DNA from: Planctomycetota bacterium
Lineage (GTDB): Bacteria; Planctomycetota; SZUA-567
Assembly (NCBI GenBank): GCA_031254915.1
Contig: JAIRTL010000037.1
Coordinates: forward strand, 1 to 64,000
Direction: 5' to 3'
Length of the DNA: 64,000 nucleotides
Positions within the stretch are counted from its first letter, which is position 1; each line of letters starts with the position of its first letter. Positions 1-64,000 of the stretch are shown here, piece after piece. Both the position numbers and the translations under genes were made by a program. Below the pieces are notes generated by a model. It saw nothing but the letters and a program-made list of their open reading frames with translations. It had not been told where the DNA came from and ran no database searches.

Positions 1-2
1 CC

Positions 3-329
3 CCGGGGCCGCGCCAGCCGGCCCGGCGGCGGGCGGCGGGGTACACCCACGCGGAAGGGCTCGGGGGTGTCGTGGGGGCGCGCTGGGCCGCCCCGCGGCA
101 CGCCGACGCGCTTCTCCGCGTGCGCTGGACGCTCCCGCAGGCGGCGCTCGGACGCGCCGACCGCCTGGTCAACATTCGCGGCTCGTTCCTGGCGGCGCGC
201 GATCTTTCGGGAAAGAGAGTGCTCCTGGTGGACGACGTCATGACCACCGGCGCCACCATGGGCGAATGCGCGCGGACCTGTCGCGCGGCCGGCGCGGTCC
301 GCGTCCATGCCCTCACGTTCGCGCGTTAG
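3..329 (+). CDS. comF: ComF-family phosphoribosyltransferase, C-terminal part
   Basis: The gene enters from the left edge, so its N-terminus and any zinc-finger half are not visible. The reading frame is open from the first bases to TAG at 327-329. The visible end carries the PRPP-binding loop VLLVDDVMTTGATM, preceded by PQAALGRADRLVNIRGSF, which matches the ComF pattern of Q-x-x-L-x-R-x-x-R-x-x-N-(V/I)-R-G-x-F. ComF proteins take part in DNA uptake in competent bacteria and resemble nucleotide-salvage phosphoribosyltransferases; the exact activity is unproven. The next gene is comEC, which supports a competence role. Confidence 0.85.
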   Translation, partial: PGPRQPARRRAAGYTHAEGLGGVVGARWAAPRHADALLRVRWTLPQAALGRADRLVNIRGSFLAARDLSGKRVLLVDDVMTTGATMGECARTCRAAGAVRVHALTFAR

Positions 330-376
330 GGCGCTTACACGGAGCGATTTCAATTCCAGACGCGTTAGGGGGCGCG

Positions 377-2812
377 ATGCTTCTCGCCAGGCCGGCATTC
401 TGGATCGCGGTCATGTTCATGCTGGGCGCGTCGGCCGTGCGCGCGCTTCCGGCGCTGGCGGAATGGCTCTGGCTCGGATGGATCGTCGTCCCGGCGCTCG
501 CGTTGCCCTTTCTCGCCCCGCGCCGGTTCGAACCGGACGCGCCGCCCGCGAAACTGCCCGCCGAATACATCCCTCACATCGCACCCGCCCCCGGTTGGAT
601 CGCGGCGCGCGGCGCGCGGTGGTTCGTGCTCGCGCTCGCGGCGGCCGCGCTTTTCATCGGCGGCATGAGGCAATCGTCGTGGCGGGGGAAGTTGGACTCG
701 GGCGGGGGCGCCCTGCCCGACGGTTTTTTCAACGCCGGAATGATCGCGGACGCGCCGATGCGCGAATATCCGGGGCAAGCCGGGCGCTGGCGGACGACCG
801 CCGTCGTGACGTCGGTGAACGGAAAAGAGGCGGGACCGGTGAAGGTACGGCTGTCGGGGCCGGACGGACCGGCGTTTCGGCGCGGGGACGTCATCCGCGC
901 CAGGGTACGAAGGGATGCGCCGTTCCAGCCCGCATTTCCGGGCGCGTTCGATCTCGAGCGCTGGATGGAACGGGACGGCGCCGCCGCATCCCTTTTCGCC
1001 GTGCGGCCGGCGCGATCGAACGGCTCGGCGTCGCCGTACGAAACGATTCCGGCTTTGTCGCTCGGTCCCCTGACCTCGGTGCGGCGGCTCGTCGACCGCG
1101 TCCGGAGTTACGCAATCGAAAAGACGCTCGCCCACGGCGGCGAACGCTCCGGCGGCATGCTCGCCGCCATGCTTTTCGGTTACCGCGCGGAAATGGACGG
1201 CGGCACCCGGGACGCATTTCGCCGCGTCGGCATCGGCCATGTCCTGGCGATTTCCGGACTGCATGTCATGCTGGTCGTCGGATTGTTCTGGAAGTTGGGC
1301 GGCTGGTGCGGGATGTCGGCGCGCAAACGCTCGCTTGTGGCGCTCGTCGTCGCGCTCGGATACCTCGGCCTTTCCGGCGGCCAGGTCGCGGCGGCGCGCG
1401 CGACCGCCATGGCGATCCTTCATTTCGGCGGCATTGCGCTCGGCAGAAAAAGCGACATGCTCAACTCCCTCGCCTGCGCCGCGTTCCTCATCACCGCCGT
1501 CAATCCTTCCGCCCCGTCGGACATAAGCTTCCAACTCAGCTTCACAGCCGTCGCCTTCATCCACCTCGCCGTCCGGGGCGACAAACGCGGCGATGCGCGG
1601 CCCCAACCCGGGATCCGGAGGCCGGGGACCGGCCGTCTGGCGCATTTGGCCTCCGGAGCGCGGAGAGAAGCTTGGGTTCTCATCCGCGTCGGCCTCGCGA
1701 CCTGGCTGGGGCTGTTTCCCATCGTCATGGCCGTTTTCCACCAGATAAACCCGATCGGCCTGCCGATCAACATCGTCGTCATCCCGTGGATGAGCATTGT
1801 CCTCGCCTGCGGCCTTCTGTTGCCATGGTTCGGGTGGATTCCGGGAGCGTCCGCGATGCTGACCGCCCCGGCGGAACTTCTCGTCGTCCTCGCGCGGGCG
1901 GCCGACGTCCTGCCGTTTTCCTCATTTCCGAGCCATGCTCCGGCTCGCGCATGGCTGATCGCGTTTTACGCCGCGGCGTTTCTGTTCCTCCTTCTTCCCG
2001 GCGCGAATCGCACACAGTCCCATGCCCGCCGCGCCGGCAGGGCCGTCGCGCTCCTCGCCATGGCGGCGGGGATCGCGGGCATAGTCCTTTCCGCCGGATC
2101 GGAATCGCCGCCGCCGTCCGGACGCATAACGGCTCTGCCCGGCCATTCCGGGGACATACTGGTCGTCGAGTCGCCCTCCGGGGAAATCGCCATCGTCGGC
2201 ACACCGTCCGGAAGCGGACTTCGCGAGGCGAACTGGCTCCATTTCCTGCGCCGGAACGATCCGGTCACGATCATAGCCACGACTGGAACGGAAGCGCCGG
2301 ATCTGTCGGCGCTCGATTATCATCACGGCGTGAAGCGGATTCTCGGGGTCGCGCCGGAGGCAAGGGACGGAATGCTGACCGCGCCCTCCGGCGTGTGGGT
2401 CGACATTCCAGACAGCGGCGGCGCCCGCCTCGCGCTGGGGCGGAACCGCAAGGGAACCGTCATTTGGACGGCGGTCGAATGCGGCGCGATGCGGGCGACA
2501 GCCACGGGAAGAATCGCGGACGGTCAGATCGGCTGGCGATTGCAGCGAGGTTTCGCCGGAGTCGACTCGGACCTCCTCATACTTCTGCGCGCGACCAGGA
2601 CGCCGCCGCCGATGGAATTCGCGACGCTTCTCGAAGGCGGAACGGTCGCGGCGCTCGGGCTCGGAAACGAAACGCCGGCGGGATGGTTTTCGCGCGCCGA
2701 CTACGGGGCGCTCGTCCTTCATGGCGCCCCCCCGTCCCTTGGCGGCTACCGGAGAGGTCGATGGCGCAACCCGAAGGAGGACTTTACAAATCATCTGGGC
2801 GCGATACACTGA
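377..2812 (+). CDS. comEC: ComEC/Rec2 DNA-uptake channel protein
   Basis: Predicted inner-membrane channel that carries single-stranded DNA into the cytoplasm during transformation, 811 residues. ATG at 377 is chosen because hydrophobic segments begin at once (MLLARPAFWIAVMFML); in-frame codons further upstream overlap comF. Order: membrane helices, a soluble OB-like region (about 120-240), then the competence domain with its signature HVLAISGLHVMLV near residue 290 and a run of helices to about 570. The C-terminal third resembles the beta-lactamase-like domain of ComEC, but I see no HxHxDH metal motif, so it is probably not a working nuclease. It lies 47 bp after comF. Its stop codon is only about 12 bp before the first copy of the dispersed repeat. 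Confidence 0.9.
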   Translation: MLLARPAFWIAVMFMLGASAVRALPALAEWLWLGWIVVPALALPFLAPRRFEPDAPPAKLPAEYIPHIAPAPGWIAARGARWFVLALAAAALFIGGMRQSSWRGKLDSGGGALPDGFFNAGMIADAPMREYPGQAGRWRTTAVVTSVNGKEAGPVKVRLSGPDGPAFRRGDVIRARVRRDAPFQPAFPGAFDLERWMERDGAAASLFAVRPARSNGSASPYETIPALSLGPLTSVRRLVDRVRSYAIEKTLAHGGERSGGMLAAMLFGYRAEMDGGTRDAFRRVGIGHVLAISGLHVMLVVGLFWKLGGWCGMSARKRSLVALVVALGYLGLSGGQVAAARATAMAILHFGGIALGRKSDMLNSLACAAFLITAVNPSAPSDISFQLSFTAVAFIHLAVRGDKRGDARPQPGIRRPGTGRLAHLASGARREAWVLIRVGLATWLGLFPIVMAVFHQINPIGLPINIVVIPWMSIVLACGLLLPWFGWIPGASAMLTAPAELLVVLARAADVLPFSSFPSHAPARAWLIAFYAAAFLFLLLPGANRTQSHARRAGRAVALLAMAAGIAGIVLSAGSESPPPSGRITALPGHSGDILVVESPSGEIAIVGTPSGSGLREANWLHFLRRNDPVTIIATTGTEAPDLSALDYHHGVKRILGVAPEARDGMLTAPSGVWVDIPDSGGARLALGRNRKGTVIWTAVECGAMRATATGRIADGQIGWRLQRGFAGVDSDLLILLRATRTPPPMEFATLLEGGTVAALGLGNETPAGWFSRADYGALVLHGAPPSLGGYRRGRWRNPKEDFTNHLGAIH

Positions 2813-2823
2813 CGGTATACTGT

Positions 2824-2942
2824 GCGCGGCCCGAAATTGTGCAAATGGGGGTGGGGGTTGCCCTGTTCCGCATCTGTTTCCCCTGGCCATTTCATGGCCG
2901 CGCGCAGTCGGGGAATCACGACTCCCGACCGTGAACGGCATG
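2824..2942 (+). repeat. Dispersed intergenic element, copy A
   Basis: One of five similar copies of about 120 bp, all intergenic. This copy starts with GCGCGGCCCGAAATTGTG and ends with ACCGTGAACGGCATG. The perfect hairpin GGCCAT-TTC-ATGGCC is at 2885-2899. An AT-rich hexamer TATACT (2816-2821) lies just before it, in the place where copy E has TATAAT. A G-run followed by GGTTG (from about 2853) can pair, allowing G-U pairs, with CGACTCCC near the 3' end. It sits between comEC and the DUF805 gene, both on the plus strand. Its function is unknown. Confidence 0.85.
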
Positions 2943-2987
2943 TAAGCGTCCGCGATATTCGCTCCTTGCCCGATCGAAAGACCGGCC

Positions 2988-3362
2988 ATGAACTGGTTCG
3001 TCACCGCCTGGATGCGCTACTCTGATTACTACGGCCGTTCACGCCGCAAGGAACTGTGGTTTTTCCTCCTCTTCAACGCCGGAGCGATCATCATTCTCGG
3101 CGCGGTCGACGCGCTGTTCATCGACGTTCCCGCCATTTCGGCGCTTTATGCCGCCGCGTCGTGCCTGCCCGGGTTCGCGGTATGGGTGCGCCGGCTGCAT
3201 GATGCGGGCCGAAGCGGAAGCGCGCTTTTCCTGCTGCTTGTTCCCGTCATTGGATGGCTTGTTCTGTTAATTCTCACAGTACGGGCCGGAGAAAAGAAAA
3301 CCAACGCGTACGGCCCCAATCCCCGCGGAAGAAGAGCTTCCGCAATCGAAAATTCCGCCTGA
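2988..3362 (+). CDS. DUF805 family inner-membrane protein
   Basis: Protein of 124 residues starting MNWFVTAWMRYSDYYGRSRR, the typical opening of DUF805 (YhaH-like) proteins: a short amphipathic start, the (Y)xGRxxRKE box, then hydrophobic helices at about 24-45, 50-68 and 83-103. The motif RRLHDAGRSG between helices is also diagnostic. The biological role of the family is not known. The gene stands alone between the dispersed element and a strong intrinsic terminator, so it is probably a single-gene transcript. No strong ribosome-binding site precedes the ATG. Confidence 0.85.
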   Translation: MNWFVTAWMRYSDYYGRSRRKELWFFLLFNAGAIIILGAVDALFIDVPAISALYAAASCLPGFAVWVRRLHDAGRSGSALFLLLVPVIGWLVLLILTVRAGEKKTNAYGPNPRGRRASAIENSA

Positions 3363-3442
3363 CCCGGGGCAAACACGGGGCGCTTTTCCAAAATAACCCG
3401 CTTCCCCGCGGCCAGCCTGCACGCAACCCCGACGCCGCTTCC

Positions 3443-3472
3443 CGCCGCGCCTGATGGCGCGGCGTTTTTTTT
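3443..3472 (+). terminator. Intrinsic terminator after the DUF805 gene
   Basis: Perfect 9-bp GC stem (CGCCGCGCC at 3443-3451 and GGCGCGGCG at 3456-3464) around a TGAT loop, followed by eight T (3465-3472). It isolates the DUF805 gene from mraZ. Confidence 0.93.
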
Positions 3473-3577
3473 GCCTTTTCGACGTGAAAAGCCCACCATC
3501 GGTTGTGTCTCTCCTGGCGGTAACCACACTATCTAGATATCGGAGGAACCAACATTCCCCGGAGCATGAAAAACTAA

Positions 3578-3605
3578 TTGACAAGCAGGTCCGATAAGCT
3601 ATAAA
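3578..3605 (+). promoter_or_regulatory. Sigma70-type promoter of mraZ
   Basis: TTGACA (3578-3583), 16-bp spacer, TATAAA (3600-3605). The surrounding 3520-3650 is markedly AT-rich compared with the rest of the window. Transcription would start near 3612, about 45 nt before the mraZ ATG. I did not see clear tandem MraZ boxes (TGGG repeats). Confidence 0.75.
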
Positions 3606-3656
3606 TAGTGAATAAAAGTTTAATATAGCTGCCAATAGTGATCGAGTGCATACAGC

Positions 3657-4124
3657 ATGGTTACCGACAATCCTTATTATTATGGCAGCGCGGAGAACAA
3701 GCTCAACTCAAAAGGCCAGGTGGCGATCCCCGCCAGATTTCGCCTGGCCGCAAGCCCGGAAGACCAGGGCAGAAACTACGTTATCGTCCGTGGCGAAGGC
3801 CAGTGCCTGTATATGTACACGCACCGGCAATTCGCCAAGGTCAAAGATAACGCCCGAATTGTGGCCGAGGAGAACAAAGACAGCGATTTTTATCGTCGAT
3901 TCATGGCGGAAGCCGTCGCCGTGGACATCGATACGCAAGGTCGCTTCGTTCTTCCGCAAGCCCTCATGCGCTCCGTCGAACTGAAAGGCCCCACGCTGCT
4001 GTTCATCGGCATGGATGACCGCATCGAAATCTGGGAGCCGAATCGCTGCGCTTCGGCGGCAGGCGATCAACAAAAATACGAAGATGCGCGCAAGACCGCC
4101 GCCAAACGCATTTTCGGCATTTAG
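3657..4124 (+). CDS. mraZ: Transcriptional regulator MraZ, orphan
   Basis: Protein of 155 residues with two SpoVT/AbrB-like swapped-hairpin domains: the first contains LNSKGQVAIPARFR, the second DTQGRFVLPQALM. MraZ forms a ring-shaped DNA-binding oligomer that controls the division and cell-wall (dcw) cluster, where it is normally the first gene and followed by rsmH. Here no rsmH, ftsL or mur gene follows; 810 bp without a convincing gene come next. The ATG at 3657 has only a poor ribosome-binding site but sits correctly behind the promoter. The gene ends in TAG. Confidence 0.92.
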   Translation: MVTDNPYYYGSAENKLNSKGQVAIPARFRLAASPEDQGRNYVIVRGEGQCLYMYTHRQFAKVKDNARIVAEENKDSDFYRRFMAEAVAVDIDTQGRFVLPQALMRSVELKGPTLLFIGMDDRIEIWEPNRCASAAGDQQKYEDARKTAAKRIFGI

Positions 4125-4375
4125 CGCGTTCTCGGGAATGATCGGCCTCCATGTTGCGTTTTCGGGCTCGATTTCGCAAACCGAAAATGCGCCGGGGAAA
4201 GGTCGGCCATTCGAGAAAACGCCATGGGGGATCGAGTTCAAGCCTACTCGGGAATACTGGCGCGGGAAATACGCGGGGACGTATTTCGGGAGGCGCGTTG
4301 TCGCATTTTTCCAGGTTGCGAAGAAAGGGCGCGGGACAGAAAAATCGCGGTAAGGGGACATTTCCGGGCGCCGGG

Positions 4376-4401
4376 CGCGGGGTTTTGGGGAAAACCCCGC
4401 G
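4376..4401 (+). other. Perfect 11-bp hairpin with GGGG loop
   Basis: CGCGGGGTTTT (4376-4386), loop GGGG (4387-4390), AAAACCCCGCG (4391-4401). There is no T-tract on either side, so it is not a standard intrinsic terminator. It might cap the mraZ transcript or act as a structured element. Confidence 0.7.
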
Positions 4402-4414
4402 ACGGAATCCGGAA

Positions 4415-4448
4415 GGGGGGAAGGCTCGGGGGCGTGGGTAAAAGGGGG
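4415..4448 (+). other. Potential G-quadruplex motif
   Basis: Four G-runs on the plus strand: G6 (4415-4420), G5 (4428-4432), G3 (4436-4438) and G5 (4444-4448), with loops of 7, 3 and 5 nt. This fits the usual G3+N1-7 quadruplex pattern. Whether it folds in the cell is unknown. Confidence 0.6.
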
Positions 4449-4751
4449 AAAATATGGTCATTCGTCCCATGGCGACGATTATTGCGGATTTTCCGGGGGA
4501 AACGGGGCGGCCGGTGAGCAAATTGGGGGAAAAGGACCGGCCGACCCCATCTTTTCCAACGAAGACCGACAGGATCGAATTGACGGCGAAAAGCGCCAAT
4601 CCGGCCGGGCTGTATTCGTTCCGGCCGCTGTTCAAAATCATCGGAGCGGTGGAATTGACCGCGCCCGAGCCGCAATCGCTCCACGGCGCGGAAATTCGCG
4701 CCGCAGCACTGTAAGGACTCGTCGCGAAGCAATTGCACCATACTATGCCGG

Positions 4752-4869
4752 GCGCGGCCCAACAACTGTGAAAACGGGGTGGGGCGCCTGTCCAACATTC
4801 GCTTCCCTCGGTCATTTCATGGCCGCGCACAGTCGAAGGGAATCACAGTTCCGGACCGTGGACGGTATA
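4752..4869 (+). repeat. Dispersed intergenic element, copy B
   Basis: Second copy of the family. It starts with GCGCGGCCC and ends with GACCGTGGACGGTATA. The terminal arms AACTGTGA and TCACAGTT are perfectly complementary over 8 bp; copy C has a different base at one arm position with the matching change on the other side. The central hairpin (4810-4824) reads GGTCAT-TTC-ATGGCC, where one base change leaves a G-U pair. TACTAT (4741-4746) precedes it. The SEL1 gene starts 66 bp after it. Confidence 0.85.
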
Positions 4870-4934
4870 TCATGGCGGGATGGTCCGCGGTATACTTCCC
4901 GTCATGAACATTCTGTGACGCGAAAGGACGCCCC

Positions 4935-5393
4935 ATGGACGAATTCGCCATCGCCGACGGCTATCTCGATTCGGGCGAGCCGGAGAAGTCGATCCCGATA
5001 TTCCGCAAGCTCGCGGAGAATGGCGGAGTCAGCGCCATGCATTCCTATGCCCACTGCCACCTTTACGGGATCGGCGTGGAACGGAATTACGACATCGCCT
5101 TCGAATGGTTCACCCGGGCGGCCGCGAAAGGCTGCCCGCAAGCCATGTACCACCTCGGCATGTGCAACGCCGAGGGCTACGGCACTGCGAAAAATCCTTC
5201 CCTCGCCGTCGATTGGTATAAAAAATCCGCCGCCCGCGGCGATGAGGACGCGGAATACCGCGTCGGCCTCTGTTATGAACAGGGCGTCGGAACGCCGCCG
5301 AACCGTGAAAAAGCGGTCGAATGGTACAGGCTCGCCGCCGGCCACGGGCAGCGGGACGCAGAAGCGCGCCTCAACGAACTCGGCGCGCGGTAA
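4935..5393 (+). CDS. SEL1-repeat protein
   Basis: Protein of 152 residues built from about three to four SEL1-type repeats of 36 residues (roughly 35-70, 71-106, 107-143), with repeated A-x-x-x-L-G-x-x-Y-x-x-G-x-G patterns such as AMYHLGMCNAEGYGTAKN. There is no signal peptide. SEL1 repeats are protein-interaction scaffolds, and the partner is not evident. AAGGA lies just before the ATG. The gene ends 14 bp before an adenine methyltransferase, so the two may be co-transcribed, but nothing else links their functions. Confidence 0.85.
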   Translation: MDEFAIADGYLDSGEPEKSIPIFRKLAENGGVSAMHSYAHCHLYGIGVERNYDIAFEWFTRAAAKGCPQAMYHLGMCNAEGYGTAKNPSLAVDWYKKSAARGDEDAEYRVGLCYEQGVGTPPNREKAVEWYRLAAGHGQRDAEARLNELGAR

Positions 5394-5407
5394 GGGGCCG
5401 GACCGCC

Positions 5408-7237
5408 GTGGACGCCCCGTTCCCCGCCGCCGCCGTGGACGCCGCATACCTGATCGCGCGCCGCCGAAGTCTCGCCGCCGACGGCTGTAAAGCGTTCGGC
5501 GCCGTCGTTCGCGCCTTCGCCATCGACCTCGATTTGCCGGAAATCCCGGATCCGCGCGAACTCGCGGAGCCTCGGCGCGTCGGCGCCCCGGCCGCCGACG
5601 ATCCGCGCGCGATCGGCGAAGCGTATTGGCGGGCGCGTTCGGAAAACCTTCTTGATCAGCGCCGCGCCGGACGATATTACACGCCGGTCGCCGTCATCGA
5701 CCGCATTCTCGACCTGGCCGACAGGATGCCGCGGCACGACGGCGCGCGGATCGGCGCAACCGTGTGCGATCCGGCCGCGGGTTGCGGATTCTTCCTTCTT
5801 CGCCTCGTCCACAACATGGAAAAAACGCGTCCCGCCGGATCGGACGCGCTTATCGATTGGGCGGAAGGCTCGCTCCACGGCGTCGACCGCGACCATGGGG
5901 CGGTCCTTGCGGCGCGCATTTCCCTGTGGCTCGCCCTCTCGCGTCCCGACCGCCATTTCAATCCCGAACACGTCAAGTGCGGAGACTCCCTGCTCGGGCC
6001 CGATTTCTCTCCGCCGGAAGCGGCGCTGTTCGACGCGCCCGGAGGAAGCGGCCTCGACTGGCGGCGCGCATTCCCGGACATCGCCCGTCGGGGCGGCTTC
6101 GACGTCGTCGTCGGCAATCCCCCATACGGGGTATTGACCAATTTCACCCGCCATCCGGAGCAGCGCGTCCTCGCGCGGGCGCTGCGGCGTTCCGGATACT
6201 ACCCGGACGCCGTCGGGGGGCGGTTGAACCTGTACCGTTTTTTCATCGAGCGGTCGCTGGCGCTTCTCCGGAACGGCGGCGCGCTGGCGATGATCGTCCC
6301 GGCGTCATTGGCGCGGGACAAGTCGGCGGCGCGGTTGCGCCAACGGCTCCTTGAGCGCGAGCGCGCCGATGTCTGGCTGTTTCAGGGCGAACAGGAGGAG
6401 CTTTTTCGGGGCGTAACCCAGGCGACCTGCGTATTTCGCGCCGTCAAGAACGGCGGCGGCGCGACGCGGGTCGAGATACTGACGCAAGAGGGCAAGGGGG
6501 AAACGACCGGGGAAGCGATCCGGCTCGAACCGGACGGCGCCGTTCCCCTCCCCGACGACGGCGCCGGCGAACTGGCGGGATGGCTCGGGCGCCGTTTTCG
6601 AAAGACGCTCGCCGACGTCGCCGACATCCGCGTCGGCGAAGTGGACCAGACGTTGTACCGCGACTGCATGCGAGACGAACCGACCGGATGCCTTCTCGCC
6701 CGAGGCGCGCACCTTTCCCCGTTTCTCCTCGACGTCCGCCCGCTTCCCGGCCCGGAACGTTTTCTCGACCTCGACCTGTTTCTCCGGCGCAAGGGCAGGC
6801 AGGCGGACGCGTGCAAACAGCGGGCGGCGACGGTCAGGGTCGCGCAACTGGGCATCAGGAACATGAACACGCGCCCGCGCCTCGTCGCCGCCCTGGTTCC
6901 GCCCGGCGTCTATCTCGGCAACAGCCTCAACGCCTTCATTCCCAGGCCGGACGTCGATCCGTCGTTCCTGGCGGCGCTGCTCGACTCCGCCCTGCTCGAC
7001 CGGCTGTTCCGCCGGATCAGCGGCAACAACAACATCAATCTTCACGAGGTGCGCGGCTTGCCCGTCCCGGACGGCCCCTCTCCCGATCTGGCGGCGGCGG
7101 TCGCGGCCGCCTATACGGCATGCGAGGCCGCCGCCGCGGCGAATGCCGGCGTTCAAGCCGCCCGCGCCGCTCTCGACCGCGCCGTCGACGAGTGCTACGA
7201 TCTCCCGGACGAATGGCGGACGATCCGGGAAATATAA
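5408..7237 (+). CDS. N6-adenine DNA methyltransferase, orphan (Eco57I/TaqI-like)
   Basis: About 609 residues from a GTG start (AAGGGG upstream). A motif GRYYTPVAVIDRILD precedes SAM-binding motif I, VCDPAAGCGFFLL (about residue 118), and catalytic motif IV, NPPYGVL (about 236), identifies an amino-methyltransferase acting on adenine. The C-terminal half looks like a TaqI-type target-recognition domain (GNNNINLHEVRGLPVP near 537). No nuclease or ATPase domain is seen in the protein and no restriction gene lies nearby, so it may be a regulatory or solitary methylase, or part of a BREX-like or degraded system. The target sequence cannot be read from the protein. Confidence 0.85.
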   Translation: MDAPFPAAAVDAAYLIARRRSLAADGCKAFGAVVRAFAIDLDLPEIPDPRELAEPRRVGAPAADDPRAIGEAYWRARSENLLDQRRAGRYYTPVAVIDRILDLADRMPRHDGARIGATVCDPAAGCGFFLLRLVHNMEKTRPAGSDALIDWAEGSLHGVDRDHGAVLAARISLWLALSRPDRHFNPEHVKCGDSLLGPDFSPPEAALFDAPGGSGLDWRRAFPDIARRGGFDVVVGNPPYGVLTNFTRHPEQRVLARALRRSGYYPDAVGGRLNLYRFFIERSLALLRNGGALAMIVPASLARDKSAARLRQRLLERERADVWLFQGEQEELFRGVTQATCVFRAVKNGGGATRVEILTQEGKGETTGEAIRLEPDGAVPLPDDGAGELAGWLGRRFRKTLADVADIRVGEVDQTLYRDCMRDEPTGCLLARGAHLSPFLLDVRPLPGPERFLDLDLFLRRKGRQADACKQRAATVRVAQLGIRNMNTRPRLVAALVPPGVYLGNSLNAFIPRPDVDPSFLAALLDSALLDRLFRRISGNNNINLHEVRGLPVPDGPSPDLAAAVAAAYTACEAAAAANAGVQAARAALDRAVDECYDLPDEWRTIREI

Positions 7238-7327
7238 GCGCAAGGCTTGCGATTCGGCCGCGAATCGGTACAATTTTCCCCTCGCCCCCGATCCGGTCGG
7301 GGTCGGCCCCCATGTGCGGAGCGCTTC

Positions 7328-8581
7328 ATGACGAACAAAACGCCGCCGGCGAAAAACGGTCCCGATAGCCCCGGGTCGGTCGGGTGGATCACGCCGAAAA
7401 AGGCTGTTCTCGCGACCCCGGAGCGCCCGTTCCGGCTGGAAAGCGGCGCGTCGATGCGGCATATCACGGTCGAATACGAGGCCTACGGCAAACTCGGCTC
7501 GAGGCGCGACAACGTCGTCCTTCTCGCCCACGCCCTCTCCATGGATGCGCACGCCGCCGGATGGGACGGCACCGCGATGGAAAAAACCACCTCCGGCCGC
7601 TTCAAGGCGAGGAAGGAGGGCTACGCGCCGCCGCGGTCCTACCGTCAGAGGAAACCGGGGTGGTGGGACACCATGATCGGCCCGGGGAAGCCGATCGATA
7701 CCGACGAATTCTTCGTTGTCTGTTCGAACGTTCTGGGCTCGTGCTACGGCACCACCGGTCCCGCCGACATCGACCCCGACACCGGCGCCCCGTACGGGCT
7801 TTCCTTCCCGACCGTTACGGTGGGCGACTGGGTGAGCCTCCAGGCGCGGCTCCTGGACAGCCTCGGGATCGGCCGCATTCACGCCGTCATCGGCGGTTCG
7901 CTCGGCGGCCAGCAGGCGCTTGAATGGGCCCTCGCCTACCCGGAGCGCGTCGGCAAGGCGATCGTCCTCGCCGCGAGCGCCAGGTTGTCCACCCAGGGCG
8001 TGGCGTTCAATTCGGTCGGCCGCTATTCCATCATCAACGATCCGAATTTCAACAAAGGCGATTATTACGGCCACAGCGCACCCGCGCACGGCCTGGCGGC
8101 GGCGAGGATGCTGGCACACATCACCTACCTCTCCGACGCCGGCATGGACGTCAAGTTCGGCAGACGGCTCCAGGAGCAGGAACGCCCGGACGCGGAATCC
8201 GGGTTCGCGGTCGAAAGCTATCTCAAATACCAGGGCAAGTCGTTCGTCGAACGGTTCGACGCCAACTCTTACATCTACGTCACCCGCGCCATGGACAACT
8301 ACGACGCAGCCGAGCGCTGGGGAGGAGGCGACCTCGCGACAGCCTGCGACAGGATACGCGCGGAAATGCTGGTGGCGAGCTTTTCCTCGGACTGGCTGTA
8401 CACGCCGGATGGGTGCCGGGAACTCGTCTCCGCGATATGCAAGAACGGGAAGCCTGTGACCTACGCCGACATCCCGAGCCAATACGGGCACGACGCGTTC
8501 CTGGTGGAAGCGGAACGCGTCGGCAAGCTCCTGCGCGGCGCGCTCAGGGCGGGCCGCAACCGGGCGCGCGCCCCGCAATAA
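7328..8581 (+). CDS. metX: Homoserine O-acetyltransferase
   Basis: Activates homoserine with acetyl-CoA (or succinyl-CoA in some members) for methionine synthesis. The protein has 417 residues with an alpha/beta-hydrolase fold. The nucleophile elbow GGSLGGQQALEWA (serine about residue 186), the conserved block TTGPADIDPDTGAPYG, the Asp in SFSSDWLYTP and the His in YGHDAFLVE make up the expected triad and substrate site. ATG 7328 is chosen because the in-frame extension upstream is low-complexity and lies in the intergenic gap. No metW or sulfhydrylase gene is adjacent. Acyl-donor preference is not decidable by eye. Confidence 0.93.
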   Translation: MTNKTPPAKNGPDSPGSVGWITPKKAVLATPERPFRLESGASMRHITVEYEAYGKLGSRRDNVVLLAHALSMDAHAAGWDGTAMEKTTSGRFKARKEGYAPPRSYRQRKPGWWDTMIGPGKPIDTDEFFVVCSNVLGSCYGTTGPADIDPDTGAPYGLSFPTVTVGDWVSLQARLLDSLGIGRIHAVIGGSLGGQQALEWALAYPERVGKAIVLAASARLSTQGVAFNSVGRYSIINDPNFNKGDYYGHSAPAHGLAAARMLAHITYLSDAGMDVKFGRRLQEQERPDAESGFAVESYLKYQGKSFVERFDANSYIYVTRAMDNYDAAERWGGGDLATACDRIRAEMLVASFSSDWLYTPDGCRELVSAICKNGKPVTYADIPSQYGHDAFLVEAERVGKLLRGALRAGRNRARAPQ

Positions 8582-8642
8582 GCAAACGCGACGAAGGGAA
8601 ACGCCATTGAAGCCTGTGAAAATCATGCCGTAAAGGGCGACC

Positions 8643-9455
8643 GTGTCCCCCGCGCTCCATCCGACGGTCGAACTATACGTAAACAGCCGGGAACTCGCGG
8701 AAACGTACGACGAATATTTCGGCGCAACGCCGCTGTTTCGCTTCGACCGGCGTTTCGTCGCGAAGCATCTCCGGCTTCCGCGCGATCCCGCCTTCGGCCA
8801 TTCGGTGCTCGACCTCGGCTGCGGCACCGGGCGGCACGTGGCGCTGTGCGCCGAAAACGGCTGCCTGGCGACCGGAGTCGACCTGAACCCGCACATGCTC
8901 TCCAAGGCGGAGCAAACGCTCAAGCGGCGCAACATCCCGTTTTCACGCGCCGCCGACGCGGGAAACGAAATCCGGGCCCGCCTAGTCATGGGCGATTTTC
9001 TCAACCCGCCGCTCCCGGAAGGACAGCGCTTCGACGCCGCGCTCATGATGTTCAGCACTCTCGGGCTTGTCGAGGGCGGCGACAATCGCAGGACGTTCCT
9101 TGCCGGACTTCGCAACCGGCTCAAGCCGGGGGGCATCCTGATCCTGCACGTCCACAACGAATTGCGGCATCGCAGGGCCGGCCTTCTCGGCCGCCTGGAC
9201 GAGTGGCGGGGGGAAATGCGCGGACTTGAACCCGGGGACCATATACAGGAAAAGTATCGCGGCGTCCTCGACCTGTATCTGCATTGCTTCACGCCCCGCG
9301 AATTGACCTCGCTGCTTGTCGAGGCCGGATATACGCTTGTGGAATTCCTTCCCCTGAACGAAAATCGGGACGGCCCTCTCGACCCGCACGCCGATCCGGA
9401 GAGCGCGAACGGGTTTCTCGTGGCCGCGCGGACCGTTTTTCCGGGCGGGGCCTGA
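8643..9455 (+). CDS. Class I SAM-dependent methyltransferase
   Basis: Protein of 270 residues from GTG 8643 with AGGG upstream. Motif I is VLDLGCGTGRHVALCA (about residue 56), followed by an acidic residue ending strand 2 (TGVDLNPHML) and the motif VMGDFLNPPL; the post-motif LKPGGILILHVHNE is typical. A substrate cannot be assigned. It follows metX by 61 bp, the place of metW in many genomes, but it does not look like MetW, which is shorter and lacks this C-terminal region. The stop codon lies within the first bases of repeat copy C. Confidence 0.8.
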   Translation: MSPALHPTVELYVNSRELAETYDEYFGATPLFRFDRRFVAKHLRLPRDPAFGHSVLDLGCGTGRHVALCAENGCLATGVDLNPHMLSKAEQTLKRRNIPFSRAADAGNEIRARLVMGDFLNPPLPEGQRFDAALMMFSTLGLVEGGDNRRTFLAGLRNRLKPGGILILHVHNELRHRRAGLLGRLDEWRGEMRGLEPGDHIQEKYRGVLDLYLHCFTPRELTSLLVEAGYTLVEFLPLNENRDGPLDPHADPESANGFLVAARTVFPGGA

Positions 9456-9544
9456 AATTGTGAAAATGGGGAGAAGAGGTTGCCCCCACCATCTCTTGCC
9501 GCGCACAGTCCGGGGAATCACAATTTCAAGACGCAAACAGTATA
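9444..9544 (+). repeat. Dispersed intergenic element, copy C (shorter)
   Basis: Third copy, about 100 bp. Its terminal arms GAAATTGTGA and TCACAATTTC are perfect over 10 bp. Compared with the other copies it lacks about 20 bp in the middle, including the GGCCAT-TTC-ATGGCC hairpin. Its left end overlaps the stop codon of the methyltransferase. It ends with CAGTATAA, like the GGTATA ends of copies B and D. Confidence 0.8.
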
Positions 9545-9649
9545 AGTCTTGTCATCAGACGCATTCATGGGTATATTTTGTCATGCCGGCGACAAGCGCG
9601 ACCGTCGGGCGCGCTCATTTTGCCGGCATGTCTCCGTGGAGGCGCGACC

Positions 9650-10060
9650 GTGATAGCGAAAGAAGGCAGATTGGGACGTGTCTTTGTCGTCGCCTTCGGG
9701 GTGGACGACGAATTTGCGGAAGCGCTGGAAAAATTCGCCGCCGAACGCGGCATCGGCGTCGCTCAGGTGCTGGTCACGACGGACAGAACGCTCTCGGGCA
9801 TCATCGCCCCCGGGGACGACGGCAAACCCGCTTTGACCTTCGCCGGGGAGTCGCCGGCGGAAGGCGTGGTCGGAGAAGCCGTCATCCAGGAGGTGCTTGG
9901 CGTCAAGTTACAACGTGAAACCGGTGGCGATCCCGGATTTCCGAGACTGCGGCCCGTGTCCGGATCGGTCGCGAGGGTCATGGAAAAGGCGGCGCCGTCG
10001 CCCCGGGCGGAAGGGCCAGCGACCGTCCCGATCTACCTGTTCAACGCGGAACTCAATTAG
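9650..10060 (+). CDS. PCC/DUF296-like small protein
   Basis: Protein of 136 residues from GTG 9650, chosen for the good ribosome-binding site GTGGAGG eight bases before it. The opening, RVFVVAFGVDDEFAEALEKF then AAERGIGVAQVL, resembles the PCC (plant-and-prokaryote conserved, DUF296) domain, and the end VPIYLFNAELN fits the final strand of that fold. PCC proteins are trimers, some linked to DNA-binding; their bacterial role is poorly known. It lies between repeat copy C and a membrane protein gene 29 bp downstream. The assignment rests on pattern only. Confidence 0.55.
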   Translation: MIAKEGRLGRVFVVAFGVDDEFAEALEKFAAERGIGVAQVLVTTDRTLSGIIAPGDDGKPALTFAGESPAEGVVGEAVIQEVLGVKLQRETGGDPGFPRLRPVSGSVARVMEKAAPSPRAEGPATVPIYLFNAELN

Positions 10061-10089
10061 GCGTTTGGAGGCGATGAGAGGAATACATC

Positions 10090-10728
10090 ATGGCTATGTA
10101 CAACAAAAAAGCGGCCGCCGCCGCTCGGGAGCGAATGGCCAAGAGGGCGCGCCGCGCCCAATTTTGGAAAAAGAATAAAAAGCGGGTGTTGATTATCATC
10201 CTGATCGCCATCGCCGTACCGATCATCGGTCTTCTCACCCCATGGGGCCCGGATTGGTATTACGCAAAAATTCAACGCGAAAAAATGCAAACGCCGGGCC
10301 GGCTGCGTCCTGGAACGCTCCAAAAATTGTTCACCCTTGGCGTCTTTTACGGCTATTCGATGAAAAGCGACAAGGCGCTGGAAATGTTCGACGAGATAGG
10401 ATTGGCGTTTTTCGGCGTTCCCCTGTCGAAATACGGCATGGATCCCAACCGCGGCTACGATGAGAGGATGAACAATATCGAGCGCAAGGCAAAGGGGCTG
10501 TCCGTCGGTCCGCCGTACGATGTCGATCGCTCCGATATAAAATACGTCGGCAACGCGATTTATCGCATCGGCCAGATCCTTGACACCCGGGGGGGCAGGC
10601 AGTTCACCTATATTCTGAACAAGGAATTCTACATGGGAATTCTCGATGAAGAATACCCCGACGAGCTTGATCCGGACACCACTCGCCTGATCAACGACCA
10701 GATGCTCAGATTCGAGGGGAGAAAATAA
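10090..10728 (+). CDS. Unknown single-pass membrane protein
   Basis: Protein of 212 residues that I do not recognise. The N-terminus is strongly basic (residues 5-30: many K, R and A), followed by one hydrophobic segment (about 31-50, RVLIIILIAIAVPIIGLL), so it probably sits in the inner membrane with the basic end in the cytoplasm. The remaining 160 residues are soluble, rich in charged and aromatic residues, with alpha-helical TPR-like spacing (KLFTLGVFYGYSMKSDKALE). GAGAGGA precedes the ATG. Codon use is less GC-rich than in neighbours. Confidence 0.7.
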   Translation: MAMYNKKAAAAARERMAKRARRAQFWKKNKKRVLIIILIAIAVPIIGLLTPWGPDWYYAKIQREKMQTPGRLRPGTLQKLFTLGVFYGYSMKSDKALEMFDEIGLAFFGVPLSKYGMDPNRGYDERMNNIERKAKGLSVGPPYDVDRSDIKYVGNAIYRIGQILDTRGGRQFTYILNKEFYMGILDEEYPDELDPDTTRLINDQMLRFEGRK

Positions 10729-10870
10729 CGGGAGGGCGTTTTGCGAAGTTAACCGGACATCCCATTGCGCATTTCGGCTTGTCCCGCCGCATCCCGAAAC
10801 GCCAGGTCTTTTGCGACAATTGATTACAATGCGCTTACCTATTGCGCGTCAAGGACGGGACCATCGATCT

Positions 10871-11551
10871 ATGACCACAGCCAAGGACAGTTCGCCGGCG
10901 GCGACAGCCATCGCTTTTCTCGAGGGAAAGGCGACCCAGCCCGGACCTCAGCCGCTGAATCCCATGGACCACCTCGCCTACGCGCTGATCCTGGATGCGG
11001 TGGAGTCGCCGGAAGCTGCGCTCGCGGCGATAACGCTGCTGCGCAAGACCTTCATCGACTGGAACGAGATCAGGGTCGCGCGCATTCAGGAAGTCGCGCG
11101 GGGACTGGGCGGCGAACCGTGGGCCGAGGAAACGGCGCTTCGCATCATCGAGGAATACAACGCCTTTTTCGAAAAACGCGGCTCCCTGTCGTACGATTTT
11201 CTCGCGTCCGCGAAAGCGGCGGAGGGCAGGAAGCTCCTGCAGCAGTTCCTCCCCCGCCTCCGCAAGGGGGCTTATGCGCTCCTTGTGTTTCAACATACGC
11301 CCGGCGCGTCGATGCCGCTGTCGGACGAAGCCGTGAAGGCGGCGAAAAAGCACGGCATCGCCGCCAAGGCGGGAGACCGCGGCCAGCTGTCCAGGACGCT
11401 GCAGGATGCGCTCGACATGGACGCAATTTGCAGGCTTCTGCAATATCTCGAAATAGAGGCGACCGGCAATCCGTACGGCGAGGCATTCAAGGCGGGAAGC
11501 GCCGCGAAGTCGCGCAAACCGACGACTGTCAAGGCGAAGAAGAAGAAATAA
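10871..11551 (+). CDS. Endonuclease III-like (HhH-GPD-like) protein, probably non-catalytic
   Basis: About 226 residues from ATG 10871. The segment TLLRKTFIDWNEIRVARIQE with surrounding helices resembles degenerate endonuclease III-like proteins found in several bacterial phyla. I see neither the catalytic Lys/Asp helix-hairpin-helix pattern nor the C-terminal FeS cysteine cluster of true Nth, so glycosylase activity is doubtful. The tail is lysine-rich (KSRKPTTVKAKKKK), suggesting nucleic-acid contact. It ends 13 bp before hisG, so the two are probably co-transcribed. Family assignment is tentative. Confidence 0.5.
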   Translation: MTTAKDSSPAATAIAFLEGKATQPGPQPLNPMDHLAYALILDAVESPEAALAAITLLRKTFIDWNEIRVARIQEVARGLGGEPWAEETALRIIEEYNAFFEKRGSLSYDFLASAKAAEGRKLLQQFLPRLRKGAYALLVFQHTPGASMPLSDEAVKAAKKHGIAAKAGDRGQLSRTLQDALDMDAICRLLQYLEIEATGNPYGEAFKAGSAAKSRKPTTVKAKKKK

Positions 11552-11564
11552 GGGGGAAACGCAC

Positions 11565-12437
11565 GTGCCGGAACTCAAAATCGGACTTCCCAAAGGCAGC
11601 CTGCAGGAATCGACCTTCGCCCTGCTGCGCGCCGCCGGATGGGACTTCTCCGTCTCCAGCCGCAGTTATTATCCGACCGGCAACGATCCGGAACTGAACG
11701 CCATGCTGGCCCGGCCGCAGGAAATGTCGCGTTACGTCGAACGCGGCGTCATGGACGCGGCCATCACCGGACTCGATTGGCCGCTCGATAACGGCTCCGA
11801 CGGGGAGGTGGTCGAAAGGCTCGTCTACGCCAAGGCGACGCGGAACCCGGTGCGCTGGGTGCTCGCGGTGCCGGAAGCGTCCGCCATAACCTCGGCGAAG
11901 GACCTCGAGGGAAAGACGATCTCGACCGAAGTCGTGAACCTGGCCAAAAAGTACCTCGACCGGCACGGAGTCAAGGCGAGGGTGGAGTTTTCGCACGGCG
12001 CGACCGAAGTCAAGGCGCCGCACCTCGCCGACGCCATCATCGACCTGACGGAGACGGGATCCAGCCTGCGCGCGAACCGGTTGCGCGTCATCGATACGGT
12101 CGCGGAATCGGTGACCGTGGTGGTGGCGAACCGGGAATCCATGAAGGACGCGTGGAAGAAGGAAAAACTCGGCGCGCTTGTCCTCATGCTCAAGGGCGCG
12201 CTTCTCGCCAAGGAGAAGGTGCTGCTCAAGCTAAACGCCCCGCGCAGCGAACTGGACAAGATCGTCGCCGTCCTGCCGAGCCTGCATTCGCCGACCGTGA
12301 ACGCCCTCAACGACGGGGGCTGGGCGGCGGTGGAGACGATCGTGGACACGGGCGTCACCAGGACGCTCATTCCGACGCTGAAAAGCCTCGGCGCGCAGGG
12401 AATACTCGAACTTTCCCTGAACGCGATCATTCCCTGA
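11565..12437 (+). CDS. hisG: ATP phosphoribosyltransferase, long form
   Basis: First enzyme of histidine synthesis (ATP + PRPP to phosphoribosyl-ATP). The 290 residues match the long HisG form, which has a C-terminal ACT-like domain for histidine feedback inhibition and needs no HisZ. Visible marks: KIGLPKGSLQEST at the start, DAAITGLDW, and the PRPP-loop region DLTETGSSLRANRLRVI (about 164-180). The C-terminal 75 residues carry LPSLHSPTVNAL of the regulatory domain. GTG start with AAGGGGGAAA upstream. hisD lies 26 kb away, so histidine genes are scattered. Confidence 0.92.
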   Translation: MPELKIGLPKGSLQESTFALLRAAGWDFSVSSRSYYPTGNDPELNAMLARPQEMSRYVERGVMDAAITGLDWPLDNGSDGEVVERLVYAKATRNPVRWVLAVPEASAITSAKDLEGKTISTEVVNLAKKYLDRHGVKARVEFSHGATEVKAPHLADAIIDLTETGSSLRANRLRVIDTVAESVTVVVANRESMKDAWKKEKLGALVLMLKGALLAKEKVLLKLNAPRSELDKIVAVLPSLHSPTVNALNDGGWAAVETIVDTGVTRTLIPTLKSLGAQGILELSLNAIIP

Positions 12438-12637
12438 CCGCGGTCCGGCGAGGCGGGACGCGGCCGGCGGAAAGGGAACGGTCCGGCCGGGGGGCGACAT
12501 TTTCCGGCGCATCGTGGTGCGGCCTGAACCGCGGTCGCCTTTTTCGGGGGCTTGGGGCATGGGGTTTCCGCGGGCGTCCGGCGGACAGCCGGCGGCGTCC
12601 GTTCGTCGGGCCGAAGTGGGGGTGACGAGGAATTTCC

Positions 12638-12943
12638 ATGAAGAAGTGCCATCACTGCGGAGAAGTGTGGGCGGAACGGGGATCTCCCGGAACGCGGGAG
12701 GATTGCCTTGAATGCGGCTATCCCCTGCATGTCTGCGCCAACTGCAAATTCTACGACGGCATGGCGCTGGAATGGTGCCGTGAACCGATGGCCCGCTCCG
12801 AGAAGCCGCACGATCCGAAGAAGTCAACCTCCTGCTCGTGGTTCGTGTTTCTCGACCCCGAGGAGGAACGCATCGACTCGGAGAAATCCAAGAGCGCCAG
12901 GATGGCGCTGGAAGAACTTTGCAAACCGCCGCCCAAGGCATAG
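12638..12943 (+). CDS. Small zinc-ribbon-like protein
   Basis: Protein of 101 residues with paired cysteines: CHHC (4-7), CLEC (near 25) and CANC (near 34), plus CREP and CSW further on. Such CxxC pairs suggest one or two zinc ribbons. The C-terminal third is charged and helical. I do not recognise a family with known function. It follows hisG by 200 bp of GC-rich sequence in which I see no gene, and is closed by a terminator hairpin at 12963. Confidence 0.75.
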   Translation: MKKCHHCGEVWAERGSPGTREDCLECGYPLHVCANCKFYDGMALEWCREPMARSEKPHDPKKSTSCSWFVFLDPEEERIDSEKSKSARMALEELCKPPPKA

Positions 12944-12962
12944 GCGGGCGGTATCGCGGTGA

Positions 12963-13001
12963 CGCCGGAATCGCGCGCGCTCGATTCCGGCGGTTGTTGT
13001 T
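12963..13001 (+). terminator. Likely intrinsic terminator before yebC
   Basis: Perfect 11-bp stem CGCCGGAATCG (12963-12973) and CGATTCCGGCG (12982-12992) with an 8-nt loop, followed by the T-rich but interrupted GTTGTTGTTT. It separates the zinc-ribbon gene from yebC. Confidence 0.75.
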
Positions 13002-13041
13002 TCCCAGGCGCGATTGATGGATTACTGAACGGGAGCCCCTT

Positions 13042-13794
13042 ATGGCAGGACACAGCCATTGGTCGAACATCCAGCACAAAAAAGCCGCCAAGGACAAAAA
13101 GAAGGGCAAGGTCCTTTCCAAACTCATCAAACTCCTTTGCACCGCCGTCAAGGAAGGCGGTTCCGGGAAACCGGAGGAGAATCCGCGCCTCAGGCTGGTT
13201 CTTGACAAATGCCGGCTCGCCAACATGCCCAAAGACAACATTAAGCGCGCGATCGAAAAGGCGGCCGGAGGAAGCTCGGGCTACGATCCGATGGTGTTCG
13301 AGGGGTACGCGCAGGAAGGCGTCGCCGTGGTGGTGGAATGCCTGACGGACAACACCCAGCGCACCGGTCCGGAAATCCGCTACATTTTCGACCGCGGCGG
13401 AGCGAAAATGGGCAAACAGGGCTCCGTCATGCATATGTTCCAGAGAAAAGGCGTCTTCCAGGTCGAAAAGGAAAAGGCGGACGAAGAGGCGCTCATGGAC
13501 GTCGTGATCGAGGCCGGCGCCGAGGATGTGGTCGACCAGGACACGTTTTTCGAAATATACGCTGATCCCAATTCCTTCATGGCAGTCAACGACGCGCTTG
13601 AAAAGGCGGGGATCGAGGTGCAAAGCTCCGAAGTCCAGCTCATCGCGGACAACCGCATCGAGGTCTCCCTTGATGCGGCGCAGAAGATTTCCAAACTTAT
13701 CGACCAGCTCGAGGAAAACGAGGACGTCCAGAACGTCTACACCAATTTCGACGTCTCGGCGGAAACGGCGGAACGGTTGGCGGCGGAAGTCTGA
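13042..13794 (+). CDS. yebC: YebC/PmpR/TACO1-family protein
   Basis: Protein of 250 residues starting MAGHSHWSNIQHKKAAKDKK, the diagnostic start of the family. YebC-like proteins have been described both as transcriptional regulators and as ribosome-associated factors that help translation of difficult proline stretches; which applies here cannot be told. Length and the three-domain layout are normal. It sits 4 bp before the SpoU-type methyltransferase gene, which suggests translational coupling and fits a translation-related role. Confidence 0.93.
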   Translation: MAGHSHWSNIQHKKAAKDKKKGKVLSKLIKLLCTAVKEGGSGKPEENPRLRLVLDKCRLANMPKDNIKRAIEKAAGGSSGYDPMVFEGYAQEGVAVVVECLTDNTQRTGPEIRYIFDRGGAKMGKQGSVMHMFQRKGVFQVEKEKADEEALMDVVIEAGAEDVVDQDTFFEIYADPNSFMAVNDALEKAGIEVQSSEVQLIADNRIEVSLDAAQKISKLIDQLEENEDVQNVYTNFDVSAETAERLAAEV

Positions 13795-13797
13795 CCC

Positions 13798-14628
13798 GTG
13801 CTCGAACAATCCGACCTCCTGGCCATCCGCCGCATCGCCAGCAAGGCCAACCCGAAAATAAAGGCGTGGGCTTCGCTGGCCGACAAACCGGCGCGCCGCG
13901 CCCTCGGCCTCACCCTGGCCGAGGGTCGCCGTTTGGTGGCGGACGCGCTGGCGCGCGGACGGGATTCCCGCTTCGAGCCCCGTGCCTTCCTCGTCTCGGA
14001 CGCCGGCGCGGCGCACGCCGAGGCGGGCGGACTGTTCGAGATGGCGCGGGGGCTCGGCATCGAATGCTTCAGCCTTTCCGATCCATGCTATGAAAAAATC
14101 AGCCGACTGGGCGCGCCCGAAGGGATCGCCCTCGTCTGCGGGCTCCCCGCCCGGGAAGACCTCGTCGCGCTGGCGGCGGAAGGAATATGGCTCGTCGCCG
14201 ACGGCGTCCAGGATCCTGGAAACGCCGGAGCGCTCGCCCGCACCGCCCTCGCCGCCGGCGCGGCCGGATGCCTTTTCCTGGACGGCGTCGACCCGACTTC
14301 CCCGAAGTTCCTGCGCGGCTCGATGGGAGCGGCGTTCGCGCTCGCCTGCCCCGCCATCGCCGCCGGGGAATTCGTCCGCCTGCGTCCCTCGCTGCCGCTT
14401 CGGCTCGTCGCGGCCGTTTCCGGAAACGGCGCGGTCGACTACCGCCTTCTCGACCGCCGTCCGCCGCTCGGAATCGTTGTCGGGGGCGAAAAGGGCATAT
14501 CGGACAACATTCTCGACCTCGCGGACGAACGGATTCACATCCCCCTGCAAGGCGGAGTCGAAAGTCTCAACCTCGCCGTCGCCGCCGGCGTCCTCCTTTT
14601 CTCGGGCGAGACCGGTGGGGCGCCTTAA
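13798..14628 (+). CDS. TrmH/SpoU-family RNA 2'-O-methyltransferase
   Basis: Protein of 276 residues from GTG 13798, directly after yebC. An N-terminal substrate-binding domain (to about 115) precedes the SPOUT knot: motif 1 ADGVQDPGNAGALARTAL, motif 2 GIVVGGEKGIS, motif 3 IPLQGGVESLNLAVAAG. These bind SAM in the trefoil knot and place the catalytic Arg/Asn. The target, a ribose in rRNA or tRNA, cannot be assigned. The arrangement resembles RlmB or AviRb-like enzymes. It is convergent with an M50 protease gene 130 bp further on. Confidence 0.88.
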   Translation: MLEQSDLLAIRRIASKANPKIKAWASLADKPARRALGLTLAEGRRLVADALARGRDSRFEPRAFLVSDAGAAHAEAGGLFEMARGLGIECFSLSDPCYEKISRLGAPEGIALVCGLPAREDLVALAAEGIWLVADGVQDPGNAGALARTALAAGAAGCLFLDGVDPTSPKFLRGSMGAAFALACPAIAAGEFVRLRPSLPLRLVAAVSGNGAVDYRLLDRRPPLGIVVGGEKGISDNILDLADERIHIPLQGGVESLNLAVAAGVLLFSGETGGAP

Positions 14629-14758
14629 CATCACATTTGGAACGCGTTGATCCCTCGTTGCGCGCCCCTCTCGGCGAATTTCCGCCAAACAACGAGAAAA
14701 TTCGCCTGCCGATCGACACGCCTCGACTGAACGCTTTCCAAATACAAATTGAAACGCC

Positions 14759-15466
14759 CTAAAGCCCCATCCCGAACCGCAGCAGTTGCCGGATGAAAAA
14801 ACCGAAAACCGGAGCAAAGACGCGGGGGAACGCCCACCAGGCGAGGAGCAGCCCGGCGGGACCGTAACTCGCCAACGTATGCCGGAGCCGCAGCCTGTCC
14901 TCCTCCGCCCTCACGAGGAGATACCACGCTTCAGAACCATCCATGGGAGGAAACGGCAGAAGGTTGAAGATGCAAAGGACGAGGTTGAGTTTGAACATGA
15001 CGGAAAGAATCAGCGCCAACGCGGCGGCGACCGAATTCGAGGGGTCGGCCGCGCTTGCCGGGTGCAGGGCTCCGAAATCGGGCGCGAAATAGCCGTAACG
15101 CATGCCGATCACCATGCACAGCCACGACAGGAGCGCCGGAACCAGGTGCGAGAGCGGCCCGGCCAGGGACATGACGAAGGCGCGCTTCGGATGCCGCGCC
15201 GCCCAAAAGGGATTGAACGGGACGCTGGCCCAGCCGAACATCCAGGAGCCGCGCATGAGAAAAAAGCTGACGATCGGCGCCAGCACCATGCCGACTTTCT
15301 CCCGCTGGATATGGGGAATGGGGTTGAGGGTCGCCTGCCCGCCTCCTATGCCGGTGTCGTCGCCGCCAAGCGCGGCGGCCGCGGCGTGCGCCGCCTCGTG
15401 AAGCGAGGTCGAGAACAGAAACACAAGATACCACACGATAAAATTGAGAAAAATGGACCCGTCCAT
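14759..15466 (-). CDS. Site-2-type (M50) membrane metalloprotease
   Basis: Protein of 235 residues, nearly all membrane-spanning. The zinc-binding HEAAH (about residue 23, in STSLHEAAHAAAAAL) and the second motif NLLPFPPMDGS (about 175) mark an M50 intramembrane protease of the short type without PDZ domains. Such proteins cleave membrane-bound regulators; no substrate (for example an anti-sigma factor) is visible nearby. ATG 15466 is preferred because the hydrophobic protein begins there; an in-frame ATG at 15505 would add 13 residues. It is divergent from ribF across 285 bp in which I see no further gene. Confidence 0.85.
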   Translation of the reverse strand: MDGSIFLNFIVWYLVFLFSTSLHEAAHAAAAALGGDDTGIGGGQATLNPIPHIQREKVGMVLAPIVSFFLMRGSWMFGWASVPFNPFWAARHPKRAFVMSLAGPLSHLVPALLSWLCMVIGMRYGYFAPDFGALHPASAADPSNSVAAALALILSVMFKLNLVLCIFNLLPFPPMDGSEAWYLLVRAEEDRLRLRHTLASYGPAGLLLAWWAFPRVFAPVFGFFIRQLLRFGMGL

Positions 15467-15751
15467 GTATTCCGTTTCGCTGCCCGCATGGGATGGCGTC
15501 CGCATTCCGATCCATTCTTGCCGGAAATGCGGTTTTCGGGTATCATCGCCGGAGTAAAACACGCCTCTCGCTCCTTCGGCTCCGTCACTATACGGGGGCG
15601 CGGGGGTGTTTTGCAAGACTCTATGCCGGCGCGGCCGAAAATTCCGCGATCCTCCGTCCTCCGCCGCGGCGCCGCGCGGCGGGGTCGGGTCGGCGATCGG
15701 GAAAACGGGATGACGCCGGGCATGCGGATTTCCTGGGCGAAAAGGCGACGA

Positions 15752-16702
15752 ATGCGCATATATGCCGTCCACGATTCCGCCCCGCTCGCCGAGCGCGGGC
15801 CGGCGGTTGCGTTGGGCGTTTTCGACGGCGTCCATCTTGGACACCAGGCGATTCTCCACGATCTGGTCGCGACCGCGCGCGGGCTGGCGGTCCCGGCGAT
15901 GGCGATCACCTTCACCAACCACCCCCGCACCACCCTCGGGCGGTCCGCGCCTCCCGGCATCACCGACCTGGAAACGCGGATCAAGCTGCTCGGCGGGACC
16001 GGCGTCGACGCGGTCTGGGCGCTCCCGTTCACGCCCGAGATGGCGGCGCTGCCGGGGCGGGAATTCGCCGAGGAATATTTTCACCGCCGGCTGAACGCCA
16101 GCGCCGTCGTCCTCGGGCGGACGGCGCACTTCGGCAAGGGGCGGGACGGCGACGCCGAAAACCTGGCCGAGTGGGCGAAGCCGTGGAACATGCGGGTCCT
16201 GGCGACGCCGCCCTTCGTGGTCGACGGCGCGCCGACGAGCAGCACCAGCATTCGTCTGGCGACCCAGTCGGGGGACATCGACCTGGCCGCGAGGATGCTC
16301 GGGCGTCCGTTTTCCGTCGTCGGCACCGTGGTCCACGGCCAGGGCATGGCGAAGGGATTCGGCTTCCCGACCCTCAACCTCGATCCCCATCACGAACTCA
16401 AGCCCCCCGCCGGCGTCTACCTGACGACGGTCGCCGTGGACGGAGTCGGCCGTCCCTCGATCACCAACGTCGGCCGGCCGCCGACCGAGGCGGAGATCGA
16501 GGCGGGAGTGAAGGACTTTCTCATAGAAACGCACCTCCTCGACTTCGACGGCGACCTCTACGACCGAGTGGCGGAGGTGTCCTTCCTCAAGAAGACCCGC
16601 GACGTCATGCGTTTCTCCGACCACGAGGAACTCAAGAAGCGGGTGGAAAAGGACATGGCGGAGGCGAAAAAGTTTTTTGAATCCGCGAGTCGGCAATCAT
16701 AA
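15752..16702 (+). CDS. ribF: Bifunctional riboflavin kinase / FAD synthetase
   Basis: Makes FMN and then FAD from riboflavin. Of 316 residues, the N-terminal half is the FMN adenylyltransferase (GVFDGVHLGHQAIL at about 27; SSTSIR at about 165) and the C-terminal half the flavokinase (FSVVGTVVHGQGMAKGFGFP near 187, then TLNLDP). Inside the adenylyltransferase half the usual vGxDFrFG motif reads LGRTAHFGKGRDGD, so the DF pair is replaced. ATG 15752 fits the family start; the frame is open far upstream, but that stretch is antisense to the protease gene and unrelated to RibF. Confidence 0.9.
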   Translation: MRIYAVHDSAPLAERGPAVALGVFDGVHLGHQAILHDLVATARGLAVPAMAITFTNHPRTTLGRSAPPGITDLETRIKLLGGTGVDAVWALPFTPEMAALPGREFAEEYFHRRLNASAVVLGRTAHFGKGRDGDAENLAEWAKPWNMRVLATPPFVVDGAPTSSTSIRLATQSGDIDLAARMLGRPFSVVGTVVHGQGMAKGFGFPTLNLDPHHELKPPAGVYLTTVAVDGVGRPSITNVGRPPTEAEIEAGVKDFLIETHLLDFDGDLYDRVAEVSFLKKTRDVMRFSDHEELKKRVEKDMAEAKKFFESASRQS

Positions 16703-16790
16703 GGCGCATGATCCCGACCGCCGCGCCGCCGCTTTTTGGCCTACGCCTTTTGATTTTTGACTTGCTCCGGTTTTCACGGAAAGGAACCGA

Positions 16791-17444
16791 ATGATTCGCG
16801 CGATCATCTTCGATATGGACGGCTGCCTCGCGGATACCGAGCCGATCATCACCGCCGCGTCGATCCGGGGGCTGGCGGAATACGGCGTCGCCGCGAAGCC
16901 GGAGGACTTCATCCCCTTCGTCGGCCGGGGGGACGACCTCTTCGTCGGCGGCGTGGCGGAAAAGTATGGCGTCCCCTACAAGGTGGAAATGAAGGAACGG
17001 GTGTACGAAATCTACCTCGACCTCGTCGGGAAGGACGGCAAGCCGATACGGGGCGTCCCGGAACTGCTTCGCAAGATCCACGACTCCGGGGCGCTCATGG
17101 CCGTCGGCTCGAGCGCCGACAAAGTGAAGGTCGAGGCCAACATCGCCTGCCTCGGCGTGCCGCGCGAATGGTTCACGGCGGTGGTCGACGGCACCATGTC
17201 GCCGAAGAAAAAACCTGCGCCCGACCTGTTCCTCATCGCCGCGCGGTTGCTTGGCGCCGAACCGGCCGAGTGCGCCGTCGTCGAGGACGCCGTTCACGGG
17301 ATCGAAGCCGCGCGCGCCGCGGGCATGCGCGCCGTCGGCGTGGCGAACACGCTTCCCGAGGCCGAACTCCTCTCGTCGGGCGCCGACGTCGTCCGCCCGG
17401 GAACCGGGGACGTCACCCTCGCCGACCTCGGACTGGAGGCGTAA
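16791..17444 (+). CDS. HAD-superfamily phosphatase, phosphoglucomutase-like subfamily
   Basis: Protein of 217 residues with a complete HAD core: motif I DMDGCLADTE (nucleophile Asp8), a helical cap, motif II serine in AVGSSADK, the lysine in SPKKKPAPD, and motif IV VVEDAVHGIEAARAAGM. This is subfamily IA, type beta-phosphoglucomutase/phosphoglycolate phosphatase; the substrate is open. It is followed after 5 bp by mutL, whose ribosome-binding site lies inside this gene's end. Confidence 0.85.
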   Translation: MIRAIIFDMDGCLADTEPIITAASIRGLAEYGVAAKPEDFIPFVGRGDDLFVGGVAEKYGVPYKVEMKERVYEIYLDLVGKDGKPIRGVPELLRKIHDSGALMAVGSSADKVKVEANIACLGVPREWFTAVVDGTMSPKKKPAPDLFLIAARLLGAEPAECAVVEDAVHGIEAARAAGMRAVGVANTLPEAELLSSGADVVRPGTGDVTLADLGLEA

Positions 17445-17449
17445 GCGGC

Positions 17450-19336
17450 TTGGCGAACAGAATCAGGGTCCTGCCGGAATCGGTCCAGAACAAGATCGCG
17501 GCTGGCGAAGTGGTCGAAAGCCCCGCCTCGGTCGTGAAGGAGTTGGTGGAAAATGCCATCGACGCCGGCGCGACCGATGTTTCCGTTGAAATGGAGGAGG
17601 GCGGCGGCCGCCTTATCAGGGTGTCCGACGACGGCTGCGGCATGGACGAGGCCGATCTCGTCCTCTCCCTCGACCGCCACGCGACAAGCAAGATCCGCGA
17701 GGTCGAGGACATCTTTTCCGTCGCCAGCCTCGGGTTTCGCGGCGAGGCGCTGCCGTCCATCGCGTCCGTCAGCCGCATGACCCTCCTCAGCGCCGTCGAC
17801 GGCGGCGAAGGGCGGGAGCTCGTCGCCGAGGCGGGCGAACGCACGCGCCTGTCCCCGGCGGCGGCGCGCAAGGGCACGCGCATCGAAGTGAGGGACATCT
17901 TTTTCAACACCCCGGCTCGTCGCAAGTTCCTGCGCGGCCCGGGGGCGGAAAACGCGCGCGCGGCGGCGGTAATGACCAGGATCTCCCTCGCCCACCCCCG
18001 CGTCGGCTTTCGGCTGCAAATCGACGGACGCATCTCCCTGGCGGCGCATCCGGCCGAAGGCTATATGCAGCGCATCGCCGACCTCCTCGGCAAGGGCAAG
18101 GGCGGGCGCTGGCTGCCGTTCACGACCGAGATCGCCGCCGGCGCGTCGGCGGAGGGCTTCCTCGCCGCGCCGCCGGAGAACAGGCACAACTCCACCGGCA
18201 TATTCCTTTTCGTCAACAACCGCTGGTTTTCGGACAGCGGCATGGCGTACTCGATCCGCGAGGCGGCGCAGGGCGCGGTGATGAGCGGCAAGTACCCGGT
18301 GGGCGTCTTCTACATAACGGTCGACCCCGGGCGCGTGGACGTGAACGTCCATCCCGCCAAGCGCGAAGTCCGCTTCGACAACGCCGATCTGATCGCGCGC
18401 GGCCTCAGGCGGGGCGTGCGGACGGCGCTGGCCGAGTTCGGCGCCTCGCCAACCAGCCGCACGCTGTCGAGCCCCGTTCTCAAGGGCGGGTTCGCGCCGG
18501 CCGCCGCACCGCCTGAGGCGGCGGCGGCGGTGCGAACGAGGCTTCGGCAGCCTGCAGCTCCAGCGCCGGAACGGGAGACGTTTTCGCGCCGGAGCGGCAG
18601 ATCGAACGATTTTTCGCGCGTCGACCTCGGCGCCGTCCGCGACGCCTTGCGGACAAACGACCGGAAGGACGCGCCGCCGGCCGCCGAACGCCGGCAACCG
18701 GCCGCCCCCGCCGGGAACGGCGACAACGCCGCCCCCAAACGGGCCACGGAGGAATTGCCGATCGGGTCGGCGGGAAAATATCGGCTTCTCGGACAGGCGG
18801 GCGGAAAATACATCGTCGTCGACAGTCCGGCGGGACTGATCATGATCGATCCGCACGCGTTGCATGAACGCTGGAATTACGACCGCCTGCGCGAACAGCG
18901 CGAGCGCGGGCGGTCGACGAGAAAGCTCCTCGTGCCGCTCGAATTGGCGCTCTCCCCCGTCGAGGCGGAGGCGGTGGTGGAGACGGCGCCGTCACTGGCT
19001 GAATTCGGCTTCGAAGTGCGGCTGCCGGAACCGAACCGGTTGACGGTCAGGGCGGCGCCGGCGTTTCTCGCGCCGTCCGATCTGGAGCAACTGCTCCGCC
19101 AGGTGCTGCTCGACATGGGCGGAATGCGGGCCGCGCTCGAGGTGCGCAGGGACAAACTTCTCGCCTCCCTCGCCTGCCGGTCGTCCGTGTTGCTGGGAAA
19201 AAATCTTCCCGACGAGGAGATCGACGCGTTATTGGACAAGTTTTATACGACGGGCCAGATGCCCACCTGTCCGCACGGCAGGCCGACGGCCATCTCCATT
19301 GCCTGGGAGGAGCTGGGAAGATTATTCGGCAGGTGA
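17450..19336 (+). CDS. mutL: DNA mismatch repair protein MutL
   Basis: Links mismatch recognition to strand incision. Of 628 residues, the N-terminal GHKL ATPase shows ENAIDAGATD, DDGCGM, GFRGEALPSI and GTRIEVRDIFFNTPARR. A low-complexity linker (about 335-430) joins the dimerisation domain, which has the endonuclease set DPHALHER (about 467; usual DxHAxxER), ACRSSVLLGK (about 571) and CPHGRPT (about 607), so this MutL should nick DNA itself. TTG 17450 is chosen: GGAGG lies 10 bp upstream and LANRIRVLPESVQNKIAAGE aligns with the family start. No mutS is in the window. Confidence 0.93.
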   Translation: MANRIRVLPESVQNKIAAGEVVESPASVVKELVENAIDAGATDVSVEMEEGGGRLIRVSDDGCGMDEADLVLSLDRHATSKIREVEDIFSVASLGFRGEALPSIASVSRMTLLSAVDGGEGRELVAEAGERTRLSPAAARKGTRIEVRDIFFNTPARRKFLRGPGAENARAAAVMTRISLAHPRVGFRLQIDGRISLAAHPAEGYMQRIADLLGKGKGGRWLPFTTEIAAGASAEGFLAAPPENRHNSTGIFLFVNNRWFSDSGMAYSIREAAQGAVMSGKYPVGVFYITVDPGRVDVNVHPAKREVRFDNADLIARGLRRGVRTALAEFGASPTSRTLSSPVLKGGFAPAAAPPEAAAAVRTRLRQPAAPAPERETFSRRSGRSNDFSRVDLGAVRDALRTNDRKDAPPAAERRQPAAPAGNGDNAAPKRATEELPIGSAGKYRLLGQAGGKYIVVDSPAGLIMIDPHALHERWNYDRLREQRERGRSTRKLLVPLELALSPVEAEAVVETAPSLAEFGFEVRLPEPNRLTVRAAPAFLAPSDLEQLLRQVLLDMGGMRAALEVRRDKLLASLACRSSVLLGKNLPDEEIDALLDKFYTTGQMPTCPHGRPTAISIAWEELGRLFGR

Positions 19337-19342
19337 ACGATA

Positions 19343-19370
19343 AGCGTCTTGCCATGGGACGCTGTTTTTT
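19343..19370 (+). terminator. Intrinsic terminator of mutL
   Basis: Stem AGCGTC (19343-19348) and GACGCT (19358-19363), 9-nt loop, then GTTTTTT (19364-19370). Confidence 0.8.
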
Positions 19371-19659
19371 AATAATCGGTGGAAGTTGATTCCGCCTGTG
19401 CGCCCATCGCGGCCGAATCCGGGGACGGCGTCCCGAAGGGTGGTATGCCGGAGTGCGCCGGAAATTCGGTTTTCAATCACATAACCTGTGTGCGCACTTC
19501 AGGCTGCAAGTTTTAGAAGCCGAAATTTCAAGCGGCTTCGGTATAAATGCCAAGGAAGCGGTTTTATTTGGAAAGCCGGTCCCAATCGTGCGCGTTCTCG
19601 GGAGACAGGGGAAACGGTTCCCCGGAATCCCGCCGCGCCGGTCTGCTGAGGATGTTCAG
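19371..19659 (+). other. Intergenic region before the S41 protease gene
   Basis: About 290 bp without a convincing gene. TATAAA at 19542-19547 could be a -10 box for the protease gene, but I see no good -35 at the right distance. A GAGGAT ribosome-binding site precedes the ATG at 19660. Confidence 0.4.
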
Positions 19660-21834
19660 ATGAAGCAAAAAATTCCGTTCGTCGCGGTCGCGGTTTTCGT
19701 GTTTTCCCTGGCGTGCCCACCCGCCCATCCGGGCGATTCGGTGTCGGCGATTCTGGCCGCGCAATCCCTGCTCCCCGATGAGCCGGCCTGGGATGCCGCC
19801 CTGGCGCTCAAGCGCCTGGGCCCGCAGGCGGAGGCGGATATCGCCGCCGCCGCCGCCGACCCGGCACAGACCGTGCCGGCGCGGCTCGCCGCCGGAGCGG
19901 CGCTTCTGCAACTGGGAGCGCAGCGCGAAGGGGCGCTCGCCATTGAGACGGTGATTCTCGACGAGCTCGCCCCGCTCGAACGCAGGATCGAGGGCGCGCA
20001 GCTTCTCGGAAAATGGGGCGGCGAATACGCCACCGCCCGCCTCGGCCTCCTCATGGACGGCCCGGGCATTCCGGAACGGCTGCGGGTCGAACTCGCGTAC
20101 AATCTCTGGAAGCTGTCGTCGCGGCCGCAGGCCTACGTGCTGCTCGAGGACATCCGCCTGCACGGGGCCAGCCCGCTCGCCCGCGCCGAGGCGCTTCTCG
20201 CCCTGGCGCAAACCGACCGCTTCCCCGCCCTCAAGGACGAGGTGCGCAAACTCGCCGAGGCGCCCGGCGCCATGGGCGAACGCGCCAACCATCTCCTGCT
20301 CATCAACGCGCGCCTCGACGACGAGATCCGCCGCGACGACTTCACCGTGAGGCTCATCTCCGAGGTGGTGCAGAAAGTCAGGGACTACTACGCCGTCGAC
20401 GAGGAGGACAAGGAGCAGGTCAAACGCCTGCAGCCGAAAAACCTCGGCGAAACAAGCGCGCAGGCGCTCCTTTATTCCCTCGACCAGTTCAACGACTACC
20501 TCAACGAAGAGGATTCGGCCGAGTTCGAGGCCCAGCTCAAGGCCAATTACGGCGGCATCGGCGCCTGGGTCGGCATGCGCGACAACCGCTTCACCATTCT
20601 CACCCCGATGTACGACAAGCCCGCCTACCAGGCCGGCCTCAGGCCGATGGACGTGATCGACCGCGTCGACGACATGGACATCACGGAAATGAAGCAGAAC
20701 GAAATCATCAAGATGCTCAAGGGCGAGCCGAATTCGATGGTGAACGTCCGCGTCCACCGTCGCGGCTGGAAGGAGCCGCGCACCGTCGCGGTCAAGCGCG
20801 AGATAATCCAGATCGACTCCGTTCTCCATCAGGTGCTTCCGGGCGACATCGGCTACATCAAGATCAACTCCTTCAACGAAGGCGACCCGTTCCGCCGGAT
20901 CAAGAGCACGGCGGGACTGGTCAAGGACGCGCTCACCGAATTCAACCGCCTCGGAGTCAAGGGCGTGATTCTCGACCTCGCCAACAACCCCGGAGGGGTG
21001 ATGGTGAGCGGCGTCGACGTGGCCAAACTGTTCATCGGCGACAGCAAGCTCATCGTCTCCAGCCGGGGCCGGCGCAACGATCGGCGCACCACCACCTACA
21101 AGGCCGGATTCGGGCGCCCCTTCTACCGCGCGCCGGCGGTCGTCGTCGTGAACGAAGGCACCGCCTCCGCCGCCGAAATCGTCGCCGGCGCCATGCGCGA
21201 CCACAAACGGGCGCCGCTGGCCGGCAGAAAGACCTACGGCAAGGGATCGGTGCAGTCCCTGATGCCGGTGCGAACAACCCGCGACCGCGCCCGCATCAAG
21301 CTGACGGTGGCGAAATACTACCTCCCCAACGGCGAGACGATCCACCGCAAGGGCATCGAACCCGACCGCAAAGTGCCGGAACCCGACCTCTCCGTCGCCG
21401 AGGCGGAAGCGCGCTGGAAGATCCGCGACCAGCACGACGTCCAGTTCTGGCTCGAGGAAAACAACCGCTTCGAACGCCACGAGCGGACGTACAGGGATCT
21501 CCTCGAGTTCGACAACTTCAATCCGTCCCTGTATCCGGAATTCGATTCGCTGTATGAAACGCTCGTCGCCAAGTATCCGAAGGAGAAGATTGACCGCGAA
21601 CTTGTGCGCAAGGAGATCCGCTACGGCATCGCGTCCTACCTCCGAGACTTCAAGGGCGAAAGCCAGTACGTCGACCTCGAGGAATCGGCCGAGCTTCAGG
21701 AAGCGGTCATGACCCTCGGCGAGTCGATCGGCGGCCTGCCGGACACCCCCCTCTTCGCTGCCATCGCCAAGGCGGCCATGGAGAACCGCGCCAAGCTGGC
21801 CGAGGAGGGGGACGACTTGGCTGAAGGTGAATAG
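19660..21834 (+). CDS. Secreted HEAT-PDZ-S41 carboxyl-terminal processing protease
   Basis: Protein of 724 residues with a signal peptide (MKQKIPFVAVAVFVFSLACP), so periplasmic or lipoprotein-like (a cysteine lies at its end). Residues about 25-215 are helical HEAT-like repeats (repeated ARLAAGAALLQLG, ARAEALLALAQ), then a linker, a PDZ domain (about 295-380) and the S41 core. The catalytic serine is in NEGTASAAEIVAGAM and the lysine in KTYGKGSVQSL, the Ser-Lys dyad of CtpA/Prc. A long charged C-terminal extension follows. Compared with CtpA the HEAT-like N-terminal third is additional. Its end overlaps an alternative folC start. Confidence 0.88.
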   Translation: MKQKIPFVAVAVFVFSLACPPAHPGDSVSAILAAQSLLPDEPAWDAALALKRLGPQAEADIAAAAADPAQTVPARLAAGAALLQLGAQREGALAIETVILDELAPLERRIEGAQLLGKWGGEYATARLGLLMDGPGIPERLRVELAYNLWKLSSRPQAYVLLEDIRLHGASPLARAEALLALAQTDRFPALKDEVRKLAEAPGAMGERANHLLLINARLDDEIRRDDFTVRLISEVVQKVRDYYAVDEEDKEQVKRLQPKNLGETSAQALLYSLDQFNDYLNEEDSAEFEAQLKANYGGIGAWVGMRDNRFTILTPMYDKPAYQAGLRPMDVIDRVDDMDITEMKQNEIIKMLKGEPNSMVNVRVHRRGWKEPRTVAVKREIIQIDSVLHQVLPGDIGYIKINSFNEGDPFRRIKSTAGLVKDALTEFNRLGVKGVILDLANNPGGVMVSGVDVAKLFIGDSKLIVSSRGRRNDRRTTTYKAGFGRPFYRAPAVVVVNEGTASAAEIVAGAMRDHKRAPLAGRKTYGKGSVQSLMPVRTTRDRARIKLTVAKYYLPNGETIHRKGIEPDRKVPEPDLSVAEAEARWKIRDQHDVQFWLEENNRFERHERTYRDLLEFDNFNPSLYPEFDSLYETLVAKYPKEKIDRELVRKEIRYGIASYLRDFKGESQYVDLEESAELQEAVMTLGESIGGLPDTPLFAAIAKAAMENRAKLAEEGDDLAEGE

Positions 21835-21862
21835 CCGCCCGTTGGACAAAGACAGGAGCAAG

Positions 21863-23260
21863 ATGGACACAACCACGGTCACCGAATACCAGGAGGCGAT
21901 TCAGCGCCTCGACTCCTTCATGAACTTCGAGCGGAACCCGGCGGCCCTGTCGGCGGGCGGCTTCGGCACCGAACGCATGGCGAACCTGATGCGCCGCATC
22001 GGGTCGCCGCACCTGACGATGCCGGCCGTGCACATCGCCGGCACCAAGGGAAAGGGATCGACCGCGCACCTCGTCGCGGCCGCGCTCACGGCGTCGAAAA
22101 TCATGGTCGGTCTCTACACTTCGCCGCACGTCAACGACCTGCGCGAGCGCATCGTCATCGGGCGGCGTCCGGTGAACGAGCGCCGGTTCGCCCTCGCGGC
22201 GCGGACCGCGCTCAAGGCGGCGGAGGACATGCGCGCCGACGGCCATGAACCCAGCTACTTCGAGGTCCTGACCGCGATCGCGTTCCAGTTTTTCCACAAC
22301 GCCGGCGTCGAGGTCGTGGTCCTGGAAGCGGGGCTCGGCGGCAGGCTGGACGCGACGAACCTCCCCGACCTTCCGGTCCTCGCCACCGGCATTTCGTCGA
22401 TCAGCCGCGACCATGAGGATATTCTCGGCGCCGACCTGCCGCTTATCGCGGCGGAAAAGGCGGGGATCATCCGCCGGAACGTGCCGGTCGCGACGTCCGT
22501 CACCGAGCCGGGCGCGCTCGACGTCATCATCAAAACGGCCGCGGCGATGGAATCGCCGCTCTTCCGCGTCGGCGAGGACGTCCGCTTTTCGCGCCGCGAA
22601 AACAGGCAGCCGCCCCCGCGCCCCGAACGCGGCCAGCGCATCGACTTCGAAACGTGGCGCGCACTCTACCCGGACGTCTCCCTCGGCCTCCTCGGCGACC
22701 ACCAGGCCGAAAACGCCGCCCTCGCGTTGGCGCTGGTCGAACTGTTCATGGACGGCTCGAGCCGCGGCCCGCTGGACGGCGGCGCGCTCAGGAGCGGCTG
22801 GCGCAACCTGGCGATCCCCGCGCGCATGGAAATCCTCGGCGGCCGCCCGCGGCTGGTCGTCGACGGCGGCCACAACCCCTCCGCCGCCTGGGCGGTGGCG
22901 GAAGCGGTCGCCGGCGTCTTTCCCGCCGAACGCCGCGTCCTCGTGTTCGGCTCCGCCGCCGACAAGGATTCGCGCACCATGCTGCGGATCCTCGCGCCGC
23001 TTTTCGACAGGATCGTGTTCTCGGCCTACGACTCGCCGCGCGCGAAGACGGCGACGGAACTGATGGCCGAACTGGCGGAACTGGGCCGGGGAGACAAGGG
23101 AACGGCGGCCGAGTCGCCGGCGCGGGCGCTTGAACTGGCGCGCGGCCTCGTCCCGGACGATGGATTGATCCTCGCCTTCGGCAGCTTCTATCTGGCGGGC
23201 GAAGTGCGCTCGGCGGCGCTCGCCGCCGAGCGGGACTCGCCGGGGAAACCGGTTCCGTAA
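21863..23260 (+). CDS. folC: Folylpolyglutamate synthase / dihydrofolate synthase
   Basis: Adds glutamate to folates (and possibly to dihydropteroate). The 465 residues have the P-loop HIAGTKGKGSTAHLVA (about 61), SPHVNDLRERI, and the Mur-ligase-like core VVLEAGLGGRLDATN with the binding Asp/His region VDGGHNPSA (about 334). ATG 21863 has AGGAG at the right spacing; a GTG at 21827 overlapping the protease stop is also possible and would add 12 residues. There is no sequence sign that tells mono- from bifunctional use. Confidence 0.9.
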   Translation: MDTTTVTEYQEAIQRLDSFMNFERNPAALSAGGFGTERMANLMRRIGSPHLTMPAVHIAGTKGKGSTAHLVAAALTASKIMVGLYTSPHVNDLRERIVIGRRPVNERRFALAARTALKAAEDMRADGHEPSYFEVLTAIAFQFFHNAGVEVVVLEAGLGGRLDATNLPDLPVLATGISSISRDHEDILGADLPLIAAEKAGIIRRNVPVATSVTEPGALDVIIKTAAAMESPLFRVGEDVRFSRRENRQPPPRPERGQRIDFETWRALYPDVSLGLLGDHQAENAALALALVELFMDGSSRGPLDGGALRSGWRNLAIPARMEILGGRPRLVVDGGHNPSAAWAVAEAVAGVFPAERRVLVFGSAADKDSRTMLRILAPLFDRIVFSAYDSPRAKTATELMAELAELGRGDKGTAAESPARALELARGLVPDDGLILAFGSFYLAGEVRSAALAAERDSPGKPVP

Positions 23261-23261
23261 A

Positions 23262-23280
23262 GGGCGAATGCCCGTTTTTT
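23262..23280 (+). terminator. Short possible terminator after folC
   Basis: GGGC-GAAT-GCCC (23262-23273) followed by G and six T (23275-23280). The stem is only 4 bp, so termination may be partial; the next gene starts 28 bp later. Confidence 0.5.
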
Positions 23281-23308
23281 CCACTGGCCACATATTCGAA
23301 GGATCGTC

Positions 23309-24337
23309 ATGAACAAGCTAATCCGCGCCTCGCTCATTTCGGTGGCACCGCTTTTCGCCATCTTCGCCGTCCCCGCTTCCGCCGGCGAACTGCCCGACGG
23401 ACTCTACGCCCGCCTCGATACGACGAAGGGCGTCATCGTCTGTCGGTTGTTTTTCGAAGAGGCGCCGTTGACGGTCGCGAACTTCGTCGGCCTCGCGGAG
23501 GGCAAACTCGAAACGTCGACGAAGAACGGTCAGCCGTTTTACGACGGCATAACCTTCCACCGGGTGATAGGCGATTTCATGATCCAGGGCGGCGATCCCA
23601 CCGGATCCGGCAGCGGCGGCCCTGGTTACAGCTTCGAGGACGAGATCGTCCCCTCGCTTAAGCACGACTCTCCCGGCATCCTGTCCATGGCCAACGCCGG
23701 CCCGGACACGAACGGCAGCCAGTTCTTCATCACCCATGTTCCCACGCCGCACCTCGACGGCAAGCACGCCGTCTTCGGCAAGGTGGTGTCCGGACAGGAC
23801 GTCGTCGACAAGATCGCCAAGGGCGACAAGATGGAGAAGGTGACGATCGTTCGCGTCGGCCCTGCGGCCGAAGCCTTCCGGATCGACCACGCCAGGTTCC
23901 AGCGGCTTCAGGCCGCGAACAAGGGGCGTCTCGCCAGGTTGACCGGGGAAGCGGATGAAAAGGAAGCGCAGTACGGCAAGGAAATCCGCGAACTCGAAAA
24001 GCGGGCGAAAACGACGGAGTCGGGCCTGAAATACGTCGTTCTCCGGGAAGGCGCCGGCGACAAGCCGCGTCCGGGTCAGACGATCCAGGCGCATTACACC
24101 GGCCGGTTCATGGATGGGCGCGTCTTCGACACCTCCAGGGAACGCGGCCCCTTCTCCTTCCCGGTCGGCAAGGGGAGAGTGATCCGGGGCTGGGACGAGG
24201 CGCTTCTCGACATGCGCGTCGGCGAAAAGCGGGCGTTGATTCTGCCGCCCGGGCTCGCCTATGGCAGGGAAGGCGCCGGCGAAGGCGTCATCCCGCCGAA
24301 CGCGACCCTGTTTTTCGAGGTGGAACGGCTGAAATAG
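23309..24337 (+). CDS. Secreted peptidyl-prolyl isomerase, cyclophilin-FKBP fusion
   Basis: Protein of 342 residues with a signal peptide (residues 1-26, ending PASAGE). Residues about 32-190 form a cyclophilin domain ([20 protein letters not shown], then [16 protein letters not shown]). A charged coiled linker (about 195-240) leads to an FKBP domain (about 240-342: [38 protein letters not shown]). Both domains retain their core catalytic residues (cyclophilin FHR and QFFIT; FKBP Y, FD and VIxGW), so both may be active. Likely acts on protein folding outside the cytoplasm. The order of the two folds in one secreted chain is unusual. Confidence 0.9.
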
Positions 24338-24889
24338 GGCATGCCATACCGCTCACGGCGGGAAGAATCGCGGCGAAACCGGGAGATCATGATTTTCCCG
24401 TTCGGTCCGCCGCCGTCTTTCGGCGCGGAATCGATCCGGCCGGCGCAGTCCATCGCCGAATTCATTGCATTCGCCATCGCGGCGGCGCTGCACAAAAAGA
24501 TCGTGGACGGAGTCGACGCCGGGAAGGCGAGGGAATCGGTCCGCCTTGCCGCGGCGTGACCGCCGCCGCCGTCATCGACACCCATGAATGCCGCAGGCGT
24601 CCGAAGCCGGGCGTCTGCCGTTTTCATAACTTCTTGTCATATAATGGATACGACAATCACGGCAAAAATTGGGCCGTCACTCTCGCCAAAACGCGGAAAG
24701 ACGGCTATACTTATGAATCGGCGGGTGGATTATTCTTGTTTCCGGAAAACCGGAACGAAAAGCTCCGGTGCGCCATAGCGCGCCGCCCCTCTTCCGGATG
24801 CGCCGGGCGCGGGAGAGAGCGCGAAAGCGTTCGCGCCGACAAGACGCCGGCGTTCACCGGCGCCTTTTGACCGGCGTTGCGGAGTACCG
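24338..24889 (+). other. Intergenic region before dnaE, with a possible promoter
   Basis: About 550 bp without a gene I can support; short frames (for example 24341-24559) have no recognisable content. An AT-rich patch near 24620-24660 contains a perfect TATAAT (24640-24645) but only a weak -35. A small hairpin CGCCGG-CGTTCA-CCGGCG with four T lies at 24845-24868, just before the dnaE ribosome-binding site GGAG, and might act as an attenuator or leftover terminator. Confidence 0.45.
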
Positions 24890-27800
24890 ATGACAGCCCC
24901 CTTCGTGCATCTGCATGTTCACTCGCATTACTCGCCCCGCGACGGCGTCATGCTTGTCGACAAGATGGTCGCGCGCGCCAGGGAGCTCGAGCAGCCGGCC
25001 ATCGCGCTGACCGACCACGGCGTCATGTACGGCGTCATCGACCTGTACAACACCGCCAAGGCGGCGGGCGTCAAACCGCTCGTCGGTTTCGAGGCGTACG
25101 TCGCCCCGGGCGACCGGCGCGACAAGAGCAAAAGCGAGCAGTACGCATACAACCATCTCACCCTTCTCGCCAGGAATTACGAAGGCTACCAGAACCTGTC
25201 CCGCCTGTGTTCGGAAGGCTTCCTCACCGGCTTCTACACCTATCCCCGCATCGACAAGGAAATCCTCCGCGAGTGGAGCGGCGGCGTGGTCGCCTTGTCC
25301 GGATGCCTTCGCGGGGAAATCCCGCAGACGCTTCTCGCCGGCAAGTTCGATCTCGCGGAAAAGGCGGCGCTCGAATACCGGGACATCTTCGGCGCCGGGC
25401 ATTTTTTCCTCGAGATCATGGACAACGGCATACCGGAGCAGAAGCAGATTCTCGCGCCGATGCGGGAACTGTCCAACAGGACGGGCATTCCGCTCGTGGC
25501 GACGGCGGATTCGCACTATCTTCTTCCCGGACAGTCGGACATCCAGGACACCATGATCTGCATCAGCACCGGGAAGCTGCTCACGGACGCGCTGCGCATG
25601 CACGCCGACGGCAACGCGCACCTCAAATCCGGCGACGAGATGCTCGCCGCCCTGCCCGGCTTCGAGGACGCGGTCGAGAGGACGCTGGAGGTCGCCGACA
25701 TCTGCAACCTCGTCCTGCCGACGGGCGAGTTCCATCTGCCGAGGCTGTCCATCCCGGACGGCATGACCGCGCCGGAGTACCTGGAAAAGCTGTGCGTCGA
25801 AGGCCTCAAGAAGCGGTACGCCGATCCGCTGCCGCCGGAAGTCAGGGCCCGCCTCGACAAGGAGAAGGAAGTCATCGTCAAGATGGGCTTCCCGGAGTAT
25901 TTCCTTATCGTCTGGGACGTGGTCAAGTTCGCCCGCGAAAACGGCATACCGGTCGGTCCCGGGCGCGGTTCGGCTGCCGGGTCCATCGTCGCCTACGGCC
26001 TCGGGATCACGAACCTCGATCCCCTCAAGTACGACCTCTTCTTCGAGCGCTTCCTCAACGAAGGCCGGAACGAAATGCCGGACATCGACCTCGACTTCGA
26101 CAAGGAGCGCCGCCAGGAGGTGGTGACCCACATTATTCAGACGCACGGCGCCGACCATTGCGCGAAGATCATCACCTTCGGCTGCCTGTCGTTGAAGTCG
26201 GGGATCCGCGACGTCGGGAGGGTGATGGGCGTGCCGCTGTCCCGCGTCGACGGCCTCGCCAAACTGGTGCCGGGCGACTTCAAGCCGGAAAAGGGGAGGA
26301 CGCCGCTCGAGTCGGCGCTCGCCACCATCCCCGAACTCAAGGAGGAATATGACGCCGACCCGGAGGTGAAGAAGCTCTTGGACGGCGTCGGCGAACTTGA
26401 GGGCGTCATGCGCAACACCGGCGTCCACGCCGCGGGCGTTCTCGTCGCCGACCGGCCGATCACCGACTACGGGCCGCTGGCGGCGCGGGACGGCGAAGTC
26501 ACCACCCAATACGAAATGAAGGCGCTGGAAAAGCTCGGACTGTGCAAGATCGACGTGCTTGGGCTGGAAACGCTGTCGCTTCTCAAGAACGCCGTCGCCA
26601 TCGTCAAGCGAACGCGCGGCGTCGACGTCGACCTGGACGCCATCCCGCTCGACGACAAGCCGACCTTCGACATGCTTTCGCGCGGCGACTCCAAGGGCGT
26701 TTTCCAGTTCGAGTCGCGCGGCTTCCGTCAGCTGCTTTCCCGCCTCAAGCCGGACGTCTTCGAGGACCTGATCGCCGCCGTCGCCATCTACCGTCCCGGC
26801 CCCATGCAGTTCCTCGACAGCTTCATCAACCGCAAGAACGGCAGCGAACCGATCAGCTACCTGCATCCCCTGATGGAGCCGATCCTCAACAACACATACG
26901 GCCTCATCCTCTACCAGGAACAGGTCCAGGCGCTGGCGCAGGACCTGGCCGGGTTCACATTGTCCGAAGGCGACCTGATGCGGCGGGCGATGGGGAAGAA
27001 GGACGCCAAGCTGATGGCGTCCTACCGCGAGGTGTTTATCCGCCAGGGCGCGCCGACGATCGGCGCGGCGACGGCGGAGAAGGTCTTCGACCAGATCCAG
27101 GTCTTCGCCGGCTACGGCTTCAACAAATCGCATTCCGCCTGTTACGCGATGATCGCCTACCAGACCGCCTACCTCAAATGCCATTTCCCGAAGGAATACA
27201 TGGCGGCCCTGCTGACGATCAGCCGGGGCGACTCGGACGACATCGTCACCTACATGACCGACGCCGAAGATGCGGGCATCAAGGTGCTGCCGGTGGACGT
27301 GAACAGGTCGGACGCGTTTTTCTCCGTGGAGGGGAACGCCGTCCGCTTCGGGCTCGCCGCCGTGAAGGGCCTCGGCGACGGCGCGGCGCAGGCGATCGAG
27401 AACGAGCGCCGGGAAAACGGCGAATTCACCGACCTCTTCGACTTCTGCGCCCGGGTCGACATGCGTTCCGTCAACAAGGGGGCGATGGAGGCGCTGGTGA
27501 AGGCGGGAGCGATGGACCGCTTCGGCGAGGGCCGGGCATCGCTCGCCGCCGGGCTCGAATCGGCGATCGGCGCCGGAACGGCGGAGCGCAAGGCGAAGGC
27601 GTCGGGACAAATGGGACTGTTCTCCAGCGCGCCTGGGGAAATCCCGAAGCCGGCCCTGCCCCGCGTCCCGGAATGGAGCGAGGAGCAAAAGCTCAAGTTC
27701 GAGAAGGCGGTGCTCGGCTTCTACTCGAGTTCGCATCCCCTCGCCGAGCACGCCGCCAAAATCAAGGTCTTCGCCACCGCCTCCATCCGCGACCTCGCCG

Positions 27801-28324
27801 ACTTCGAGGACGGCTCGACCGTCGTCGTCGGCGGCCTTCTGACCCGCGTCCAGGCCAGGAACGACAAGAACAACAACCGGTACGCCGTCTTCGACATCGA
27901 GGATGTGGACGGCAAGGTCGGCGGCGTCGCGTTCGCCAGCGTCTATACCGATTGCCGCGAACTTCTCGTCCCGGACCGGACCGTGTTCCTCGTCGCGCGG
28001 GTGGACCGCTCGCGCGACCAGCTTTCCCTCAAGGTCGAGAAGGCGGTCGCGACCGAGTGCGCCGAGGAGGAACTGTCCACCAGGGTGGAACTGACGATCC
28101 CCGCGAGCGGCGTCGAGGAGGCGAAATACGGGGAACTCAAGCGCGCCGTCGCGGAAAACCCGGGCCGGGCGCGCCTCTTCTTCCGCATGGAATCGCCTCT
28201 GGGGATGGTCGAACTGCGCGCCGACGAACGCTACTCGGTGCGCCCGAGCCGGCAGTTCCTCGCCCGGGCGCGGGAACTGTTCGGCCGCGAATCGCTTCGT
28301 CTGGCGGGCAGGAGAAGCGGATGA
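24890..28324 (+). CDS. dnaE: DNA polymerase III alpha subunit
   Basis: Replicative polymerase of the DnaE type, 1144 residues. The N-terminal PHP domain starts HLHVHSHYSPRDG. The palm has the catalytic triad in PDIDLDFD (about 402) and the downstream Asp in CKIDVLGL (about 550). FYRPGP-type motif IYRPGPMQFLDS (about 635) and GYGFNKSHSACYAMIAYQTA (about 745) are typical of the fingers. Later come the helix-hairpin-helix region and an OB fold (about 975-1050). GGAG lies 5 bp before ATG. The stop codon overlaps the next ATG (ATGA), coupling it to a histidine kinase, an odd partner. Confidence 0.96.
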   Translation: MTAPFVHLHVHSHYSPRDGVMLVDKMVARARELEQPAIALTDHGVMYGVIDLYNTAKAAGVKPLVGFEAYVAPGDRRDKSKSEQYAYNHLTLLARNYEGYQNLSRLCSEGFLTGFYTYPRIDKEILREWSGGVVALSGCLRGEIPQTLLAGKFDLAEKAALEYRDIFGAGHFFLEIMDNGIPEQKQILAPMRELSNRTGIPLVATADSHYLLPGQSDIQDTMICISTGKLLTDALRMHADGNAHLKSGDEMLAALPGFEDAVERTLEVADICNLVLPTGEFHLPRLSIPDGMTAPEYLEKLCVEGLKKRYADPLPPEVRARLDKEKEVIVKMGFPEYFLIVWDVVKFARENGIPVGPGRGSAAGSIVAYGLGITNLDPLKYDLFFERFLNEGRNEMPDIDLDFDKERRQEVVTHIIQTHGADHCAKIITFGCLSLKSGIRDVGRVMGVPLSRVDGLAKLVPGDFKPEKGRTPLESALATIPELKEEYDADPEVKKLLDGVGELEGVMRNTGVHAAGVLVADRPITDYGPLAARDGEVTTQYEMKALEKLGLCKIDVLGLETLSLLKNAVAIVKRTRGVDVDLDAIPLDDKPTFDMLSRGDSKGVFQFESRGFRQLLSRLKPDVFEDLIAAVAIYRPGPMQFLDSFINRKNGSEPISYLHPLMEPILNNTYGLILYQEQVQALAQDLAGFTLSEGDLMRRAMGKKDAKLMASYREVFIRQGAPTIGAATAEKVFDQIQVFAGYGFNKSHSACYAMIAYQTAYLKCHFPKEYMAALLTISRGDSDDIVTYMTDAEDAGIKVLPVDVNRSDAFFSVEGNAVRFGLAAVKGLGDGAAQAIENERRENGEFTDLFDFCARVDMRSVNKGAMEALVKAGAMDRFGEGRASLAAGLESAIGAGTAERKAKASGQMGLFSSAPGEIPKPALPRVPEWSEEQKLKFEKAVLGFYSSSHPLAEHAAKIKVFATASIRDLADFEDGSTVVVGGLLTRVQARNDKNNNRYAVFDIEDVDGKVGGVAFASVYTDCRELLVPDRTVFLVARVDRSRDQLSLKVEKAVATECAEEELSTRVELTIPASGVEEAKYGELKRAVAENPGRARLFFRMESPLGMVELRADERYSVRPSRQFLARARELFGRESLRLAGRRSG

Positions 28325-31134
28325 CCGGCGATTACGCCAAGGCGGTGATGGACGAGGCGTGGCACGGCAATGCCCGGGCGACGCGGATTTTCACCCGCCT
28401 GCTGGCGGCGAGCCTCATTCCCTTCGCAATCATTTTCGCCGTGATCCTCATCCTGGTGGGAAACGTCATCTACCGGGCGGCGGAGACGAGCGCGCAGCAC
28501 GAAGTCGTGAACCTGTCGGAACGCATAGCCGGCCAGGTCAACGGCAGCATGTCCAACATCTCCGGCCTCATCGGCTTCACCGCCGGCCACATGGCGGGAA
28601 TCGTCGGCGATTCGGACGAGGCGCGGCGATCGGCCACGGACCTGCTTTTCGCCCTCATGGAGGCGAACGAGGACATCTACAGCGCCTGGTTCGGCTTCGA
28701 GCCGGACGTGATGCGGCGGGGATCGCGCTACGCGCGGACCTTCAATAAAACCGCCGACGGCGGCCGCATGGAGGTTTTCGACGTCGGCGACGACGTGCTC
28801 GGCGACCCCGAACAGTCGCCGTGGTACAACGTCCCGCTGGCGTCGGGAGAACCGTACATCGACGCCGTCGACTACTGCGATTTCGGTGCGGGAAAAGGCG
28901 AGGAAATCATCGGCTCCATCGTCTACCCGGTCAAAGTCGACGGCGAGGTGGTCGGCTGCGTCGGCATGAACATCCTCTACGAGCGCTTTTTCAGGTTCAT
29001 CGACGACTGGCGGTCGACGACGTCGCCGGAAGTCGTCATCATCGCCGAAACGGGGGCGGTCGTGTACTCCCGGAACTCCCGGAAGACGGGCGGCGATTTT
29101 TTCAGCGACTGCGGATTCACCGACGCCGACGCCGCCACGCTCAGGCAGGCGGCGGGCGAACGCGGCGTCGCCATGCGCCAGATCGCCTCGCCGCGGAGCG
29201 GCAAGCGGGCGCCGGTGTATTTATCCCCCGTTGACCTGCCGCTCACCGAGGAAATTTTCTATATCTACCTCGACATCGCCAACGAAGACCTGTATCGCGA
29301 CGCCAACGCCTCGATCGGCATGATCGTCTGGGCGAGCGTCATCGGCCTCGCCTTTCTGATCGCCGGCGTGTACACCGCCACCCACCGCATCGTCCATCCC
29401 TTGCGCAGCCTTACCGAAAACGCCAACCGCGTCGCCAACGGCCAGCTCGACGTGCACTTCGACGACCTCGCCGAGCGGGGCGGCGCGCCGATCGAAATCA
29501 TCACCCTCCAAAAATCCCTGAAGACCATGCTCGACGGCCTTCACCAGGGCCACGACCTGAAGGTCGCGGCCATCAAATCGGAGTACGAAAAACGCCAGAT
29601 CGAGGAGGCGGCGGCGGAAAAGTCGCGTTTCTTCGCCAACATGTCGCACGAAATCCGGACGCCGATGAACGCCATCCTCGGCATGTCGGAAATCCTCCTC
29701 GAGGAGGACCTGGCGCCGAGGCAGAAGCGCTTCGCCTCGGACATCAAAAATTCGGCCGACTCGCTGCTCGCGATCATCAACGACGTCCTCGACCTGTCCC
29801 GGATCGAATCGGGGAATATGGAGCTGGTGAAGGTCCATTACGACCTGCACAATCTGGTGGAGAATATCCGCTCCGTCTGCAGCTTCCTCGCGAAGGAGAA
29901 GAGGCTCGCGTTCAACGTCGAGGTCGGGGAAGACGTGCCGCGCTTCCAGTACGGCGACGAAATCCGCCTGCGCCAGATCCTTCTCAATCTCCTCGGGAAC
30001 GCGGTCAAGTTCACCGAAAAGGGGGCCGTCGACCTGAAGGTTCTCATGGACGTGGGCGGAATCCGCTTCGACGTCGTCGACACCGGCATCGGCATCCGCG
30101 AAGACGACCTCGACAGCCTGTTCGACGCATTCAAACAGGTTGACCTCAACAAGACGCGAAAGACCAAGGGCACCGGGCTCGGCCTCTCCATAAGCGAAAG
30201 CCTGGCGGAACTCATGGGCGGCAGGATAAGGGTGCACAGCGTCTACGGGAAGGGAACGACCTTCTCCCTCGTCATTCCCGTCGAGGCCGGCGATCCGGCG
30301 CTTGCCCGCGCCAACACCACCCGCGCCTCGGCGCGCGACCTCGACGCCTCGGCGAAGATCCTCGTCGTCGACGACAACCGCATGAACCTCGCCGTCGCGA
30401 AGGGGTTGCTGGGGCTGTACAAGGTGGAGTGCGACACCGCCATGTCCGGTCGCGAGGCGCTGGAGAAGATATCGGCAAACAACTACGACCTCATCTTCAT
30501 GGATCACATGATGCCGGAGATGGACGGCGTGGAGACGACGAAGCGCATCCGGGCGCTGGAGGGGAAGCGCTCCGTGACGCCGGTCATCGCCCTGACGGCA
30601 AACGCCGTGCAGGGGGCGCGCGAACTGCTTCTCGCCTCCGGGATGAACGATTTCCTCTCGAAGCCGATCGAGCGTAACAAGCTCCATGCCATCCTCGAGC
30701 GCTGGATACCGGCGCATCGGCGCAGGAACACGACGGTGACCATCCCCAGCGCCGAGGCGTGGACCGAGCGCCTGCAGCGGGCCGCGGCGATCGAAGGACT
30801 TGACGTGCGCGAGGGATTGTCGGAATCGGGGCCGTCGCAGGCGGAGTACGAAAAGGCGCTCACGGCGACGGCGGCCGAATTGCCGGACCGGATCGAGGCG
30901 GTGGAAACGTTCCGCCAGGCGCGGAGCCGGGATCTTCTCATCGCCCAGCTTTCGGCGACGCGGATCGCCCTGTCGCACGTCGGGGCGGTGACGCTGTCGC
31001 GGATGGCGGCGGAACTCGAGGAAGCGATCAGCCGGGGCGACGAACCCGGCTTCGCGGAGCTCTTCCCGAAGTTCGTCGCCGCCGCGAACCATCTGCAAGG
31101 CCGTCTGTCGGAAATTTTCCCGCCCATGGCGTAG
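28321..31134 (+). CDS. Hybrid sensor histidine kinase with receiver and degenerate HPt-like end
   Basis: Protein of 937 residues. A membrane helix (about 28-50) and a second one (about 335-355) enclose a double-Cache-like periplasmic sensor domain (WFGFEPDVMRRGSRYARTF; SPWYNVPLASGEPYIDAVDY). HAMP (about 357-410) leads to HisKA with FFANMSHEIRTPMN (His443), a HATPase (NAVKFTE; DTGIGI; GTGLGL), and a receiver domain (LIFMDHMMPEMDG, Asp728). The last 100 residues resemble an HPt module, but the phosphorylated His seems replaced (SATRIALSHVGAVTL, Ser about 878). The ligand and output partner are unknown. The start overlaps the dnaE stop by 4 bp. Confidence 0.9.
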   Translation: MTGDYAKAVMDEAWHGNARATRIFTRLLAASLIPFAIIFAVILILVGNVIYRAAETSAQHEVVNLSERIAGQVNGSMSNISGLIGFTAGHMAGIVGDSDEARRSATDLLFALMEANEDIYSAWFGFEPDVMRRGSRYARTFNKTADGGRMEVFDVGDDVLGDPEQSPWYNVPLASGEPYIDAVDYCDFGAGKGEEIIGSIVYPVKVDGEVVGCVGMNILYERFFRFIDDWRSTTSPEVVIIAETGAVVYSRNSRKTGGDFFSDCGFTDADAATLRQAAGERGVAMRQIASPRSGKRAPVYLSPVDLPLTEEIFYIYLDIANEDLYRDANASIGMIVWASVIGLAFLIAGVYTATHRIVHPLRSLTENANRVANGQLDVHFDDLAERGGAPIEIITLQKSLKTMLDGLHQGHDLKVAAIKSEYEKRQIEEAAAEKSRFFANMSHEIRTPMNAILGMSEILLEEDLAPRQKRFASDIKNSADSLLAIINDVLDLSRIESGNMELVKVHYDLHNLVENIRSVCSFLAKEKRLAFNVEVGEDVPRFQYGDEIRLRQILLNLLGNAVKFTEKGAVDLKVLMDVGGIRFDVVDTGIGIREDDLDSLFDAFKQVDLNKTRKTKGTGLGLSISESLAELMGGRIRVHSVYGKGTTFSLVIPVEAGDPALARANTTRASARDLDASAKILVVDDNRMNLAVAKGLLGLYKVECDTAMSGREALEKISANNYDLIFMDHMMPEMDGVETTKRIRALEGKRSVTPVIALTANAVQGARELLLASGMNDFLSKPIERNKLHAILERWIPAHRRRNTTVTIPSAEAWTERLQRAAAIEGLDVREGLSESGPSQAEYEKALTATAAELPDRIEAVETFRQARSRDLLIAQLSATRIALSHVGAVTLSRMAAELEEAISRGDEPGFAELFPKFVAAANHLQGRLSEIFPPMA

Positions 31135-31262
31135 AAAATGCTTTTTGCGGCATATTCCATAAACCGGCCGTGTCGCGCCTCGCGGCGCCTCACCCGGCCG
31201 CCCCCTCATTTGAGGGCAAGAGGGGGGCGCGCGCCGCTTGGAGCCGCGGCGGCGACGAACGG

Positions 31263-31290
31263 TTGCGCCGCGCCGCGATTTCATTACGAT
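31263..31290 (+). promoter_or_regulatory. Possible promoter of alaS
   Basis: TTGCGC (31263-31268), 16-bp spacer, TACGAT (31285-31290), in a locally AT-rich patch about 45 bp before the alaS ATG. Only a moderate match to sigma70 boxes. Confidence 0.4.
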
Positions 31291-31340
31291 ATGTATTTCC
31301 ACTTTTTACCGGTCGGCTTCGCAATCAGGAAACGGACAGC

Positions 31341-33983
31341 ATGAAAACGGACGACGTCAGAAGCGAATTCCTCGATTTCTTCGCATCCAAGGGCGCCAGG
31401 ATAGCCCCTTCGGATTCGCTTGTGCCGCACAACGATCCGACGCTTCTCTTCACCGGGGCGGGCATGAACCAGTTCAAGGATCAGTTCATGGGCCTGCGGA
31501 TCGAGTACCGGTCGGCCACGACCTGCCAGAAATGCATCCGCACCGGCGACATCATGAACGTCGGCGTCACACCGGCGCACCATACGTTTTTCGAAATGCT
31601 GGGCAACTTCTCCTTCGGCGGCTACTTCAAGCGCGAGGCGATTACCTGGGCGTGGGAGTTCCTCACCGGGAACATGGCGATGGACCCGGAACGCCTCCAG
31701 GTCTCGGTGCACGATCCGGACGACGAGGCCTACGGCATATGGGAGAAGGAGGTCGGCCTGTCGCCGGACCGCATTCACCGCCTTGGCGATCACGACAACT
31801 TCTGGCCGGCCGACGCCCCAAAGCTCGGTCCCAACGGTCCCTGCGGCCCGTGCTCGGAAATCTTCTACGACCGCGGCGCCGAATACGGCTGCGGCCGGCC
31901 CGATTGCGGCATCACCTGCGACTGCCGGCGCTGGGTTGAAATATGGAACCTCGTCTTCACCCAGTTCAACCGCCAAGACGGCGGCGAACTCGTCCCGCTG
32001 CCGCAGAAGAACATCGACACCGGCATGGGTCTTGAACGCATGGCCGCCTGCCTCCAGAACGCGCCCACCAACATGGACATCGACATTTTCCAGCCGATCG
32101 TCCGCGCCATCGCGGGCGTGGCCGGCAAGACCTACGGAAGCGTCCGCGGGGACGACGTCCTCATGCGCCGCATCGCCGACCACGCCAGAGCGGTCACCTT
32201 CTGCATCGCGGACGGCGTCCTGCCGGCGAATTCGCATCGCGGATACGTCCTCAAGCGCCTCCTGCGCCGCGCGGTCGTCGACGGCCGCGGGCTCGGGATC
32301 CGCAAAAGCTTCCTTCACGAGCTGGTGCCGGTCGTGGGCGAGGCGATGGCCAAACCGTACCCGGACGTCAAGAACCGCGCCGCCGCCATCGCCGACGCCG
32401 TCCGTCTCGAGGAGGAGAAATTCTTCTCCACCCTCGATCGCGGCCTGGAACGGATCGACCAGGCGATCGCCGCCGTTCGCGCCGCCGGCGGGACGGTCTT
32501 CCCCGGCGCGGCCGCCTTCGAACTGTACGACACCTACGGCTTCCCCTACGAGCTCGCCGAGGAAGTCGTCGGCCGCGAAGGTCTCGCCGTCGACCGCTCC
32601 GGATTCGACTCCGCCATGGCCGAGGCCAAGGCGAGGGCGCGCGAGGGCGCGAAAATGAAGGGCGACGTCTTCGCGAAGGGACCGTTGCAGGACGTCAAGA
32701 AAATCACCTCCGGCACGGAATTCCTCGGCTACGGCACGCTCGCGGCCGAGGGCAAGGCGCTGGCGGTCGTCAAAGGCGGCGCGCTGGTGGACGAAGCGCC
32801 GGCCGGAAGCCAGGTGACGGTGGTGCTCGACCGCACTCCGTTCTACGGCGAATCCGGCGGCCAGGTCGGGGACTCCGGCCTGATCGTCGGCCCGGACAAC
32901 CTGGTGATCCGCGTCGAGGACACGCAGAAGCTGGACGGCATCTTCCTCCACGGGGGCGAAGTGGAAAGCGGCGTCCTCAAGCCGGGAACCACGGTGAACG
33001 GGCGGGTCGACGGCGGCCGCAGGCTGGACATCATGCGCAACCACACGACGGTCCACCTTCTGCATTACGCGCTCCGCCAGGTCCTCGGCGACAAGGCGGA
33101 ACAGAAGGGCTCCTACGTCGGGCCGGACCGCCTGCGCTTCGACTTCCAGCACGCCAGCGCGCTCACGCTCCAGGAGAAGGAGGAGATCGAGGAAATCGTC
33201 AACCGGCGCATTCTCGAGAACGCGCCCGTGGTGACGCGGATCATGCCCGTCGACGAGGCGCGCAAGGCCGGCGCCATCGCCCTGTTCGGCGAAAAATACG
33301 GCGACGAGGTCAGGGTCCTCTTCACCGGCGACTACTCGACAGAATTGTGCGGCGGCACCCACATGCGGGAAACCGCCCCCATCGGCAGCTTCCGTCTCGT
33401 TTCGGAGGAATCGATCTCGGCCGGCGTGCGCCGCATCGAGGGCGTTACCGGGATGGCGGCGTTCCGCCTGTCCCGCGATCAGGGCGAGCTTCTGGGCGAC
33501 ATCGGCCGCGAGCTCAGGACGCCGCCGCGAGAGGCGCGGGAACGCATCCGCCAGATGGCGGAACACCTGCGCGAACTTGAAAAAACGCTGGCGAAAATGC
33601 GGCTCGCCGCCGCGCGCGGCCGCGCCGCCGGCGCGGAGACGAAGGCGGTCGGAGACGCCACCCTGCTCGCCGCCGACGTCGGCGACAGCGGCGCGAAGGA
33701 AGTCGGCGAACTCGCCAGGGAGGCGCTCGCCCGCCTCGGCGATTCGGGCATCGCCATCCTCGCCGGCAGGGACGGCGACAAGGCGGCGCTGGCGGTGGCG
33801 GTGGGCAAGGCGCTGGCTCCCGCCCGGATCAAGGCCGGGGACATTGTCAAACGCCTGTCGGCGATCGTCGGCGGCGGAGGCGGGGGCAGACCGGACTTCG
33901 CCCAGGCCGGCGGCAGGGAGCCGGGGAAGATCGGCGAACTCGTGGCCGAAGCGCCGGACCTGGTGCGCGACCTCCTGGGGTAG
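31341..33983 (+). CDS. alaS: Alanyl-tRNA synthetase
   Basis: Charges tRNA-Ala. The 880 residues have the class II catalytic core (FLDFFASKGA, SLVPHNDPTLLFTGAGMNQF, FFEMLGNFSFGGYFK), the editing domain with zinc ligands in TTVHLLHYALRQVLG and ELCGGTHMRETAPIG, and the C-Ala domain ending with GGGGGGRPDFAQAGG. Full length. ATG 31341 matches the family start; the frame is open upstream but that part is unrelated. I see no T-box leader. It ends in TAG. Confidence 0.96.
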   Translation: MKTDDVRSEFLDFFASKGARIAPSDSLVPHNDPTLLFTGAGMNQFKDQFMGLRIEYRSATTCQKCIRTGDIMNVGVTPAHHTFFEMLGNFSFGGYFKREAITWAWEFLTGNMAMDPERLQVSVHDPDDEAYGIWEKEVGLSPDRIHRLGDHDNFWPADAPKLGPNGPCGPCSEIFYDRGAEYGCGRPDCGITCDCRRWVEIWNLVFTQFNRQDGGELVPLPQKNIDTGMGLERMAACLQNAPTNMDIDIFQPIVRAIAGVAGKTYGSVRGDDVLMRRIADHARAVTFCIADGVLPANSHRGYVLKRLLRRAVVDGRGLGIRKSFLHELVPVVGEAMAKPYPDVKNRAAAIADAVRLEEEKFFSTLDRGLERIDQAIAAVRAAGGTVFPGAAAFELYDTYGFPYELAEEVVGREGLAVDRSGFDSAMAEAKARAREGAKMKGDVFAKGPLQDVKKITSGTEFLGYGTLAAEGKALAVVKGGALVDEAPAGSQVTVVLDRTPFYGESGGQVGDSGLIVGPDNLVIRVEDTQKLDGIFLHGGEVESGVLKPGTTVNGRVDGGRRLDIMRNHTTVHLLHYALRQVLGDKAEQKGSYVGPDRLRFDFQHASALTLQEKEEIEEIVNRRILENAPVVTRIMPVDEARKAGAIALFGEKYGDEVRVLFTGDYSTELCGGTHMRETAPIGSFRLVSEESISAGVRRIEGVTGMAAFRLSRDQGELLGDIGRELRTPPREARERIRQMAEHLRELEKTLAKMRLAAARGRAAGAETKAVGDATLLAADVGDSGAKEVGELAREALARLGDSGIAILAGRDGDKAALAVAVGKALAPARIKAGDIVKRLSAIVGGGGGGRPDFAQAGGREPGKIGELVAEAPDLVRDLLG

Positions 33984-34118
33984 ACGCGAAGGGAGAGGGA
34001 GTCCCGGCATTATCCGCATCCCCCCCGCTCGGAGCGACGGATTGGCGACGGCGTTTCGCCCCGACAGAACCCCGGAAACGGGGAAGGATTCGCGCTCGCG
34101 AAAACGCGGCGGGAATTA

Positions 34119-34147
34119 TTGACAAGCGGCGGCGATACGGGGATACT
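34119..34147 (+). promoter_or_regulatory. Sigma70-type promoter upstream of the TPR-Cys gene
   Basis: TTGACA (34119-34124), 17-bp spacer, GATACT (34142-34147). A transcript would begin near 34154, leaving a leader of about 95 nt that contains a strong hairpin (34195-34224). Confidence 0.6.
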
Positions 34148-34194
34148 GTGGCAAGCCGAACGCGGAGCCGGTCCGGCAGATTTTCCGTTCAGAA

Positions 34195-34234
34195 CGGCCC
34201 GAAACCGGGACCGGTTTCGGGCCGGTTGTCTTTT
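34195..34234 (+). terminator. Terminator-like hairpin in the leader of the TPR-Cys gene
   Basis: Perfect 12-bp stem CGGCCCGAAACC (34195-34206) and GGTTTCGGGCCG (34213-34224) with loop GGGACC, followed by GTTGTCTTTT (34225-34234). It lies between the promoter at 34119 and the ATG at 34250. It may terminate alaS transcripts, or attenuate the downstream gene. Confidence 0.65.
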
Positions 34235-34249
34235 GCCCCGGTTGCGACG

Positions 34250-34981
34250 ATGGAAGAAACGAAAGACGCGAAATTCTCTTTTGCCTTGTCGCTTCTCGGG
34301 GAGCGCAGGTATCTCGAGGCGCTGGATGCCTTTTCGGAGCTGGTGGCGTTGTCGCCGGAGATGACGGGGGCGTACGGCAACCGCGGCCTGTGCTATCTCG
34401 GCCTTGGGCTCGACCGCCAGGCGCGCAATGATTTTGAAACCGTCCTCCAGCTCGACCCCAACGACGCCATGGGACACGCCATGCTCGGGGAATTGACGCG
34501 TCTCGACGGCGATCCGGAGGAGACGCTCCGCCACGCCGTCGACGCGCTCGACATCGATCCCGACGAGCAGCAGGCGCTTTTCATCAGGGGATGGCTGTTC
34601 GCGCGGGCGGGACAGCACGCCGAGGCGGCGGAGGATTTCTCCCGTTATCTCGAACGCTCCGACGACAACGAGGACGTCCGCGACCTGCGGGACGCGTGTC
34701 TGGTCCTCGCGTCCGACAATCCGGTCGACGAATTCGGCGACGCGATCGACGTGCCCGAAAAGGTGGAGGAATACCTCGGCCGGCGCGGCTGGTCGTTCGA
34801 CTGCAGGCCATACGAGGACTACGAGGCGCGCGGCATGCCCTGCCCCTACGCGCATTGCATACGAAATCGCCCCCCGCTCTCGCCGGAGGCCCCCGACGGC
34901 TGCCCCGTTTTCGGCTGCGCCTGTCCAGGGCGACGCGAGCAGGCGGCGTGGTGCCGTGAAAACCCGCGATACATCGACTGA
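34250..34981 (+). CDS. TPR protein with a cysteine-rich C-terminus
   Basis: Protein of 243 residues. Residues about 5-145 form four TPR units (GAYGNRGLCYLGLGLDRQAR; GHAMLGELTRLDGDPEETLR; ALFIRGWLFARAGQHAEAAE). After a linker, the last 40 residues hold a cysteine cluster: CPYAHC, CPVFGCACPG and a final WC, suggesting a metal site or disulfides. There is no signal peptide from ATG 34250; an in-frame GTG at 34148 would put the protein start before the hairpin and is less likely. I know no family with this arrangement. The next gene follows after 10 bp. Confidence 0.75.
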   Translation: MEETKDAKFSFALSLLGERRYLEALDAFSELVALSPEMTGAYGNRGLCYLGLGLDRQARNDFETVLQLDPNDAMGHAMLGELTRLDGDPEETLRHAVDALDIDPDEQQALFIRGWLFARAGQHAEAAEDFSRYLERSDDNEDVRDLRDACLVLASDNPVDEFGDAIDVPEKVEEYLGRRGWSFDCRPYEDYEARGMPCPYAHCIRNRPPLSPEAPDGCPVFGCACPGRREQAAWCRENPRYID

Positions 34982-34991
34982 AGGGATCACC

Positions 34992-35813
34992 GTGGCGGAA
35001 ATTCGCTTGTCTTGTTACGCCGCTCCATGGGGCGGCGAGGGTTCGATCAAGGCCATCACCGACATCGCGGAATGCGGGTACGACGGACTGGAATTTCCCG
35101 CCGCCGTCGTGCAGCGCTTCGAGGACCGGCTGCACGTCTTCGAGGAGATCCTCGACACCACCGGCCTGAAGCTCTCGGGCCTGCTCCAGAACGTCAACCT
35201 GACGGATCCGGAAAAAGCGGACGAACAGGTCGAGCGCGCCGCCAACTCGGCCCGCTTCGCCGGCGCCACCGGCCAGGGAAACCTCATCATCTGCCACAGC
35301 GAACCGCTCGCCGAGCCGCTCGACGACGAGGGCTGGACCACGGCCGCCGCGATCATCGAGGAAATCGGCCATCGCTGCCGCGACTTCGGGATCAACCTCT
35401 GCTTCATGCCCAAAGCCCGGCACTTCGCCGACTCCGACCGCGACATCAGGCGCGTCCTCGCCATGACGAATCCCGAAGTCGTGCACCTCGCCGTCGATAC
35501 GGCGGAATTGACCCTCTCCGAAATCGACCCGGCGAAAGCGATCAAAACCAACGCCAGCCGCCTCAAGGCCGTCCGCTTCCGGGACGTCTCCGGCTCGAAG
35601 CGGCGCGCCGAGACGACGAGTTCCCGCCCGGGCACGGCGCCCCAGTTCGGGCGCGGCGCGGCGAAGTTCGAGGCCGTCGCCAAGGCGCTTGTGGACATCA
35701 AGTACGACGGCTGGATCACGGTGGACATCTCCGGCGAGAGCGCCGTCCCCAAGGAGGCCGCCGCCGCCGGATACAGGTATGTTCTCAGGCGTTCCGGGCT
35801 GTACCCCTACTGA
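34992..35813 (+). CDS. Sugar phosphate isomerase/epimerase-like TIM barrel
   Basis: Protein of 273 residues from GTG 34992 (AAGGGA upstream). It has the xylose isomerase-like/AP endonuclease 2 fold: a start EIRLSCYAAPWGGEGSIKAI with a GYDGLEFPA strand, metal-ligand-like positions in ICHSEP, HLAVDTAEL and VRFRDVSG, and an end GWITVDISGES. Many such proteins isomerise or epimerise keto-sugars or inositols; the substrate is not given by context. It sits tightly between the TPR-Cys gene and a glycosyltransferase (20 bp), so the three may form one operon. Confidence 0.78.
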   Translation: MAEIRLSCYAAPWGGEGSIKAITDIAECGYDGLEFPAAVVQRFEDRLHVFEEILDTTGLKLSGLLQNVNLTDPEKADEQVERAANSARFAGATGQGNLIICHSEPLAEPLDDEGWTTAAAIIEEIGHRCRDFGINLCFMPKARHFADSDRDIRRVLAMTNPEVVHLAVDTAELTLSEIDPAKAIKTNASRLKAVRFRDVSGSKRRAETTSSRPGTAPQFGRGAAKFEAVAKALVDIKYDGWITVDISGESAVPKEAAAAGYRYVLRRSGLYPY

Positions 35814-35833
35814 TCCCTGGAGCATGGAATCCC

Positions 35834-36943
35834 ATGAGCAGGCAAACCATACCGTCGCAATCCGGCGCCGCGCACCTCGCGTCAAACGAATGCCCATGGG
35901 AAACGGCGCGCTGCGCGCTCCAGCTCGCCGCGGCCGAAAACGCCCTCGGCCTGCGTTCGACCGTATTGACCGCGCCCGGTTCCTGGTGCGAAAAAAACGC
36001 CCCCTTCTTCGGGGTGACGGCGGCGCCGGCCGATTTCGGCTCGCCCATCAACCCACTGGCCTGGTCCAAACTTGGCGGCGCCGCCAAAAAGACCGGCCTC
36101 AAAACGCTTCACGCCCATGACCGGCGCTCCGTGCGCCTGATGCCGCGCGCCGCCTGGTTCGCGGGCGCGTCCGGCGCGGCGACGGCGTATTGGGGGGGAA
36201 AACCGGACGTCGGGCTCTTCGTCGGCAAGGCCGACGTCGTCTTCTGCCCGTCGGAAACGGTCCATTCCGCCGCCGGGGGAAAAAAGGCGCGGCTGCTCCA
36301 GGCCGGCGTCGATCTGGCAGCCCACAAGCGCGCCGCCGCCGAAAGGGACGCGAAACGAAAACAGGCGCGGGAGCGTTACTGTCCCGACAAGGAAAAACCG
36401 CTCTTCGTCGCCGCAATCGCCCCCTTCGAGGAAGAGGGCGGACTGCGGGGGCTTATCGAGGCGATGCCCGGGATCGTCGCCAAATTGCCGCAGACGCATC
36501 TTCTCTTGATGGGGGACGGCGCGCTCCACCCCGAACTGGCGCGCCTGGCGCGGGTGACCGCGCTCGACGACCACATCACCTTCCTTGACCCCGATCCCGA
36601 CCTCGCCTCGCTGCTCGCTGCCTGCGACGTCTTTGCGGCGACGGCGACGGGCGACGCCTCCGGATTGGCGCTGCGCGAAGCCATGGCGGCAGGCAAAGCG
36701 GTCGCCGCCGTCGACTCCGGCTGCCACGCCGAACTTATAGAGGCGGAAAAGACGGGAATCGTCTATCCGGCGCGAGACGCCGAGGCGCTGGCGAAGAGCG
36801 TTCTCGACCTGCTGGAAAACCGGAACCGCCGCGATCACCTCGGCAGGATGGCGGCGGCGAAGGCGGCCAAAGCGTTCGACCTGACGAAAACCGCGGCCGA
36901 AACGGCCGCGGCGTATGAAGAGCTGTCAAAAAATGCGAAATAG
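35834..36943 (+). CDS. GT4-family glycosyltransferase
   Basis: Protein of 369 residues. The N-terminal Rossmann half is divergent (ALQLAAAENALGLRSTVLTA). The C-terminal half shows the GT-B nucleotide-sugar site: KPLFVAAIAPFEEEGGLRGL, LLLMGDGALHPEL and the EX7E-like ASGLALREAMAAGKAVAAVD. No transmembrane helix, so cytoplasmic or peripheral. Substrate unknown; no polysaccharide or LPS cluster is adjacent, though a deoxysugar-type reductase gene lies convergently downstream. The frame is open into the previous gene; ATG 35834 is taken because MSRQTIPSQSGAAHLASNEC begins a normal GT start. Confidence 0.8.
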   Translation: MSRQTIPSQSGAAHLASNECPWETARCALQLAAAENALGLRSTVLTAPGSWCEKNAPFFGVTAAPADFGSPINPLAWSKLGGAAKKTGLKTLHAHDRRSVRLMPRAAWFAGASGAATAYWGGKPDVGLFVGKADVVFCPSETVHSAAGGKKARLLQAGVDLAAHKRAAAERDAKRKQARERYCPDKEKPLFVAAIAPFEEEGGLRGLIEAMPGIVAKLPQTHLLLMGDGALHPELARLARVTALDDHITFLDPDPDLASLLAACDVFAATATGDASGLALREAMAAGKAVAAVDSGCHAELIEAEKTGIVYPARDAEALAKSVLDLLENRNRRDHLGRMAAAKAAKAFDLTKTAAETAAAYEELSKNAK

Positions 36944-36955
36944 CCCTGGACGTTT

Positions 36956-37076
36956 TATACCGTCCACGGTCCTGAGTCGTAATTCCCTCAACCGCGCGCG
37001 GCCATGAAATGGCCGAGGGAAACGGGTGTGGAACAGGGCGCCCCATCCTCCATTCCCATAATTCCGGGCCGCGCCC
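36956..37076 (-). repeat. Dispersed intergenic element, copy D
   Basis: Fourth copy, reading on the minus strand, between two convergent genes. On that strand it starts GGGCGCGGCCCGGAATTATG and ends ACCGTGGACGGTATA. The central hairpin GGCCAT-TTC-ATGGCC is perfect (37000-37014). TATATC lies just before its 5' end. Its terminal arms pair poorly compared with copies B and C. Confidence 0.85.
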
Positions 37077-37209
37077 GATATATTCGGAACGCGTAGCGGA
37101 CGCCGGCCGTCACGGACGCGGCGCGGCGTCCGCCCGCCATCGGGCTGTCGGCGATTTATCGGCGAGATATTCGATCTTTCCCTTCATGCCGCCATTCCTT
37201 CGGTCGTCG

Positions 37210-38073
37210 TCACGCACCAGCCGCGAGGTCGGCGAACACTTCGCCCATGCCGCGAATGTGCGGCCCGCCGTGCGAACGGTACAGAGAGGTGTCAAGCGTG
37301 CTGTCCTTCGGCCGCCGGTCGCCGCCGCCGGAAACGCCGGCGTCGACCACCAGCCCCGGATCGCAGCCGAAATGCCTGGCGACGGCGCGGACGAAATCGG
37401 CCTTGGTCTGGCTTTCGCCGGCGGCGATATGGATGACGCCGGAAAGTTTTTTCTCGACGCAAAAAGCGATTCCGACGGCCGCATCGTCGGCGAGCGTGAA
37501 ATGCCTGACCAGCGTGTTTTCGACCGGGAGCGCCTTGCCAGCCCTCAACTTTTCGACAAATCCCTTCACCGGGCTTCTCGCGTCTTCGGGGTCGGCGCTC
37601 CACAAAGCCGGGACGCGCGTCACCAGGCAGCCGTCCACCGCCCTCGCCGCGAACTCGCCGGCGAGCTTGGTCCGTCCGTAGACGTTGATGGGCTGCGGGC
37701 GGCACTCCTCGCGGTACGGCGGCGTGGTGCCGGGAAAAACGTAGTCCGTTGAAACGTGGACCAGCGTCGCGCCGGCCTCGCGACAGGCGGCGGCGATGTA
37801 TTCGACCGCGACCGCGTTCACCCGGTAGGCGCGGGCGGGATCGGCGAGACATTCCTCCGGGTCGCGGATGGCGGCGGAATGGACGACGTGCGTGAAGCCG
37901 CCGTCGACAATCGTCCTCCGAACCTCGTCGGCGTTTTCGATGTCGAGCGCCACCGAGGCGCCGCCTTTGCCGCTGGCGCGGTGTCCCGCCGGCACGACGT
38001 CGGCGAAGCGCGCCGCCTCGCGCGCGATGCGGCTGCCCAGCAATCCCGTGCCGCCGGTGACCAGTATCTTCAT
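37210..38073 (-). CDS. dTDP-4-dehydrorhamnose reductase-like SDR protein
   Basis: Protein of 287 residues, extended short-chain dehydrogenase. NAD(P)-binding GGTGLLGSRIAREA at the N-terminus, SAAIRDPEEC, the active-site serine in VHVSTDYVFPGTTPPY and the YxxxK pair in VYGRTKLAGEF. The layout is that of RfbD/RmlD reductases, but other rml genes are missing, and MAT2B-like proteins look similar, so the substrate is open. GGGGAGGA precedes the ATG closely. It is 23 bp downstream of the GNAT-like gene and probably co-transcribed with it. Confidence 0.8.
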   Translation of the reverse strand: MKILVTGGTGLLGSRIAREAARFADVVPAGHRASGKGGASVALDIENADEVRRTIVDGGFTHVVHSAAIRDPEECLADPARAYRVNAVAVEYIAAACREAGATLVHVSTDYVFPGTTPPYREECRPQPINVYGRTKLAGEFAARAVDGCLVTRVPALWSADPEDARSPVKGFVEKLRAGKALPVENTLVRHFTLADDAAVGIAFCVEKKLSGVIHIAAGESQTKADFVRAVARHFGCDPGLVVDAGVSGGGDRRPKDSTLDTSLYRSHGGPHIRGMGEVFADLAAGA

Positions 38074-38096
38074 TTCCTCCCCCTTTCGCGCATCCT

Positions 38097-38546
38097 TCAC
38101 GCGCCGCGATACGACCAGGTTCCCGCGGGGAACGCCTCCGCTCCGTCCGCCGGGCGGACAAAGCCGGCCTCCTCCAATCCTTCCCCCAGGCGATAGCCGC
38201 CGCCGGCGACGGCGAGGCGTATCCCGGCGGCGCCGTCCCGCCGAAGGCCGCTTGCGAGTTCCGACAGCATCCAGACGAACAACCCGGTGCAGCGCCAGCC
38301 GCGGCCGATCGCCAGAGCGCGCACCACGGCCGCATCCGGCGTATCCATTACCCATGCCGCGCCGGACAGCGCGCCCTTGATCCACATTCCCCAGGCGCGG
38401 CACCCCTTGAGCAGTTCGACCGAAGCGTCGAGTCCGAACGACTCGCTGTCCGGGTCGTCGCCGCGTTCGCTGTCGGCAAGCGCCAACGCGAGCGGCATGT
38501 CCGCCGGCTCGAGCCGCTTCATCTCGAGAAACAAGGTCGCGGTCAC
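38097..38546 (-). CDS. GNAT-like acetyltransferase, tentative
   Basis: Protein of 149 residues. The opening MKRLEPADMPLALALADSE, central beta-strand pattern (MWIKGALSGAAWVM) and end GEGLEEAGFVRPADG resemble a small GNAT domain, but the acetyl-CoA loop (R/Q-x-x-G-x-G/A) is not clear; GRGWRCTGLFVWML stands in its place. GTG 38546 is chosen because GGAGG lies 6 bp upstream; an ATG at 38522 would shorten it by 8 residues. First gene of a two-gene minus-strand unit behind a promoter at 38646-38673. Confidence 0.55.
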   Translation of the reverse strand: MTATLFLEMKRLEPADMPLALALADSERGDDPDSESFGLDASVELLKGCRAWGMWIKGALSGAAWVMDTPDAAVVRALAIGRGWRCTGLFVWMLSELASGLRRDGAAGIRLAVAGGGYRLGEGLEEAGFVRPADGAEAFPAGTWSYRGA

Positions 38547-38645
38547 GCGCGCCTCCGTCCACCGTCGGTCCGCCGGCCGGCGTTCCCGGCAAACAGCTTG
38601 AAATGACAGGCAAAAAATACGAGAATTCGCACTTTCACCGTTTTC

Positions 38646-38673
38646 ATTGTAGAAGAAGAACAGCCGAACGCAA
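38646..38673 (-). promoter_or_regulatory. Promoter of the GNAT-reductase pair
   Basis: On the minus strand TTGCGT (38673-38668), 16-bp spacer, TACAAT (38651-38646). The transcript would begin near 38639 with a leader of about 90 nt. It lies in the divergent region shared with hisD. Confidence 0.6.
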
Positions 38674-38704
38674 GTCTTTCGTTTACCGCCACCGGACGCA
38701 CGCC

Positions 38705-40009
38705 ATGCTCGAAGTCAGACCGTTTTCCCGCCAGGACCAGCGCTTCCAGGCCATTCTCTCCCGCGACCTCGCGATGGACGGGGAGATCGGCCGGAGAACC
38801 GCCGCCATCGTCGACTCCATTCGCCGCGACGGCGGCGACGCGCTCCTCCGCCACATCCGCGCCCATGACTGCGATTTCGATAGCCTCGACGACATCGTCG
38901 CGACGCCCGGGGAGTTCGATGCGGCGCGCAGCCAGGTCGCCGACCGCTTCCTGGCCGCCATCACCCTGGCACGGGTCAACATCCGCAAATTCCACGAATA
39001 CCAGCGCCGGCAGGGCTACGTCCACGACGACGGCGACGGCGTCAGGCTCGCGAAGCGCGTGGTGCCGATCGCCAGGGTCGGCGTCTACTGTCCGGCCGGC
39101 ACCGCGCCGTTGTTTTCGTCCCTGCTCATGAACGTCGTCCCGGCCCAGATCGCCGGCGTCGGCGAAATCGTCGCCGCGATTCCCCCGCGCCGGGACGGCA
39201 GCCTCGACCCGCACATGCTCGCCGCCGCCAGGCTGCTTGGCGTCGACGTCGTGTACAAAATGGGGGGAGCGCAGGCGATCGCCGCCCTGGCGTACGGCGC
39301 CGGGCCGGTCAAGCCGGTGGACAAGATCGTCGGACCGGGCAACGCCTACGTCGCGGCCGCCAAGCGGATGGTGTTCGGGCGGGTCGGGATCGACTCGGTG
39401 GCGGGGCCGTCGGAGATCGTGATCATCGCCGACCACACCGCCAACGCCAGGTTCATCGCCGCCGACCTTCTGTCGCAGGTCGAACACGGCAGCGGCTTCG
39501 AGGCCGGAGTCGTGCTCGCCACCGACCGCATCGTCGCCGAAGCGGTGCGGATCGAGGTTGCGCGCATGCTCGAAAAGCTCGAACGCGCCGAAACCATCGG
39601 GAAGGCGTTTACGCGGTACGGCGCGATTTTCGTCTGCAAGGACCTGGAAGAGGCGGTCGGCGCGGCCAACCTGATCGCGCCGGAACATCTCGAGCTCCAG
39701 ACCCAGGACGACGGCGCCCTCCTCCCCGACATCGAAAACGCCGGAGCGGTGTTCGTCGGCCCATGGTCGACCGAGCCGGTGGGCGACTACTTCGCCGGCA
39801 CCAACCACGTTCTGCCCACCGGCGGCGCGGCGCGTTACTCGTCGAGCCTCGGGGTGGCCGATTTCGTCAAGGAAATGTCGGTGATCGAATACAGCGCCGC
39901 CAGATTGCGGAAAACCGGCCGCCACATCATGTTTATGGCCGAAGCCGAAGGGCTTACCGCCCACGCCAAGGCGGTCGAGACGCGCCTCGAGCAGCTCGAG
40001 GGGAAATAG
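38705..40009 (+). CDS. hisD: Histidinol dehydrogenase
   Basis: Last two steps of histidine synthesis, histidinol to histidine, NAD and zinc dependent. The 434 residues are full length, with YCPAGTAPLFSSLLMNVVPA, VDKIVGPGNAYVAAAKR, SVAGPSEIVIIAD, the glutamate and histidines of LIAPEHLELQ and the end TNHVLPTGGAARYSS. A possible promoter lies upstream (TTGAAA 38598-38603, 17 bp, GAGAAT 38621-38626; weak -10). Convergent with cheR 16 bp downstream. The other his genes are not adjacent. Confidence 0.95.
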   Translation: MLEVRPFSRQDQRFQAILSRDLAMDGEIGRRTAAIVDSIRRDGGDALLRHIRAHDCDFDSLDDIVATPGEFDAARSQVADRFLAAITLARVNIRKFHEYQRRQGYVHDDGDGVRLAKRVVPIARVGVYCPAGTAPLFSSLLMNVVPAQIAGVGEIVAAIPPRRDGSLDPHMLAAARLLGVDVVYKMGGAQAIAALAYGAGPVKPVDKIVGPGNAYVAAAKRMVFGRVGIDSVAGPSEIVIIADHTANARFIAADLLSQVEHGSGFEAGVVLATDRIVAEAVRIEVARMLEKLERAETIGKAFTRYGAIFVCKDLEEAVGAANLIAPEHLELQTQDDGALLPDIENAGAVFVGPWSTEPVGDYFAGTNHVLPTGGAARYSSSLGVADFVKEMSVIEYSAARLRKTGRHIMFMAEAEGLTAHAKAVETRLEQLEGK

Positions 40010-40025
40010 CGCCGACGAAATGAAG

Positions 40026-40874
40026 TCAACGCTTCACGTAGACGGTAGGCTGGGCGTAATCGAAGTGGTGTTTGATGCCGGAGAGGCTCTCGGAGTGGCC
40101 GATGAAGAGATGGCCGCCGGGGCCGAGCTGGTTGTAAAAACGGTTGACCAGCTGCTCCTGCGTCTCCCGGTCGAAATAGATCATCACGTTTCGGCAGAAG
40201 ATGAAGCTGAACTTGTTCCTGAACGGCCAGTCCGCGAACAGATTGAGGTAGCGGAAGGTGACGAGGTTGCGCAACGCCGGCTTCACCCGGCAGGCGGGCT
40301 TTCCCTTGGCGCCCATGACCGGATCGAAGTAGCGTTTGACGTTCGCCTGCGACACGCCCTTGAGACGCTCCTCCGCATAGACGCCGCGTTGTCCATGGCC
40401 GACGACCTCGGTGTCGATGTCGGTCGCCAGGAGCTTGATGTCCCACCTCGCCGGGTCATGGATGTTTTCGAGAAGCGTGATGCCGGTGGAGTACACCTCC
40501 TCGCCGGTGGAACATCCCGCCGACCAGCCGCGCAGCATTATCTTCCCGCCCCGCATCGCGGGCGGCGACGCCCCGAGCGCCGGCAGGAAGGTGTTGGCGA
40601 GGTATTGGAAGTGCTGGTTCTCGCGGAAGAACGAAGTGAGGTTGGTGGAGATCGCGTTCATCACCTCCGACAGCGCTTCGCCGGTGGCGTCGTTCTGCAT
40701 CCATTGATAATAGTCCCGGAAGCCCTCCATCTTGCGTTGCCGGATGACTTTGCCGAAGCGGGCGCGTACGAGTTCGCGCTTATTTTCGCCAAGCGAAATG
40801 CGCGCATGCTGGTATACGTATTTGCGTATCTTGTTGAAAATGTCGTCCGTGAGGTCGTCGCCGCCTGTGCTCAT
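40026..40874 (-). CDS. cheR: CheR-type chemotaxis methyltransferase
   Basis: Methylates glutamates on chemoreceptors using SAM. The 282 residues contain the N-terminal helical domain with TNLTSFFRENQHF, then the SAM domain: GWSAGCSTGEEVYS (about 117-130), LLATDIDTEVV, and CRNVMIYFDRETQEQLV. All usual motifs are present. No receptor, cheB, cheA or flagellar gene is in the window, so it could serve a distant chemotaxis or a pilus-linked (Pil-Chp-like) system; the twitching genes on the same strand 10 kb away make the latter possible. Confidence 0.92.
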   Translation of the reverse strand: MSTGGDDLTDDIFNKIRKYVYQHARISLGENKRELVRARFGKVIRQRKMEGFRDYYQWMQNDATGEALSEVMNAISTNLTSFFRENQHFQYLANTFLPALGASPPAMRGGKIMLRGWSAGCSTGEEVYSTGITLLENIHDPARWDIKLLATDIDTEVVGHGQRGVYAEERLKGVSQANVKRYFDPVMGAKGKPACRVKPALRNLVTFRYLNLFADWPFRNKFSFIFCRNVMIYFDRETQEQLVNRFYNQLGPGGHLFIGHSESLSGIKHHFDYAQPTVYVKR

Positions 40875-40970
40875 CGCCTGACTCCAAGCCCTCTCGTTTT
40901 TATTGTCTGTTCAGGAACCAAAACCGCTTTTGGGCCATTTCGCCAATCGGCGCGTTTGGGTCGAAAATAC

Positions 40971-41693
40971 CTAACAGAATCGCTCACCATCCGGAACGCT
41001 CCGCAGCGACGCGCCGCCGACCGCCGCGAGGCCCGCCTGGGCGGCGGCCGCCTGCTCCCGCCGGCGGGCGAGGTCGAGCGACAGCACCGCGAGGCTGCTC
41101 ACGAGTTCGACGTTTTCCACCGCGATCGAGGCGGGGAGATCGAGCTTCACCGGTGTGAAGTTCCAAATGCCCAAAAGACCGCTCTCCACCATGACCAGCG
41201 CCGCATCCTGAGCAGCCGACGCCGGCACGGTGAGGATGCCCATGGCGACGCCCACCTCTTTGGCCAGGGCGGGCATCTCCCGAAGATGGCGCACCGGCCG
41301 GCCGTGGATCGAATCGCCGATCCGCTCCTCGGCCACGTCGAATGCGGCGACGATCCGCAAGCCGAAATTGCCGAAATTTTCGTAGCCGATCAGCGCTCTG
41401 CCGAGACTGCCGGCGCCGACCAGAAATGCGTCCGTGATGCGGTCCCAGGACAGGAATTTTTCGATCGCCCCGATGAGCGCCTCGAGATTGTAGCCGATTC
41501 TCGGCTTGCCGGCGATGCCGGTGAGCGCGAGGTCCTTCCGGACCTGCGTGGAATCGAGGTCGAGCTCGGACGCGATCCGGGTGCAGGATACGCGGTCGCC
41601 GCCTTCGGTCCGCAGTTGGCGCAAAAGACGGAGATATCCGGGAAGCCGCCTGATGCTCGGCTGGGGAAACGCCTTCTTCACCGGATTACGCAT
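40971..41693 (-). CDS. rex: Redox-sensing transcriptional repressor Rex
   Basis: Senses the NADH/NAD ratio and represses fermentative and respiratory genes when NADH is low. Of 240 residues, the N-terminal winged helix has PSIRRLPGYLRLLRQL and SELDLDSTQVRKDLA, and the C-terminal Rossmann domain has DAFLVGAGSLGRALIGYENF (GxGxxG) and the family's NFGLRIVAAFD. ATG 41693 matches the Rex start; the frame stays open for almost 600 bp upstream, but that part does not resemble Rex. A promoter candidate lies at 42242-42270. I did not find a clear Rex operator in its own leader. Confidence 0.92.
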   Translation of the reverse strand: MRNPVKKAFPQPSIRRLPGYLRLLRQLRTEGGDRVSCTRIASELDLDSTQVRKDLALTGIAGKPRIGYNLEALIGAIEKFLSWDRITDAFLVGAGSLGRALIGYENFGNFGLRIVAAFDVAEERIGDSIHGRPVRHLREMPALAKEVGVAMGILTVPASAAQDAALVMVESGLLGIWNFTPVKLDLPASIAVENVELVSSLAVLSLDLARRREQAAAAQAGLAAVGGASLRSVPDGERFC

Positions 41694-42289
41694 GCTCGCC
41701 CCCCCTGCCCCCAAAATGTATTGGCGCTTCGCAAAAAAAACAGCATCCACCTGAATGCGGGAAAGTCCGGGCGGGCGATCGGCGCCAACATGGCCGGAAG
41801 GAACCGCACCGGAAACGACCGCGCCCATGCTGTTGATCTTGAAAACGTCGATCGTATCCTTTTCCAGCCGGGTATGGACGGCGATGCCGGTGGCCGCCCC
41901 ACCCCGCGTACCGGCGGAGCCGGTCGGGGACGTTGGAAAAATCCGTATTCCCCGCCGGAAAAGCGCCTGGGCGGGAATGCGCAGGCTCGAGGGAAGATCC
42001 CGCCGTAACGAAGCGTCGCCGCGACGCCGCCGAGAAAACGCGCCGCCATGACGGCCAACGGCGGATACGGATAAAACCTGCGTCCGCGCCCGCGCCGCGG
42101 TTTTCCCGTTTCGTCTTGTCCGAAGCGGATTTTTCCGTCGTCCCGACGCCCGGATCAGGCATCGCTTCGCCGTCCGCCATAGCCGTCCCGCCGTATCGCG
42201 TTCCCGGTTGCCGCGATTTCGGCAATATTGTATGCCAATATACTTTACCTTATCGGTAACAACTTTACAACGCATTTGTCACGGCATGG
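41694..42289 (-). other. Long leader or gap upstream of rex
   Basis: About 600 bp between rex and the malic enzyme gene. Several frames are open on both strands but none is recognisable. The minus-strand frame in phase with rex keeps coding-like third-position GC at about 41760-41930 (peptide GIAVHTRLEKDTIDVFKINS), so a gene relic or an untranslated leader over an old gene is possible. The end near 42230-42280 is AT-rich and contains a promoter. Confidence 0.45.
42242..42270 (-). promoter_or_regulatory. Promoter candidate with inverted repeat, upstream of rex
   Basis: On the minus strand TTGTAA (42270-42265), 17-bp spacer, TAAAGT (42247-42242). The spacer contains TTACC-GATAA-GGTAA, a 5-bp inverted repeat in operator position. 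It lies just after the malic enzyme gene. Confidence 0.5.
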
Positions 42290-43729
42290 TTACACGTCGG
42301 CAAGCGATCCCACACCCGGCGTATCCAACCGCTTGCGGACGTCGCCGCCGCCTATGGCGGCGGCGTGAACCGCCTTGGCGACCGCTTCCGGGACCCGGCG
42401 ATCGAAGGGATGCGGTATGACGTGGTCCGGCGACAAACCATCCGCTTCGGCGATGGCGGCGATCGCCCGCGAGGCGGCGATGTTCATCTCATGCGTGATC
42501 CGCTTCGCCCCGGCGTCGAGCGCGCCCCGGAAGATGCCCGGGAAGGCGATGACGTTGTTGATCTGGTTGGGGTAGTCGGACCTGCCGGTGGCCATGACCC
42601 TGACATGGGGGCCGGCGGCCTCCGGGTTGATCTCGGGATCCGGGTTCGACATGGCGAAAACGATGGGATCCCTCGCCATGGTCCTGATGTGCTCGACCGT
42701 CACCGTGTCGGGTCCGGAAAGGCCGACGAAGACGTCGGCGCCGCGCATGGCGTCGGCGAGTCCGCCCTGGATTTTTCCCGGGTTGGTGACGGCGGCGAAA
42801 TGCCGCTGGGCGGGATTCAATCCCGGCTTGCCGTCGAAAAGAATGCCGGAGCGGTTGACGCCGACGATGTTCCGAATGCCGGCGGAAAGGAAAAGCTTCG
42901 CGCACGCCGTACCGGCCGCGCCGACTCCCTGGAAGACGACCGTCAGGTCCTCGAGCCGCTTCCCGACCACCTTCGCCGCGTTCACCAACCCCGCGAGCGT
43001 CACCACGGCCGTTCCGTGCTGGTCGTCGTGGAACACGGGAATCTCGACCCGCTCCTGCAGCTTTTTCTCTATCTCGAAGCAGCGCGGCGCCGAGATGTCT
43101 TCGAGATTGATGCCGCCGAACGACGGGGCGACGAGCGCCGCCGTCTCGACGATCGCGTCCACGTCCTGGGTGGCGAGGACGATGGGGAAGGCGTCGACGC
43201 CGCCGAAGGTTTTGAAGAGAAGCGCTTTCCCTTCCATGACCGGCAACGCCGCCTCCGGCCCGAGATTGCCGAGTCCAAGGATGGCGGAGCCGTCCGATAT
43301 GACCGCGACCATGTTCTGCCGTTGGGTGAGAACGAATGAGCGCTGAACATCGTTGGCGATCGAGCGGCAGATGCGGGCGACGCCGGGGGTGTATTGACGG
43401 GAAAGATCGCGCGCGTCCAGGAGCGGTTCCGCGCCGGCGACGCGGAGCTTGCCGCCGCGATGTCCGAAATAGGTGTCGTCGTCCACCCGCTCGATAGCGA
43501 CGCCTTCGACCGCGCGCAACGCGGCGAGGGTGGTTTGCTGATGTTCGAGGCTGCCGCAGAAGAAGGTGACGGCGCGCTGGCGCGCTTCACCGGCCTCCGG
43601 CCTGACGACCTGGTCGATCGTCGCGCCGGCGTTCGCGGCGGCCGCCGCGAGAAGGCCGAGGCCGTCGACCGCGTCCGGCCACGAGACGCGGAGAGTAAAG
43701 GAAAAACCCGGACCGGGGATGCGTTTCAT
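42290..43729 (-). CDS. NAD-type malic enzyme with N-terminal ACT domain
   Basis: Decarboxylates malate to pyruvate. Of 479 residues, about 1-90 form an ACT-like domain (FSFTLRVSWPDAVDGLGLLA), probably binding a regulatory ligand. The catalytic part follows: QYTPGVARICRSIA, SDGSAILGLGNLGPEAALPV, NLEDISAPRCFEIEKKL, FHDDQHGTAVVTLAGLVNA and the nucleotide site VVFQGVGAAGTACAKL. ATG 43729 has GAGGAT 7 bp upstream. It is 31 bp downstream of speA, probably in one transcript. Cofactor choice (NAD or NADP) is not settled by eye. Confidence 0.92.
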   Translation of the reverse strand: MKRIPGPGFSFTLRVSWPDAVDGLGLLAAAAANAGATIDQVVRPEAGEARQRAVTFFCGSLEHQQTTLAALRAVEGVAIERVDDDTYFGHRGGKLRVAGAEPLLDARDLSRQYTPGVARICRSIANDVQRSFVLTQRQNMVAVISDGSAILGLGNLGPEAALPVMEGKALLFKTFGGVDAFPIVLATQDVDAIVETAALVAPSFGGINLEDISAPRCFEIEKKLQERVEIPVFHDDQHGTAVVTLAGLVNAAKVVGKRLEDLTVVFQGVGAAGTACAKLFLSAGIRNIVGVNRSGILFDGKPGLNPAQRHFAAVTNPGKIQGGLADAMRGADVFVGLSGPDTVTVEHIRTMARDPIVFAMSNPDPEINPEAAGPHVRVMATGRSDYPNQINNVIAFPGIFRGALDAGAKRITHEMNIAASRAIAAIAEADGLSPDHVIPHPFDRRVPEAVAKAVHAAAIGGGDVRKRLDTPGVGSLADV

Positions 43730-43760
43730 GGGAAATCCTCGCTTCGACTTTCGACTGTGC

Positions 43761-45695
43761 TTAATCGACCGACAAATACGTGTCCGAATCGAGCATGCGT
43801 TCAAAATGGCGCGACAACTCGGCTGACTGGTCGAGGGTCAAGGCGCCGCCGCGCAGCGCCTCCTCCACCCGGTCGCGCAATTTCGAGTTGATGCCGTCCC
43901 TGGTGAACTGAACGTAGGCGAGAGCTTCCATGACGGTGTCGCCGCCGATCGTCTTGTCGATGACGTAGCCGCCGTCGGTGGAAGAAACGTGGACGACCGT
44001 CGTGTCGCCGAACAGGTTGTGCAGATCGCCGAGGATCTCCTGGTAGGCGCCGACCAGAAAGATGCCGATGTAATACGGCTCGCCGCGCCTGATGGGATGC
44101 AGCGGCAGCGTGTGGCGGACGTCGCGCAGATCGACGAACTGGTCGATCACGCCGTCGGAGTCGCAGGTGATGTCGGCGAGGACGGCGTTGACGGACGGCT
44201 TTTCGTCGAGACGGCACAGCGGCATGACCGGGAAGAGCTGACGGATCGCCCAATGGTCGGGGATCGACTGGAAGACGGAGAAATTGCAGAAATAGGTCGA
44301 CGCGAGGATGGACTCGAGGCCGGCGAGATCGTCGGGGACGTAATCGAGTTTGCGCACATGGCGGACGATCTTGTGGCAGGCGGCCCTGAAGCCCGTCTCC
44401 ACCCCGGCCCGCGCCTCGAGCGACAGGTGCCCGTGATTGAACAGGGTCAACGCGTCCTGGCGCGCCTGTTTGGCGTCGTGGTACGCCTCCTGGAAGTTCT
44501 TCGCCGTGATTCCCTCGACGATCTCGTCCATCCGCGCCAAAACCTCGTCCGGCTTTTTCGGCGCCGGCAGCGGATTGAGTCCGTTTTCGATTTCCGACGA
44601 GGAGATCGCCTCCACGACCAAAAGCGAGTGGTGCGCCACCAGCGCCCGCCCCGCCTCGATGACGATGTGCGGATGCGTCAGTGAGGCTTCCTTGCAGGCG
44701 TTCACGACCGCGTCGATGATGTCGGCGGCGTATTCGCCCGGGCCGTAGTTGGCCGAGGAGGGGAAATTGGTTCTCGAGCCGTCGTAGTCGACGGCCATGC
44801 CGCCGCCGACGTCGATGTAGTTGATGGGAGCGCCGAGCCGCCGGACTTCCGCGAAGATGCAGCACGCCTCGCGCGCCGCCTGCTTGAAGCGCTGGATGTC
44901 CGTGATCTGACTGCCGACGTGCATGTGCAGAAGCTGCAGCCGGCCGAGCATGCGCCGCCGCCGGAGGATCGCGATCGCCTCGAGAATGTCGCGCGCCTGC
45001 AACCCGAATTTCGACTTGTCCCCGGACGACGACTCCCACTGGCCCCTGCCTCGGCTGGACAGCTTCATCCGCGCGCCCAGGAGCGGTTCGACCTTGAGCG
45101 CCCTGGCGCGGTCGAGAATGAGCGGGAGCTCGGCCAGCTTTTCGACGACGAGGAATATCTTGTGCCCGAGCTTCTGCGCCAGAAGCGCGGAGTCGACGTA
45201 TTCGCGATCCTTGAAGCCGTTGCAGACGATGATGGACTCCGGATCGCGGTGGTGGGCGATGGCGATGAGGAGTTCCGGCTTCGATCCCGCCTCGAGCCCG
45301 TGGTGAAACTCGGAGCCGATCGCGACCACATCCTCGACGACGTGGCGGTGCTGGTTGACCTTGATGGGATACACGGGCCGGAAGCTTCCCCCGTAGGCGT
45401 GGTCCTCCATCGCCTTCCTGAAGGCGCCGTGAATGACGTTGAAGCGGTGGCGGAGAACGTCCCGGAAGCGGATCAGAACCGGCAGTTCGAGACCGCGCAT
45501 CCGTATTTCATCGGTGAGCGCCTTGAGGTCGATCCTGGTTCCGCCGGCGCACATGGCGGCGTTGCCGTTGCCGCCGATGGTGAAAATATCCCCGCCCCAG
45601 CGGTCGATGCCGTACAGGTCGGCGGCGTCGTCGAGGCCCCAGCGGTCCAGGGGGTTGTTTTTGCGCTTTTGCATGCGCGGGCGTTTTTCGCTCAT
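43761..45695 (-). CDS. speA: Biosynthetic arginine decarboxylase
   Basis: Converts arginine to agmatine, the first step of polyamine synthesis by the agmatine route; PLP enzyme of the alanine-racemase fold. The 644 residues show the PLP lysine in FRPVYPIKVNQHRHV, HHGLEAGSKPELL, LHMHVGSQITDIQ, INYIDVGGGMAVDYDG and the active-site cysteine loop TCDSDGVIDQFV. Length matches SpeA. GGAGA precedes the ATG. No agmatinase or agmatine deiminase is adjacent. The promoter lies very close to the start and has a palindrome upstream. Confidence 0.95.
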   Translation of the reverse strand: MSEKRPRMQKRKNNPLDRWGLDDAADLYGIDRWGGDIFTIGGNGNAAMCAGGTRIDLKALTDEIRMRGLELPVLIRFRDVLRHRFNVIHGAFRKAMEDHAYGGSFRPVYPIKVNQHRHVVEDVVAIGSEFHHGLEAGSKPELLIAIAHHRDPESIIVCNGFKDREYVDSALLAQKLGHKIFLVVEKLAELPLILDRARALKVEPLLGARMKLSSRGRGQWESSSGDKSKFGLQARDILEAIAILRRRRMLGRLQLLHMHVGSQITDIQRFKQAAREACCIFAEVRRLGAPINYIDVGGGMAVDYDGSRTNFPSSANYGPGEYAADIIDAVVNACKEASLTHPHIVIEAGRALVAHHSLLVVEAISSSEIENGLNPLPAPKKPDEVLARMDEIVEGITAKNFQEAYHDAKQARQDALTLFNHGHLSLEARAGVETGFRAACHKIVRHVRKLDYVPDDLAGLESILASTYFCNFSVFQSIPDHWAIRQLFPVMPLCRLDEKPSVNAVLADITCDSDGVIDQFVDLRDVRHTLPLHPIRRGEPYYIGIFLVGAYQEILGDLHNLFGDTTVVHVSSTDGGYVIDKTIGGDTVMEALAYVQFTRDGINSKLRDRVEEALRGGALTLDQSAELSRHFERMLDSDTYLSVD

Positions 45696-45707
45696 GGCGT
45701 CTCCAAA

Positions 45708-45758
45708 CAATAGCGCCCCGCGCCGGGCGCGGGTCAAACGGGATACCGTAAGGTATCC
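45708..45758 (-). promoter_or_regulatory. speA promoter with operator-like palindrome
   Basis: On the minus strand TTGACC (45737-45732), 18-bp spacer, CTATTG (45713-45708), only about 12 bp before the ATG. Just upstream of the -35 box lies the perfect palindrome GGATACC-TTAC-GGTATCC (45758-45741), a typical place for an activator or repressor site. Confidence 0.6.
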
Positions 45759-45780
45759 GGAGGGGACGACATTGCAAGGC

Positions 45781-45799
45781 AAAAAAGCCGGCCGCCGGC
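45781..45799 (-). terminator. Terminator of the pilus-glgA transcript
   Basis: On the minus strand GCCGG-CGG-CCGGC followed by six T (45786-45781), directly after the pseudouridine synthase gene. The stem is short (5 bp) but all GC. Confidence 0.6.
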
Positions 45800-45801
45800 G
45801 G

Positions 45802-46680
45802 TCAGGAATTTCTTCGCGCCAGGCCGCGGCGGAAAAACTCGGGCGTCGGCGCCTCGATCGCCAGGGCGACGCCGTCGACGGGATTGGCGAGGGTGAGCCT
45901 GGCGGCGTGAAGCGCCAGTCTGGGCGCGCGGCTTTTCCCGTAGCGGGAGTCGCCGACGATCGGGCAGCCGATCGCTGCGAGGTGGACGCGGATCTGGTGC
46001 CTGCGGCCGGTGCCGAGCCGCACCCCGACAAGCGAGCGCCCCCCCTTCGTCCGGGCGGTGCGGTAGAAGGTCTCCGCCGGCGTGCCGCCGCCGCGTTCGT
46101 CCACGCGCACGAACAAGCCCTTGTCCTCCCAGAGCGGGAAGTCGATCCTGCCCTCGCGTGGATCGGGGACGCCGTCCACAAGCGCCAGGTACTCCTTGAC
46201 GCAGGCATGCCACTCCCCGGCCAGCCGCCGCTTGAGTTCGAGCGACCTGGCGAACAGGAGGACGCCGGAGGCGTCGCGGTCGAGGCGATGCGCGACATGC
46301 AGGTCGTTACGCCGATCGGGAAACGCGACGCCGAGCCAGTCGCGCATTATCCGTACAGCCGTTTCCCTGCGCTCCCGCTCGCTGGCGACGGAGAGAAGCC
46401 CGGACGGTTTGTCGATCGCGAGCAGGCGGTCGTCGAAATAGAGGAGCGGCAGCGGCGGTTCGCCGAGTCCGGGCGGAAGGGCGAGCCCGGGCGCGCGGCC
46501 GGCCAGCTCGATCTTGTCGCCGGCGCGGAGTTCGGTCGCGCCGGAGCGGCGCTGGACGCCGTTCACCAGGATCCGCCCCTCGCGCAGGCGTCCCTTGATC
46601 GTGGACGGCCTCCATTCGGGAAGCATGTCCCGGAGAAAATCCAGCAGGCGGACTTCGCCCGGAGCGGTGAAAATCGGCAT
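45802..46680 (-). CDS. RluA-family pseudouridine synthase with S4 domain
   Basis: Isomerises uridine in RNA. Of 292 residues, about 15-60 form the S4 RNA-binding domain (RPSTIKGRLREGRILVNGVQ); the catalytic domain has the aspartate in HRLDRDASGVLLFAR (about 130-140) and RLGTGRRHQIRVHLAAIG then GDSRYGK. RluC/D type; the exact rRNA or tRNA site is not evident. It follows the response regulator gene by 33 bp and is the last gene of the minus-strand run, closed by a terminator. Confidence 0.92.
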   Translation of the reverse strand: MPIFTAPGEVRLLDFLRDMLPEWRPSTIKGRLREGRILVNGVQRRSGATELRAGDKIELAGRAPGLALPPGLGEPPLPLLYFDDRLLAIDKPSGLLSVASERERRETAVRIMRDWLGVAFPDRRNDLHVAHRLDRDASGVLLFARSLELKRRLAGEWHACVKEYLALVDGVPDPREGRIDFPLWEDKGLFVRVDERGGGTPAETFYRTARTKGGRSLVGVRLGTGRRHQIRVHLAAIGCPIVGDSRYGKSRAPRLALHAARLTLANPVDGVALAIEAPTPEFFRRGLARRNS

Positions 46681-46713
46681 GGCGTCGAATCCTCCCGGTC
46701 CGCGCCGGAGCGG

Positions 46714-48105
46714 TCAGTGCTCGAGGCCGAGCTTCTTGACCTTGTACCTGATCGAACGGAAGCTGATCCCGAGCAGTTCGGCGGCGCGGGTCAGATTGTA
46801 GCCGGTCCTTTCCAGCGCTTCCTTGATGTAGGCCGCCTCGATGTCCTGAAGGGCGTGTTCGAGATCGAACCCGCCGTCGTCCAGCGCGGGAAGGGTCGGA
46901 CCGGCGGCCTCTGCCCCGACCCGCTCCGCTTCCGCCTCCATTTTCCAGAACGGGGCGATATTTTCGACGCCGACCGTGTTGCCCTCGGCGAGCGAGACGG
47001 CGCGCTGCACCACGTTTTGGAGTTCGCGGACGTTTCCCGGCCAGCTATGGTGCATGAGCGCCTCCATCGCCCGGGGATCGAAGCCCTTGAGATCCTTGTG
47101 AAAGCGCTCCGAATAGACGGCGAGGAAGTGTCCGGCGAGAAGCGGGATGTCGTCGCTGCGGGCGCGCAGGGGCGGGATGCGGATGGGAATGACGTTGAGC
47201 CGGTAATACAGGTCGGGACGGAATGAGCCGGCTTCCATCATCTCCCGGAGGTCGCGGTTGGTGGCGGTGACGAAGCGGGCGTCGGTGCGCAACGCCTTCT
47301 CGCCGCCGACCGGGACGAAGGTGCGCGTCTCCAGCGCCCGCAGGAGCCGCACCTGGGTGGAAAGGGTCATTTCGCCGACTTCGTCGAGGAAGAAGGTGCC
47401 GTTGTGGGCGAGTTCCAGCAAGCCGCGCTTGTCCGCGACCGCGCCCGTGAACGAGCCGCGCACATGCCCGAACAGCTCGCTTTCGAGGAGCGTTTCCGAA
47501 AAGCCGCCGCAATTCACGGCGATGAACGGCCCCGCCCGCCTCGGCGATTGGGAATGAAGAAGCCCGGCGACCAATTCCTTGCCGGTGCCGCTTTCGCCCT
47601 CGATCACCACCGTGCTGTCCGTCGGGGCCACCCGGCGGACGAGATCGAGGATCCCCTTGATGGCCGGACTCGAGCCGATGAAGCGTATCGCGCCGCGGTC
47701 GCCGTCCTCGTTTTTCGTCGCCGCCTTGAACTCGATCGCCCTTTTCGCCATGCCGCGAAGGTCGTCGTTGTCGAACGGCTTCTTGATGTAATCGAAGGCC
47801 CCGAGGCGCATCGCCTCGACGGCGATGTCCCAAGTCGAGAAGGCGGTCATGATCACAATGGGCGTTTCCGGGTCCAGTTCCTTGAGCCGGTCGAGAAGTT
47901 CGAGTCCGTCCATGCCGGGCATGCGCACGTCCTGGATGACGAGATCGTGGCGTCCGGCTTCGAATTTGGCGAGGGCGCTCTTTCCGTCCTCGGCGGTGTC
48001 GACGCGATGGCCGTCCTTCGACAGGGCGATCGGCACGACCGTGCGCAGGCCGGGATCGTCGTCGACGAAAAGTATGTCCGCCCCGTGTTTGGAGTGGTCG
48101 GTCAT
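46714..48105 (-). CDS. pilR: NtrC/PilR-type sigma54 response regulator
   Basis: Protein of 463 residues: receiver (LVIQDVRMPGMDG, Asp about 59), AAA+ domain with Walker A GESGTGKE (about 170), Walker B GTFFLDEVGEM, and a Fis-type helix-turn-helix (LTRAAELLGISFRSIRYKVK). The sigma54-contact loop reads GSFTGA rather than the usual GAFTGA. It is 6 bp after the histidine kinase gene and in the operon with pilT and pilC, so a PilS/PilR role in pilus control is likely; in other bacteria PilR activates the pilin gene. The pilin gene is not in the window. Confidence 0.88.
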   Translation of the reverse strand: MTDHSKHGADILFVDDDPGLRTVVPIALSKDGHRVDTAEDGKSALAKFEAGRHDLVIQDVRMPGMDGLELLDRLKELDPETPIVIMTAFSTWDIAVEAMRLGAFDYIKKPFDNDDLRGMAKRAIEFKAATKNEDGDRGAIRFIGSSPAIKGILDLVRRVAPTDSTVVIEGESGTGKELVAGLLHSQSPRRAGPFIAVNCGGFSETLLESELFGHVRGSFTGAVADKRGLLELAHNGTFFLDEVGEMTLSTQVRLLRALETRTFVPVGGEKALRTDARFVTATNRDLREMMEAGSFRPDLYYRLNVIPIRIPPLRARSDDIPLLAGHFLAVYSERFHKDLKGFDPRAMEALMHHSWPGNVRELQNVVQRAVSLAEGNTVGVENIAPFWKMEAEAERVGAEAAGPTLPALDDGGFDLEHALQDIEAAYIKEALERTGYNLTRAAELLGISFRSIRYKVKKLGLEH

Positions 48106-48111
48106 GATATC

Positions 48112-49818
48112 CTATTCCTTGTAACGATGAATGCGGGTCACGCTCCGTCGGGCGGTCCTGCCCTTGACGAACGAATCCTGCGCCGTCAAGGGCAGCCAGA
48201 CGGTGAACTCGGCGCCGCCGGAGGGACGGTTGGCGGCCATGATGGTCCCGCCGTGCGCTTCGACCTGTTTGCGCGCCAGGGCCAGCCCCATCCCGGTTCC
48301 GCCCCGGCGGCGCGAATAGAACGGCTGAAAAACGTCCGGGAGATCGTCCGGGTCGATCCCCGGCCCGTTGTCGGCGAAGACGACGCTCACCCCCGGCAAC
48401 AGGTGGAAAACCGACCGGCGCATGCCGATTTCAAGCGCCGGATCGTCGCCGCGCGCCAACTGCAGGGCGTTCAGGCCGAGATTGAGAAAAACCTCCTTCA
48501 GGCGGTCGGCGTCGCAGATGACCTCCGGATCCTCCCCGACGTCCAGTTCGACCCGCACCATGAACGCCTCGTCGCGCCGCACCAGAAGCGCCCTCACCTC
48601 GCGCAATATCTCGCCGATGTGGGTCGGCGCCAGGCTCAGCGGTTCGTCGCGCGAAAAGGAGAGGAAGCGGGTGATGATGCCGTCGAGGCGGTCGGATTCC
48701 GAAAGCACGAGGTCGGCGAGCACCCGCTCCTGGCTGTCTCCCGGGAACGACGCCATCAGTTCCTGCACGGCGCTTCGCACCGAGGCGAGGGGATTGCGGA
48801 TCTCGTGCGCGAGTCCGGCCGCCATCATCGAAATCGCCGAGAAGCGTTCGACGCTCTTCTCGGCGGCGGCCATGCGCAGGCGCGGCGACAGGTCGATCAC
48901 CAGCAGGAACAGGCCGATGCGCCTGGGGCCGCCGTCGAGGGATAGGCGCGTCGCGCGGATCTCCGCCGGCGGCCGTCCGGAGGCGTCGTCGGCCTCGGTG
49001 GTGAGGATGAACGATTCCCCCGCCTTTCCCGCGACAAGCCCGGCGAGCGGCGAGCGGTTGCTCGCCGTCCCGAACATGCCCATCGACAGGCCGTCGAGGT
49101 CGACGGCCGCGTCGGCCTCCGGAAACAGCCGGTCGAATTCGGCGTTGCGGTACATTATCCGGCCGCGATGGTCGACGAAGGCCACGCCTTCGCCCATGTT
49201 GCCGAGAATGGCGGAATTGAGGCGCTGCTCGAGGGTGAGGCTGTCGCCGACCACGCCGGCGAGGTAGGCGACGATGAAAAAGAGGAGCGCCAGGAGAAGC
49301 ATGTCCGACACGGCGGCGGAAAACCCGACGTCGCGCATCATGGCGGCGAACTCGCGCGGCAGCGGCCCGGGCGCGGATTCCTGCTGATTGGCGAGGATGT
49401 GCACCGCGCCGACGGCGGCGAGGCCCAGGGTGGCGACGGACGGGAAGAGCGCCGTATAACGGCGCGGCAGCCACAGGGAGGCGATGACGAGGATGAGGAG
49501 GTAGTAGGTGACGAACAGCGACCGGAAGCCGCCGCTCGCCAGCACGACGCAGGTGATGGCGGCGATGTCCGACACGAACAGGGCGGCCATGAAAAGATTC
49601 ATGCGCCCGCCGCTCGTCATCAGCGGGATAAGGGAGATGTTGACCGCGAGCACGACGAACAGCGCCCCCGCGACCACTTTGGGGCCGTAGAGCCCGCTGT
49701 CGCCGTGAAAGAAGAGGCGTTGGATGATGAAGCCGATCGCCATCAGGTAGAGGAGGGACCGCACCACCACCAGCGCCCTGAATTTCAGGATCTGTCCGGT
49801 CGAACCGTGGACGATCAT
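48112..49818 (-). CDS. pilS: PilS-like membrane sensor histidine kinase
   Basis: Protein of 568 residues. The first 200 hold about five to six membrane helices (ALVVVRSLLYLMAIGF onward). A PAS domain (about 205-310) precedes HisKA with AAGLAHEIRNPLASVRSA (His about 350) and the HATPase (NLGLNALQLA; VFADNGPGIDPDD; GGTGMGLALARKQVE). The layout is that of PilS. It forms a two-component pair with the sigma54 regulator 6 bp downstream and follows pilC by 10 bp. Confidence 0.88.
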   Translation of the reverse strand: MIVHGSTGQILKFRALVVVRSLLYLMAIGFIIQRLFFHGDSGLYGPKVVAGALFVVLAVNISLIPLMTSGGRMNLFMAALFVSDIAAITCVVLASGGFRSLFVTYYLLILVIASLWLPRRYTALFPSVATLGLAAVGAVHILANQQESAPGPLPREFAAMMRDVGFSAAVSDMLLLALLFFIVAYLAGVVGDSLTLEQRLNSAILGNMGEGVAFVDHRGRIMYRNAEFDRLFPEADAAVDLDGLSMGMFGTASNRSPLAGLVAGKAGESFILTTEADDASGRPPAEIRATRLSLDGGPRRIGLFLLVIDLSPRLRMAAAEKSVERFSAISMMAAGLAHEIRNPLASVRSAVQELMASFPGDSQERVLADLVLSESDRLDGIITRFLSFSRDEPLSLAPTHIGEILREVRALLVRRDEAFMVRVELDVGEDPEVICDADRLKEVFLNLGLNALQLARGDDPALEIGMRRSVFHLLPGVSVVFADNGPGIDPDDLPDVFQPFYSRRRGGTGMGLALARKQVEAHGGTIMAANRPSGGAEFTVWLPLTAQDSFVKGRTARRSVTRIHRYKE

Positions 49819-49828
49819 CCTCCTCCCC

Positions 49829-51055
49829 TCAGCGCCGGCGGCCGACGGAATTCTGGATCTCGAAAATCGGGACGAAAATGGCGATGACGATGCCGCCCAC
49901 CAGCACGCCCATGACGCCGATCATCACCGGCTCAATGACGGAGGTGAGCGACTCCACCGCCGCGTCGACCTGTTCGTCGTAGAAGTCGGCGACTTTTTCG
50001 AGAAGCGTCTCCAGCGCGCCGGTGCGTTCGCCCACCTGGATCATGCGCACCACCATCGGCGGGAACACCGACGACAGGGCAAGCGGGCTGGCCAGGGGTT
50101 CGCCCTGACGGACGCCCTCGCGCGCCGCCAGCACGGCCTCCTCGACGACGCCGTTGCCGGCGGAGGTGGCGACGATTTCGAGCGACTCGAGCATCGGCAC
50201 GCCGGACTGGAGCATGGTGGAGAACGTCCGCGCGAAGCGCGACAACGCCACCTTCTGGACGAGTTCGCCGAAGACGGGCATTTTGACGTAGAAGGCGTCC
50301 CAAAGGTACCGGCCGCGCATGGATTTTCGCGACATGACGACGAAGGCGGCAAACCCGCCGATAAGGGCGAGAATGACGTACCAGTAGGAGGTCATGGCGC
50401 TCGAGATGAACATGACGATTCGCGTAGGCAGCGGCAGATCGACGCCCATCTTTTCAAAAATCTCGACGAACTGGGGAACGATGTAGATCAAGAGGAAGGC
50501 GGTGATGCCAAGCACCATGAGAATGGAGATGGCCGGGTACATCATCGCCGACTTGATCTTCCGCTTCAGGGATTCGCTCTTCTCGATGTAGCCGGCAAGG
50601 CGCTTGAGGATGATGTCCAGGTCGCCGGACCGTTCGCCGGCGCGAATGAGGTTCACGTACAGCGGCGTGAACACCTTCGGGAACTTGCCCAGCGCCGACG
50701 AAAGATCGGTGCCGGAACGAACGTCGTTTTTGACGTCGTTGATGACCATCTTGAAGCCGGGATCGTCGGTCTGTTCGTGCAGGATGTCGAGAATTTCCAC
50801 CACCGCGAGGCCGGCCTCGACCATGGTCGAGAACTGGCGGGTGAAGATCATCAGGTCGTTGGACCTGGCGCGCGGCTTGGTCTTGGACAATTGGATATTG
50901 AAGTCGAAGAGGCCCTTCTTCGCCTGCGCGATGGACAAAACGGTCAAACGGCTGCGCCGCAACACCTGGACGGCCGCGGCCTGGTTGTTGGCCTCGATCT
51001 CCGATTCGACGCGGGCGCCCGACTGGTCTCTGGCGACATACTTGAACTTGGCCAT
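49829..51055 (-). CDS. pilC: Type IV pilus inner-membrane platform protein PilC/GspF
   Basis: Protein of 408 residues with two repeated T2SSF domains (about 72-195 and 275-398), each helical and followed by membrane segments: FTRQFSTMVEAGLAVVEIL, then SRFARTFSTMLQSGVPMLES. The conserved PMVVRMIQVGERTGALE is present. Such proteins couple the motor ATPases to pilin assembly. Start ATG has GGAGAG. It lies 31 bp after pilT. The assembly ATPase PilB and the pilin are not adjacent, so this is a partial pilus locus. Confidence 0.93.
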   Translation of the reverse strand: MAKFKYVARDQSGARVESEIEANNQAAAVQVLRRSRLTVLSIAQAKKGLFDFNIQLSKTKPRARSNDLMIFTRQFSTMVEAGLAVVEILDILHEQTDDPGFKMVINDVKNDVRSGTDLSSALGKFPKVFTPLYVNLIRAGERSGDLDIILKRLAGYIEKSESLKRKIKSAMMYPAISILMVLGITAFLLIYIVPQFVEIFEKMGVDLPLPTRIVMFISSAMTSYWYVILALIGGFAAFVVMSRKSMRGRYLWDAFYVKMPVFGELVQKVALSRFARTFSTMLQSGVPMLESLEIVATSAGNGVVEEAVLAAREGVRQGEPLASPLALSSVFPPMVVRMIQVGERTGALETLLEKVADFYDEQVDAAVESLTSVIEPVMIGVMGVLVGGIVIAIFVPIFEIQNSVGRRR

Positions 51056-51086
51056 GTGCTCTCCTATTTATGCTGTGCGCAGTATA

Positions 51087-52202
51087 TCAACGCCATCCGC
51101 GCGTCGCGAGGCCCTGCCCCCCCTCGCGCGACTGGTGGTGCATCACTTCGATGAGTTCCGCCATTTCGTCGAGGCGGCTGGTGTTGTTCATTGCCGTCTC
51201 CCCGGTGATCTTGCCGGCCCGGACAAGGTCGAGAAGCGACGTGTTCATGGTCACCATCCCGTCCTTGGCTCCGGTCTGAATGGCGGAATATATCTGGTGG
51301 ATCTTGTCGTCGCGTATGTTCGCCCTGATGCCGGGGGTGGGAATCAATATCTCCAGCGCCGCGACGCGGCCGGAACCGTTGGCCGCCATGAGAAGCTGCT
51401 GGGAGATGACGCCCTCGAGCACGAAGGACAACTGCGTCCTGACCTGCGCCTGCTGGCCGGCCGGGAAAATGTCGATGATGCGGTTGATCGTCTGCACGGC
51501 GTCTGAGGTGTGCAGCGTGGCGAGCGTGAGGTGGCCCGTCTCCGCCAACTCCAGTCCGAGCTGCACCGTCTCCATGTCGCGCATCTCGCCGACGAGCACG
51601 GTGTCCGGGTCCTGGCGCAGGACGTGCTTGAGCGCGGCGGCGAAATTATGGGTGTCGGGGCCGACCTCGCGCTGATTCACGAGGCAGCGCTTGTTGCGGT
51701 GGAGAAACTCGATCGGGTCCTCGATCGTGATGATGTGGCCGTCCTCGTTCGTGTTGATGTAATCGACCATCGCCGCGAGGGTGGTGGACTTGCCCGAGCC
51801 GGTGGCGCCGGTGACCAGCACCAGCCCCTTCGGCAGGGTGCAAAGCCGTTCGAAAATCGCCGTCGGCATGCCGAGCTGCTTGAAGGTGGCGATCTCGAAG
51901 GGAATGGTGCGCAATGCCGCGCCGACGGCGCTGCGCTGATAGAAGACGTTCACCCTGAAACGGCCGACCCCCGACAGCCCGAAGGCGGTGTCGAGTTCCT
52001 TCTCCCGCTCGAACCTGGCGATCTGATCGGAATTGAGGATGGCGTAGATCAGCTTCTGCGACTCCTCGGGCGGAAGCGGCGGCAGGTCGAGCGGCCGAAG
52101 CACGCCGTTCATGCGAATGCGGGGCGGGCTCCCGGCCGTGATGTGGAGGTCGGAGCCGCGGTTCGCCGCCAGGGTTCTGAGAAGGTCTTCGAGCGTCGCC
52201 AT
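51087..52202 (-). CDS. pilT: Twitching motility retraction ATPase PilT
   Basis: Hexameric ATPase that pulls back type IV pili, also needed for DNA uptake. The 371 residues show an N-terminal PAS-like domain, Walker A GATGSGKSTTLAAMVDY (about 130), the Asp box TVLVGEMRDMETVQLGLELA, a His box HLTLATLHTSDAVQTINRI and the C-terminal PilT mark GIRANIRDDKIHQIYSAIQ (AIRNLIRE variant). The ATG is 5 bp after glgA. With comEC and comF at the left edge it suggests a transformable strain. Confidence 0.94.
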   Translation of the reverse strand: MATLEDLLRTLAANRGSDLHITAGSPPRIRMNGVLRPLDLPPLPPEESQKLIYAILNSDQIARFEREKELDTAFGLSGVGRFRVNVFYQRSAVGAALRTIPFEIATFKQLGMPTAIFERLCTLPKGLVLVTGATGSGKSTTLAAMVDYINTNEDGHIITIEDPIEFLHRNKRCLVNQREVGPDTHNFAAALKHVLRQDPDTVLVGEMRDMETVQLGLELAETGHLTLATLHTSDAVQTINRIIDIFPAGQQAQVRTQLSFVLEGVISQQLLMAANGSGRVAALEILIPTPGIRANIRDDKIHQIYSAIQTGAKDGMVTMNTSLLDLVRAGKITGETAMNNTSRLDEMAELIEVMHHQSREGGQGLATRGWR

Positions 52203-52207
52203 TCACG

Positions 52208-54250
52208 TCAGGCCTTGATATAGTTGTAGATGTTTTCGTAGTCCTTCGCCGGATTCTTCCAGGAGTAATTGTAGCGCATGCCGTTTCTGGCCAGGCGGTT
52301 GAAGGCGGGCGGATTGTCGTACCACAGCCTGATGGCGCGCTTGAGTCCGTAGTCGAGGCTTTCCGGGGTCGCGTCGCGGAAGCTGAAGCCGTTGGCGTTG
52401 TTCAGGCCCTTCCCCGAGTTCTCCAGATCGAAGACGGTGTCGACGAGGCCGCCGGTCTCGCGGACGACGGGCACGGCGCCGTAGCGTAGCGCGATCATCT
52501 GGGTCAGGCCGCAGGGCTCGTACAGGCTGGGAACGAGGAAGATGTCGCTGCCGGCGTAGATGAGGCGGGAAAGATCCTCGTGGTAGCCGATGTAGAGGTT
52601 GACGTCGTGATTGTCCTTGAGCTCATGCTGGAGGCGGAGGAAATCGGCGTTGACTTTCGGATCGGGGGCGCTTCCGAGAAGGACATATTGTCCCTGCTCC
52701 TCGATGGTGGCGAAAATGGCCCGCTTGATCAGGTCGAGGCCCTTCTGGTGCGTCAACCTGGTCACGACGGACACGATCGGCTTCCACGCGTCCCACAGAC
52801 CCAGCCATTCGCGCAGCGCCGTCTTGTTCTTGTACTTTTCGAAGAAGTCGTCGCCGATGGAATAGCGCGCCGCGATCTTCTGGTCGGTCTGCGGGTTCCA
52901 GGCTTCGTAATCGAGGCCGTTGAGGACGCCGCCGACCTTGGCGGCGTTCTTGGCGATGGTGTTCTGGAGCCCGCGGCCGCCGACGACGGTCTTGAGTTCG
53001 CCGGCGTAGGTGGGGCTGACGGTGGTGACGAAGTTCGAATAGACGATCCCCGCCTTCATCATGTTTATGCAGTTGTGGCGGGCGTCGTCCTGCATGCGGT
53101 CCATGCGCAGGTAGTTGCGGACGTCGAGTCCGACCATGCCCAGCAGCTTGTCGCCGAAGCCGCACAGGCCCTGGCATTCGTTGTTGTGGATGGTGTAGAC
53201 GACGCGCGAATTGTTCCAGCCCATCTTTCCGTAGATGTCCCAGAGCATGGCGGGGACAAGCCCGGTCGTCCAGTCGTGGCAGTGGATGATGTCGGGGCGG
53301 CGCCCGCTCTTGAAGAGGAACTCGAGCGCCTGGCGGCTGAAATACGCGAAGCGGTAGAGGTCGTCGTCGAAGCCGTAGATCGACGGCCTGTTCGAATAGA
53401 TGCCGCCGGTGATGAAATTGACCTTCAGGCCTTCGACCCACCCCTGGTACACCTTCTCGGATCGCCATTCGTTGAAGTGCGGACTCCACAGTTCGCCGTA
53501 AATTTCGTGAAGATCGTGGATGGTGTCGTAGCGCATGCAGGAATACATCGGCGCGATCACCTCGACCTCGTGGCCGCGATTCATCAGTTCGCGCCCCAGA
53601 CCCTGGACGACGTCGCCGAGGCCGCCCACCTTGGCGGTGGGAGCGACTTCCGGAGCGATCATGACGATGTACAACCTTTTCTCCTTGGGGAGGACCCGGG
53701 TGGTTCGATATTCCGGCATGCTCCACCCGTCGCCGGAATCGTCTTCCCCGAAATACTCCTCCGCGACGGCCGCGGCCGGGTCGTCCTCGAAAGTCACCGG
53801 CGCCTTGGCGCTCACCGTCCCGAAAACCCCGTGCCCGGCGGGGAGATTTTCCTCCGGAATGTCCGCCTCCGAAGCGGCGCCGCCCGGATAGCCGAGGCGC
53901 GGCACGCCCTCGAAATAGGCCGGATCAACCTCGAGCGCCGGCGGCGGCGCGTAAGCGGGCAGAGAATCGGGATCGACGACCTGGATCGGCTCCGACCCCT
54001 CCCGAATCGCGACCGGTTCGGCCGTGACGTCGGAAAGCCGGCCATCCTCCCGCGCCGCATCGGCGGCGGCCCCGGAAACGGCAACCGCGCCGCCCAACGG
54101 CGGCAAGCCGCGTATTTCCGGCGTATCCGGCGTCTTGGGAACGGGCGGCGCCGACGCGGCGCGGATAACCGCGCTCCTTCCGGAGCGGGAAAGCCGTGCC
54201 CGCCTCGCCTTCGCCTCGGCCCTGCGCTTATGCTCTTTTTTCGACGCCAT
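52208..54250 (-). CDS. glgA: Glycogen synthase with long N-terminal extension
   Basis: GT5 glycogen synthase using ADP-glucose (or UDP-glucose). The catalytic part begins near residue 192 (LYIVMIAPEVAPTAKVGGLG) and holds KVGGLGDVV, DIIHCHDWTTGLVPAMLW and the C-terminal FLVPSLYEPCGLTQMIA. The first ~185 residues are extra: a highly basic start (KKEHKRRAEAKARRARLSR) and a proline/alanine-rich, acidic, probably unordered part. Total 680 residues against about 480 for ordinary GlgA. Its promoter lies at 54311-54339. It heads the pilT-pilC-pilS-pilR-pseudouridine synthase run, a curious mix. Confidence 0.92.
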   Translation of the reverse strand: MASKKEHKRRAEAKARRARLSRSGRSAVIRAASAPPVPKTPDTPEIRGLPPLGGAVAVSGAAADAAREDGRLSDVTAEPVAIREGSEPIQVVDPDSLPAYAPPPALEVDPAYFEGVPRLGYPGGAASEADIPEENLPAGHGVFGTVSAKAPVTFEDDPAAAVAEEYFGEDDSGDGWSMPEYRTTRVLPKEKRLYIVMIAPEVAPTAKVGGLGDVVQGLGRELMNRGHEVEVIAPMYSCMRYDTIHDLHEIYGELWSPHFNEWRSEKVYQGWVEGLKVNFITGGIYSNRPSIYGFDDDLYRFAYFSRQALEFLFKSGRRPDIIHCHDWTTGLVPAMLWDIYGKMGWNNSRVVYTIHNNECQGLCGFGDKLLGMVGLDVRNYLRMDRMQDDARHNCINMMKAGIVYSNFVTTVSPTYAGELKTVVGGRGLQNTIAKNAAKVGGVLNGLDYEAWNPQTDQKIAARYSIGDDFFEKYKNKTALREWLGLWDAWKPIVSVVTRLTHQKGLDLIKRAIFATIEEQGQYVLLGSAPDPKVNADFLRLQHELKDNHDVNLYIGYHEDLSRLIYAGSDIFLVPSLYEPCGLTQMIALRYGAVPVVRETGGLVDTVFDLENSGKGLNNANGFSFRDATPESLDYGLKRAIRLWYDNPPAFNRLARNGMRYNYSWKNPAKDYENIYNYIKA

Positions 54251-54310
54251 GATTCACTCCCGCCTTGTTGGATCGGGACGCCGGCTTGATTATCGCCATG
54301 GAACAGCTTA

Positions 54311-54339
54311 ATAATGCGCAGCGAACAAGCCGGGGTCAA
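54311..54339 (-). promoter_or_regulatory. Promoter of the glgA-pil operon
   Basis: On the minus strand TTGACC (54339-54334), 17-bp spacer, CATTAT (54316-54311). It overlaps the last codons of the upstream gene. Transcription would begin near 54304, about 54 nt before the glgA start. Confidence 0.6.
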
Positions 54340-55196
54340 GGACTTTTAGGCTCCTCCGCGCCCTGTTTGGTTGGAACCTGAAAACCACGCGGTGAATTTA
54401 CGCCATTTTCGTGGAACAACTTATTCCAATCACAGTCGCAGTACAGCAGCGTTCCGGCGGCGACGCCCAGCGGCATCAAAAGAAGCCCGACGAAGGGGAC
54501 GAAAAAGAGGATCTGCATGACGGCGCCGAAACCGACGATCTTCCGGATATTCCCCTTGGCGAGCAGTTTTTTGTGCTTCGGGCGCAAATAGTTCCTCGCC
54601 ATCGCCGAGTCGATGAAGCCGAAACCGGAAAAATACGCGCCCACGAGAAACAGGGGCGCAAATCCGATCACCGGCACCAGCAAAAACGGCAGGGAAAACA
54701 CGGAGTACACCAATTGTTTGCACGCGGTCGCGATCGAGTCCCAGACGCTCAGCAGCGAGGCGCGCGCGGTCAACCGGAACGGAAGGTCCGGACTTTTCGC
54801 CGTTCCCGTGTACACGGCCTCGATCTTCTCCGACAGCAGATCATTCAGGGGAGAAGCGAGGATCATGCCGACGGCCGTGAAGCTGAAGTACGCGATCGCC
54901 AGCGCCGCCAATCCCGCCGCCGCCTTCACGATCCAGCCCGCCCAGTTGACCGCCGCCGAGAGCCAGCGGCCGGCCGGCCCCCAGAAGTCCCAGGCGACGG
55001 CGCCGATTTCCCAGCGGCCCAGAAGCCAGAAAAGAAGCGCCAGAGCCAGCGCGTACAACAGGATGTTCAGGAGGAGCGGCAGCGCGGCGTATCGCTTCAC
55101 GCCGCCGTTGGCGAGCAGAAATCGGAGCCCGCGCAACGGCAGCGCGGCTCCGGCGAAGAAGCCTCCGGTCGACGGCGCCGGCAAGTCCTTGCCCAT
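54336..55196 (-). CDS. CysZ/EI24-family membrane protein
   Basis: Protein of 286 residues with four to six hydrophobic segments (YAALPLLLNILLYALALALL; GWIVKAAAGLAALAIAYFSF; FLLVPVIGFAPLFLVGAYF; ILFFVPFVGLLLMPLGVAAG). The pattern FSFTAVGMILASPLNDLLSEKIE is typical of the EI24/CysZ (DUF540) family, members of which include sulfate permease CysZ. No cysteine-synthesis genes are adjacent, so transport function is not assured. ATG 55196 has GGGGAG at the right spacing; a TTG at 55250 would start inside the inverted repeat and is less likely. Confidence 0.78.
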   Translation of the reverse strand: MGKDLPAPSTGGFFAGAALPLRGLRFLLANGGVKRYAALPLLLNILLYALALALLFWLLGRWEIGAVAWDFWGPAGRWLSAAVNWAGWIVKAAAGLAALAIAYFSFTAVGMILASPLNDLLSEKIEAVYTGTAKSPDLPFRLTARASLLSVWDSIATACKQLVYSVFSLPFLLVPVIGFAPLFLVGAYFSGFGFIDSAMARNYLRPKHKKLLAKGNIRKIVGFGAVMQILFFVPFVGLLLMPLGVAAGTLLYCDCDWNKLFHENGVNSPRGFQVPTKQGAEEPKSP

Positions 55197-55245
55197 GTAA
55201 CGAGGCTCCCCTTCGCGTTCCGCCTCCTTGCGCGCATCCCCGGGA

Positions 55246-55290
55246 GACAACCGCCCCGAACCGTCTCTGGCGCGGTTCGGGGCGGTTGTC
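55246..55290. repeat. Perfect 18-bp inverted repeat
   Basis: GACAACCGCCCCGAACCG (55246-55263), 9-nt spacer, CGGTTCGGGGCGGTTGTC (55273-55290). No T-tract on either side. It lies in the 110 bp between the GH57 gene and the CysZ-like gene, both on the minus strand, 17 bp after the GH57 stop. Confidence 0.85.
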
Positions 55291-55306
55291 CGACGCGAGG
55301 CCGCGC

Positions 55307-57757
55307 CTACCCGTCCGCCATCCTGCGGAAGTCCATGTCGTCGAACGCGAAAATGCAGTCCGCCGTTTCAAGCGTGCAGAGATAGGTCATATCGATACGG
55401 TCGTTTTCTATCTGGCGCAGAAGCTCCCGCGTCCTCGCCGCGTGGACAGTGATGCGGAGTTCCGAATAGCGCACCGCCTGTCCAGTCTCGATGAGGAACC
55501 CCCAGTCCGAGGAAATCGCCAGGAAGAGCTCGCGCACAGCCTGGTTGAGGGCGCGGACCAGGATCGGATCCTCGGTGTTCCTGTGCTTGTTCGCCAGCGT
55601 CTTCACCTGCTGCGAGAGCCGGTACATGTGGCGGTAGACCCAGCAATTGGGCTGGTAGCTGCGTCCGTCCACCCAGGTCTGGAAATAATCCTTCTTGCCC
55701 CACGAACTCGCGCCCGGCATCATGCGCTGGTGGCGCTTTTGCTCGCCGAGGTATTCGGACGGCGTGACCGGACGGACCTCGACCTGATCGTAAAGCAGCT
55801 TGCGGAACACGGACTCGATCCACAGCGGCCCCTCTTCCCACCAGTGGCCGAACAGTTCCGCGTCATAGGCCGAAACAACCATCGACTTGTGGTTCGTCGA
55901 GCGCTGGACATGGTGCGCCTTGGCGCCGCGATAATAGGCGAACTGGCCGGCCTGCTCGTGAACTGTGCCTTCGGCCCACATGGGGTTGTAATAATCCTTG
56001 TCGCCGAGGCTGCCGCCTTTCCTGGTGATGCGGTAATACTTGATGCCGGTGTTGCGGCGCACGTTCGCGGTCTGGAAATACTCGGGGAGATAGTCCCATT
56101 CCGCCTCGTAGCCGAGGTCACGATACCATTCCTTGTAATTCGGGTGCCCGGGATATCCGCCTTCGCGCGACCACACGGAGGAGCGCGTCTCTTCGTCGAT
56201 GCCGAAGAAGGCGACGCCGGCGGGGGAGATCACCGGGGCGTCGGTGCCGAAGAACGACTTGGTGTCGCCCTGGTCGATGCCGGCGGCGCTCATCAGCGTC
56301 CACTTGATGCCGTTGTCGGCGAGAAGCTTGTCAATGCCGGGGGTGAAGGCGTTTTCGGGCAGCCAGAAACCGCGCGGCGGGCGGCCGAAGACGCGCTCGT
56401 ACTGCTTGACGCCGGTGGCGATCTGGGCGTTGGCGGCTTCCGGGACATGTTTGAAGAGGGGCAGGATCATGTGCGTGGCGGCGCAGGTGATGACCTCGAT
56501 CTTCCCCATGTTCTGGAAGTCGCGGTAGCCGCGCGTCAGGTCGCCTTCGTAGGCGTCGAAAACGGTTTTGGCGATCCAGAAGCGGTGCAGGGTCTGTTCG
56601 ATCGTGTCGTACCAGGGCTTCCCCTTCGAGTTGTCCCGCTCCCTGGTGGCGAGGGCGATCAATTCGTCGATATGCCGCGAGGCGCGCTTCTGGAGAAGGG
56701 GCGTCTGCATCATCGACAGCAACGACGGCGTCAACGACAAGGTGACGCGGAAATCGACCTTGTCCTTTTCGAGCCGCCAGAACATGTTGAGAAGCTGGGT
56801 GTACACCGACGCCACCGCTTCCATGAACCACTGTTCCTCGAGGGGAACGTCGTATTCCGGATGATGGACGAACGGCAAATGCTGGTGGAGGACAAGCGAC
56901 CAGTAGCCGCGTTCGTCGGGCGCGTAGTGGGTGCGGTTTTTCCAGTAATTGTACTGGTTGATGCGCCATTCCGACTGCCCGACCTCGAGGATGACGTTGT
57001 TCGGATCGACCTCGATGTCCGCCCAGTCCGCGTACTTCTGCCGGTTCGTCGCGGAATCCCTCGGCGCGAAGGCGCTGTTGGAACGGGCGACGACCTCGAA
57101 ATACTCGGTCCCCTCGGCGCGGTAGCCGATTTCGGCGACGTAGTCGTTGTCCGGCTTCACCTTGACCCAATACTCGTTCTTGTCGTTGAGCCAGTCGTCG
57201 ACCTCGAACATCGAGTGCGCGTTGAAGCCGCTGAATTCTATGCCCGTGACCTGATAGACGCGGAGGATCAGCCGGTTCTTTTCGAAGAAATCGTCGCCGA
57301 ACTTCGTTTTCAACCCTTCGCGCGTGCTATCCCCCACCTCCCAGACGGCGAACATGGACTCCGGGTCGCGGGGAATGAGGTAGAGATATGTCTCGTTGTA
57401 CAGCGGATCGAGATACGGCACTTCCTTGAGAAGGTCGAGGTTGATTTTGACCCGCACTCCCTCTTCGCCGGGGATCGCTTCGCCGGGCCGGAGGCCGTCG
57501 TCCTCCTTCGCCGCTTTTTGGACGCCGGTGTTCGCCGACACCCTGCCGCCGGAACGGATGACGTCCTTCTTTTCGCCCGTTTCCTTGAGGGATTTGAGCC
57601 GGCCGGAAACGCCGGCCTTGAGGACGGCGCCGTTTTCGGGCGCGCCCGGCCGCTCTTCGACGGCCCCGGACGCGGCCGGTCGTTCGGCCGCCGCTTCGGG
57701 AACGTCCGTCTTGTCGGGACGGTTTTCGTCCATGCCCTGTTCCAGGCCTTTGGCCAT
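55307..57757 (-). CDS. DUF4912-GH57 protein, probable 1,4-alpha-glucan branching enzyme
   Basis: Protein of 816 residues. After a charged, unordered start (about 1-95) comes a DUF4912 domain (about 110-255: NETYLYLIPRDPESMFAVWE), a possible sugar-binding module. The GH57/DUF1957 catalytic part begins with SLVLHQHLPFVHHPEY; the nucleophile Glu is in GFWLPENAFTPGID (about 467) and the acid Asp in SAYDAELFGHWW (about 630). Related GH57 enzymes branch glycogen. Its place next to glgA fits. The promoter is at 57812-57840. Substrate specificity (branching or amylopullulanase-like) is inferred. Confidence 0.88.
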   Translation of the reverse strand: MAKGLEQGMDENRPDKTDVPEAAAERPAASGAVEERPGAPENGAVLKAGVSGRLKSLKETGEKKDVIRSGGRVSANTGVQKAAKEDDGLRPGEAIPGEEGVRVKINLDLLKEVPYLDPLYNETYLYLIPRDPESMFAVWEVGDSTREGLKTKFGDDFFEKNRLILRVYQVTGIEFSGFNAHSMFEVDDWLNDKNEYWVKVKPDNDYVAEIGYRAEGTEYFEVVARSNSAFAPRDSATNRQKYADWADIEVDPNNVILEVGQSEWRINQYNYWKNRTHYAPDERGYWSLVLHQHLPFVHHPEYDVPLEEQWFMEAVASVYTQLLNMFWRLEKDKVDFRVTLSLTPSLLSMMQTPLLQKRASRHIDELIALATRERDNSKGKPWYDTIEQTLHRFWIAKTVFDAYEGDLTRGYRDFQNMGKIEVITCAATHMILPLFKHVPEAANAQIATGVKQYERVFGRPPRGFWLPENAFTPGIDKLLADNGIKWTLMSAAGIDQGDTKSFFGTDAPVISPAGVAFFGIDEETRSSVWSREGGYPGHPNYKEWYRDLGYEAEWDYLPEYFQTANVRRNTGIKYYRITRKGGSLGDKDYYNPMWAEGTVHEQAGQFAYYRGAKAHHVQRSTNHKSMVVSAYDAELFGHWWEEGPLWIESVFRKLLYDQVEVRPVTPSEYLGEQKRHQRMMPGASSWGKKDYFQTWVDGRSYQPNCWVYRHMYRLSQQVKTLANKHRNTEDPILVRALNQAVRELFLAISSDWGFLIETGQAVRYSELRITVHAARTRELLRQIENDRIDMTYLCTLETADCIFAFDDMDFRRMADG

Positions 57758-57811
57758 GTCGTTCCCCCTTGTCATTGGATGTGGGAATGCGGACTCGCCC
57801 GCGCGGCATAC

Positions 57812-57840
57812 AGAATAGGGCATGACGCAAACGAACGCAA
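57812..57840 (-). promoter_or_regulatory. Promoter of the GH57 gene
   Basis: On the minus strand TTGCGT (57840-57835), 17-bp spacer, TATTCT (57817-57812). Transcription would start near 57805, about 48 nt before the ATG. AAGGGGG lies at the ribosome-binding position. Confidence 0.65.
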
Positions 57841-57967
57841 GCGAACGTCGTTGATTTCCGTGAAAGCGCACAGCGTTTGTCGATGGAAGACTCGGTTGCG
57901 TTCGCCGCCCCGCGCCGCGCGGGACGGGTTCGGAAAGCGATGCGCCGCGGACTTCGCGCCGCCATGC

Positions 57968-60214
57968 TCATTGCATCGACGCGGGATCGATGTCGAGGGT
58001 CGTTTTGACGCCGCCCTGCTCGCCCGGGATTATCCTCGCGGCGGAAAGCCATTGGGAAAGCCCGACGTGGTCCGGCGCGAACAGCATGATGTGCCGGCGG
58101 TATACGCCCCGAAGGCGCTCGATTTCGCACGGCGCGGGACCGAGCAGGCGCAGGCCGCCCTTGAGTTCCGCCTTCGCCGCGGCGCCGACCCGCCTCGCCT
58201 CCTCCTCCACCGCGCCGCGCTTTTCGCCCGAAAAAACCAGCCTTGCCAAGCGCCCGAACGGCGGATAGCCGCCGCGCCGGCGGTCCGGCAGTTCCGTTTC
58301 GATAAAGCCGCCGTAATTCCGTTCCACGGCGAACCGCACCGCCGGGTGTTCCGGCTGGAACGCCTGGACGACCGCGAGCCCGGGTTTCTCCGCCCTGCCC
58401 GCCCGGCCGATCACCTGGGTGACGAGTTGGAAGGTCCGTTCCGACGCGCGGAAATCGGTCAGCCCCAACGCGCCGTCCGCCATGAGGACGCCCACCAGGG
58501 TGACGTTCGGGAAATCGAGCCCCTTGGCGACCATCTGCGTGCCGAGAAGAATGTCGTATTCGCCGCGCGCGAAGGCGGCGAGAGCGTCCTTGTGCGCGTC
58601 CTTCGCCCCCATGCTGTCCGAATCCATCCTGAGAAGCCGCGCCCTGGGGAACAACGACCCGAGCGCATCTTCGGCCCGCTCCGTCCCGGCGCCGCCGAAC
58701 CGGAGCGCCCTCGCCCCGCAGGCGGGGCACGTGTCCGGAACGGAAAGCGTCCTCCCGCAATAGCCGCAACGCATCACCCCTTCGCCGCGGTGGTGGGTCA
58801 TGGCGATGTCGCAGTCCGGGCATTCCATGGCGTCGCCGCAGGCGGCGCAGCGGACGATCGTATGAAAGCCGCGCCGGTTGAGGAAAAGGATGGCCTGCCC
58901 GCGTCTGGCGAGGCAGTCCCCGAGCGCGCGTTCAAGATCGCGCGATATCAGGACCGGCCGCTTGACGTCCGCCCATTCCCGCCGAAGGTCGACGACCTTC
59001 ACCTCGGGCGGTCTCGCGCCGCCGGCCCGGGTGGGCATGGCGACGATCCGGTGTTTGCCGGAAAGGGCGTTGGCCCAGCTTTCCAGGGACGGCGTCGCCG
59101 AGCCGAGCACCGCCACGGCGCCCGACAGCGAGGCGCGCACCAGCGCCAGGTCGCGCGCGTGATAGCGCGGATCGTTGTCCTGCTTGTAGGTGCGCTCGTG
59201 CTCCTCGTCGACGATCACGATTCCGAGGTCGCGAACCGGCGCGAACAAGGCCGACCGCGCCCCGACGGCGAGCTTCAATTCCCCCGACCGCAACCGCCGC
59301 CAATGCTCCGCCCGCTCCCCCTCGGCCAGATGCGAGTGCAGCACCGCGAGGCCGCCGAACCGGGATTCGAACCTGGCGACCGTCTGCGGGGTGAGGCTGA
59401 TTTCCGGCACCAGCGCAAGCGCGCCCCGTCCCGCCTCCACCGCCCTGGCGATCAGCCGCATATACACTTCCGTCTTGCCGCTGCCGGTGGCGCCGTGGAG
59501 GAGGAACGAGGCGAAGGCGCCGCCGTCCATCGCCGCGCCGATGGTCCGCACCGCGTCCGCCTGCTCCGGCGACATCGTGACGCCGCCGTCCCGGTCGAGG
59601 ACGCGCGTCGTTCCCGCCTCGGGGGCGGAGAAGGAGACAAACCCCTTTTTCGCGAGCTGCGCCAGCACCGGCGGCGAAAGGGACGCGGGCGCGCCCCCGG
59701 CATCCGGCCTGAGTGGGGCGCCGGAGTTCTCGCCGAACCATTCCGCGAGGGCGCAAAGCGCTTCAGCCTGACGGGGCGCTTTTCGGCGGTAGCGCTCCGC
59801 CTCCGCCGCGAGCGCCTCCGGCGGCGCGAGGGCGCGCAACTCCCGCGCCGCCCGCATCGCGCGGCCGCGCTTGACGCCGGCGGGAACGGCGGCGGCCAGA
59901 ACCGTTCCCCAACCGGTCCGGTACTACTTCGCCGCCCATTTCGTCAGTTCGAGGATGTCCGGCGGAATGCGTTCCGACTCCGGGGAGACGGAGGAAAGCT
60001 CCCTGACGAGCTTCGGATCGATTGGCGGGATCGGGGAAACGGACACGACGACGCCCCTGATGGAGCGCCTGCCGAACGGCGCCTCCACCCGGTCGCCGGG
60101 TGCGACGGGAAGCATGAAGGCGTCCGGTATCCGGTAATGGAACACCTTGGTCACCGGAGCCTCCACCACAACCCCGGCGTACAACGGTCTGTCGGAATTG
60201 GACACTGACGTCAC
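57968..60214 (-). pseudogene. priA: Primosomal protein PriA, interrupted by in-frame TAG
   Basis: Replication-restart helicase. From GTG 60214 (overlapping the previous stop as GTGA) the N-terminal DNA-binding domain reads YAGVVVEAPVTKVFHYRIP and RIPPDILELTKWAAK, then TAG at 59926-59924 (codon 97), then YRTGWGTVLAAAVPAG in the same frame. PriA normally has YY here, so a Tyr codon has become TAG. The remaining 652 codons are intact: GATGSGKTEVYMRLI, DEEHERTYKQDND, the four CxxC zinc pairs (CAACGDAMECPDC, CGYCGRTLSVPDTCPAC) and the helicase end. TAG ends other genes here. It may be a real nonsense mutation or a single-base sequence error. Confidence 0.88.
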
Positions 60215-61617
60215 CCCAGAAGCGCCGCCCGCCCGGGCAGGAAGCCGCCCGGGCGCACCTTGGCCGCAAGCTCCGCCTGGTCGAGGCTGAAAAGGGGCGA
60301 AATCTCGATCGCGATCGTCTCGCCGTAACGCCCGGCGCGGCCGGGGACGTCGATCCCCGCCGCCGCCAGCCATTCTCCGAAGTAGTTGGACAGAAGCTGG
60401 CGCGACGACGCGACCGAATCGACGCCGACCGCGTTCTTCACCGGGGCGAATTCGTGCTCGCGCTTGACCTCGAGGTTGACCGACTTCCCGGCGAAGGGGA
60501 TGGCGTCGAAAACAAAGGTCTCGAACTTGACGGCGTTCTCCTTCTCCGGCCGCACGATCTTTTCGCCGTCGTGGTATTGAACCTTCTTTCTGGCCTGGTG
60601 CCACGGCAGAAGGGCGCCGCCGCCGACCCGCTCCACGAAATCGACGTTGATGACGTGGATGGCGATCGACCCGGCCCAGAACTTGAGCCGCCCGGACCGG
60701 TCGCGCGCGTTCATGGTCTCGGCGTCGAGGTCGGAATACTCCACCACCGCGTCCCTGCCCCCGAGGCGGCAGACAATGCCGATCTTTTCGTCGGGCGCGT
60801 TCTTCTCGAGCACCTTCGACGACATCTCCGCGCCGCCCCGGACGTGCCAGCCGAGAAACCCGGGATCGGCTATGGTGACGAGGGGGTTGTCGACCTGGAA
60901 ATAGCTGATGTATTCGACGCCCCTGGAGCGCATGTCGGCGATCGCCCCGCTCGAGAGCAGGCCGGAAAGCGAACCGCCGTGCCCGTTCGGGTTCATCGCC
61001 AGCCTGGGCGGCGAGGCAAGCATGAGTTTGCCGCCGAAATCCAGGGACGGCACCATGCCCTGCATGAAAAAGAACACCGAATCGCGGTCGAGGCCGAGCC
61101 AGTCGTTTTCCTCGAAATACGCCTTCGTCGCCGGATCGTTTTCGAGGCTGGTCATGATGTACCACGGGATCGTCCTGCCGTAGCGCTTCGACCTGGCCTT
61201 GATCTGCTCGGCGTGCCACTGGAAAAGCGTCTTGCCGCTCACGGGACCCAGCGGATAGCAGCCTTTCGGCCCGGGAAAACCGAGGCGCGTCCCCTGCCCG
61301 CCGGCGACGAGGAACGCCGCCGCCTTGCCCGCCCGGAGGATGTCCTCGCCGACGGCGATCGCCTCGCGGTTCCGTTTTCCCTCGTCATGGTTGCGGGGAA
61401 GCTCCACCACCGGCGCCGGCTCGAGGGACGACAGGTCGACAGACGACCCGCCGCTTGAAAACTCCGACCGGCGCGCCCGTATCCAGGCGAAATCGACCGA
61501 GGCGCAATCGGCGAGGAGTTGGTCCCGCTCGTCGCCGGCCAAGGCGTTCCAATGCGCGAACACATGCCCCTGCCCGTTCGCCTCGAACGTTCTCCGCATC
61601 GTCTCGTAATCTGCCAT
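60211..61617 (-). CDS. Eukaryote-type UDP-N-acetylglucosamine/UDP-sugar pyrophosphorylase
   Basis: Protein of 468 residues of the UDPGP type 1 family (UAP1/AGX-like), not the bacterial GlmU fold. Marks: the nucleotide loop FLVAGGQGTRLGFPGPKG (about 100), NPNGHGGSLSGL, YISYFQVDNPLV and KFETFVFDAIPFAGKS. It probably makes UDP-GlcNAc, UDP-GalNAc or UDP-Glc from UTP and a sugar-1-phosphate. GGGAGGAT precedes the ATG. Its stop overlaps the priA start, so the two are translated together. Such enzymes are common in eukaryotes and in some PVC-type bacteria. Confidence 0.88.
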   Translation of the reverse strand: MADYETMRRTFEANGQGHVFAHWNALAGDERDQLLADCASVDFAWIRARRSEFSSGGSSVDLSSLEPAPVVELPRNHDEGKRNREAIAVGEDILRAGKAAAFLVAGGQGTRLGFPGPKGCYPLGPVSGKTLFQWHAEQIKARSKRYGRTIPWYIMTSLENDPATKAYFEENDWLGLDRDSVFFFMQGMVPSLDFGGKLMLASPPRLAMNPNGHGGSLSGLLSSGAIADMRSRGVEYISYFQVDNPLVTIADPGFLGWHVRGGAEMSSKVLEKNAPDEKIGIVCRLGGRDAVVEYSDLDAETMNARDRSGRLKFWAGSIAIHVINVDFVERVGGGALLPWHQARKKVQYHDGEKIVRPEKENAVKFETFVFDAIPFAGKSVNLEVKREHEFAPVKNAVGVDSVASSRQLLSNYFGEWLAAAGIDVPGRAGRYGETIAIEISPLFSLDQAELAAKVRPGGFLPGRAALLG

Positions 61618-61654
61618 GGGAATATCCTCCCGGGTCCGCCGCGGCGGAATACGT

Positions 61655-61681
61655 TTGCCAAAACCGGACTTCCATTATAAT
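61655..61681 (+). promoter_or_regulatory. Promoter candidate before the MFS remnant
   Basis: TTGCCA (61655-61660), short 15-bp spacer, perfect TATAAT (61676-61681). It lies in the 100 bp between the divergent pyrophosphorylase gene and the MFS remnant. Confidence 0.45.
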
Positions 61682-61717
61682 ACCGGAAGAGGAAGGGATG
61701 ACACAAGGAAACAACCA

Positions 61718-62149
61718 ATGCCCGAATCGCGACGCCCGGCGGCGATAAAGAAAACGCTCAACTGGAAGACCAACCTCGTCGGCCTCGGCGCCGGCAGGTT
61801 CGTCTTCGCTTTCGCCGTGAGCGGCCTGGCGTCGGTGCTCGTCGTCATCCTCGGCCGCCTGACCTCGCCCGCCCGCAAGGGAACGGTGTTCGGCTGGTCC
61901 GTGACCGTGCGGTCGCTCGGCTGGATGTTCGCCCCGATCGCCGGGGCGTGGGCGGTCGGCGCTTTCGGCTGGAACCGCGCCTTCTACATCGAGGCGGCGG
62001 TGTGCTTCCTCCTCGTTCCCTGCTTTGTCTATCTCGGCAGGCGCCATAAGGTCGCCTACCCGCCGGAAATCGACGATCCGCCGTCCATGGCGGAAGTGGC
62101 GCGGAGCAGCGCATCGACGCCGCACCTCCACGGCCGGGTGACGGACTGA
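61718..62149 (+). pseudogene. C-terminal remnant of an MFS transporter
   Basis: About 143 residues with three to four hydrophobic segments. GLASVLVVILGRLTSPARKG then TVFGWSVTVRSLGWMFAPIA and GWNRAFYIEAAVCFLLVPC match the last quarter of a 12-helix major-facilitator carrier (the PxxRxGxxFG loop and following helices). A full carrier is about 400 residues; only 100 bp of non-coding sequence lie upstream, so the first two thirds are missing. It is probably a decayed gene, though the open frame and a promoter-like box leave a small expressed protein possible. A 16-codon frame starting at ATG 61698 overlaps its start. Confidence 0.7.
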
Positions 62150-62185
62150 ATATTTCGCACACCCCATTTTTTGAAAGGATACGGC

Positions 62186-63112
62186 ATGAAGAAAATCACG
62201 ATCGGCGGCGAAGTGCCTGCTTCGGAAATCGCGCTCGGCTTTTGGCGTCTCGCGGAAATGTCGGTCGCCGACGCGTCCAGACTCGTCAAGACCGCCCTCG
62301 ACGAGGGCATCGACTTCTTCGACCACGCCGACGTCTACGGCGCGGGCAAGAGCGAAACGATGTTCGCCAAGGCGGCGGGATTCACTCCGTCGCGGCGCGA
62401 GAAAGTCGTTCTCCAGTCGAAATGCGGCATCCGCCTCGAGGACGGAACCTATTTCGATTTCTCCCGCGACCACATCGTTTCCGCCGCCGAGGCCATCCTC
62501 AGGCGCCTGGACACGGAATACCTCGACATCCTCCTTCTCCACCGCCCCGACGCCCTCGTCGAACCGGAGGAAGTCGCGGAAGCGTTCGCCACGCTCCACG
62601 CCGCCGGCAAGGTGCGTTACTTCGGCGTCAGCAACCAGCGCCCCAACCAGATGGAGCTGCTGCGCAAATGCTGCAACCACAAAATCGTCGCCAACCAGCT
62701 CCAGTTCAGCATCACCAACAGCGGCATGGTCGACTCCGGACTCGCCACCAACATGGAGTTCGCCCAGTCCGTGAACCACGACGGCGACGTCCTCGACTAC
62801 TGCCGCCTGCACAATATCACCATCCAGGCCTGGTCCCCGTTCCAGTACGGCGACTTCAAGGGCTCTTTCCTCGGCAACCGCGAGCTCTATCCCGGACTCA
62901 ACGACGTCATCGACAAGCTGGCCAGGGAAAAGGGCGTGACCAATACCGCCATCGCCGCCGCCTGGATACTCCGCCATCCGGCGAGGATCCAGGTTATCGT
63001 CGGCACCTCGAAGCCGCAAAGGGTGAAGGACGCCTGCGCCGCGTCCGGGATCGAACTCACCCGGCCGGAATGGTACGCGCTCTGGAAGGCGGCGGGGAAT
63101 ACGCTGCCGTAA
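62186..63112 (+). CDS. Aldo/keto reductase
   Basis: NADPH-dependent reductase of the YdhF/oxidoreductase type, 308 residues. The (beta/alpha)8 core shows the catalytic tetrad: Asp and Tyr in FFDHADVYGAGKSE, Lys in VVLQSKCGIR, His in ILLLHRPDALV. Cofactor-binding end IQVIVGTSKPQRVKDA. GAAAGGAT lies 7 bp before ATG 62186; an in-frame TTG at 62171 is less likely. Substrate unknown. The neighbour thrC begins 193 bp later behind its own promoter. Confidence 0.9.
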   Translation: MKKITIGGEVPASEIALGFWRLAEMSVADASRLVKTALDEGIDFFDHADVYGAGKSETMFAKAAGFTPSRREKVVLQSKCGIRLEDGTYFDFSRDHIVSAAEAILRRLDTEYLDILLLHRPDALVEPEEVAEAFATLHAAGKVRYFGVSNQRPNQMELLRKCCNHKIVANQLQFSITNSGMVDSGLATNMEFAQSVNHDGDVLDYCRLHNITIQAWSPFQYGDFKGSFLGNRELYPGLNDVIDKLAREKGVTNTAIAAAWILRHPARIQVIVGTSKPQRVKDACAASGIELTRPEWYALWKAAGNTLP

Positions 63113-63130
63113 ATGGCGGCCGCCGGTTCT

Positions 63131-63159
63131 TGACTCGACGCCCGCCGCCCGCTATAATC
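63131..63159 (+). promoter_or_regulatory. Near-consensus sigma70 promoter of thrC
   Basis: TTGACT (63131-63136), 17-bp spacer, perfect TATAAT (63154-63159). The best promoter in the window. Transcription would start near 63166, so repeat copy E forms the whole first part of the thrC leader (about 140 nt). Confidence 0.85.
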
Positions 63160-63280
63160 GCGGCCCGAAATGGCGAAAATGGGGGATGGGGGTTGCCCTG
63201 TACCACATCCGGTTCCCTTGGCCATTTCATGGGCGCGCACAGTCGGGGGAATCGCAACCCCCGGCCGTGGACGAGATATG
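63159..63280 (+). repeat. Dispersed intergenic element, copy E, in the thrC leader
   Basis: Fifth copy. It begins at the -10 box and reads TCGCGGCCCGAAATGGCG. The arms GGGGGTTGC (63189-63197) and GCAACCCCC (63255-63263) form a perfect 9-bp pairing. The central hairpin (63221-63235) reads GGCCAT-TTC-ATGGGC with one mismatch. It would be transcribed as the 5' leader of thrC and ends about 25 bp before the start codon. Confidence 0.85.
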
Positions 63281-63305
63281 TTTCGGCCCTGGAGGCGTCG
63301 TCGTC

Positions 63306-64000
63306 ATGGATGTGGTGAGCACGCGGAGCGGGGCGCGGCGGATACCGGCTTTGCAGGCCGTCCTGGAAGGCATCGCCGGCGACGGCGGCCTGTTCGTGCC
63401 TGTCGAATTCCCCCGCCTCGACTCCGGGGCGCTGTTGCGCGACCACCGCGCGGGATACGCGCACGTGGCGACCGCCGTTCTCGACGCGTTCTTCGACGTC
63501 GGGCGCTCAACGCTCCATCCGCTCGTTTCCGCGGCCTACGCCGGCTTCGGCGACGATGCGGTCGCGCCGTTGCGCGCGCTCGGCGACGGGACGCGCGTCA
63601 TGGAGCTGTTCCACGGACCCACCCTCGCCTTCAAGGACATGGCGCTGCAGATACTGCCCCGGCTGTTTCGCGTCGCCCTCGAAAAATTCGACCGGAAGGA
63701 CGACGCGCTCATCCTGACCGCCACCTCCGGCGACACAGGCAAGGCGGCGCTCGAGGGCTTCAGGAACGTGCCGCGCACCGCCGTCTATGTGTTCTATCCC
63801 GAGGACGGCGTCGCCGAAATGCAGCGCCTGCAGATGGCGACGCAACGCGGCGGCAACGTCGGGGTCTGCGCCGTAAAGGGGAATTTCGACGACGCCCAGG
63901 CCGGCGTCAAGCGCCTGTTCGCCGACAGGGCCTTCGCCGCCGAGGCCGGGCGGGCGGGCAAGTTCCTCTCCTCCGCCAATTCGATAAACATCGGGCGCCT
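63306..64000 (+). CDS. thrC: Threonine synthase, N-terminal part
   Basis: The gene runs off the right edge; 231 complete codons are visible. It converts phosphohomoserine to threonine with PLP. The PLP lysine is in LFHGPTLAFKDMALQ (about 113), followed by LTATSGDTGKAALEGF and SSANSINIGR, the pattern of the E. coli/yeast-type (class II) enzyme with an N-terminal domain (STRSGARRIPALQAVL, DGGLFVP). ATG 63306 fits the family start; no strong ribosome-binding site is visible. With metX it marks the two exits of the homoserine branch. Confidence 0.92.
   Translation, partial: MDVVSTRSGARRIPALQAVLEGIAGDGGLFVPVEFPRLDSGALLRDHRAGYAHVATAVLDAFFDVGRSTLHPLVSAAYAGFGDDAVAPLRALGDGTRVMELFHGPTLAFKDMALQILPRLFRVALEKFDRKDDALILTATSGDTGKAALEGFRNVPRTAVYVFYPEDGVAEMQRLQMATQRGGNVGVCAVKGNFDDAQAGVKRLFADRAFAAEAGRAGKFLSSANSINIGR

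Follow-up and report, generated by a model that had tools for sequence, protein, structure and literature searches.

The priA locus

The window considered here is a stretch of 64,000 nucleotides, contig 9 of a draft Planctomycetota assembly (G000; 2.75 Mb, 137 contigs, 86.8% complete). Its minus strand from 57968 to 60214 translates as PriA with one internal stop, which confirms the in-frame TAG that an earlier note on this DNA had described inside an otherwise intact priA. The protein context of the stop is ...LTKWAAK*YRTGWGTVL..., where the asterisk is the TAG, and the features of the locus are collected in Table 1.

Table 1. Features of the priA gene in the window
Feature	Position	Strand	Evidence
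priA (primosomal protein N', replication-restart helicase), with one in-frame TAG	57968..60205	-	translation, Pfam domains on both sides, alignment of relatives
5' part, most of the PriA 3' DNA-binding domain (3'BD; Pfam PF17764)	59927..60205	-	Pfam match
In-frame TAG replacing the first Tyr of the conserved YY, in the 3'BD	59924..59926 (TAG 59926-59924)	-	translation, relatives
3' part, a single open frame: end of the 3'BD, winged-helix region, helicase lobes, Cys-rich zinc region, C-terminal domain	57971..59923	-	translation, Pfam
ATG, first in-frame start codon past the TAG	59855..59857	-	sequence

The assembled sequence does not hold PriA as one uninterrupted reading frame, as the TAG stands after codon 93-96. 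Searched on its own, the part before the TAG (59927-60214) matches Pfam PriA_3primeBD only (E 2.6e-17), while the part after it gives DEAD, ResIII, Helicase_C, Zn_ribbon_PriA and PriA_C; both parts match PriA domains, in line with the earlier claim of recognisable PriA on either side. The winged-helix region of the 3' part is placed from knowledge of the family (PMC4129139). If the TAG is read through, all PriA Pfam domains score above their cut-offs, and the PriA_3primeBD match spans the whole profile, with a score of 76.2 bits in place of 62.9.

The start of the gene is likely the GTG at 60205-60203, since the ATG at which priA starts in the aligned same-genus relative (G001) falls at that codon. 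Another candidate start, the GTG at 60214, shares bases with the stop codon of the gene upstream. With the start at 60205 the TAG would be codon 94 instead of codon 97, the number given earlier. The host assembly holds only one full priA match; two further, weak matches reach only parts of the helicase core and probably belong to other helicases. The gene is conserved in the family members, with no internal stops there.

The neighbours of priA, all on the minus strand, have candidate names from reading their sequences: glycogen synthase-like (52208-54250), DUF4912/GH57-like (55307-57871) and UTP-sugar pyrophosphorylase-like (60211-61617). The gene order of this neighbourhood is largely conserved in the same-genus relative. 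On the plus strand, opposite priA and its neighbour, an open frame of 1640 codons runs from 55286 to 60208; antisense frames of this kind are expected at about 65% G+C, and this one is no evidence of a gene.

The interrupted codon in relatives

Tyr occupies the position of the TAG in each of the eleven family relatives aligned in full, and in the split copy of a further genome (G009). The same-genus relative, whose PriA is 77-78% identical in amino acids to that of the window, has the Tyr intact, so the comparison with sister genomes that had been proposed gives a uniform answer across the family members spanning the site. The YY is also present in E. coli PriA (8fak, WAADYY), and the statement that the TAG stands in place of its first Tyr is upheld. 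A stop at this site is found in no relative examined.

The first Tyr is encoded by TAT in the same-genus relative and in the other ten family members whose alignments are full-length. Over 17 aligned relatives the codon is TAT in 12 and TAC in three, and the remaining two, from another family of the same class, have Arg or Gln. The ancestral codon would then be TAT or TAC, TAT being likelier, and with TAT in the nearest relatives, the step may have gone from T to G instead of C to G. The earlier proposal of TAC to TAG stands as a single-base step from Tyr to TAG, but its TAC origin is less likely than TAT given the full-length alignments of the family, which all have TAT.

The relatives also bear on whether the two parts could work as a functional split or shortened PriA, in the form of a small free-standing 3'BD protein or of a PriA without the 3'BD made from the ATG at 59857. 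Both parts are open frames, divided by the TAG close to where the 3'BD ends. The stop, however, removes the last residues of that domain, the joined match scores higher than the separate one, no relative has a stop at the site, and no start signal precedes the ATG. We give this possibility next to no weight.

PriA in the phylum

Matches to priA at E <= 1e-60 are present in 363 of 392 genomes of the phylum, mostly draft assemblies, which indicates that priA is rarely lost. Among the matches listed phylum-wide, an internal stop within PriA itself occurs only in the window's genome and in G042, a Planctomycetota draft genome of a different family, and both stops are TAG. The one in G042 is a single in-frame codon (L084, G042:C24, 835-837) that hits a variable residue between the helicase lobes, a different site from that in the window. 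No CUA tRNA is among the tRNAs found in G042. A trait shared by the two genomes is rejected given the other site, the other family and the lack of a CUA tRNA. Since more single substitutions lead to TAG than to any other stop in the host genome, two such codons in priA need no special cause. We also note a selenocysteine tRNA called by ARAGORN in G042 (L161, G042:C191).

Is TAG decoded as sense?

We turn to the question of whether the host could read the TAG as an amino acid. Two observations speak for amber readthrough or reassignment, through a suppressor tRNA or pyrrolysine, that would yield full-length PriA: the frame and its constraint continue beyond the TAG, and the distant PriA of G042 also has one in-frame TAG. 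The remaining evidence runs against it. In a 368-kb sample TAG terminates 39 of the 155 long coding frames, and RF1 is found above its family cut-off with no internal stop. A search for pyrrolysyl-tRNA synthetase (PylS) gives no match in the host assembly (87% complete); over the host and 20 relatives no match exceeds the cut-off, with sub-cut-off matches in four of the relatives. None of the 31 typed tRNA genes of the host has a CUA anticodon, a negative that is strong and not absolute because the tRNA set is incomplete; tRNA-Tyr(GTA) is present.

A pyrrolysine system is therefore rejected for want of a PylS over the cut-off, and a suppressor tRNA, for which a search had been suggested, for want of a CUA anticodon among these genes. 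Genome-wide recoding, in which TAG would be a rare terminator, RF1 lost and in-frame TAGs many, is rejected as well: TAG is a common terminator, RF1 is present, and the sampled conserved genes contain no further credible internal TAG. The TAG of G042, at a different and variable site in a genome where no CUA tRNA was found, lends readthrough no help. Searching the literature for recoding among Planctomycetota gave no relevant paper. We regard decoding of the TAG as very improbable, and the readthrough that had been offered as one option finds no support; the special case of a real and fixed TAG, served by a decoding factor that the assembly lacks because 13% of the genome is missing from it, is more improbable still.

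State of the assembly and of the gene

To place the stop among others in the genome, 396 kb of the same-genus genome serve as queries against a sample of the host, with matches of at least 55% identity retained. This homology survey matches 35 frames (15,605 codons), with no frameshift among them; apart from the TAG of priA, they show no credible internal stop in a conserved gene. Three other stops listed in the survey fall in frames apparently antisense to genes or in a decayed integrase; the two other window hits (47224 and 51504) are rejected as they look like frames opposite genes, and those in the same-genus genome look like wrong-frame or beyond-gene matches. The lone stop and the absence of frameshifts in the survey argue that the genome is not decaying, and the few other interruptions argue that the assembly is not error-rich.

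A coding-potential scan for internal stops over 368 kb of the host genome yields 12 candidates, only one of which is TAG (L071, 2066), and that one sits just ahead of the start of an Obg-like gene. The candidates at 13792 in the window (a YebC/TrmH-like pair) and at L079 14127 look like adjacent genes, and the one at L067 7008 is a decayed integrase. The integrase around that position (contig 55 of the host assembly) is of phage type and interrupted several times, and seems to be the remnant of a mobile-element gene. At its thresholds the scan misses the priA TAG itself, so the homology survey is the stronger test. TAG is the commonest stop one substitution away in the host genome, accounting for 12,809 of 24,359 stop-making changes, and an assumed per-base error rate of 1e-5 corresponds to about 0.7 stop-making errors over the assembly.

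Selection on priA can be followed by comparing the window with the same-genus relative. With L005 as outgroup, unique changes number 2 in the window against 9 in the relative for the N-terminal part, and 32 against 24 for the remainder of PriA. Over eight outgroups there is no consistent excess of changes in the window lineage on either side of the TAG, and accelerated decay of priA in that lineage is rejected by these counts. The differences by codon position are 36 third, 21 first and 12 second in the N-terminal part, and 279, 114 and 80 in the rest, an excess at third positions that we read as purifying selection. As constraint on priA is not relaxed, the TAG is recent, or not real.

Interpretation

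What we observe is a TAG in an intact frame, with intact relatives, no signs of recoding in the sample and no gene decay. The lone stop, the intact relatives and the missing signs of recoding favour one changed base or an error in the sequence, which had been put forward as the shortest explanation. We consider it probable that the TAG is an isolated single-base change, an assembly error or a minor-strain base in the draft consensus, in an organism that makes normal PriA. One base would have changed in an ordinary single-copy priA, turning a Tyr codon (TAT or TAC) into TAG, with no decoding mechanism behind it; the changed base would be a consensus error or one picked up from a minor strain, and the organism itself would produce normal PriA.

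Less probable, and still to be taken seriously, is that the nonsense mutation is real and recent and leaves the population with an inactive or truncated PriA, translation stopping after about 93 residues. The base is present in the assembly, which has few other interruptions, and the rest of the gene is unchanged, as a recent mutation predicts. E. coli priA null mutants are viable but sick. The cell might tolerate such a variant if replisome loading had changed to compensate, or if translation resumed weakly at the ATG at 59857. Against it stand the rare loss of priA in the phylum, the lack of any other decayed core gene in the sample, and an ATG that has no translation-initiation signal. Restart there had been proposed before: this ATG is the earliest in-frame start past the TAG, but nothing resembling a Shine-Dalgarno sequence lies upstream of it.

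A real TAG would end the product within the 3'BD, which together with the winged helix forms the DNA-binding part of PriA (PMC4129139). With the stop inside this domain and no visible start signal at the ATG, most PriA function would be expected to be lost. If the TAG were real and fixed, the bacterium would either live without intact PriA or read amber as sense, both of which are unusual. Since most genomes of the phylum retain PriA and the remainder of the gene is undegraded, a base of assembly or strain origin is somewhat likelier than a fixed mutation. We therefore infer an error or strain variant instead of a fixed mutation, and hold both to be far likelier than readthrough.

Comparison with known systems

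The predicted chain has the domain order of PriA from E. coli (8fak) and K. pneumoniae (4nl4), namely 3'BD, DEAD helicase lobes, Cys-rich zinc region and C-terminal domain. It shares the WAA.YY motif with the E. coli protein and differs by the TAG at the first Tyr of YY. Conserved sequence after an in-frame TAG is also a mark of amber decoding by pyrrolysine or suppressor tRNAs; unlike in those systems, however, no PylS or CUA tRNA is found in the host, RF1 is present and TAG is a common terminator.

No publication came up in a literature search for stop codons in metagenome assemblies. When a conserved gene of a draft metagenome assembly has a lone stop, the reads should be consulted before biological conclusions are drawn from it. 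The closest likeness is to the sporadic nonsense codons, errors or recent mutations, of draft metagenome-assembled genes, with which priA shares a single stop, an intact conserved frame, a fragmented assembly and intact close relatives. The evidence at hand holds no feature that sets the window priA apart from them.
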